From assembly GCA_947364365.1 (NCBI GenBank), contig CANASP010000019.1, positions 1 through 37,229 on the forward strand: a stretch of DNA of 37,229 nt. The letters run 5' to 3'. The DNA comes from an uncultured Alistipes sp. (lineage in GTDB: Bacteria > Bacteroidota > Bacteroidia > Bacteroidales > Rikenellaceae). A program made the position numbers and the translations under genes. Position 1 is the stretch's first letter; the number at the start of each line of letters is the position of its first letter. Below, one piece after another: positions 1 to 37,229 of the stretch. Under the pieces are notes generated by a model, which was not told the origin of the DNA, did not search any database, and saw nothing but the letters and a program-made list of their open reading frames with translations.

Positions 1-71
1 CGATGCCGGTCTTGCCTCGGCGGCAACGAATCCTGCGTTGCGCCGAGGTGAAGCAACTGCTCGGAAAATAG
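1..71 (+). CDS. Possible 3' end of an unidentified upstream gene
   Basis: One forward frame is open from the left edge to a TAG at 69-71 and ends in residues KQLLGK. The stop lies 24 nt before a strong intrinsic terminator, which suggests that a forward gene finishes here. The other two forward frames stop at 49-51 and a little after 80, so the frame choice is not secure. Too little is visible to name a family. Confidence 0.3.
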   Translation, partial: MPVLPRRQRILRCAEVKQLLGK

Positions 72-95
72 CAATTTATAGATAAAAGAAAAAGA

Positions 96-122
96 GGAGC
101 CCTCAATGGGCTCCTTTTTTTT
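96..122 (+). terminator. Intrinsic terminator of the upstream gene
   Basis: A perfect 7-bp stem GGAGCCC/GGGCTCC closes a TCAAT loop and is followed directly by eight T residues (115-122). This is a textbook rho-independent terminator on the forward strand. Confidence 0.9.
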
Positions 123-245
123 ATTATGTCTTTCGGGTCGCAGCCTGCGAAGAACGCAACAACGTTGCGGGCCTTCGCCGCCGGAGGCTGCGGCCCGCAC
201 GGCTCCCGGAGGAGCCGTAGTTTGCCCGTAGTTCGTTTGCTGTGT

Positions 246-296
246 TCCCTTTGCCGGCCGGGGCGGTCGCGCCGAAGGCGTGAGCCGGCAAAGGGA
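246..296. repeat. 13-bp perfect inverted repeat
   Basis: TCCCTTTGCCGGC at 246-258 is exactly repeated in reverse complement at 284-296 with a 25-nt spacer, which itself holds a CGCC-GAA-GGCG mini-hairpin. There is no T run, so it is not an ordinary terminator. Confidence 0.6.
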
Positions 297-548
297 CGCA
301 GCCTCTGGCCTCGATTCTTCTGGCGCTTTTCGATCCGGTAAAAAGCGCCGCAAAAACCGGCCCGCAGATGAAAAAGGCTGCCCGTCGAGTCTAATGCTGG
401 CTCGGGGCGCCTATTCGCGGGTTTGCGGTGCAAAGAGACGCGCCGCTTCGACTGTGGCGGCTCGGCAATTCGCACCTCGGGTGCGATTGCACTCGCCTGC
501 TGCCCGTCGTTGTCAAGCAAACCGGCCCCCTCGCTCGCGCTTTTAGCC

Positions 549-570
549 AGCGCCGGGCGGGCGCTTTTTT
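549..570 (+). terminator. Terminator-like hairpin in the long gap
   Basis: Stem AGCGCC/GGCGCT (549-554/560-565) with a GGGCG loop runs into six T residues (565-570). No protein gene on this strand ends here, so if it acts it would end read-through or an unannotated RNA. Confidence 0.5.
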
Positions 571-727
571 CGCCGAGCGGGGTTTTGTTGCCGCCGTTAG
601 CGGCAATTATAGATTAAACAGACTGTCGCGCGACATCCCGCCTTTTCTGCGTGCGCAGGTTCTTCTTCTAAAGAAAGGGCAAAAATCCGTTGCTCTCTGC
701 CGATCTTCGCCGGGAGGCTCCTCCTAC

Positions 728-1390
728 CTACCACACGATCGGCTCCTTGCCGACCGAGCGCAGGTAGTCGTTGGCGCGCGAGAAGTGCCGGCAGCCGAAA
801 AAACCGCGGTAGACCGACAGCGGCGAGGGGTGGACGGCCTTGAGAATGCAGTTGGCCGCCGGATCGGCGATCGCCCCCTTGCGCTGGGCGTAGCTGCCCC
901 ACAACATGTAGACGATCTGCTGTTTGCGCTCGCCGATGGCGCGCACCACGGCGTCGGTGAAGGTCTCCCAGCCCCGCCCGGCGTGCGAGGCCGCTTCGTG
1001 GGCCCGGACGGTCAGCACGGCATTGAGCAGCAGTACGCCCTGCTCGGCCCAGCGGTCGAGGTTGCCCGTCGGCGGTACGGGGGTGCCGGTGTCGTCGGCC
1101 ACCTCCTTGAAAATGTTCTGCAACGAGGGCGGGAAGGGCACCCCGTCGCCCACCGAGAAACAGAGCCCGTTGGCCTGCCCGGGGCCGTGGTAGGGATCCT
1201 GGCCGATGATGACCACCTTGAGCCGGTCGAATGGGCATTTGTCGAAGGCGCGGAAGATGTTGCTGCCGCGCGGGTAGATGCGCCGCGTGGCATACTCCTG
1301 CCGCACGAAGGCGGTGAGCTGTTCGAAATAGGGCTTCTCGAATTCGGGAGCGAGAATCTCCTTCCAGTCGGGTGCGATCTTGACCTCCAT
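728..1390 (-). CDS. ung: Uracil-DNA glycosylase (family 1)
   Basis: Removes uracil from DNA to start base excision repair. The 220-residue product has the family-1 signature GQDPYHGPGQANG near residues 63-74, with the water-activating Asp at about 65. It also has the LLLNAVLTVR segment near 120-129 and the HPSPLS loop near 187-192 that carries the catalytic His, so the enzyme looks complete and of normal length. I start it at the ATG at 1390; a TTG two codons upstream is also open but less likely. It is transcribed alone, divergently from the phosphatase, from a good TTG-N20-TATATTTA promoter. Confidence 0.96.
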   Translation of the reverse strand: MEVKIAPDWKEILAPEFEKPYFEQLTAFVRQEYATRRIYPRGSNIFRAFDKCPFDRLKVVIIGQDPYHGPGQANGLCFSVGDGVPFPPSLQNIFKEVADDTGTPVPPTGNLDRWAEQGVLLLNAVLTVRAHEAASHAGRGWETFTDAVVRAIGERKQQIVYMLWGSYAQRKGAIADPAANCILKAVHPSPLSVYRGFFGCRHFSRANDYLRSVGKEPIVW

Positions 1391-1413
1391 CGGCAATTGC
1401 TGTTAAGATGAGG

Positions 1414-1444
1414 TAAATATACGCCGACTATTCCGGATTCGCAA
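1414..1444 (-). promoter_or_regulatory. ung promoter (Bacteroidota type)
   Basis: On the minus strand TTG (1442-1444) is followed by exactly 20 nt and TATATTTA (1414-1421), one base from the TAnnTTTG -7 consensus. The ung ATG is 23 nt downstream. Confidence 0.6.
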
Positions 1445-1561
1445 TTTTTCCTCCCCGAATCTGCGCCGGACCGGCGGCCGCCGGGCGGCCGTTCCGCTCC
1501 GGTTGCCCGGCCGGCGGATTAAATTTTCATTCGCGCGGCATGCCTATCGGAGAAATTTCGT

Positions 1562-1569
1562 TAACTTTG
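1562..1569 (+). promoter_or_regulatory. -7 box of the alkaline phosphatase gene
   Basis: TAACTTTG matches TAnnTTTG exactly and ends only 8 nt before the ATG at 1578, so the transcript would have almost no leader. No clear TTG is seen 19-20 nt upstream. Confidence 0.5.
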
Positions 1570-1577
1570 CTATCGCT

Positions 1578-2675
1578 ATGAAAAAAACACTCCTCCTTCT
1601 TTCCGGCCTGCTGCTCGTTGCGGCGGGCGCGGTGGCGCAACCTGCCGACGGCGAGGTGCGCAACGTCATCTACATGATCGGCGACGGCATGGGGCTCTCC
1701 CACGTCTCGATGATGAAAATCGAAAAGGGCTACGCACCCACGGCCTTCGACCGCGCGCAGAACATCGCCCTGATCACCACCTATTCGGCCAATAACCGCG
1801 TGACCGACTCGGCAGCCGCCGGTACGGCGCTCGCCACGGGTTCGAAGACCAACAACGGTACGCTGGGCCTCGACGCCGAGGGCGGCCGTCTCGAATCGAT
1901 GATCGCCAAGGCTACGCACGAGGGGCTGGGCACGGGTCTGGTCGTCACGTGCTACCTCCAGCACGCCACGCCGGCCGCCTTCTACGCTCACGTGAAGGAC
2001 CGCGGCGAGACCGAGGCCATCACCGCCGATATGCTCCGTTCGGACGTCGACGTGATGATCGGCGGCGGTGCCAAGTGGATCGGCGCCGAGTGTGCCGAGG
2101 GCGGCAGCTACTTCGATGCGTTCACCCGCAAGGGCTACACCGTGGCCCGCTCGCTCGACGAGGCGGCCGGCGTGGAGAAGGGCCGTCTGCTGACTGTCGT
2201 GGCCGACGAGTATGCGCCGAAGGCCCCCAAGCGCGGCGACTACCTGCCCGAGGCTTCGAAGAAGGCGATGGAGGTGCTCTACAATAACACCGCCGGCAAG
2301 CAGAAGGGCTTCCTGCTGATGATCGAGGGCTCGCAGGTCGACACCGCCGCGCACGCCAACGACACCGCCTGGTTGCAGGCCGAGATGAACGACTTCGAGA
2401 AGGCCGTGGCCGCCGCCATGGATTTCGCCGACACGCACCCCGGCACGCTGGTCATCGTCACGGCCGACCACGAGACGGGCGGTCTGAGCGTTCCCAGCGG
2501 CAACAAGGACTTCACCAGCTCGGAGAGCGGCATCGACTACCGTTACGGTACGGGCAGCCATACCGGTTCGATGGTTCCCGTCTATCTCTACGGTGCGGGT
2601 GCCGAGCGGATCAACGGTCTGATGGACAACACGGAGCTTTCGCACCGCATCATGCAGATCCTCGATCTGGAGTAA
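1578..2675 (+). CDS. phoA: Alkaline phosphatase, PhoA family
   Basis: Secreted, metal-dependent phosphomonoesterase of the PF00245 superfamily. The 365-residue precursor starts with a signal peptide (MKKTLLLL to about residue 21, ending AVAQ). Family landmarks appear in order: metal ligand Asp in YMIGDGMG near 36, nucleophilic Ser in TDSAAAGTALATG near 78, HATPAAF near 130, Glu and Asp/His ligands in IEGSQVDTAAH near 250-259, TADHETGG near 296-302 and His in GTGSHTG near 328. The open frame extends upstream of 1578, but this ATG gives the signal peptide and follows the promoter. Substrate preference cannot be read from the sequence, and no Pho regulator site was recognised. Confidence 0.93.
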   Translation: MKKTLLLLSGLLLVAAGAVAQPADGEVRNVIYMIGDGMGLSHVSMMKIEKGYAPTAFDRAQNIALITTYSANNRVTDSAAAGTALATGSKTNNGTLGLDAEGGRLESMIAKATHEGLGTGLVVTCYLQHATPAAFYAHVKDRGETEAITADMLRSDVDVMIGGGAKWIGAECAEGGSYFDAFTRKGYTVARSLDEAAGVEKGRLLTVVADEYAPKAPKRGDYLPEASKKAMEVLYNNTAGKQKGFLLMIEGSQVDTAAHANDTAWLQAEMNDFEKAVAAAMDFADTHPGTLVIVTADHETGGLSVPSGNKDFTSSESGIDYRYGTGSHTGSMVPVYLYGAGAERINGLMDNTELSHRIMQILDLE

Positions 2676-2709
2676 GCGGAACCGGCTCCCGGAGGGAGTC
2701 ATGAAAATC

Positions 2710-2746
2710 GGGCGGCGTCTACCTGAACTCACGGTAGACGCCGCCC
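2710..2746. terminator. Bidirectional terminator between convergent genes
   Basis: A perfect 14-bp stem (2710-2723/2733-2746) encloses a 9-nt loop between the phosphatase gene (+) and the BlaR-like gene (-). On the minus strand the stem is followed by CGATTTTC, a weak U run. On the plus strand there is no U run. Confidence 0.7.
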
Positions 2747-2795
2747 TCGCTTATGGAAAGTCGGTTTTGTGTTGCCGGTGCGTGTGCGGCGGCCT

Positions 2796-4541
2796 CTATG
2801 AGCCGAATCCCACGACAGCCACCTCCTCGGCCGTGGTCGCCCCGCCGAAGGTCAGTACGACCGTGAGGTCGGATTGCGCCTCCACGCCTACGGAGATGCG
2901 GCCGACGAGGCTTACGTCGAGGATCGTCCCCTTGGGAGCCTCGATCGAGAAGTTGCCTTCGCGGTCGGTCACCGTGCCCGCCGTCGTGCCGCGGCGCACG
3001 ACCAGCGCCCCGGCGAGCGGCTCGCTGTCGGTGCCGACCACCTTGCCCCGCACGACGATCGTCTCCGGTTGGGCCTCGGTGGCGGGCTCGCTGCATCGGA
3101 AATCGACCGGGAGCGTGTAGCTCACGCGCACCGCCTCGCCGTGCTGACGGCCCGCCGTCCACCGTCCCGACGAGAGGCCGACGACGCGTTCGGCCTCCCT
3201 GGCCAGCACTTCGGCGGGAGCCGCCACCGACTTGACGGACGAGAGCGAGCCGTCGCGCTCGACGATGAACTGCACGACGACGCGTCCCTGGACGCCCGCC
3301 TCCAGAGCCTCGGCGGGGTAGCGCAGGCGCTGCTGCACCCATGCGCGGAAATCGGTGAGCGATCCGCCCTCGAACAGGGGCATGACGTCGGCTACGAGGA
3401 AAGGTTCGTCGGGATCGTCGGTCTGCGGCCGGGCGTCGTCGCCGGCGTTCCCCTTTTTGAGCGTTACGACGATGACGCCGTGGCGGGCGCGCTCGCCGTA
3501 GAGGGCGATGGCCGAATTCCCCTTGAGTATCGAGATTTTGTCGACGCGGGACTCGTCGATTCCGTCGAGCGTCGGCCGCTCCACGCCGTCGATCAGGATG
3601 AGCGGCGTGTTGTCGCCGTCGGTCAGCGCGGAGGTCGTCGCGAGATCGATCGTCGCGGCTGCGGGGTCGGTGAAGCGGATCTCGGCGGCGCGTGTGGTGA
3701 ATGAGAAGGCGCATACGAGTCCGGCGACGACGGGAACGATCGTCGCGAGGCGGAGCAGCGGATGGCTGCCCGAAGAGGGTGTGGTCATCATTTTGAATCG
3801 TTTTTTAGTGAGTGAATCCCGCAGGCCGTTGGCTATTTCCGGACTATAGCCGAACAGCTGACGGAAGATCGTGGCCATGTATTCGACGCGGTCGAAGCCG
3901 CTGTGCAGCACGTCGCTGTCGGCCTCGAACTCGTGGACCTCGGTGAGCCGGCGGGCGGCGATCCACACGAAGGGGTTCCACCACATCAGGGCGCGCAGCG
4001 CCTCCATCGCCAGCCGTTCGGCCGAGTGGCGGTGGCGGATGTGGCTCGCCTCGTGGGCCAGGATGGCCGGAAGCTCGCACTCGGGGGACTGGTCCCATAC
4101 GTAGATCGATCCGAAGAAGGAGAAGGAGGCGATGCGCTGCGGGCTTCTCACGAGCGTATAGCGGGCCGTGCGGCTCCTCCGTCCGGTGCGGCGCAGCCGT
4201 CCGATGCGGAGGATCTGTCCGAGCGCGAGGCCGACGATCAGCGCGGTGCCGGCGCCGTAGAGCGCCCCTGCGATCGTCGCGGGACGCAGCAGCGGCTGTG
4301 CGGCGGGAGCCGCTGCCGCCGTCTCGGGCAGCGCCTCGGGCAGCGGGTCGAGGTAGAGCACCTCGCCGGCCCACACGGGAATGCGGAGCAGCGGGATGAT
4401 CGCCGCGAGGACCATGGCCGCGATCAGGTAACGACGGCACCAGACGAAACGCACGCGGCGCTCCAGCAGCACGGTGTAGAGAGCCAGCAGCACGCCGCTG
4501 CAAGCCAGTATTTCGAACAGATGGACGGCGAGGCTCTTCAT
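2796..4541 (-). CDS. BlaR1/MecR1-like M56 metallopeptidase with TonB-C and SusC-type N-terminal modules
   Basis: Probable inner-membrane sensor protease that would relieve repression by the BlaI-like protein encoded just upstream. The 581-residue protein has membrane helices near 1-25, 36-56 and 89-112, the gluzincin motif HEASH at 163-167 with a downstream Glu in EFEAD near 204-208, and a further helix near 264-282. The C-terminal half is not the penicillin-binding sensor of staphylococcal BlaR1. It has a TonB-receptor plug-like stretch (LILIDGVERP to GVIVVTLKKG, about 314-363), a TonB C-terminal domain (RYPAEALEAG to SYTLPVDF, about 385-482) and a carboxypeptidase-regulatory-like domain (about 494-566), and ends in EEVAVVGFGS. 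Partner and signal are unknown. Confidence 0.85.
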   Translation of the reverse strand: MKSLAVHLFEILACSGVLLALYTVLLERRVRFVWCRRYLIAAMVLAAIIPLLRIPVWAGEVLYLDPLPEALPETAAAAPAAQPLLRPATIAGALYGAGTALIVGLALGQILRIGRLRRTGRRSRTARYTLVRSPQRIASFSFFGSIYVWDQSPECELPAILAHEASHIRHRHSAERLAMEALRALMWWNPFVWIAARRLTEVHEFEADSDVLHSGFDRVEYMATIFRQLFGYSPEIANGLRDSLTKKRFKMMTTPSSGSHPLLRLATIVPVVAGLVCAFSFTTRAAEIRFTDPAAATIDLATTSALTDGDNTPLILIDGVERPTLDGIDESRVDKISILKGNSAIALYGERARHGVIVVTLKKGNAGDDARPQTDDPDEPFLVADVMPLFEGGSLTDFRAWVQQRLRYPAEALEAGVQGRVVVQFIVERDGSLSSVKSVAAPAEVLAREAERVVGLSSGRWTAGRQHGEAVRVSYTLPVDFRCSEPATEAQPETIVVRGKVVGTDSEPLAGALVVRRGTTAGTVTDREGNFSIEAPKGTILDVSLVGRISVGVEAQSDLTVVLTFGGATTAEEVAVVGFGS

Positions 4542-4590
4542 CTTCTTCGGCGGATTTTCACTTCACGGTTGCGATTCGCGGCGTCGGGAG

Positions 4591-4965
4591 CTACTCCCGG
4601 GCCTTGCGCATGATGTCGAGGATCTCGTCCATCTCGCCCACGTCGATCTTCTCGTGCTGGGAGAAGAACGAAACCAGGCGGGCCAGCGACCCGTCGAAAT
4701 AGGAGGAGAGCATCGACGACATCACGCCGCGGGCATACTCCTCGCGTGCGACGAGCGGGTAGTAGCGGTGGCTCTTTCCCTCGGCCTTGTGGCCGACGAA
4801 ACCCTTGGTTTCGAGAATTTTGAGAAACGTGGCCACCGTCGTGTAGGCGGGGTGCGGCTCCTCGGTCTGCGGAATGATCTCGCCGACGGTCGCCGTTTCG
4901 AGGCGCCAGAGGATCTGCATGATCTCCTCTTCGCCGCGGGTCAGTTGAAGTCTCTTTTCACTCAT
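4591..4965 (-). CDS. BlaI/MecI-family transcriptional repressor
   Basis: Winged-helix DNA-binding repressor of 124 residues, the usual family length. The N-terminal half (LTRGEEEIMQILW through YTTVATFLKILETKGFV) is the DNA-binding domain. The following KAEGKSHRYYPLV and the C-terminal helices form the dimer region, which in the family is cut by the partner protease. It lies 49 nt upstream of the M56 gene on the same strand, so the two probably form an operon. A dyad resembling a BlaI operator lies in its own promoter, which predicts autoregulation. No beta-lactamase gene is present in the window, so the regulated targets may be different. Confidence 0.92.
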   Translation of the reverse strand: MSEKRLQLTRGEEEIMQILWRLETATVGEIIPQTEEPHPAYTTVATFLKILETKGFVGHKAEGKSHRYYPLVAREEYARGVMSSMLSSYFDGSLARLVSFFSQHEKIDVGEMDEILDIMRKARE

Positions 4966-5006
4966 TGCAATGTATGTTTTTTTGTCCTTAAGGTCGTTCG
5001 GATAGA

Positions 5007-5037
5007 CAAATATACTACAAAATTAGTAGAATGCAAA
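5007..5037 (-). promoter_or_regulatory. Promoter of the BlaI/BlaR operon
   Basis: On the minus strand TTTG (5034-5037) is followed by exactly 19 nt and TATATTTG (5007-5014), a full match to the Bacteroidota TTTG/TAnnTTTG promoter. The leader to the BlaI ATG is about 40 nt. Confidence 0.8.
5015..5029. promoter_or_regulatory. Probable BlaI operator
   Basis: CTACAAAATTAGTAG is an odd-length dyad with arms CTAC and GTAG plus further symmetric inner bases. It resembles the TACTAC...GTAGTA boxes bound by BlaI/MecI. It sits wholly inside the spacer between the -33 and -7 boxes, where a bound repressor would block RNA polymerase. Confidence 0.65.
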
Positions 5038-5067
5038 TTTATTCTAACTTTTTCGTAGTGCGATGCG

Positions 5068-5100
5068 AAAAAAATCGGACACTCCATGCGGGGTGTCCGA
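5068..5100 (-). terminator. Terminator of the TPR-protein gene
   Basis: An 11-bp stem with one G-U pair (5075-5085/5090-5100) and an ATGC loop is followed on the minus strand by seven U residues (5068-5074). It lies 37 nt past the stop of the TPR gene. Confidence 0.88.
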
Positions 5101-5137
5101 TCGCGGCGGGCGGTCCCGTCGCAGAAATCGCAGGGCC

Positions 5138-6076
5138 TTACTTCTTGAGCTCGGTCAGCGCGGCCTTGGCGCTCTCGACGGCGGGACCGTCGGTCACCTT
5201 GCTGAAGGCTGCGATGGCCTGGGGCTTCATCTCCTTGGCGTTGTAGGCGGCGCCGAGGGTGAAGTATACCGTGCTCACGTCCTCGGGGGTGGTCTGTGCA
5301 GCTGCGGCGGCCTCGCCCAGCTCGATCACCTTGGCGTAGTCCTTCTTGCTCAGGTAGGCCTGGATGCGCACCTTCTCGGCGACGGCGCTCTGGGGGTTCT
5401 TGGCCAGCAGCTCGTCGGCCATCGCGATGATGCCGTCGTAGTCGTTGGCGGCCTGGAGCTTGGCTACCTCGTTGTTGGTGTAGAGCGCCATGCCCTCCTG
5501 GGCCTTGGCGATCGCGTCGGCATACTTCTCGGGATTCATCGAGGCGATGTTCTCGTAGACCTCCATGCCCTTGACATACTCGCCCGACTCGCAATAGCTC
5601 ATGGCCAGGTTGAGGGCCATGTCGGTGTTGCGCGGGTTGGCGGCGTAGCCCTTGGCGAAGATCTCGGCAGCGGCAGCATAGTCCTTGTTGTTGAAGGCCG
5701 TACCGCCCTGTACCTGGTAGACCTTGGCCAGGATGCCGTTGATGGTCGTCTGGCGCTTGGTGTCGCCGTAGAGCTCGGCCAGCTCGGCGCCCTTGGAGAG
5801 GTTGGCGATCGCCTCGTCGAAATTCTTCTGGCTGGCGGCACGCGTACCGAGGCTCTGGTAGCAGATCGGAAGCGTCTTCTTGGCCGTCTCGACCAGCGAC
5901 TCGGCGCCCTCGGTATCGACGCCCTCGTCGATCACCTGCTCGAACTTAGCGGCAGCGGTGGCGAAATCCTTCGCGCCGTAAGCGGCGGCACCCTCGTTGT
6001 AGACCGTCGTGAGATCCTGCGCCGAGAGCGTCATGGCCGCCAGCAGCGCGATTGCCGAAACAAGTAATTTTTTCAT
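5138..6076 (-). CDS. Secreted tetratricopeptide-repeat protein
   Basis: A 312-residue exported protein with a signal peptide (MKKLLVSAIALLAAMTLSAQ). The rest is helical and built from degenerate TPR-like repeats, for example YNEGAAAYGAKDFATAAAKF, GGTAFNNKDYAAAAEIFAKG and YFTLGAAYNAKEMKPQAIAA. TPR proteins are scaffolds; no enzymatic motif is present, so the role is unknown beyond probable periplasmic or envelope protein-protein contact. It is a single gene with its own promoter about 70 nt upstream and its own terminator. Confidence 0.85.
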   Translation of the reverse strand: MKKLLVSAIALLAAMTLSAQDLTTVYNEGAAAYGAKDFATAAAKFEQVIDEGVDTEGAESLVETAKKTLPICYQSLGTRAASQKNFDEAIANLSKGAELAELYGDTKRQTTINGILAKVYQVQGGTAFNNKDYAAAAEIFAKGYAANPRNTDMALNLAMSYCESGEYVKGMEVYENIASMNPEKYADAIAKAQEGMALYTNNEVAKLQAANDYDGIIAMADELLAKNPQSAVAEKVRIQAYLSKKDYAKVIELGEAAAAAQTTPEDVSTVYFTLGAAYNAKEMKPQAIAAFSKVTDGPAVESAKAALTELKK

Positions 6077-6152
6077 TTTGCCTATGCGTTAAGTTTGTTT
6101 TTGTTGGTTTCGTCTCTCCCCGCCCGAAGACCGGCAAGGATCGGGATGGGGA

Positions 6153-6184
6153 CAAAAATAAGAAAAATATTCCTTTATTTCAAA
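6153..6184 (-). promoter_or_regulatory. Promoter of the TPR-protein gene
   Basis: On the minus strand TTTG (6181-6184) is followed by 20 nt and TATTTTTG (6153-6160), a full match to the -33/-7 consensus. The leader is about 70 nt. Confidence 0.75.
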
Positions 6185-6211
6185 ATCCCCCGGGCAAATT
6201 CCCCGCGGCCG

Positions 6212-6658
6212 TCAATCGCGCAGCGCCGCGAAAAAACGGGTCATGAGTTCGGCGCAGTCGCTTTCGAGCACGCCCCGCGCGAGGGTCGTCCGCGGATGGA
6301 ACACCGCTTCGCAATAGCGCCGGAACCCCTTCTTCGGATCGTCGGCGCCCCACACCACGCGCCCGACCTGGGCCCAGCCGATGGCGCCGGCGCACATGAT
6401 GCAGGGCTCGACCGTCACATACAACGTGCACTCCTGCAAATACTTGCCGCCCAATGTCGCGGAGGCGGCCGTCAGGGCCTGCATCTCGGCGTGAGCCGTG
6501 GGATCGGCGAGCGTCTCGACCAGGTTGTGGCCGCGCCCGACGACCGCGCCGTTCGCCACCACCACCGCGCCGATCGGCACCTCCTTTTCATCGAATGCCT
6601 TGCGGGCCTCGGTCAGTGCGAGGCGCATGAATTTTTCGTCGATTTCCTGTTGCGACAT
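6212..6658 (-). CDS. tadA: tRNA-specific adenosine deaminase
   Basis: Deaminates the wobble adenosine of tRNA-Arg(ACG) to inosine. The 148-residue protein has the zinc-site motifs of the family: HAEMQAL near 56-62 (His ligand and catalytic Glu) and PCIMCAGA near 85-92 (two Cys ligands). The C-terminal FHPRTTLARGV segment is also TadA-like. The open frame reaches further upstream, but the ATG at 6658 gives the normal N-terminus and follows the promoter by a short leader. It is a single gene, divergent from aspS. Confidence 0.94.
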   Translation of the reverse strand: MSQQEIDEKFMRLALTEARKAFDEKEVPIGAVVVANGAVVGRGHNLVETLADPTAHAEMQALTAASATLGGKYLQECTLYVTVEPCIMCAGAIGWAQVGRVVWGADDPKKGFRRYCEAVFHPRTTLARGVLESDCAELMTRFFAALRD

Positions 6659-6681
6659 GGTTTCCGGAGTTTTGTGTCGTG

Positions 6682-6713
6682 CAAAAATAGCGATTCGCGC
6701 GGGAGGATGCAAA
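6682..6713 (-). promoter_or_regulatory. tadA promoter
   Basis: On the minus strand TTTG (6710-6713), 20 nt, then TATTTTTG (6682-6689), 23 nt before the tadA ATG. Both boxes match the consensus. Confidence 0.75.
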
Positions 6714-6840
6714 TCGGTGAGGGGCGGGTTGCCTTCGCTTTCCGCCATTCTCCGGAGTGGGCAATCGGGGCGCCGCTGCGCGGCATGTATCGGATTTCGG
6801 CCGGGCATTGCGGCTTCCCGGAGCCGCCTTCCGGCGGAGG

Positions 6841-7184
6841 TCCGCTTGCTTCTGCGCTCGCTTATTCGTATCTTTGGCTGCGCCGAAGATACTCGCGCCT
6901 CGGGAAACTCAAAACAAGTTTGCGTTTGCCCTCACTTATTCGTATCTTTGACATCGGCTTCGCCTCGTCTTAGATACTCCGTCTCGGCATAATCAAGCGT
7001 TCCGCTTGCTTCTGCGCTCGCTTATTCGTATCTTTGGCTGCGCCGAAGATACTCACGCCTCGGGAAACTCAAAACAAGTTTTGGTTTCCTCTCGGCTTAT
7101 TCGTATCTTTGGCTTCGCCTTAGATACTCACGTTCGGCAAACTGCAAACAAGTTTGCGTTTGCCCTCACTTATTCGTATCTTTG
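6841..7184 (+). repeat. Array of five tandem promoter-like repeats upstream of aspS
   Basis: TATCTTTG occurs at 6869, 6943, 7029, 7104 and 7177, each preceded by CTTATTCG in whole or nearly so, and each with a TTG ending exactly 20 nt upstream (TTG at 6846, 6920, 7006, 7081 and 7154). The first four -7 boxes are the left arm of a hairpin whose right arm is GATAC-containing (GAAGATAC or TTAGATAC); the last, nearest aspS, is not. Bases 6841-6921 and 7001-7081 match at 80 of 81 positions, and 6912-6950 is identical to 7146-7184. Short hairpins such as GCAAAC-AA-GTTTGC (7144-7157) hold the -33 element of several units. Confidence 0.88.
7153..7184 (+). promoter_or_regulatory. aspS-proximal promoter
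   Basis: TTTG (7153-7156), 20 nt, TATCTTTG (7177-7184), then 26 nt to the aspS ATG. It is the last copy of the promoter array and the only one whose -7 box is not followed by an inverted arm. Confidence 0.8.
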
Positions 7185-7210
7185 TCATTCGCAAGAAAAC
7201 AATAACACTT

Positions 7211-8968
7211 ATGTACAGAACACATACCTGCGGCTGCCTGCGTGCCGAGCATGTCGGACAGACCGTCACCCTGGCCGGGTGGGTGCAGAAGGTGCGCAAC
7301 CTGGGCGCCATGACTTTCATCGATCTGAGGGACCGCTACGGCATCACCCAGATCGTCGTCGAGGAACATTCGCCCGCCGAGGCGCGCGAGACGGCCGCCC
7401 GCGTGGGGCGCGAATGGGTGTTGCAGGTGACCGGCAAGGTCATCGAGCGCGAATCGAAGAACCCCAAGATGCCCACGGGCGACATCGAGGTCTCGGCCTC
7501 GGCGATCGCGGTGCTCAACGAGGCCCAGACGCCTCCCTTCACCATCGAGGAGAACTCCGACGGCGGCGACGACCTGCGCATGAAGTACCGCTACCTCGAC
7601 CTGCGCCGTCCGCCGTTGCAGCGTAATATGATCCTCCGCCACAAGATGGCGCAGGAGATCCGCCGCTTCCTCGACTCGGAGGGATTCCTCGAGATCGAGA
7701 CCCCCTACCTGGTGGGCTCGACGCCCGAGGGCGCGCGCGACTTCGTGGTCCCCAGCCGCATGAACCCCAACCAGTTCTACGCCCTGCCCCAGTCGCCGCA
7801 GACGCTCAAGCAGCTGCTCATGGTGGCCGGCTACGACCGCTATTTCCAGATCGTCCGCTGCTTCCGCGACGAGGACTTGCGCGCCGACCGTCAGCCCGAG
7901 TTCACGCAGATCGACTGCGAGATGGCCTTCGTCGAGCAGGAGGACGTGATCGCCATCTTCGAGCGGTGGGCCAAGCACATGTTCCGTCACGTCATGGGTA
8001 TCGAAATAGACGGGCCGCTGCGCCGCATGCCGTGGATCGAGGCGATGGAGAAGTACGGTTCGGACAAGCCCGACCTGCGCTTCGGCATGGAGTTCTCGGA
8101 CCTGACGGATCTGGCCAAGGGGCACGGATTCAGTGTCTTCGACGATGCCGAATACGTCACCGGCTTCGCCGCGACGGGCTGTGCGACTTACACGCGCAAG
8201 CAGATCGACGCGCTGACGGAGTATGTCAAGCGCCCGCAGGTGGGTGCCAAGGGGCTCGTGTGGATCCGCGTGGAGGAGAATGGCGTCAAGTCGTCGGTCG
8301 ACAAGTTCTACGCGCCCGACGAGGTGCGCGCCATGGCCGAGCGTTGCGGCGCCAAGGCCGGCGACATGGTCTTCATCCTCTGCGGCAAGAAGTTCCGGGC
8401 GCTGACGCAGCTCTGCGCCCTGCGTCTCGAAGTGGCCCAGCAGCTGGGGCTGCGCGATCCGAAGAAGTTCGCCCCGCTGTGGGTGGTCGACTTTCCGATG
8501 TTCGAGTGGGACGACGAGACGCAGCGTTTCTACGCCATGCACCACCCCTTCACCTCGCCCAAACCCGAGGACGTGGAGTATCTGGAGAGCGACCCGGGCC
8601 GCGTGCGCGCCAACGCCTACGACTTCGTGTGCAACGGCACCGAGATCGGCGGCGGCTCGATCCGTATCCACGACGCCAAGTTGCAGGCCACGATCTTCAA
8701 GTGCCTGGGCTTCACGCCCGAGAAGGCGCAGGAGCAGTTCGGCTTCCTGATGAACGCCTTCAAGTTCGGCGCGCCCCCTCACGGCGGCCTGGCCTTCGGA
8801 TTCGACCGTCTGTGCTCGCTCTTCGGCGGTTCGGAGTCGATCCGCGACTACATCGCCTTCCCGAAGAACAACGCCGGGCGCGACGTGATGCTCGACGCTC
8901 CGGGCTACATCGACCAGTCGCAGCTCGACGAGCTCTGCCTCTCGCTCACGGAGCCGGCGGCGAAATAG
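7211..8968 (+). CDS. aspS: Aspartyl-tRNA synthetase, bacterial type
   Basis: Class II synthetase charging tRNA-Asp. The 585-residue length is normal for the bacterial form with the GAD insertion. It starts with the OB-fold anticodon-binding domain ([25 protein letters not shown]). The catalytic domain follows with [33 protein letters not shown] and the motif-2 region [20 protein letters not shown]. The insertion domain is near the middle, and motif 3 ([16 protein letters not shown]) is near the C-terminus. The frame is open upstream into the promoter array, but the ATG at 7211 gives the family N-terminus. It is single, with a strong terminator behind it. Confidence 0.97.
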
Positions 8969-9025
8969 GATCCGGAGCCGCCGCTGTGCGTTCGGCCGGA
9001 GGGTGCCCCTCCCCGGTGCGACGAT

Positions 9026-9059
9026 AAAAGCCGGAACCCGTAATCGGGTTCCGGCTTTT
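9026..9059. terminator. Bidirectional terminator after aspS
   Basis: A perfect 15-bp stem AAAAGCCGGAACCCG/CGGGTTCCGGCTTTT with a TAAT loop lies between aspS (+) and the membrane-protein gene (-). The A and T ends of the stem give a U run in both directions. Confidence 0.9.
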
Positions 9060-9178
9060 GCTTTGTCGGGAAGGGCCGTGTCCGGCGGCTGTGTCCCGGA
9101 GCCGTGTCGGCGGCGGTTTCGTCGAAGGAGCTGCTGCGCGTCGTCGGAGCGGCGGTACGGCGGCACGGCTTCGGGCGG

Positions 9179-9742
9179 TCATTCGTCGCGCAGGGCGTCG
9201 CGCAGGGTCTCGATCTCGGAATAGATGCGAAGGAACAGCTGCACTCCGAGCGCGATGCCGCACACGAGGCCCGTGGCGAAACCCCAGAGCACGAACTCGG
9301 CCTCGGCCAGCTGCGACAGCCGCCAGGCCAGCAGGCCGAGCGGCGGTATGGCCAGCGCGATGCCGACGACCACGCCCCAGAGGAAGCAGCGGCGCAGGCG
9401 CAGCACGGCACGGCCCAGCTCCCGCACCGTCTGCCGCTCGGGGCGGATGCGCTCGATCAGCACGAGCAGCAGAATCTGCCGGACGAACATGGCCAGGAGG
9501 AAGATCCCGAGGCTGACTGCGAGCGCCGCCGGCGGCTCGACGTAGCGGAAGAGGTTGGCGAATGCGAGGGGCATGGCCGACAGCGGTACGAGCAGCAGCC
9601 GGTTGATTCGTTGCAGCCGCTCGCGTGAGGTGACGATACGCCGGGAGACTACGGAGGCGGTCAGGGTATCTATCCGCCGGTCGAGGCGGTCGAGGCGCTC
9701 GTCGAGTTCGCGCCACGTGTCTTTCAGGTTGTCGAGTTCCAT
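9179..9742 (-). CDS. Membrane protein linked to an ECF sigma factor, possible anti-sigma factor
   Basis: A 187-residue protein with a charged, helical cytoplasmic N-terminus (MELDNLKDTWRELDERLDRL, about 1-45). Four membrane helices follow near 48-65, 71-95, 118-138 and 147-168, and then a short charged tail (RIYSEIETLRDALRDE). I do not recognise a named family. It starts 36 nt after the ECF sigma gene on the same strand, and a small membrane protein in that place often serves as the anti-sigma factor. That role is inferred from position only. Confidence 0.75.
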   Translation of the reverse strand: MELDNLKDTWRELDERLDRLDRRIDTLTASVVSRRIVTSRERLQRINRLLLVPLSAMPLAFANLFRYVEPPAALAVSLGIFLLAMFVRQILLLVLIERIRPERQTVRELGRAVLRLRRCFLWGVVVGIALAIPPLGLLAWRLSQLAEAEFVLWGFATGLVCGIALGVQLFLRIYSEIETLRDALRDE

Positions 9743-9778
9743 GATGGCAGGTGTTTTTCGGATGAATGGGTTCGTGTG

Positions 9779-10270
9779 TCAGCGTGCTGCGGCGTCGCGC
9801 AGCTTGATGCGGATGCGGTGGAGCCGCGAGGCGACCGTGTTGCGCCGAAGACCCGTGATGGCGGCGATCTGGTCGTAGGGGAGTTCGTCGAGCCAGAGCG
9901 TCAGCAGCGCCTTCTCCACCGGGTCGAGGCGGGCGACGAGCGCCGAGAGCTCGGCCAGCCGTTCGCGGTATGCGGGCTCCTCGTCGATGCAGGCGAGGGC
10001 TTCGGAGAGCGGGCGCGCGTCGCGGTGGCGGCGGTGGCGGCGCAACTGCGAGATGCAGGTGTTCAGCGCGACGCGGTAGACCCACGAGGAGGCCTGCGCG
10101 CGTCCGGCGAACGACGCGAGTCCCTGCCAGAGGTTGACGAGTACCTCCTGGTAGAGGTCGTCGAAGTCGGCATCGTCGACGGCATAGAGGTAGCACACCT
10201 TGCCGATGATGCGGCGATGGCGGCGGACGAACTCCTCGAACGGGCGGGAGTCGGTGTCGGGTGGGGTCAT
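9779..10270 (-). CDS. RNA polymerase sigma-70 factor, ECF subfamily
   Basis: A 163-residue sigma factor with only regions 2 and 4. Region 2 includes DADFDDLYQEVLVNLWQGL (about 33-51) and SSWVYRVALNTCISQLRR (about 61-78). Region 4 is the helix-turn-helix LPYDQIAAITGLRRNTVASR (about 130-149). The open frame continues upstream, but the ATG at 10270 gives a normal N-terminus and leaves room for a promoter. It is probably cotranscribed with the membrane protein behind it. An AAC-N16-CGTC pair upstream looks like an ECF-type promoter, which would mean self-activation. Confidence 0.92.
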   Translation of the reverse strand: MTPPDTDSRPFEEFVRRHRRIIGKVCYLYAVDDADFDDLYQEVLVNLWQGLASFAGRAQASSWVYRVALNTCISQLRRHRRHRDARPLSEALACIDEEPAYRERLAELSALVARLDPVEKALLTLWLDELPYDQIAAITGLRRNTVASRLHRIRIKLRDAAAR

Positions 10271-10293
10271 GGTCGTTGGTTTTTTATCCGTAA

Positions 10294-10319
10294 GACGCCG
10301 TCGGAAAGGAATAGTTGCA
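10294..10319 (-). promoter_or_regulatory. Possible ECF-type autoregulatory promoter
   Basis: On the minus strand TGCAAC (10314-10319), 16 nt, then CGTC (10294-10297), 23 nt before the sigma-factor ATG. The AAC and CGTC elements with 16-nt spacing are usual for ECF sigma factors. No TAnnTTTG box is seen. Confidence 0.5.
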
Positions 10320-10542
10320 TGCGGGATGAAAAAGTTTGTCATGTACGCGCTTCGGACGACGCCGAAGCGTGGCGGAGAGCCGCTTCCGGCGGCGAAGGCC
10401 CGCAACGCTGCGTCCCGATTCTCGTGTATCGCCCCTCCCGGCGGAGGTATCGCCCCTCCCGGCGGAGGTATCGCCCCTCCCTGACGGAGGTCCGAAGCGC
10501 GTATATGGGACGCCTCTGTGGGTCGACCGACCCGCTTCTACG
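10320..10542. other. Intergenic stretch between the ECF sigma gene and rpoD
   Basis: No credible gene. It holds a GC-rich segment, the 21-bp tandem repeat at 10426-10489, and a short GGGTCG/CGACCC hairpin near 10520-10533 just before the rpoD terminator. Confidence 0.5.
10426..10489. repeat. Three tandem copies of a 21-bp repeat
   Basis: GTATCGCCCCTCCCGGCGGAG occurs twice exactly (10426-10446, 10447-10467), and a third copy with small changes fills 10468-10489. Each unit has CTCC facing GGAG around a CGGC core, so it can form a small hairpin. The stretch lies upstream of the ECF sigma gene and is not translated in any plausible frame. Confidence 0.85.
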
Positions 10543-10572
10543 AAAAATCCCCCGTCGGACCGACGGGGGATT
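10543..10572 (-). terminator. rpoD terminator
   Basis: A 12-bp stem AATCCCCCGTCG/CGACGGGGGATT with a GAC loop. On the minus strand it ends in five U residues (10543-10547). It begins 18 nt after the rpoD stop. Confidence 0.9.
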
Positions 10573-10589
10573 CATCTGCGGGGCCCGAT

Positions 10590-11450
10590 TTAGCCCAGGT
10601 AGGATTTCAGCAGCTTGGAGCGCGACGAGTGGCGCAGGCGACGGATCGCCTTCTCCTTGATCTGACGCACGCGCTCGCGCGTGAGGTCGAACTTCTCGCC
10701 GATCTCCTCGAGGGTCATCTCCGAGCAGCCGATACCGAAGAAGTACTTGATGATGTCGCGCTCGCGCTCGGTCAGGGTCTCCAGCGCGCGGTCGACCTCC
10801 GTGGAGAGCGACTCGTTGATCAGCCCGCGGTCGGCGTTGGGCGAGTCGGGGTTGACCAGCACGTCCAGGAGCGAGTTGTCCTCGCCGTCGGCGAACGGTG
10901 CGTCGACCGAGACGTGGCGGCCGGCGACGCGCAGCGTGTCGGTCACCTTCTCCTTCGGGAGCTCCAGCTCGTTGGCCAGCTCCTCGGGCGACGGCGTGCG
11001 CTCGTGCTCCTGCTCGAAGCGGGCGAAGGCCTTGTTGATCTTGTTGAGCGACCCCACCTGGTTGAGCGGCAGGCGCACGATGCGCGACTGCTCGGCCAGC
11101 GCCTGGAGGATCGACTGACGGATCCACCACACGGCGTAGGAGATGAACTTGAAACCGCGCGTCTCGTCGAACTTCTCGGCGGCCTTGATCAGACCGAGGT
11201 TCCCCTCGTTGATCAGGTCGGGGAGACTCAGACCCTGGTTCTGGTACTGCTTGGCCACCGACACCACGAAGCGAAGGTTCGCCTTGGTGAGTTTTTCGAG
11301 GGCCTCCTGGTCTCCCTTCTTGATCCGCTGGGCGAGTTCCACCTCCTCTTCGACCGTGATGAGCTCCTCCTTGCCGATCTCCTGCAAATACTTGTCGAGC
11401 GAGGCGCTCTCGCGGTTGGTGATGGATTTCGTAATCTTTAATTGACGCAT
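10590..11450 (-). CDS. rpoD: Primary RNA polymerase sigma factor (short Bacteroidota form)
   Basis: Housekeeping sigma-70 of 286 residues. It lacks region 1.1 and the long non-conserved insert, as is normal for this phylum. Region 1.2/2 runs from [19 protein letters not shown] through [20 protein letters not shown] and [16 protein letters not shown]. Region 3 has [21 protein letters not shown]. Region 4 has [20 protein letters not shown] followed by a basic end. It recognises the TTTG/TAnnTTTG promoters seen throughout the window (family knowledge). It lies 51 nt downstream of degP on the same strand with no obvious promoter between, so at least some rpoD transcript probably comes from degP. 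Confidence 0.97.
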
Positions 11451-11501
11451 CTTGTATCTTTTAGTGTGTGTTACGTTGTGCGACCCGCCCGCGGCCCGGG
11501 G

Positions 11502-12977
11502 CTACTCGACGAGCGTGTAGCTCGCCGAACGGCCGTTGGGGTAGACGCCGTCGATCGAACGGACCTTGCCGGTCATGCGCTGCAGGTCGGCCATCGAACG
11601 AACGGGTTTGTCGTTGATGTGGGTGATGACGAAGCCCTCGCGGACCCGGGCCCGGGCCAGGATGCCGTCGGCCTTGACCCCGGTGACTTCGATGCCGCCC
11701 CGGATGTCGAGCGCCTGAGCCTTCTTGGCTCCCACCTCGGCGAACCGGCCGCCGAGCAGCTCGGCCACGTCGACGTCCTCCTTCGTGAGGAGCTCCGTGT
11801 TTCCGGCCTTATTACGCAAGGTGACCTCGAAATGTTTCACATCGCCACCTCTTTTTATCGTCAGCCGCACCTTGTCGTTGGGACGGTGCTTGGCGACCTG
11901 CTCCTGGAGCGTCGAGGCCGAAGTGAGCTTCACGCCGTCGATGTCGAGGATGATGTCGCCCTTGCGGATACCCGCCTCCGAGGCCGAGCCCCCCTCGGCG
12001 ACCGAAGCGACGTAGGCGCCGCCCGTCTCCTTGATGCCCAGCTCCTCGCCCATCTGGTCGATGAAGGTCTGGTCGATCAGGCGGAACTCGATACCCAGCA
12101 TGGCGCGCTGGACGATGCCGAACTCCTTGAGGTCCATCACCACCTTGCGGACGATGGTCTCGGGCACGGCGAACGAATAGCCGATGTAGCTGCCCGTCTG
12201 CGACATGATGAGCGTGTTGATGCCTACCAGTTCGCCGTGGGCGTTGACCAGCGCACCGCCCGAGTTGCCGGGGTTGACCGCCGCGTCGGTCTGGATGAAC
12301 GACTCGACGCTGAACTGGTTGGGGATGACCCCCATCTGGCGCCCCTTGGCGCTGACGATGCCCGCCGTGACGGTCGAACGCAGGTCGAAGGGCGAGCCGA
12401 TGGCCAGAACCCACTCGCCCAGGCGCAGGGCGTCGGACGAGCCGAAGGCGAGCGTCGGCAGGTCGTCGGCCTCGATCTTGAGCAGCGCCACGTCGGTGGC
12501 GGCGTCCTTGCCGATGAGCCGCGCGTCGAAGGTGCGGTCGTCGTTGAGCGTCACGCGCAGCTTCGAGGCGCCGTCGACCACGTGGTTGTTGGTGACCACG
12601 TAGCCGTCGGGCGAGATGATGACGCCCGAACCGCCGGCCCGCTGCTCGCGGTACTGCGGTTGCGACTGCTCCTGGCCGCGCTGCGGCATGCCGAAGAATT
12701 CGAGGAACGGATCGTAGCTGCGCCGCGAGCGCATCTCTACCTGCTGGATCGCCTCGATGTTGACCACGGCCCTGACGGCGTTCTCGGCCGCATAGGTCAG
12801 GTCGGGGTATTTGTCGGCCTCGTAGGCGGTGAAGTGGGCGCCCAGCGCGGGGGTGCGTTCGACTTCGCGTTCGATATAGGCCACCGAGGCGTTGCGGTCG
12901 GCGACTGCCCAGGCCGTCGCGCCGCCTGCGGCGGCCGCAACGGCGATCGTTGCAAGAAACAAAAGTGCCTTTCTCAT
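11502..12977 (-). CDS. degP: DegP/HtrA (Do family) periplasmic serine protease
   Basis: Envelope quality-control protease and chaperone. The 491-residue protein begins with an export or anchor segment (MRKALLFLATIAVAAAAGG). The trypsin-like domain carries the triad: His in VVTNNHVVDGA, Asp in ATDVALLKIEAD and Ser in NPGNSGGALVN. Two PDZ domains follow, the first around GAYVASVAEGGSASEAGIRK and the second, near the C-terminus, around REGFVITHINDKPV. Length and order are typical of Do proteases. It is first in a likely operon with rpoD. I saw no clear -7 box in the 160 nt upstream. Confidence 0.95.
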   Translation of the reverse strand: MRKALLFLATIAVAAAAGGATAWAVADRNASVAYIEREVERTPALGAHFTAYEADKYPDLTYAAENAVRAVVNIEAIQQVEMRSRRSYDPFLEFFGMPQRGQEQSQPQYREQRAGGSGVIISPDGYVVTNNHVVDGASKLRVTLNDDRTFDARLIGKDAATDVALLKIEADDLPTLAFGSSDALRLGEWVLAIGSPFDLRSTVTAGIVSAKGRQMGVIPNQFSVESFIQTDAAVNPGNSGGALVNAHGELVGINTLIMSQTGSYIGYSFAVPETIVRKVVMDLKEFGIVQRAMLGIEFRLIDQTFIDQMGEELGIKETGGAYVASVAEGGSASEAGIRKGDIILDIDGVKLTSASTLQEQVAKHRPNDKVRLTIKRGGDVKHFEVTLRNKAGNTELLTKEDVDVAELLGGRFAEVGAKKAQALDIRGGIEVTGVKADGILARARVREGFVITHINDKPVRSMADLQRMTGKVRSIDGVYPNGRSASYTLVE

Positions 12978-13088
12978 AATTACATGTATTGAAGGTTGAT
13001 TATTCGAAGGCGAGTTTTACCATAGGCTTTTTCGGTTGCGTTGTGGGAGGATAACGGCAGTCGCAGGGCAGTTAGTATGTCGGCACCG

Positions 13089-13118
13089 AAAAAAAAAGAC
13101 CCGCCTGCGGGGCGGGCC
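13089..13118 (-). terminator. metK terminator
   Basis: On the minus strand an 8-bp GC stem with one G-U pair (13111-13118/13098-13105) and a 5-nt loop runs into nine U residues (13089-13097), 21 nt past the metK stop. Confidence 0.9.
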
Positions 13119-13139
13119 TTTCGCTGTGCGACGGGGAAC

Positions 13140-14453
<1,314 letters not shown>

Positions 14454-14767
14454 TTTAAAGGTTAAACGTATAAAATGGGAAAAATTGGCTGTTCGAATAA
14501 AAAATCTGCTGGTTTAGCGCTTTTTTACTGTGGTTTGCAAGCAGTCCAAATCTTTCCACATTTCCCCGCTTGACAGACGGGACGACAAAGGTACGACGAA
14601 AAGCCGAGACGAGAAAACGAAAAGCGAATTTTTTTCAGTATCTTCGCATGCCGGCCGGCGGATAACCGGAGGCTGCGGGACCGGGCGACGGCTGGCAGCG
14701 AAGCCGCGGGGACCGGAAGTAGCGGCGATTTTAATTTTTAATTCTTCATTCTTAATTATAATAAGGT
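14454..14767. other. Intergenic region between metK and rarA
   Basis: No gene seen in 314 nt between divergent metK and rarA. The metK side holds a possible weak promoter. Around 14639-14646 TATCTTCG, one base from TAnnTTTG, points toward rarA. A GC-rich block (about 14648-14728) is followed by an AT-rich run of TTAATT/ATTCTT units (14729-14761) directly before the rarA ATG, the same GC-then-AT layout as before the MATE gene. Confidence 0.5.
14729..14761 (+). repeat. AT-rich TTAATTCTT-type repeat before rarA
   Basis: Runs of TTAATTTTTAATTCTT and ATTCTTAATTATA lie in otherwise GC-rich DNA, ending 6 nt before the rarA ATG. Similar runs occur at 19771-19806 and, inverted, at 21303-21329. Confidence 0.6.
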
Positions 14768-16039
14768 ATGTCCGCACCGTTGGCAGAACGTCTGCGCCCC
14801 CGCACGATCGACGAATACATCGGTCAGGAGCATCTGGTGGGGCCCAACGGCGTCTTCCGCAAGTTCTTCGAGACGGGCAACGTGCCGTCGTTCATCCTCT
14901 GGGGCCCGCCGGGGGTGGGCAAGACCACGCTGGCCAAGATCGTCGCCTCGCAGCTCGAATGCCCCTTCTTCACCCTCTCGGCCGTCACGTCGGGGGTGCG
15001 CGAGGTGCGTGAGGTGATCGAGTCGGCGCGCAAGCAGCGCTTCTTCGACCAGCGGCCGCCCTTCCTGTTCATCGACGAGATCCACCGCTTCAACAAATCG
15101 CAGCAGGATTCGCTGCTGGGAGCCGTCGAGCAGGGTGTCGTGACGCTCATCGGCGCGACGACCGAGAACCCCTCGTTCGAGGTGATCTCGCCGCTCCTGA
15201 GCCGCTGTCAGGTCTACATCCTCCGTTCGCTGGAGGATGCCGATCTGGCGAAGCTGCTCGACCGGGCCCTCGCGGTCGACAGCGAGCTGAAGGCGCGCGA
15301 GATCGAGGTCGCGGAGACCGGGGCGCTGTTCCGTTTCGCCGGGGGCGACGCGCGCAAGCTGCTCAACATCCTCGACATCCTGGTGGGGGCCGCCGAGGGC
15401 AAGGTGACGATCACCGACCGCTACGTCACCGACTGCCTGCAACAGAACATCGCCCTCTACGACAAGAACGGCGAGCAGCACTACGACGTCATCTCGGCCT
15501 TCATCAAGTCGGTGCGCGGCAGCGATCCCAATGCGGCGATCTACTACCTGGCGCGGATGCTCGCCGGGGGCGAGGAGCCGCGCTTCATCGCCCGGCGGCT
15601 GGTGATCCTCGCCTCGGAGGACATCGGGCTGGCCAACCCCAATGCGCTGCTGCTGGCCAACGCCTGCTTCGACACGGTGCACAAGATCGGGATGCCCGAG
15701 GCGCGCATCACGCTCTCCGAGGCGACGATCTACCTGGCGACGAGCCCCAAGAGCAACTCGGCCTACATGGCCATAAACAAGGCCCTCGCCCAGGTCGAGC
15801 ACGACACGACGGCGCGGCCCGTGCCGCTGCACCTGCGCAACGCCCCGACGAAGCTCATGGACCGTGCCGGCTACGGCAAGGGCTACAAGTACGCCCACGA
15901 CTACGCGGAGCACTTCGCCGAACTGGAGTTCCTGCCCGCGGGGCTGGAGGGCACGCGCTTCTACGAGCCCGACCCGCAGAACGCCCAGGAGGCGAAGATC
16001 GCCGAGCGGATCGAGCGGCTGTGGCGGGGAAAATATTGA
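14768..16039 (+). CDS. rarA: Replication-associated recombination protein A (AAA+ ATPase)
   Basis: MgsA/RarA/WRNIP1-family ATPase acting at stalled replication forks. The 423 residues begin with the family N-terminus (PLAERLRPRTIDEYIGQEHL). Walker A GPPGVGKT is at 46-53, Walker B FLFIDEIH at about 99-106 and sensor 1 GATTENPSF at about 129-137. The C-terminal oligomerisation part includes IYYLARMLAGGEEPRFIARR and HLRNAPTKLMDRAGYGKGYK, both typical of RarA and absent from RuvB or clamp loaders. The phosphoesterase gene begins 4 nt after its stop, so the two form an operon. Confidence 0.95.
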   Translation: MSAPLAERLRPRTIDEYIGQEHLVGPNGVFRKFFETGNVPSFILWGPPGVGKTTLAKIVASQLECPFFTLSAVTSGVREVREVIESARKQRFFDQRPPFLFIDEIHRFNKSQQDSLLGAVEQGVVTLIGATTENPSFEVISPLLSRCQVYILRSLEDADLAKLLDRALAVDSELKAREIEVAETGALFRFAGGDARKLLNILDILVGAAEGKVTITDRYVTDCLQQNIALYDKNGEQHYDVISAFIKSVRGSDPNAAIYYLARMLAGGEEPRFIARRLVILASEDIGLANPNALLLANACFDTVHKIGMPEARITLSEATIYLATSPKSNSAYMAINKALAQVEHDTTARPVPLHLRNAPTKLMDRAGYGKGYKYAHDYAEHFAELEFLPAGLEGTRFYEPDPQNAQEAKIAERIERLWRGKY

Positions 16040-16042
16040 CCG

Positions 16043-16537
16043 ATGAAACGCATAGGTATTCTTTCGGATACGCACGGGACCTTCGACGACCGGCTCCGTG
16101 AGTTTTTCGCCGACGTCGACGAGCTGTGGCACGCGGGCGACATCGGGTCGCTGGAGCTGGCCGACCGCATCGCCGCGTTCAAGCCCCTGCGGGCCGTGTG
16201 CGGCAACGTCGACGGCGGCCTGACGCGGCGCGTCTATCCCGAATTCCTGGCCTTCCGCTGCGAGGAGGTGCAGGTGCTCATGACCCATATCGGCGGCTAT
16301 CCGCGGCGCTACGACCCGCGGGCCGTGGCGCGGATCCAGTCGGTGCGGCCCAAACTCTTCATCGCGGGGCACTCCCATATCCTCAAGGTGGCTTACGACC
16401 CGGTCTACGACCTGCTGGCGGTCAACCCCGGAGCGGCGGGCGAGTTCGGGTTCCACAAGGTGCGCACGGCCGTGCGGCTCACGGTCGACGGCGATACGAT
16501 GCGCGACATGGAGGTGGGCGAGTGGCCCCGCCGCTGA
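16043..16537 (+). CDS. YfcE/MJ0936-family metallophosphoesterase
   Basis: Small calcineurin-like phosphodiesterase of 164 residues. The metal-binding motifs are in the usual order: GILSDTHG (5-12), LWHAGDIG, VCGNVDG, MTHIGGY and the C-terminal GHSHILK, then NPGAAGEF. The family hydrolyses phosphodiester bonds in vitro and its physiological substrates are mostly unknown. It starts 4 nt after rarA and is probably translated from the same message. Confidence 0.9.
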   Translation: MKRIGILSDTHGTFDDRLREFFADVDELWHAGDIGSLELADRIAAFKPLRAVCGNVDGGLTRRVYPEFLAFRCEEVQVLMTHIGGYPRRYDPRAVARIQSVRPKLFIAGHSHILKVAYDPVYDLLAVNPGAAGEFGFHKVRTAVRLTVDGDTMRDMEVGEWPRR

Positions 16538-16955
16538 ACGGTGCGTGCGCCGTATGCGTGTGGCGGGGTGCTCGCGGAACCGGAGGAAGGAGGGGCGGTG
16601 CGGCCGGCGATGCCGGTCGTTTCTTATTATTGCGAAAAAATCTATCGGAAAAAGACGCGAATACGTGCTCGGGAGGCGTTTCGCATGTTCGTTGCGAGGC
16701 GTCGCGCATTGCGATCCGGCACCGCAGAAAAGCCCGTTTTCTGAACGATTTCGTTCTTTGCCCCTCTTTTGCGTGATGTAATCTGTTTGTCGATAGTTGG
16801 TTGCGTGTTTTATGCCGATGTTCCGATCGGGCGCACGGATGGCTGTAGGTCGTATCGGGTCACTCGTTACCGCTCTTTTAGGTATACAAATCCGCCCATA
16901 TAATATTCAACATCGTTCCGTCGTTAGTTAGGCAAACGAAAAAACAAACGACGCC
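16538..16955. other. Intergenic region between the phosphoesterase and clpC
   Basis: No credible gene in 418 nt. A CCGGC-GAT-GCCGG hairpin near 16605-16617 followed by GTTTCTTATT may end the rarA message. Two small stem-loops, AGAAAA/TTTTCT and GAACGA/TCGTTC, lie near 16726-16757. No clear TTTG/TAnnTTTG promoter for clpC was found; an AT-rich patch near 16880-16910 is a candidate location. Confidence 0.4.
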
Positions 16956-19454
16956 ATGATGCAAACGAAAATCTCGAAAACGCTCGAAACGATCATCGCC
17001 CGCGCGGCCTTCAGCGCAACCAAAACCGGGTCGGCCCGCCTGTTCAAGGATTACCTTGCGCTGGAGCTGCTCGCCGAGGAGGGCTCGCTGGCCTACCAGG
17101 TGCTCGCTTCGCGCCTGAAGGATTGGGAGATCGCCCAGGTGCGCATGCGTCTCGAGCGCGAACTGCTCTCGGTCCAGATGCGTCCGATGCGTTGCGACGT
17201 GTGTCCCCAGTCCGATTTCATCGCCTTCGAGGAGGAGCTGCGTGCCGCCTGCGCCGGTGTGTGCAGCGTCTCGACGGTACACGCCCTCCAGGCGATCGTC
17301 GCCGACCGCACGACCCGTCTCGCGCGTATCCTGGAGATGTACGGCGTGGGGGCCGAGGGGCTCGAAATGCCCGTCCGCCGCTACTCGGCCGAGGAGCAGC
17401 CGGGCGAGCAGCTTTCGGACGAGCCGCTGCGCGGCGAGGCTTCGGAGCGTGGTGCCGCCCCGTTGCGCCGGCTCGACGAGTCGTTCCGCGCGACGGGCGA
17501 GGCGTCGCAGCTCGAAAAGTTCGGCACCGACCTCACGCAGCAGGCCCGCGAGGGGCGGATCGACCCCGTCGTCGGACGCGAGAGCGAGATCGAGCGGCTG
17601 GTGCAGATCCTCTCGCGGCGCAAGAAGAACAACCCGATTCTGGTGGGCGAGGCCGGCGTGGGCAAGAGCGCCGTGGTCGAAGGGCTCGCGCTGCGGATCG
17701 TCGCGGGCGAGGTGCCAGCGACGATCGCCGGGAAGCGCATCTTCTCGCTCGACGTCTCGTCGCTGGTGGCCGGCACGAAGTTCCGCGGCGAGTTCGAGGA
17801 GCGCATGCAGCGGCTGCTCGACCAGCTGCGCACCGACCGCGACACGATTCTCTTCATCGACGAAATACACACGATCGTCGGCGCCGGCTCGACGCAGGGC
17901 GGGCTCGACACGGCCAACATCCTCAAGCCGGCGCTGGCGCGCGGCGAGGTGCAGGCCATCGGCGCCACGACGCTCGACGAATACCGCACCTCGCTGGAGA
18001 CCGACGCCGCGCTGGAGCGCCGTTTCCAGAAGGTCGTGATCGAGCCCGCGACGCGCGACGTGACGCTGACGATCCTGCGTCGTCTGGCGCCCCGCTACGA
18101 GCGGCACCACGGGGTGCGCTACTCCGACGAGGCGCTCGTTGCCTGCGTGGCGCTCGCCGACCGCTACCTCACCGAACGCCACTTCCCCGACAAGGCCGTC
18201 GATCTGATGGACGAGGCGGGGGCCCGCGCACGGCTCGACGCCGCCCGGGAGCCTGCGCGCCTGCAAGAGATCGAGAGCGAACTGGCCGCGGCGCGGCGCG
18301 AATGCCGCGAGGCGGTGGGGGCGATGGTCTACGAGCGGGCGACCGAGGCCCGCATCCGTGAGCTGCACCTGCGCACGCAGCTCGCCGAGGGGCGCAGCGC
18401 CTGGCGGCAGCAGGCCGCGGAGCGGCAGGTGACGCTGACGGCCGAGCACATCCGTCAGACGGTGACCGCCATGACGGGGATTCCTGCGGAGCGGATCTCG
18501 GGCGACGAGATGGCGCGTCTCCGAACGTTGCGCGACGACCTCGCGCGCCGCGTGGTGGGGCAGGAGGAGGCCGTGGAGCGCATCGCCCGCACGATCCGCC
18601 GCTCGCGGGCCGGGCTGCGCGACGAGAAGCGTCCGATGGGCGTCTTCCTCTTCACCGGTCCCACGGGCGTGGGCAAGACGCTGCTGGCCAAGGAGGTGTC
18701 GAAATGGCTGGTGGGCGACGACCGCGGCCTGATCCGCATCGACATGAGCGAGTATGCCGAGAAACACAACGTGTCGCGCCTCTTCGGGGCGCCTCCGGGA
18801 TATGTCGGCTACGGTGAGGGGGGACAGCTCACCGAGGCGGTGCGCCGGCAGCCCTACGCGGTGGTGCTCTTCGACGAGATCGAGAAGGCCCATCCCGAGG
18901 TGTTCGATGCGCTGTTGCAGCTCTTCGACGAGGGACACCTCACCGACGGTGCGGGGCGGCGCGTGGATTTCCGCAACACGATCATCGTCATGACCTCGAA
19001 CGTGGGTTCGCAGGCCGAGGCGCAGCGCCCCGGGCGGGTGGGATACGGCACGCCGTCGCGCGACGCGGCCGAGCAGGCGGCACCGCACGAGGCCTACCGC
19101 CGGGCGCTGGAGGAGACCTTCTCGCCCGAGTTCCTCAACCGGATCGACGACATCGTGACCTTCCGCACGCTGGAGTGCGCCGATGTCGAGCGGATCGTCG
19201 ATCTCGAACTGGCGGGGCTCCTGTCGCGCACCGAGCGGCTGGGCTACCGCGTGCGGGTGACCGATGCCGCACGGCGCCGGCTGGCGACGATGGGCTACGA
19301 ACGGCGCTACGGCGTGCGGTCGCTGCGCCGGACGCTCGCCGACCAGGTCGAGGAGCCGCTTTCGTCGATGATTATCGACGGCAAGCTGCGCGAAGGCGAC
19401 ACGGTGGTCGTGGAGGCCGAACGCTCGACGGGGGTGCGGCTGCGGGTGGCGTAG
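16956..19454 (+). CDS. clpC: ClpC-like AAA+ unfoldase
   Basis: Hsp100 ATPase that unfolds proteins for ClpP. The 832-residue protein has a Clp N-domain (about 1-145) and a first AAA+ module with Walker A GEAGVGKS (231-238) and Walker [10 protein letters not shown] (about 298-306). A short middle coil lies around 430-485. The second module has Walker A GPTGVGKT (568-575), [17 protein letters not shown] and Walker [11 protein letters not shown] (636-645). The short middle domain fits ClpC rather than ClpB. A VGYG motif near 695-698 occupies the place of the VGF loop that docks to ClpP. The ATG at 16956 is followed directly by another, so the exact start is uncertain by one codon. No clpP is in the window. 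Confidence 0.92.
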
Positions 19455-19538
19455 GCCGCCGCAGGTATCGCGTCGGTTGCGGCGACGGTGGGCGGCGCTC
19501 CCGCGAAAAAGACAGAAACGTTTTTGAATTGGTTGACG

Positions 19539-19571
19539 GCAGGGGAGTGGCCTACGGGGTCGCTCCCCTGC
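19539..19571 (+). terminator. Possible clpC terminator
   Basis: A perfect 9-bp stem GCAGGGGAG/CTCCCCTGC with a 15-nt loop is followed by TATTT. The U run is short, so this is a weak or partial terminator. Confidence 0.5.
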
Positions 19572-19643
19572 TATTTCGGGTCGGGCGGAGGCGGGGCGGC
19601 GTCTTTCTTATGGAAAACAGACGCTTTTCGGGGTGGTCCGAAA

Positions 19644-19731
19644 AGCGGCGGCCCGCAGCCACCCGGCGCGGAGAGCCGCGCACTCCTCGCGTATGCTCGC
19701 ATGCGCATCCTCCGCTGGCTGCGTGTCCGCT
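19644..19731. repeat. Palindromic GC-rich element, left copy
   Basis: Imperfect arms (AGCGG...CCCGCAGCCA and TGGCTGCG...CCGCT) enclose about 55 nt. The 30 nt at 19649-19678 match the reverse complement of 21375-21404 at 29 of 30 positions, so a relative of this element lies in inverted orientation on the other side of the MATE gene. Confidence 0.75.
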
Positions 19732-19770
19732 TTTTGAGATAGACAGCTCGGCGTGTTGATTCCCGGCACT

Positions 19771-19806
19771 CAATTTTTAATTCTTAATTTTTCATTTTTA
19801 ATTTTG
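19771..19806 (+). repeat. AT-rich TTAATTCTT-type repeat, left of the MATE gene
   Basis: A 36-nt run built from CAATTTTTAATTCTT and CATTTTTAATTTT units in GC-rich surroundings. A run of the same type in inverted orientation begins inside the MATE stop region (21303-21329). Confidence 0.65.
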
Positions 19807-19827
19807 ATTAGGCTTCGGCTCGGCCAA

Positions 19828-19942
19828 GCAAATAAATTTGCCCGGCTGCTCGCCTTGCCCTACTTTGGCTTCGCCTTAGATAGGCTTCGGCTCGGCAAAA
19901 CGCAAGTAAACTTGCTTTTGCTCTCGCCTTGCACTATCTTTG
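19828..19942 (+). promoter_or_regulatory. Two promoter-like units before the MATE gene, the second intact
   Basis: The intact unit has TTG (19912-19914), 20 nt and TATCTTTG (19935-19942), 8 nt before the ATG. Its TTG lies in the right arm of the hairpin GCAAGT-AA-ACTTGC (19902-19915). An upstream unit has the hairpin GCAAAT-AA-ATTTGC (19828-19841) with TTTG in the same place, then 20 nt and TACTTTG, a -7 box shortened by one base, followed by a GCCTTAGATAG inverted arm. The layout repeats that of the array upstream of aspS. Confidence 0.75.
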
Positions 19943-19950
19943 CCGCCCTT

Positions 19951-21309
19951 ATGGGTTACGATTTCAAGACATACAAACCGCAGTACAAGGCCAACCTGAA
20001 ACTGGCGCTGCCCGTCGTGCTGACGCAGGTGGGGCAGATTCTCACGCAGATGGCCGACAACCTGATGGTGGGCCGCTACGGGGGCGATGACCCCGTGCCG
20101 CTGGCCGCCGTGTCGTTCGGCGGCTCGATCTTCTTCATCGTCTTCATCACGCTCGTCGGCGTGTCGCTGGGCCTCACGCCGCTCGTGGGCGAGCTGTTCG
20201 CGCGCGGCGACCGGCGCCGGTCGGCGGAGCTGCTGCACAACGGCATCGTCTTCTACACGCTGCTGGGCCTGGGCGGCACGTTGCTGCTGGGGGCGATGAC
20301 GCCGCTGCTCTACCGGCTCGGGCAACCCGCGGAGGTGGTCGAGGCGGCGATTCCCTACTACCGGCTGCTGGGCTACAGCATGCCCTTCATGATGCTCTTC
20401 TTCGCCTTCAAGCAGTTTCTGGAGGGGGTGGGGAACACGCGGGCCGAGATGGCCGTGACGATCCTCTGCAACCTGGCCAACATCGCCTTCAACTACCTCT
20501 TCATCTACGGCCGCTGGGGGTGCCCCGAGATGGGAGCCGTGGGCGCGGGCATGGGCACGCTCTTCTCGCGCATGATGGCGCCGCTGCTGATGATCGGCTA
20601 CTTCTTCCGCCGAGCGCACTATCGCCGCTACCTCGACGGCTTCTCGATCGGGCGCCGTTCGCTGCAACATGTGGGGCAGCTGCTCCGCATGGGGCTTCCC
20701 ATCGCGTCGCAGATGTTTCTGGAGTGTTCGGCCTTCGTCGGCACGAGCGTCATGATGGGGTGGTTCGGCAAGGAGGCCATCGGTGCCAACCAGATCGCCA
20801 TCACGCTGGGCAACTGCGCCTTCATGATCGTCATGTCGATCGGCGCGGCCACCACGATCCGCATCTCCCACTGCTACGGCGCCCGCGATATCGCCGCTTT
20901 GTCGCTGGCGGCCAAGGCGTCGTATCACCTCGTGCTGGCGTGGAACGCCCTGGCGGCGGTGTTGTTCATCTCGCTGCGCCACTGGATTCCGACCCTCTTC
21001 ACCTCCAATGCCGAGGTCGTCGCCATCACCTCGCAGCTGCTCGTCTTCGCGGCGCTCTACCAGCTTTCGGACGGGATCCAGAACATCTCGGTCGGCGTGC
21101 TGCGCGGGATTCAGGACGTGAAGGTCATCATGCCGATCGCGCTGGTGTCGTACTGGGTGCTGAACCTGCCGGTGGGCTACCTGCTCGGCTTCGTGTGGGG
21201 CATGGGGCCTTCGGGGCTCTTCCTCGGATTCTCGTTCGGGCTGTCGACGGCGGCCGTGCTGTTGATTCTCCGCATACGGCGCAGCGTGAGGAGGCTTTAC
21301 CAAAATTAA
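19951..21309 (+). CDS. MATE-family multidrug efflux transporter
   Basis: Inner-membrane cation-driven efflux protein of 452 residues, normal for the family, with about twelve hydrophobic helices in two related halves. NorM-like features include LPVVLTQVGQILTQMADNLM near the N-terminus, FKQFLEGVGNTRAEM in the middle and DGIQNISVGVLRGIQDVK in the second half. I chose the ATG at 19951 because it follows the promoter by 8 nt and gives the usual N-terminus; the frame is open further upstream through the repeats. The last codons and the TAA lie at the edge of an AT-rich repeat. The drug substrate cannot be predicted. Confidence 0.93.
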   Translation: MGYDFKTYKPQYKANLKLALPVVLTQVGQILTQMADNLMVGRYGGDDPVPLAAVSFGGSIFFIVFITLVGVSLGLTPLVGELFARGDRRRSAELLHNGIVFYTLLGLGGTLLLGAMTPLLYRLGQPAEVVEAAIPYYRLLGYSMPFMMLFFAFKQFLEGVGNTRAEMAVTILCNLANIAFNYLFIYGRWGCPEMGAVGAGMGTLFSRMMAPLLMIGYFFRRAHYRRYLDGFSIGRRSLQHVGQLLRMGLPIASQMFLECSAFVGTSVMMGWFGKEAIGANQIAITLGNCAFMIVMSIGAATTIRISHCYGARDIAALSLAAKASYHLVLAWNALAAVLFISLRHWIPTLFTSNAEVVAITSQLLVFAALYQLSDGIQNISVGVLRGIQDVKVIMPIALVSYWVLNLPVGYLLGFVWGMGPSGLFLGFSFGLSTAAVLLILRIRRSVRRLYQN

Positions 21310-21329
21310 GAATTGAGAATTAAGAATTA
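21303..21329 (-). repeat. AT-rich repeat overlapping the MATE stop codon
   Basis: AATTAAGAATT and GAGAATTAAGAATTA units are the reverse complement of the type seen at 19771-19806. The MATE stop codon TAA (21307-21309) is part of the run. Confidence 0.65.
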
Positions 21330-21406
21330 GCGGCCCGCAGCCAGCGGAGGGCGGGGAGGCGATAGCCGACAGAGCGGCCCTCCGCGCCGGGTGGCTGCGG
21401 GCCGCT
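21329..21406. repeat. Palindromic GC-rich element, right copy
   Basis: A 15-bp perfect arm AGCGGCCCGCAGCCA (21329-21343) pairs with 21392-21406, and directly inside it GCGGAGGGC (21344-21352) pairs with 21377-21385, leaving a 6-nt bulge and a 24-nt loop. It is the inverted relative of the element at 19644-19731. Confidence 0.85.
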
Positions 21407-21433
21407 GCGCTTCGGGTAAGCCCGAAGCGCAGC
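21404..21433. terminator. 13-bp hairpin after the palindromic element
   Basis: GCTGCGCTTCGGG and its exact reverse complement flank a TAAG loop, followed by TGTTTTC. It may end the MATE transcript, although the U run is short. Confidence 0.5.
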
Positions 21434-21544
21434 TGTTTTCAGGCTGCGTTCAGCAGGTCTCTGCGGCGGTCCGCGGCGGCAGGAGCGGGGCGGACCCCGG
21501 CGGAAGAGGCGCGGACGGTATTTTCCTCTTTCGTTTTTTTTGTC

Positions 21545-21552
21545 TATCTTTA
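21545..21552 (+). promoter_or_regulatory. -7 box of the PSP1-gldH-trmB operon
   Basis: TATCTTTA is one base from TAnnTTTG and ends 18 nt before the ATG at 21571. The region 20 nt upstream is T-rich but has no clear TTG. Confidence 0.5.
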
Positions 21553-21570
21553 CACGAAATATGCGCATAC

Positions 21571-23178
21571 ATGGAATTCGAAAAACGAAATAACGACGGT
21601 TTCAAGCCCGAAATCGGCCGCGGCTGCGCCTTCTGCGACAGCGGCGACGAGGTGGAGGCGCGGCCGTGCGACGGCTGTTGCAAACTCCACGAAACGGCGT
21701 GGCAGGAGGAGTATCCCGACAACATTCCCACCGATATCTTCGAGGTGCGTTTCAAGAATACGCGGCGTTCGTTCTACCAGAACGTCAACAACCTCGACCT
21801 GAAGCGGGGCGACATCGTGGCCGTGGAGGCCTCGCCCGGGCACGACATCGGCATCGTCTCGCTCACGGGCGACATGGTGGCCCGTCAGATCCGCCGCCTG
21901 GGCTTCACGCCCTATAACGGCGAGTACCGGAAGATCTACCGCAAGGCCAAGCCCTACGATATCGAGCGGTGGCAGGAGGCCATCGCGCTGGAGCACGAGA
22001 CGATGATCGCGGCGCGCCAGATCGCCGCCGACATGGGGCTCAACATGAAGATCGGCGACGTGGAGTACCAGGGCGACAAGATCAAGGCGATCTTCTACTA
22101 CATCGCCGATGAGCGCGTGGATTTCCGCGAGCTGATCAAGGTCTTCGCCGAGCGCTTCCGCATCCGCATCGAGATGAAGCAGATCGGCGCGCGTCAGGAG
22201 GCGGGCCGCATCGGCGGTCTGGGCGCCTGCGGCCGCGAGCTGTGCTGCGCCTCGTGGATGTCGACCTTCACGAGCGTCACGACGGGCGCGGCCCGCGTGC
22301 AGGAGATCTCGCTCAACCCCCAGAAGCTGGCCGGGCAGTGCTCCAAGCTCAAGTGCTGCATGATGTACGAATACGACGCCTATGTCGATGCGCGCAAGGA
22401 GTTCCCGCGGCTCAGAGAGCCGTTGCAGGCGATCGACGGCGAGTGGTTCCTGGTCAAGAACGACATCCTGGCCGGGACGATGACCTTCTCCTCGTCGAAG
22501 GAGGCGATGGTCAACGTCACCACGCTGCCCGTGGCCCGCGTGAAGGAGATTCTGGCGCTGAACCGTGCCGGCAAGAAGGTCGACCAGCTTGTCGACCGGG
22601 CCGACATGCCGCCTGCGGTCGAGGAGCCGAGCTACGGTTCGGAGTCGGTCGAGGACAGCATCACGCGCTTCGACAAGGCGCGGCGCCGCAAGCGTTCGGG
22701 GCGCAGCGGTCGGGGCGGCGAGCGCCGGCAGGAGCAGCCCGCGGGCCAGGAGCCGCGCGACGAACAGAAGGGACGTGCGAACCGCGAAGGCGGTTCGGGC
22801 GCCTCGCAACGCGAGGGCGGCGAGAAGCAGCCGGGCCGTCGCGGCGGCCGCAACCGTCAGGGTGGTGCCAACCGCGAGCAGGGAGGCGGCCGTCAGGGCG
22901 CTCCGGGCCGCGAGCAGCAGCCGCGCGAGGAGCGGGAACGCCGACAGCCGCGCGAAAACCGCGAGGGACAGCCCCAGCGGGAGAGCCGCGAGAACCGCGA
23001 ACCGAAGGTCCCGCGCGAGGGCGAGGGGCCGCGTGCACCCCGCGAAGGGGACGGGCCGCGCCCGCCTCGCGAGGGCGGCGGCCGCAACCGCCGGCGCAAC
23101 AACGCTCCCCGCGCGGAGCGGGGCGGTGAACGCCGCGGACCGGAGACGGGCGGCGGAAACGATATGGAAAACCGATAG
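21571..23178 (+). CDS. PSP1-domain protein with an Arg/Gly-rich charged tail
   Basis: YaaT/RicT-type PSP1 family protein of 535 residues. The conserved core includes DIVAVEASPGHDIGIVSLTG, the segment RIGGLGACGRELCCASWM and KLAGQCSKLKCCMMYEYDAY, with clustered cysteines that in RicT relatives bind Fe-S clusters. An extra Cys-rich start (CAFCDSG, CDGCCKLHE) precedes it. From about residue 365 onward the chain is low-complexity, made of RE, RG, NRE, PREG and GGR repeats, and is probably disordered and nucleic-acid binding. In Bacillus YaaT acts with the RNase Y-linked Y-complex; the role in Bacteroidota is unclear. It is first in a tight operon with the GldH-like gene, 3 nt downstream. Confidence 0.9.
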   Translation: MEFEKRNNDGFKPEIGRGCAFCDSGDEVEARPCDGCCKLHETAWQEEYPDNIPTDIFEVRFKNTRRSFYQNVNNLDLKRGDIVAVEASPGHDIGIVSLTGDMVARQIRRLGFTPYNGEYRKIYRKAKPYDIERWQEAIALEHETMIAARQIAADMGLNMKIGDVEYQGDKIKAIFYYIADERVDFRELIKVFAERFRIRIEMKQIGARQEAGRIGGLGACGRELCCASWMSTFTSVTTGAARVQEISLNPQKLAGQCSKLKCCMMYEYDAYVDARKEFPRLREPLQAIDGEWFLVKNDILAGTMTFSSSKEAMVNVTTLPVARVKEILALNRAGKKVDQLVDRADMPPAVEEPSYGSESVEDSITRFDKARRRKRSGRSGRGGERRQEQPAGQEPRDEQKGRANREGGSGASQREGGEKQPGRRGGRNRQGGANREQGGGRQGAPGREQQPREERERRQPRENREGQPQRESRENREPKVPREGEGPRAPREGDGPRPPREGGGRNRRRNNAPRAERGGERRGPETGGGNDMENR

Positions 23179-23181
23179 CGC

Positions 23182-23625
23182 GTGGGTCGGTTCCGACGCA
23201 TAGGACGCCTGGCGGCGCTGGGATGTGCGCTCTCGGCGGCAGGGTGCGGCATGACGGGCCGGGCTTCGGCCGTGGATGTCGATGCCCGTGCGTGGTCGGA
23301 GGGGGTCGTGCTGACGGCGGAGGCCGCCGATACGCTCGCGCTCTACGATATCGAATTCTTCGTGCGGTGCAACGCCCGCCTGGAGGAGGACACGCTGACG
23401 TTGCGCATCGTGACCCTCACGCCCGACTCGCTGCGTTGCGAGGAGCCGCTGCGGCTGACGATTCCCGCCCGGTCGGGTGCCGCCGCGCTGCGGCGCGAGG
23501 CGCGGGCGACCTACCGTCTGCGCGCCCGGATGGCGAGCCCCGGCACCTGGTGCTGGCGGGTGGCCCCGACCCGCACGGTGCGGGGCGTGGAGGCCGTGGG
23601 CATCCGGATCGAGAAAAGCAAGTAA
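23182..23625 (+). CDS. gldH: GldH-like lipoprotein
   Basis: A 147-residue predicted lipoprotein. I start it at the GTG at 23182, 3 nt after the PSP1 stop, because this gives a basic start, a hydrophobic stretch and a lipobox-like LSAAGC. The body follows the GldH pattern: an early WSEGVVLTAEA, then LYDIEFFVRCN, a beta-rich middle, and an end in VRGVEAVGIRIEK. Its position after a PSP1 gene also fits gldH. GldH is needed for gliding in Flavobacterium, but it persists in non-gliding gut Bacteroidota where its role is unknown. Identity is divergent and rests on pattern and context. Confidence 0.7.
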   Translation: MGRFRRIGRLAALGCALSAAGCGMTGRASAVDVDARAWSEGVVLTAEAADTLALYDIEFFVRCNARLEEDTLTLRIVTLTPDSLRCEEPLRLTIPARSGAAALRREARATYRLRARMASPGTWCWRVAPTRTVRGVEAVGIRIEKSK

Positions 23626-23631
23626 ACAGCT

Positions 23632-24384
23632 ATGGGAAAAGATAAACTCCGCAGATTCCGCGAAAACGAAACCTTCGCCTGCTTCGTCCAGCCGGCCTTC
23701 GACGAGGTGTTCCGCACGGACCACCCGCTCAAGGGGCGCTGGCGCAGCGACTTCTTTCGCAACGACCGCCCGATCGTATTGGAACTGGGGTGCGGCAAAG
23801 GCGAATACACGGTGGCGCTCGCCGAGCGCGATCCGTCGCGCAACTACATCGGCATCGACATCAAGGGGGCGCGCATGTGGCGCGGCGCGAAAACGGCCAC
23901 CGAGCGGGGTATGACCAACGTGGGCTTCCTGCGCACGCGCATCGAGTTCATCGACGCGCTCTTCGCCGAGGGCGAGGTCGACGAGCTGTGGATCACCTTC
24001 CCCGATCCGCAGCTCAAGACGCGCCGGGCCTCGAAGCGCCTCACCTCGCCGCTCTTTCTGGCGCGCTACGCGCGGCTGCTGCGCGAGGACGGGGCGATCA
24101 ACCTCAAGACCGACTCGAAACACCTCTACGCCTACACCGGTGCGGTGATCCGCCATTACGGCCTTCGGTGCGAGGCGAGCGAGGCCGACATCTACGGCAC
24201 GGGCTTCGCCGACGAGACCCTCTCGGTGAAGACGGCTTACGAGAGCCGCTTCCTGGAGATGGGGCTGCCGATCACCTATACGCGTTTCTCGCTGGGCGGC
24301 CGCCGCGATTTCGAGGCCTTCGACTGGGAGGGCGACGACCTCGAGGAGAAGGACAACGAAGCCGAGCGCGAGGCGGCGTTCTGA
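23632..24384 (+). CDS. trmB: tRNA (guanine-N7-)-methyltransferase
   Basis: Methylates G46 of tRNA using S-adenosylmethionine. The 250-residue protein has the SAM-binding motif VLELGCGKGEYTVALAE (about 49-65), the acidic IGIDIKGARMWRGAKTA that follows, and the TrmB signature ELWITFPDPQLKTRRASKRL. It begins 6 nt after the gldH-like gene, so it belongs to the same operon. The charged C-terminal tail (EGDDLEEKDNEAEREAAF) is somewhat longer than usual. Confidence 0.95.
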   Translation: MGKDKLRRFRENETFACFVQPAFDEVFRTDHPLKGRWRSDFFRNDRPIVLELGCGKGEYTVALAERDPSRNYIGIDIKGARMWRGAKTATERGMTNVGFLRTRIEFIDALFAEGEVDELWITFPDPQLKTRRASKRLTSPLFLARYARLLREDGAINLKTDSKHLYAYTGAVIRHYGLRCEASEADIYGTGFADETLSVKTAYESRFLEMGLPITYTRFSLGGRRDFEAFDWEGDDLEEKDNEAEREAAF

Positions 24385-24397
24385 CGGAGGCACGGCA

Positions 24398-25309
24398 ATG
24401 GCTCGGAACGGTTCGGCCGCTGCGCGGGGCAAGGCCGGCGGATACGCGATGGCGGCGCTGTCGTCGGCGACGTTCGGACTGGCTCCGCTCTTCACGTTGA
24501 GGCTGCTCGGCGAGGGCTTCTCGACCTTCGAGGTGTTGGCCTACCGCTGGGGAATCGCCGCGGCGGCGCTGACGCTGTTCGCCGTCGTGCGGTGCGAGCG
24601 GCTGCGCATCGGCCGCCGGGAGCGGGCTACGGTGCTGTCGCTCGCCGTGCTGCGGGCCGCCACGTCGCTGAGCCTGGTCGTGGCCTATGAAAACATCGCC
24701 AGCGGCGCGGCCTCCACCATCCATTTCATCTATCCGCTTTTCGTGGCGCTCGTCATGATGGGGCTGTTCGGCGAACGGCGGCAGCGTGCGGTCGGGTTCG
24801 CCGTCGTCGTGTCGCTGGCCGGGGCCGCGCTGCTCGCCTCGGGGTCGGCGACGGAGGCCGGCGGCAGCCGGACGGTCGGGCTGTGTGCCGCGGCGGCCTC
24901 GGTTCTCTTCTACGGCGGTTATATCGTGGGCGTGCGCCGGAGCCGGGCCGCGACGATCCCCTCCGCGGCGCTGACCTGCTGCGTGATGGGACTCGGGGCG
25001 CTCTTCTTCGTCGCGGGAGGCCTGCTGACGGGCGGGATCCGCCTGGCCGCGGGGTGGGGGACCTGGCTGTCGATCGCGGGGCTGGCGCTGCCTGCCACGG
25101 CGCTCTCGAATATCGCCTTGGTGACGGCGATCAAGCGGATCGGTCCGACGCTCACGTCGGTGTTCGGCGCATTGGAGCCGCTGACGGCCGTGGTCGCGGG
25201 GGCGTGCCTGCTGGGCGAGCCGTTCACGGTGCGTAGCGGCGCGGGTGTCGTGCTGGTCGTGGCGGCGGTCGTGACGGTCGTGGTGTCGGAGGGGCGGAAG
25301 CGAACATAA
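24398..25309 (+). CDS. EamA/DMT-family transporter
   Basis: A 303-residue inner-membrane protein with about ten helices in two repeated halves, as in the drug/metabolite transporter superfamily. Recognisable pieces are VLAYRWGIAAAAL in the first half and RIGPTLTSVFGALEPLTAVV in the second. The substrate is unknown; relatives export amino acids or other metabolites. It follows trmB by 13 nt and precedes the next small gene by 14 nt, so it is probably in the same transcript. Confidence 0.88.
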   Translation: MARNGSAAARGKAGGYAMAALSSATFGLAPLFTLRLLGEGFSTFEVLAYRWGIAAAALTLFAVVRCERLRIGRRERATVLSLAVLRAATSLSLVVAYENIASGAASTIHFIYPLFVALVMMGLFGERRQRAVGFAVVVSLAGAALLASGSATEAGGSRTVGLCAAAASVLFYGGYIVGVRRSRAATIPSAALTCCVMGLGALFFVAGGLLTGGIRLAAGWGTWLSIAGLALPATALSNIALVTAIKRIGPTLTSVFGALEPLTAVVAGACLLGEPFTVRSGAGVVLVVAAVVTVVVSEGRKRT

Positions 25310-25323
25310 AAAGCGAACGTGTC

Positions 25324-25767
25324 ATGTCATTCGATTACGAGGAGATCGAGCGGGCGGTAAGGGACAACCGGCTTGCGATGCGGAAAATGGAGGGTGCCGA
25401 CAAGGAGCGTGTGATACGGAGGCTCTACGAGGTTTTCGTGTCGGGCGATCCCCGCGCGTTGTGGCTGAGCTTCAAGTATGTTCCCAGCCGCCTGGATTGT
25501 CGTGGCGAAGATCCCTATTACCATCTGCCCGACCGGATAGATGCCAATGCCGTGTTCTATTTCGTGATCGACTACTGGAACCGCGATTTCGTCGTCTACG
25601 AGGCCCGGATGGCGGATATCCACACGTTCATAGGCGATTGCGAGGGGCTCGACGAATATTATCTGGTGCCCCGGGATTTCGGGGAGTTGTATGCCATAAC
25701 GGATCACGACGACCTGTTGTATATCGACGTGAGGAAAAACGAGCGGCGTCTGCCGGCTGCCCTGTGA
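25324..25767 (+). CDS. Small acidic protein of unknown function (DUF6756-like?)
   Basis: A 147-residue soluble protein, rich in aromatic and acidic residues, without signal peptide or membrane helix. Features seen: an N-terminal helix (FDYEEIERAVRDNRLAM), a central FYFVIDYWNRDFVVYEARMA, then IHTFIGDCEGLDEYYLVPRD and a terminal HDDLLYIDVR. The arrangement reminds me of the poorly studied DUF6756 proteins, but I am not sure. Its less biased codon use, compared with the operon before it, may point to later acquisition. It lies 14 nt after the EamA gene and converges on queG. Confidence 0.65.
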   Translation: MSFDYEEIERAVRDNRLAMRKMEGADKERVIRRLYEVFVSGDPRALWLSFKYVPSRLDCRGEDPYYHLPDRIDANAVFYFVIDYWNRDFVVYEARMADIHTFIGDCEGLDEYYLVPRDFGELYAITDHDDLLYIDVRKNERRLPAAL

Positions 25768-25794
25768 CGGCCGTGCCGGCCGGAGAGGGCCGCT

Positions 25795-26724
25795 CTATTC
25801 GTCGTCTGCGGTCGGACAGGCGTTGCGGATGTTCTGCCGGATGCGCTCCAGGCCGCTGCGCGTGAGGGGCGTGGAGCCCATGCGGCGGTCGAAGGCTTCG
25901 GGCGTCATCGTCAGCCACTCTTCGGGCTCCATCGCCACGGGGTCGAAGAGCGGGTCGAAGGTGGGGTTGGTGTGGAGCGGTGCGCGGCGGTTGTAGGGGC
26001 AGCAGCTCTGGCAGGCGTCGCAGCCGAAGATCCAGCCGTGGAGCGCCGCGGCGGGGTCGGGGTCGCGCTCGACGGTGTGGCGCGAGATGCAGCGGCGCGT
26101 GTCGACCGTGCGGTCGGCGACGAGCGCCGCGGCGGGGCAGGCGTCGAGGCAGGCGCGGCACGAGCCGCAGCGGTTTTCGCCGAAAGGGGTGTCGTAGCTG
26201 TCGGCGGGTTCGGTGAGGAGCAGCTCGCCTAATAATACATAGGTGCCGAAGCGGGGCGTCACGAGCAGCGACTGGCGGCCGATCCACCCCAGCCCCGCCT
26301 CGACGGCCAGCTGCTTCTCGGCCAGCGGCGCCGAGTCGACGAAGGCGCGGCCCCGCAGCGCCGGGCGGCCGGCGCACAGTGCGTCGAGCAGGCGGCGGAG
26401 CATCGCGCGGATGGTGTCGTGGTAGTCGGCCGTCGAGGCGTAGGAGGCGACCTTCGCCCGGTGGTGGGGCGGGTAGCCGTCGCCCGCGGGGTTCTTGTAG
26501 CTCACGGCGCAGACGACGGCCGTCTGCGCCCCCTCGAAGAGCCGCGAGGGGTCGAAGCGCTTCTCGACGTTGCGTTCGAGGTAGCCCAGCGTCGACTGGT
26601 ATCCGCGGGCGAGCCACTTGCGGAACCATGCGGCATTGGCCTCCAGCGGGCGGCAGGGGGCCAGGCCGCAGAGGTCGAAACCCGCCTCGGCGGCAAGCCG
26701 TTTTATCTCCGATCGGTCGAGCAT
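25795..26724 (-). CDS. queG: Epoxyqueuosine reductase
   Basis: Last step of queuosine synthesis: reduces epoxyqueuosine in tRNA using cobalamin and two 4Fe-4S clusters. The 309-residue protein has the N-terminal domain (LCGLAPCRP, TAVVCAVSYKNP, FVDSAPLAEKQLAVEAGLGW). Two Cys motifs follow: CGSCRACLDACPAAAL and CDACQSCCPYNR. It lacks the C-terminal HEAT-repeat extension found in longer QueG proteins. The open frame extends 25 codons upstream, but ATG 26724 matches the family start (LDRSEIKRLAAEAGFDLCG). No other queuosine gene is in the window. Confidence 0.94.
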   Translation of the reverse strand: MLDRSEIKRLAAEAGFDLCGLAPCRPLEANAAWFRKWLARGYQSTLGYLERNVEKRFDPSRLFEGAQTAVVCAVSYKNPAGDGYPPHHRAKVASYASTADYHDTIRAMLRRLLDALCAGRPALRGRAFVDSAPLAEKQLAVEAGLGWIGRQSLLVTPRFGTYVLLGELLLTEPADSYDTPFGENRCGSCRACLDACPAAALVADRTVDTRRCISRHTVERDPDPAAALHGWIFGCDACQSCCPYNRRAPLHTNPTFDPLFDPVAMEPEEWLTMTPEAFDRRMGSTPLTRSGLERIRQNIRNACPTADDE

Positions 26725-26770
26725 TTTCGATATTTTGTCGCGAAAATAGTATTTTTTGGCGGGAAGTTCG

Positions 26771-26778
26771 TACTTTTG
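26771..26778 (+). promoter_or_regulatory. -7 box of the acyl-CoA ligase gene
   Basis: TACTTTTG matches TAnnTTTG and lies 50 nt before the ATG. No TTG is found at the right distance upstream, so the promoter is only half supported. Confidence 0.45.
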
Positions 26779-26828
26779 TGCCCTAATTCGCGTTGTCATA
26801 ACGTCTAACCAAACACGAAACCGAACAA

Positions 26829-28550
26829 ATGACTATCCATACGCTTTACGACCTGGTTCGCAATAGCGTCGACAAATTCGCGTCGCGCGTCGCCTTCTCT
26901 ATGTTCGAGGGCGAGGAGCTGACCTACGCCGAGGTGGGGCGGCGCATCGAAAAGGTGCAGCAGGAGCTGGTCGGCGCCGGCCTCGTTCCGGGCGACCGGG
27001 TGGCGCTCTTGAGCAGCAGCATGCCCAACTGGGGCGTCTGCTACCTGGCGACGACGGCGGCGGGCATGGTCGTCGTGCCCATCCTGCCCGACTTCTCGGG
27101 CGAGGAGCTCGACATGATCATCGAGCACTCCGAGGCCAAGGCCCTCATGGTGTCGGACAAGCTCTTCACCAAGCTCTCGAAACCGACGATCGAGCGGCTC
27201 AACATCATCGTCCGCACCAAGAACCTCGGGGTGATCGCCCAGCGCGTCCGCGGCAAGGGGGCGATCCGCGTCCCGCAGCCCGACGACCTGGCGGCGGTGA
27301 TCTACACCTCGGGAACCACCTCGCGTCCGAAGGGGGTGATGCTGACCCACAAGGCCCTCTGCGCCCAGATCGCGATGTCGGCGGGGATCTTCCCGGTCGA
27401 CGGCGACGACATCTTCCTCTCGGTGCTGCCCCTGTCGCACACCTACGAATGTTCGATCGGCATGATCTATCCCTTCTCGATGGGTGCCCGCGTGGTCTAC
27501 ATCGACCGGCCGCCCACGGCGTCGGTGCTCATGCCCACGCTGCGGGCCGTGCGGCCGACGGTGATGCTCATCGTGCCGCTGATCATCGAGAAGATCTACC
27601 GCCACCAGGTGCTGGCCAAGTTCAACTCGACGGCCGTGTGGCGGGCGCTCTACCGCGTGGGGTTCATGCGCCGCTATTTCCACCGCGTCGCGGGCAAGAA
27701 GCTCATGAAGCTCTTCGGCCGGCGGCTGCGTTTCCTCGGGATCGGCGGCTCGAAGCTCGACGGCGGTGCCGAGAAGTTCCTGCTCGAAGCCAAGGTGCCC
27801 TACGCCATCGGGTACGGCCTGACGGAGACGGCGCCGCTGCTGGCGGGTGCCGCGCCGTCGATGGTGCGGCTGGGGTCGACGGGGCCCCAGGCGCCGGGCG
27901 TGGAGCTGCGGTTGGATAACGTCAACGCCGCGACGCGTCAGGGCGAGATCGTGGCCCGCACGCCGAGCGCCATGCTGGGTTACTACAAGAACCCCGAGGC
28001 GACGGCCGAGGCCTTCACCGCCGACGGGTGGTTCCGTACGGGCGATCTGGGCGAGTTCGACAAGGACGGATGGCTCTACATCAAGGGGCGTCTGAAGAAC
28101 ATGATCGTCGGTCCGGGCGGCGAGAACATCTATCCCGAGGATATCGAGAGCGTGCTCAACTCCCACGTCTGCATCGCCGATTCGATCGTCACCGAGCAGG
28201 AGGGGCGTCTAGTGGCGCTCGTGCACTTCAACCGCGACGAGATCGAGGCGATGATCGACGACTGGCGCGAGGAGTGGGAGACCAAGAAGGAGGCCTGGGA
28301 GGCCAAGACCGAGCAGCTCAAGCAGGAGATCATGGAGTTCGTCAACGCCAAGGTGAGCCGTTTCTCCCGGATCTCGGAGGTGGTCGAGGAGAAGGAGGAG
28401 TTCGTCAAGACCCCGACGCAGAAGATCCGGCGGTTCCTCTACAACGGCAGGAAGGGGGCGGCCCCTGCGGAGGGCTCCCCGGCGGGCGATGCGGCTCCGG
28501 CCGCCGATCCGGCGGTTTCGGCCGTGACGCCGGCCGAGACGGAGCGGTAG
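26829..28550 (+). CDS. Long-chain fatty acid-CoA ligase (AMP-binding family)
   Basis: Adenylate-forming enzyme of 573 residues that activates fatty acids as CoA thioesters. Family motifs: the P-loop-like IYTSGTTSRPKGVM (about 158-171), the A5 motif IGYGLTETAPLL, and the hinge region TGDLGEFDKDGWLYIKGRLK followed by GENIYPEDIES. The last 35 or so residues are Ala/Pro-rich (APAEGSPAGDAAPAADP) and look like an extension. The exact fatty acid is not predictable. It is a single gene, divergent from queG. Confidence 0.9.
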   Translation: MTIHTLYDLVRNSVDKFASRVAFSMFEGEELTYAEVGRRIEKVQQELVGAGLVPGDRVALLSSSMPNWGVCYLATTAAGMVVVPILPDFSGEELDMIIEHSEAKALMVSDKLFTKLSKPTIERLNIIVRTKNLGVIAQRVRGKGAIRVPQPDDLAAVIYTSGTTSRPKGVMLTHKALCAQIAMSAGIFPVDGDDIFLSVLPLSHTYECSIGMIYPFSMGARVVYIDRPPTASVLMPTLRAVRPTVMLIVPLIIEKIYRHQVLAKFNSTAVWRALYRVGFMRRYFHRVAGKKLMKLFGRRLRFLGIGGSKLDGGAEKFLLEAKVPYAIGYGLTETAPLLAGAAPSMVRLGSTGPQAPGVELRLDNVNAATRQGEIVARTPSAMLGYYKNPEATAEAFTADGWFRTGDLGEFDKDGWLYIKGRLKNMIVGPGGENIYPEDIESVLNSHVCIADSIVTEQEGRLVALVHFNRDEIEAMIDDWREEWETKKEAWEAKTEQLKQEIMEFVNAKVSRFSRISEVVEEKEEFVKTPTQKIRRFLYNGRKGAAPAEGSPAGDAAPAADPAVSAVTPAETER

Positions 28551-28571
28551 GCGTGCGCTCGCGGCGGCGTG

Positions 28572-28604
28572 CAGGCGGGTCGGACGGGAAGTCCGGCCCG
28601 CCTG
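28572..28604. terminator. 14-bp stem-loop after the ligase gene
   Basis: CAGGCGGGTCGGAC (28572-28585) pairs with 28591-28604 with one G-U pair and a GGGAA loop, 21 nt past the ligase stop. No U run follows, so termination here would be weak or factor dependent. Confidence 0.5.
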
Positions 28605-28697
28605 TGCGATGGAGCGTCAGGGCTGCGGTGAGCTTGTGCGATGAAATGCCGGGGTTGCGGTGGCTTGTGCGATGGAGCGTCGGGAGGGGCTGCGCCG
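28603..28697. repeat. Three degenerate ~31-nt tandem repeats
   Basis: Units beginning TGTGCGATG start at 28603, 28635 and 28666 (32, 31 and about 32 nt). Units 1 and 3 share TGTGCGATGGAGCGTC, and unit 2 has changed bases in the middle. They lack constant-length unique spacers, so this is not CRISPR. Confidence 0.7.
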
Positions 28698-28758
28698 GCG
28701 GCGGATCGTCTTTTTTGGGTCTTGCGGCCTGCGTGCGCGATATTTTTTGCCGAACGTG

Positions 28759-28788
28759 TTGCGGTATTCAAAACTTTTCCTATCTTTG
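28759..28788 (+). promoter_or_regulatory. Upstream promoter of the tRNA-tuf operon
   Basis: TTG (28759-28761), 19 nt, TATCTTTG (28781-28788). It is followed by about 135 nt of leader that includes the second promoter. Confidence 0.65.
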
Positions 28789-28871
28789 CACCCGGTTTCG
28801 ACTTCGTACCGAGTCGCGATACCGTCAGTTCTTTGAGAAGGGCAGGATAGTTGAAAATTTATCGGTAAAAA

Positions 28872-28903
28872 TTTGGTCGGTAAAAAAATAATATCTATTT
28901 TTG
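28872..28903 (+). promoter_or_regulatory. Proximal promoter of the tRNA operon
   Basis: TTTG (28872-28875), exactly 20 nt, TATTTTTG (28896-28903), 21 nt before tRNA-Thr. Both boxes match the consensus. Confidence 0.75.
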
Positions 28904-28924
28904 CAATCCAAAACGATTGGTTCT

Positions 28925-28998
28925 GCCGATGTAGCTCAGTTGGCCAGAGCAGCTGATTTGTAATCAGCTGGTCGTGGGTTCGAATCCCTCCATCGGCT
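28925..28998 (+). tRNA. tRNA-Thr (anticodon TGT)
   Basis: Complete cloverleaf of 74 nt: acceptor GCCGATG/CATCGGC, D-arm with G18-G19 (AGTTGGCCAGAGC), anticodon arm GCTGA-TTTGTAA-TCAGC and T-loop TTCGAAT. No CCA is encoded. First of a three-tRNA cluster ahead of tuf, the usual Bacteroidota arrangement. Confidence 0.97.
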
Positions 28999-29047
28999 CG
29001 AAGCCGATGCGAAATTCGAAATGAGCGCAGCGGCGAACGGAACACAA

Positions 29048-29130
29048 GGGAAGTTACCAGAGTGGCCAAATGGGGCAGACTGTAAATCTGCTGGCGTACG
29101 CCTTCGGTGGTTCGAATCCATCACTTCCCA
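29048..29130 (+). tRNA. tRNA-Tyr (anticodon GTA)
   Basis: A long (class II) tRNA of 83 nt: acceptor GGGAAGT/ACTTCCC, anticodon arm GCAGA-CTGTAAA-TCTGC, a long variable arm (TACGCCTTCGGT region) and T-loop TTCGAAT. The long variable arm is normal for bacterial tRNA-Tyr. No CCA is encoded. Confidence 0.97.
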
Positions 29131-29221
29131 CAGATAAGATGCCGGTCGGGGTTGCAAGACTTTCGGATGCGCCGCATGTGCGGTGGCGGAAGGGAGGCCA
29201 GCTCTGATACGGTATGTTTTT

Positions 29222-29294
29222 GCGGAAGTAGCTCAGTTGATAGAGCATTAGCCTTCCAAGCTAAGGGTCGCGAGTTTGAGCCTCGTCTTCCGCT
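29222..29294 (+). tRNA. tRNA-Gly (anticodon TCC) with A19-U56
   Basis: Standard 73-nt cloverleaf: acceptor GCGGAAG/CTTCCGC, anticodon arm TTAGC-CTTCCAA-GCTAA. In the D-loop (AGTTGATA) residue 19 is A (29240), and in the T-loop (TTTGAGC) residue 56 is T (29277), where nearly all tRNAs have G19 and C56. The two changes restore a Watson-Crick pair, so the tRNA is probably functional. No CCA is encoded. Confidence 0.95.
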
Positions 29295-29421
29295 CACGGC
29301 GCAGCAGCGTGTGATGCGACGCTCCGAAAGGGGAGAGTTCGTGTCGCCCGCTCGTTCTGCGGAGACGAACTTGAAACGTTGGCACGCAATTTTTAACAAA
29401 AAACTTTAAATACCTAATACT

Positions 29422-30609
29422 ATGGCAAAAGAAAAATTTGACCGTTCGAAACCGCACGTGAACATCGGTACCATCGGTCACGTCGACCACGGTAAGACGA
29501 CCCTTACCGCCGCTATCACGACCGTTCTGGCTAAGGCCGGCCTGTCGGAGCTCCGTTCGTTCGACTCGATCGACAACGCACCCGAGGAGAAGGAGCGCGG
29601 TATCACGATCAACACCGCTCACGTCGAGTACCAGACGGCCAACCGTCACTACGCTCACGTGGACTGCCCGGGTCACGCCGACTATGTGAAGAACATGGTA
29701 ACGGGTGCCGCTCAGATGGACGGTGCCATTCTGGTAGTTGCCGCTACCGACGGTCCCATGCCCCAGACCAACGAGCACGTGCTGCTCGCCCGTCAGGTGA
29801 ACGTGCCGAAGATCGTCGTTTTCCTGAACAAGTGCGACATGGTGGACGACCCCGAGATGCTCGACCTGGTCGAGATGGAGGTTCGCGACCTGCTTTCGAA
29901 GTACGACTATGATGGCGACAACGCCCCCATCATCCGCGGTTCGGCCCTCGGCGGTCTGAACGGCGAGCCCACCTGGGAGGCCAAGGTCATGGAGCTCATG
30001 GCTGCCGTCGACGAGTACATCCCCCTGCCCCAGCGCGAGAACGAGAAGCCGTTCCTGATGCCTATCGAGGACGTGTTCTCGATCACCGGCCGCGGTACCG
30101 TAGTTACGGGCCGTATCGAGACCGGTATCATCCACGTGGGTGATCCCGTCGAGATCATCGGTCTGGAGGAGAAGACCCTCACCTCGACCTGCACCGGCGT
30201 CGAGATGTTCCGCAAGCTGCTCGACGAGGGCGAGGCCGGCGACAACGTAGGTCTGCTGCTCCGCGGTATCGACAAGAAGGAGGTTAAGCGCGGTATGGTA
30301 GTCGCTAAGCCCGGCTCGATCACCCCGCACACCGAGTTCACCGCCGAGGTCTACATCCTGAAGAAGGAGGAGGGTGGCCGTCACACGCCGTTCCACAACA
30401 ACTACCGTCCGCAGTTCTACCTGCGTACGATGGACGTAACGGGTGAGGTTCACCTGCCCGCAGGCGTCGACATGGTAATGCCGGGTGACCACGTTACCAT
30501 CACCGTCAAGCTGATCTACCCCGTAGCCCTGAACGAGGGTCTGCGCTTCGCAATCCGCGAGGGTGGCCGTACGGTAGGTGCAGGTCAGATCCTGTCGATC
30601 GTGAAGTAA
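29422..30609 (+). CDS. tuf: Elongation factor Tu
   Basis: GTPase that delivers aminoacyl-tRNA to the ribosome. The 395 residues start [21 protein letters not shown]1 GHVDHGKT, the effector ERGITI, G3 DCPGHADY and G4 NKCDMVDD are all intact, and domains 2 and 3 follow to the end QILSIVK. Codon use shifts toward GGT, CGT and GTA relative to the GC-rich neighbours, as expected for a very highly expressed gene. It lies 127 nt after tRNA-Gly, probably in the same transcript, and is followed by tRNA-Trp. Confidence 0.99.
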
Positions 30610-30657
30610 TTCACACCATAATTCCGGAGGCGGTGCCCACCGCATCGCCTCTTCTTT

Positions 30658-30731
30658 AGGAGCATAGTTCAAGGGTAGAATAGCGGTCTCCAAAACCGTT
30701 GATGGGAGTTCGAATCTCTCTGCTCCTGCCA
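30658..30731 (+). tRNA. tRNA-Trp (anticodon CCA), CCA end encoded
   Basis: Acceptor AGGAGCA/TGCTCCT, anticodon arm GCGGT-CTCCAAA-ACCGT, T-loop TTCGAAT, discriminator G (30728). CCA follows directly (30729-30731). This is the only one of the four tRNAs here with an encoded CCA, which could be chance. It sits between tuf and secE. Confidence 0.96.
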
Positions 30732-30751
30732 AGTAAAGCGAAAACGACGAT

Positions 30752-30949
30752 ATGTTCAATTACGTTAAAGAATCCTACAACGAGCTTGTGAACAAGGTGA
30801 CGTGGCCCACGTTCCCGCAGCTCCAGAGCTCCACGATCGTGGTGATGGTGGCTTCGGTCATCTTCGCTATCGTCGTGCTTGCTATGGACCTGACCTTCGA
30901 GAACCTGATGGCCGCCATCTACAAGACTCTGGGTAATCTTGGCCGTTAA
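30752..30949 (+). CDS. secE: Preprotein translocase subunit SecE
   Basis: Small essential clamp of the SecYEG channel. The 65-residue protein has the cytoplasmic helix with the conserved ELVNKVTWPTFPQLQSSTIV and one membrane helix (VVMVASVIFAIVVLAMDL). It is the short one-helix form common outside Proteobacteria. It lies 20 nt after tRNA-Trp and 14 nt before nusG. Confidence 0.95.
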   Translation: MFNYVKESYNELVNKVTWPTFPQLQSSTIVVMVASVIFAIVVLAMDLTFENLMAAIYKTLGNLGR

Positions 30950-30963
30950 TTGTCTCCTGTGCG

Positions 30964-31524
30964 ATGAGCGAAATTAAGAAACAGTGGTACGTAGTACGCG
31001 CCATCGGCGGTAAGGAGAACAAGGTCAAGGAGTACATCGAGTCCGAGATCCGTCACAATCACCTCGAAGAGTACATTTCGCAGGTTCTGATTCCCACCGA
31101 AAAGGTCTACACGATCCGTAACGGAAAGAAGATCTCCAAAGAGAGGGTCTCCTATCCGGGTTACGTATTGGTGGAGGCTGCGTTCGTGGGACAAATTCCC
31201 ATTATCATTCGTAATACTCCCAATGTGCTGGGATTCCTCGGCGACACGAAGGAAGACAGCCGCAAAATGAATGCCACCCCGCTGCGTCCGCAGGAGGTCG
31301 CTCGTATTTTGGGCCGTGTCGACGAGCTGAACGCACAGGAGGAGGAGAACGAAATACCCTTCTTTGTCGGCGAGACCGTCAAGGTTACGGACGGTCCTTT
31401 CTCAAGCTTCCAAGGTACCATTGAGACTGTCGACAACGAGCGCAAGAAGCTCACGGTATCGGTGAAGATATTCGGGCGCAAGACTCCTATGGAGTTGAGC
31501 TTCACACAAGTGGAAAAAGAATAA
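30964..31524 (+). CDS. nusG: Transcription termination/antitermination protein NusG
   Basis: Processivity factor that binds RNA polymerase and couples to Rho or the ribosome. The 186 residues have the NGN domain (QWYVVRAIGGKENKVKEYIE, YPGYVLVEA, NTPNVLGFLG) and a C-terminal KOW motif (GETVKVTDGPFSSFQGTIE). Its place between secE and rplK is the normal bacterial order. Confidence 0.97.
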   Translation: MSEIKKQWYVVRAIGGKENKVKEYIESEIRHNHLEEYISQVLIPTEKVYTIRNGKKISKERVSYPGYVLVEAAFVGQIPIIIRNTPNVLGFLGDTKEDSRKMNATPLRPQEVARILGRVDELNAQEEENEIPFFVGETVKVTDGPFSSFQGTIETVDNERKKLTVSVKIFGRKTPMELSFTQVEKE

Positions 31525-31539
31525 TTAACAAGGAAAACT

Positions 31540-31980
31540 ATGGCAAAAGAGGTTGCTGCATTTATTAAATTGCAGATCAAAGGTGGTGCCGCCAACCCTT
31601 CGCCCCCGGTAGGCCCCGCATTGGGTTCCAAGGGAGTCAATATCATGGACTTCTGCAAGCAGTTCAATGCGCGCACGCAGGACAAGGCAGGCAAGGTTCT
31701 TCCGGTCATCATCACGGTTTACAGCGACAAGTCGTTCGACTTCGTCGTCAAACAGCCGCCCGTAGCTGTCCAGCTCAAGGAAGCAGCCAAGGTTCAGACG
31801 GCCTCCGCGCAGCCCAACCGTACCAAGGTCGGTGAAGTTACGTGGGAGCAGGTCCGCGCCATTGCCCAGGACAAGATGTCCGACATGAACTGCTTTACCG
31901 TCGAGGCCGCCATGCGTATGGTCGCCGGTACGGCTCGCAGCATGGGTATCAACGTCGTCGGTGAATTTCCTAACATGTAA
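31540..31980 (+). CDS. rplK: Large ribosomal subunit protein L11
   Basis: Part of the GTPase-associated centre. The 146-residue protein has the N-terminal [20 protein letters not shown] and the C-terminal rRNA-binding part ending [13 protein letters not shown]. It lies 15 nt after nusG and 12 nt before rplA. Confidence 0.98.
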
Positions 31981-31992
31981 TGCGAAGAGAAG

Positions 31993-32691
31993 ATGAGTAA
32001 GTTGACAAAAAATCAGAAAATCGCCTACGCGAAGGTTGAGCCTGCCAAGGCTTACAAGCTCGCGGAGGCTGCCGCTCTTCTGAAGGAAATCACGTTCACC
32101 AAGTTCGACGCTTCGGTGGACGTCGACGTGCGTCTGGGTGTCGATCCGCGCAAGGCGAACCAGATGGTCCGCGGCGTGGTCACGCTGCCCCACGGTACCG
32201 GTAAGAAGGTCCGCGTGCTGGTGCTCTGCACTCCCGAGAAGGAGGCCGAGGCACAGGCAGCCGGTGCCGATTACGTAGGTCTGGACGAGTACGTCGACAA
32301 GATCAAGTCCGGTTGGACCGATGTCGACGTGATCATCTGCACCCCCAACGTGATGGGCAAGGTCGGTGCGCTGGGCCGTATCCTCGGTCCCCGCGGTCTG
32401 ATGCCGAACCCCAAGACGGGTACGGTGACCATGGAGGTCGGCAAGGCCGTCCAGGAGGTCAAGGCCGGTAAGATCGACTTCAAGGTCGATAAGTTCGGTA
32501 TCATCCACACGTCGGTAGGCAAGATTTCGTTTACGCCCGAGCAGATCGTCGAGAACGCCAAGGAGGTGCTCAACACGATCATCAAGCTCAAGCCGTCGGC
32601 AGCCAAAGGTTCTTATGTGAAGAGTATCTATCTCTCGACCACGATGAGCCCCGGCTTGCAGATCGATTCCAAATCCGTTGAAACCAAATAA
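31993..32691 (+). CDS. rplA: Large ribosomal subunit protein L1
   Basis: L1-stalk protein of 232 residues. It has the family sequence [20 protein letters not shown] and the RNA-binding signature [18 protein letters not shown]. In many bacteria L1 represses translation of the L11 operon. No obvious L1-site mimic was checked in the rplK leader. It lies 17 nt before rplJ. Confidence 0.98.
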
Positions 32692-32708
32692 GAAGGAGGA
32701 CAGACAAG

Positions 32709-33233
32709 ATGACTAAGGAAGAAAAATTGGTTGTCATTGACAGCCTCGCCGAGCAGCTTCAGACCTATCCTCACTTCTATATCGCCGACATCGAGGCGCT
32801 CAACGCCGGTCAGACTGCTGCCCTGCGTCGCAAGTGCTTCGAGAGCGACGTGAAGCTGGTGGTCGTCAAGAACACCCTCTTCACCAAGGCGCTCGAGAAG
32901 GTTGAGAAGGCGGATGCTGATCTGGTAAAGGTATTGGAGGGTCCCACCTCGATCATGTTCGCAAACGTAGCGAAGGCTCCGGCCGTCCTGATCAAGGACT
33001 TCCGTAAGACTTCGGACAAGCCCGTGCTGAAGGCGGCTTTCGCCGAGGGCTGCGTCTATGTCGGCGACAATCAGCTCGATGCGCTGTGCAACATCAAGTC
33101 GAAGGAGGAACTCATCGCCGATATCGTCGCTCTGCTCCAGTCGCCTGCGAAGAATGTTATCTCCGCACTGCAGGCTAATGCAGGTCAGAAGATTGCGGGC
33201 CTCGTGAAGACGCTCGAATCGAGAAACAACTAA
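32709..33233 (+). CDS. rplJ: Large ribosomal subunit protein L10
   Basis: Base of the ribosomal stalk; carries L7/L12 dimers on its C-terminal helix. The 174 residues have the L10 pattern LRRKCFESDVKLVVVKNTLF and FANVAKAPAVLIKDFRK. It lies 41 nt before rplL, the usual partner. Confidence 0.97.
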   Translation: MTKEEKLVVIDSLAEQLQTYPHFYIADIEALNAGQTAALRRKCFESDVKLVVVKNTLFTKALEKVEKADADLVKVLEGPTSIMFANVAKAPAVLIKDFRKTSDKPVLKAAFAEGCVYVGDNQLDALCNIKSKEELIADIVALLQSPAKNVISALQANAGQKIAGLVKTLESRNN

Positions 33234-33274
33234 TCACAATCAAGAATTAAAAACAAATTTATAAGCTTACAACT

Positions 33275-33649
33275 ATGGCAGACGTAAAGAAACTTGCTGA
33301 AGAACTGGTTAACCTGAAGGTTACCGAGGTAAACGAACTCGCTCAGATCCTCAAGGAGGAGTATGGCATCGAGCCGGCTGCTGCCGCTGTTGCCGTTGCA
33401 GCCCCCGCTGCTGCAGGTGAGGCCGCTCCCGCCGAGAAGTCGACCTTCGACGTGATCCTGAAGAGCGCCGGCCAGGCAAAGCTCCAGGTTATCAAGGTCG
33501 TTAAGGAGATCGCAGGCCTGTCGCTGGGCGACGCCAAGGCTCTCGTAGACGGTGCTCCCAAGGCCGTTAAGGAGGGTGTCTCCAAGGAGGAGGCCGAGTC
33601 GATCAAGGGCCAGCTCGAGGAGGCAGGTGCCGAGGTCGAGCTCAAGTAG
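33275..33649 (+). CDS. rplL: Large ribosomal subunit protein L7/L12
   Basis: Stalk protein of 124 residues with an N-terminal dimerisation part, an Ala-rich hinge ([17 protein letters not shown]) and a factor-binding C-terminal domain with the signature [20 protein letters not shown]. Its codon use favours GGT and GCT, in line with high expression. Confidence 0.98.
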
Positions 33650-33672
33650 TTTCGGCCGTTCGAACGGAAACA

Positions 33673-33712
33673 GGTATAGGGTCGACCGCGTGTTGGCTCT
33701 ATGCCTTTTCTT
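33673..33712 (+). terminator. Possible attenuator between rplL and rpoB
   Basis: An 11-bp RNA stem using three G-U pairs (33673-33683/33695-33705) is followed by TTTTCTT. It lies 23 nt after rplL in the 240-nt gap before rpoB, the place where other bacteria have an attenuator that lowers rpoB relative to ribosomal-protein expression. Confidence 0.6.
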
Positions 33713-33889
33713 GATCTAAAGAGTGTGGAAGTGCCGAGTGAGAGCTGTGTCCCCTCTTTGGAATGTTAGGATGCTCCCGGGGTTATTGTGCCTGAATCGG
33801 GGGCTTTGACGGGATAAAAGGGGTTCTGCCCCTGTTTCGGGTTGCGTGGCCCGCCGACAACTGCGCTTCATCTAATTCATGGATTGACG

Positions 33890-37229
<3,340 letters not shown>

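Follow-up and report, generated by a model that had tools for sequence, protein, structure and literature searches.

Why should a gene for aspartyl-tRNA synthetase be preceded by five copies of what looks like a complete promoter? The question arises on a contig of a draft genome of an uncultured Alistipes sp. (2.15 Mb in 38 contigs, 87% complete, with repeat arrays open to misassembly), of which we analysed a stretch of 37,229 nucleotides, hereafter called the window. The gene, aspS (7211..8968, plus strand, 585 aa, ATG at 7211), was identified by its Pfam domains tRNA-synt_2, GAD and tRNA_anti-codon. Its best named relatives in GTDB are from Alistipes and Rikenellaceae metagenome genomes, and its divergent neighbour (6212..6658, minus strand; Pfam MafB19-deam and dCMP_cyt_deam_1) is a deaminase gene which we take to be tadA-like. 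In front of aspS, the box TATCTTTG starts at 6869, 6943, 7029, 7104 and 7177 on the plus strand, with steps of 74, 86, 75 and 73 nt, and each of the five has a TTG exactly 20 nt upstream. The sigma-ABfr promoter of Bacteroidota is described, in the part of PMC7366714 used here, by a -7 element TAnnTTTG and a -33 element TTTG. All five boxes match the former, and at -33 units 1 and 3 carry CTTG instead of TTTG. The whole window contains TATCTTTG seven times on the plus and not once on the minus strand, where about 0.07 copies per strand would be expected (first-order Markov model, 60 simulated sequences); the remaining two copies start at 19935 and 28781. Positions 6841-6921 and 7001-7081 agree in 80 of 81 nt (the one mismatch is at 6895), positions 6912-6950 and 7146-7184 in 39 of 39 nt, and all five copies contain the 16-mer CTTATTCGTATCTTTG without a mismatch. 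The original prediction, which had reported these boxes, their spacing and the two duplicated segments and had read them as a promoter geometry multiplied by recent duplication, was borne out at every coordinate and on both of these points.

Each unit of the array consists of a palindrome of about 27-30 nt, here called HpB, a linker and then the TAnnTTTG -7 box. The -33 TTG sits in the right arm of HpB, with CTTATTCG or a variant of it between TTG and box, and HpB comes in several sequence types, beginning GGCAAACTGC, GGGAAACTC, GGCATAATC, GGCAATGCGC or GGTAAAAACC. A second hairpin, HpA (GTATCTTTGGCttcGCCGAAGATAC), is formed when another unit comes next, the box pairing with a downstream 'AAGATAC'-type arm. 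All elements of the aspS array lie on the plus strand. In unit 1, HpB is truncated to a right arm of the GGCATAATC type with the -33 TTG (6841..6860; covariance model match at 6823-6876, 29.7 bits), and box 1 (6869..6876) is the left arm of an HpA at 6868-6892 (HpA pattern match at 6867-6894). Unit 2 has a chimeric HpB (6902..6930; model match 6891-6950) with a left arm of the GGGAAACTC type and a right arm of the GGCAAACTGC type, and its box (6943..6950) opens a long HpA at 6942-6977. The HpB of unit 3 (6986..7015; model match 6976-7036) is of the GGCATAATC type and that of unit 4 (7062..7089; model match 7051-7111, 73.6 bits) of the GGGAAACTC type; boxes 3 (7029..7036) and 4 (7104..7111) are the left arms of HpAs at 7028-7052 and 7103-7127, both with HpA pattern matches. 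Unit 5 carries an HpB of the GGCAAACTGC type (7136..7164; model match 7126-7184, 82.2 bits) and ends in the terminal box 5 (7177..7184). A general repeat search of 6600-7500 returned one weak inverted pair (17 nt, 82%). Just 5′ of the array, a GC-rich stretch (6731-6790) has copies at L150:74-126, L284:1783-1837 and L149:1239-1282, with 78-87% identity over 44-55 nt and two of them close to another array; it is perhaps a second dispersed intergenic repeat.

HpB covaries strongly. Among 87 model matches (83 distinct) from loci of the same genome, in an alignment fitted to the model, 163 cells carry two-sided changes against 54.4 in shuffles, 91.7% of cells are paired, and 11 of 13 HpB pairs show two-sided changes; a MAFFT alignment of 29 hand-picked units gave 60 such cells against 18.8. 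Covariation is weaker in HpA than in HpB. Here 17 rows picked by hand from loci of this genome and of relatives yielded 11 cells with two-sided changes against 3.8 in shuffles and no excess of pair types (3 against 3.7), and part of the covariation is the change from TATC/GATA to TATA/TATA. In the same rows 89.8% of HpA cells pair, and the HpA arms at unit junctions are terminal inverted repeats. A cis-acting RNA leader of aspS, either a riboswitch or T-box-like, would account for the fact that the region folds better than its shuffles (z = -7.55 as RNA, z = -6.27 as DNA). However, the hairpins stand 5′ of the terminal promoter, the same cassette is found before unrelated genes, and Rfam gave no match at E <= 1 in 6600-7400, a result on which a riboswitch or other known structured RNA was discarded, so that we hold an RNA leader to be extremely improbable.

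The cassette is in fact dispersed over the genome and not confined to aspS. The original prediction had described neither the pair of hairpins nor this genome-wide occurrence nor the second array of the window (below). BLAST located the family in 44 places of the draft genome, a pattern search gave 68 matches at up to two mismatches against none for the reversed control pattern, and the covariance model gave 95 matches at E <= 0.01. Grouping of the 91 matches at E < 0.001 gave 54 sites, of which 23 hold 2-5 units, although weak units can be missed in this way. The original suggestion of a mobile promoter-bearing repeat family came close to this picture as regards the family and its promoters, while movement itself was not observed. 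Units are oriented with the gene and lie at promoters of ordinary genes. When the BLAST places were merged by eye into 42 oriented places, 41 contained a family box and 37 had an ATG ORF of at least 120 aa at 4-45 nt behind the last family box; among 4000 positions drawn at random from these loci, 12.3% passed the same test. A criterion looser than that of this null (any ORF start within 90 nt, 60+ aa, GTG/TTG allowed) was satisfied in 41 of 42 places. The five places failing the strict test are one palindromic copy read in reverse, L128, L143, L149, where a further partial unit lies between the last box and the ATG, and L144, where no convincing gene was found behind the array. In a stricter set of 35 arrays the start follows the last box by 4-41 nt in 32; the exceptions are L144 together with L135 and L140, in which box or start was missed by the script. 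By eye, the ATG lies 5 nt after the last box in L131, for which the script-assigned start was wrong, 20 nt in L135 and 4 nt in L140.

What stands behind the units is functionally mixed. Out of 41 ORFs behind arrays or single copies, 34 were searched against Pfam (L128 was omitted and six start strings were unresolved); all 34, plus aspS, had matches, and none of the 34 was a transposase. Going by their Pfam domains, the genes are presumably lepA, truA, der, an engB-like GTPase gene, dnaX, uvrA, queA and dapF, further those for class II dehydroquinase, RNase HII, Ham1 and transketolase, and others. At L135:6899-6966 a single HpB between der and the engB-like GTPase gene has outward -7 boxes on both sides, facing divergent genes, and possibly acts as a bidirectional promoter. 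The window itself holds a second array, recognized by the covariance model, with two units of a subfamily with TTGCAC/TTGCCC linkers (19812..19942, plus strand). Its internal box is one base short (TACTTTG), and its terminal TATCTTTG starts at 19935, is preceded by a TTG at 20 nt and ends 8 nt before the ATG at 19951 of a MatE-family gene (19951..21309, plus strand; Pfam). The genes behind arrays of this subfamily include a MatE gene and a glycine transporter gene. About five AATTTTT units (19772-19805) lie directly 5′ of this second array, and similar text precedes the array at L281.

How the units are placed becomes apparent from relatives. By eye, an array at aspS was present in none of the 27 Alistipes-type named loci listed and in none of the 19 congeners that carry the repeat and have a readable aspS (of 21 repeat-bearing genomes, two gave no aspS match), two sets that apparently overlap in at least three genomes. 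Nearly all relatives have a single TAnnTTTG-like box shortly 5′ of the aspS ATG, L059 being the exception. The aspS leader of the window (7185..7210, plus strand, beginning TCATTCGCAAGAA) agrees in 12 of its first 13 nt with the leader that in genome G007 directly follows the native box TACCTTTG, and the last box of the array therefore stands in the place of the native one. In the nearest relatives this native box reads TACCTTTG or TACTTTTG and not TATCTTTG, which argues that the box was replaced or mutated, not duplicated; there is no clean target duplication at the aspS junction. Box 5 keeps the register of the -7 box native to aspS in relatives and is likely to be the working aspS promoter. 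A related hairpin unit directly 5′ of its own aspS was seen in one of 50 named loci from other groups (L092:5880-5971, Bacteroidaceae bacterium RGIG1990), and the covariance model matched four times at E <= 0.01, twice marginally, in the 80 named loci.

A comparable situation is found at lepA, where four of 16 readable loci (G007, G072, G100 and G112) have hairpin units with leaders of 22-25 nt. Eight of the other 12 have, by eye, one box in the same place with leaders of 20-22 nt, and four differ, namely G127, G003 and two copies in G005. The lepA leader in the window's genome is 39 nt long and its box is identical to that of the array-free genomes G013 and G120. A strict target-site duplication fits lepA, not aspS. 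At truA an array occurs in G112, with apparent remnants in some other genomes, and at the transketolase gene G072 and G012 have units with longer leaders. Taken together, the comparisons at lepA, truA and transketolase indicate that array positions are partly shared and partly lineage-specific. From the comparison with relatives we conclude that at aspS and lepA the last -7 box of the array is the site of the native -7 box of array-free relatives, and the repeat appears to take over the place of the original promoter.

Are five promoters then maintained because they raise or tune aspS expression? All five boxes and their 20-nt spacing are intact, as would fit adaptive amplification of promoters, and fixed spacing had been taken as a sign of selection or of very recent origin. 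However, of 47 terminal units genome-wide, 45 have a TTG 19-21 nt 5′ of the box, as do 33 of the 37 internal ones (a few of these units are misassigned). The spacing is built into the family unit, which counts against such an amplification. Strict TAnnTTTG boxes do not differ significantly between terminal (36 of 47) and internal positions (24 of 37; p = 0.33). One-base-short boxes (TACTTTG) are mostly internal, with 12 of 33 internal against three of 47 terminal in the script table (p = 0.001) and 15 of 36 against none of 44 (p = 8e-7) after five rows were re-read by eye (L129+10396, L142+2577, L281+1533 and L145-2684 to internal, L139-2653 to terminal). In the TTGCAC subfamily, among pattern-found boxes at five sites, all seven internal ones are short and all five terminal ones full, and three internal boxes at lepA read GATATTTG. 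It seems from the short internal boxes that mainly the gene-proximal promoter is maintained. With the same cassette standing before many unrelated genes and aspS lacking an array in 19 of 19 readable family-bearing relatives, we regard adaptive amplification as unlikely, and neither selection for five promoters nor dosage tuning by the array, both of which had been considered, finds support in these data. The alternative of a recent origin fared better. Internal boxes at aspS are all intact amid short internal boxes elsewhere, and none of the readable family-bearing relatives has the array; on both counts it looks young.

Arrays do not seem to grow by one process only. In 23 multi-unit arrays with 60 units, box plus linker are more similar within than between arrays (0.887 against 0.809; 0 of 1000 shuffles). 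HpB shows no such difference (0.646 against 0.640; 363 of 1000 shuffles), and an array is therefore more than one unit copied in tandem. This comparison does not support tandem duplication as the only way in which arrays arise, yet such duplication did occur at aspS, where units 1-2 and 3-4 have 80 of 81 nt in common and the chimeric HpB of unit 2 joins two types. As a rule, an added unit seems to carry an HpB drawn from a genome-wide pool, the box conforming to the local one.

The best reading of the family is that of promoter-anchored palindromic repeat cassettes that recently expanded at aspS. More fully, we think it probable that at aspS a palindromic promoter cassette, dispersed over the genome and found patchily elsewhere in the order too, has expanded locally, and that aspS is driven by the terminal unit. 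The native promoter would have lost its upstream half to the repeat, with the gene's own leader kept. That the terminal unit serves as the promoter is suggested by its consensus match and by terminal boxes never being one base short, and units 5′ of it would be free to decay; the five intact boxes at aspS would then reflect the recent origin of the array. In part, the array arose by internal duplication and recombination of units 1-2 and 3-4, as the 80/81 identity and the chimeric unit 2 show. Units might reach new promoters either by insertion or by template switching or recombination, in each case anchored at the -7 box; a filled and empty strain pair was seen for none of the arrays.

Regarding this last step, spread without transposition, by recombination, gene conversion or replication template switching between hairpins with the -7 box region as short homology, appears plausible though short of probable. 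The chimeric unit 2, whose junction lies in the common AAACAAGTTT core, the greater likeness of boxes and linkers within arrays, and the native register of the terminal aspS box despite its different sequence all fit such a process. Against this, many unrelated promoters have been reached and the common box plus linker amounts to only about 16 nt, a homology that is short for recombination. A non-autonomous MITE of the form box-HpB-box, with terminal inverted repeats of 8-9 bp (GTATCTTTG) and a transposase acting in trans that prefers TAnnTTTG, would explain the ends of the unit, which are inverted repeats, the copy with one HpB, two outward boxes and two divergent genes between der and the engB-like gene, and the preference for -7 boxes, the patchy distribution and the genome-wide pool of HpB types, all of which fit mobility. 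But the 34 ORFs behind arrays include no transposase by Pfam, the rest of the genome having been covered for Y1 only, and aspS shows no clean target duplication; we rate a MITE as possible but doubtful. We may further speculate that a single-stranded hairpin cassette enters at the -7 box, in DNA melted by RNA polymerase, and is guided there by complementarity of its HpA arm (GAAGATAC, or GAATATAC on TATATTTG promoters) to the exposed box, and that each insertion restores a functional promoter beside the gene and leaves the old, often one-base-short box internal. This would make the family an undescribed class of promoter-targeting elements across Bacteroidales, a scenario which we consider rather unlikely.

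Our probable reading, a dispersed cassette expanded locally, is accompanied by a distribution that is patchy in the bacterial order. Within the genus draw, 21 of 121 genomes, our own among them, contain the strict HpA pattern (20 of 120 others), with no match of the control; the covariance model (E <= 1e-4) has matches in 17 of 149 genomes sampled over the order, again including our own (16 of 148 others). We examined 20 loci from ten of the sixteen other model-positive genomes, and many of these arrange their parts alike but differ in hairpin sequence, e.g. GTATTTTTGCGATAAATCGCGAAGATAC. Eleven of the 20 copies have an ATG ORF (50+ aa) within 50 nt and five only at 63-108 nt, the 108 nt of L263 being due solely to an extra unit that follows. 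In four (L261, L262, L272 and L275, the last close to a contig end) there is no ATG ORF of 50+ aa within 160 nt; the box of L271 is degenerate. Copies in genome G262 (L261, L262 and L264) have the box TAGATTTG and common flanks beginning ACGTTCGTTGAAT, with a gene start 88 nt off or none near, and may represent a related element with another location habit. A phage or plasmid origin was rejected: plasmids gave no match, phages gave two (E 3e-8 and 4e-6), both in unannotated 'Bacteriophage sp.' records from human faecal samples, and the exact 24-letter pattern was absent from viral_contigs. The repeat might also be thought to consist of REP sequences moved by a RAYT (Y1) transposase, being palindromic, intergenic, dispersed and found in arrays. 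However, Y1_Tnp (PF01797) was detected in a single one of the 121 genus-draw genomes, G088, and there the repeat pattern is missing (both searches covered 121 genomes, taken as the same set), and on reading, the foot of the hairpin has no GTAG/CGTC tag. As no repeat-bearing genome tested had a Y1 transposase, this identity was dropped, and we deem it very unlikely.

If our reading is true, a repeat element that has relatives in several families of the order takes over core promoters of these bacteria again and again. The same genes in related species, with 0 to 5 units, would provide a natural series for the study of promoter turnover, and the repeat would complicate promoter prediction as well as short-read assembly in these genomes.

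No description of this repeat was found among the best-ranked matches in openly accessible literature, those for the sequence words included, and the part of PMC2864571 consulted does not mention it. Both elements of the sigma-ABfr promoter, as given in the part of the source cited above, are present in the units at the expected spacing; what differs is the promoter's setting, a two-hairpin repeat that stands before many genes. Correia elements of Neisseria are small, dispersed palindromic elements that carry promoters, and in these respects they resemble the cassette. Their terminal inverted repeats are longer and their target duplication is TA, and to our knowledge they do not form arrays in register with native promoters. 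BrickBuilt of Porphyromonas gingivalis, according to the portions of PMC4596501 consulted, is a MITE with a 23-nt minisatellite and is likewise a tandem, intergenic element of Bacteroidota with promoter activity in parts of it, one copy lying less than 100 nt from argS. In contrast to our units, its leader and tail segments carry IS-like terminal inverted repeats; the promoters tested there belong to these two segments. The element is reported at distances of 49-591 nt from coding sequences, and its 23-nt repeat compares with unit steps of 73-86 nt at aspS. REP palindromes with RAYT, as portrayed in the consulted part of PMC3733652, are also short, dispersed and clustered, whereas the present repeat sits on promoters and the repeat-bearing genomes tested have no Y1 transposase. 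Neither for BrickBuilt (PMC4596501) nor for REP/RAYT (PMC3733652) do those parts of the papers mention repeats in register with core promoters. Promoter-bearing repeats as such are already known; this one has its end on housekeeping core promoters, in a single orientation and, at the two genes compared, in the native register.
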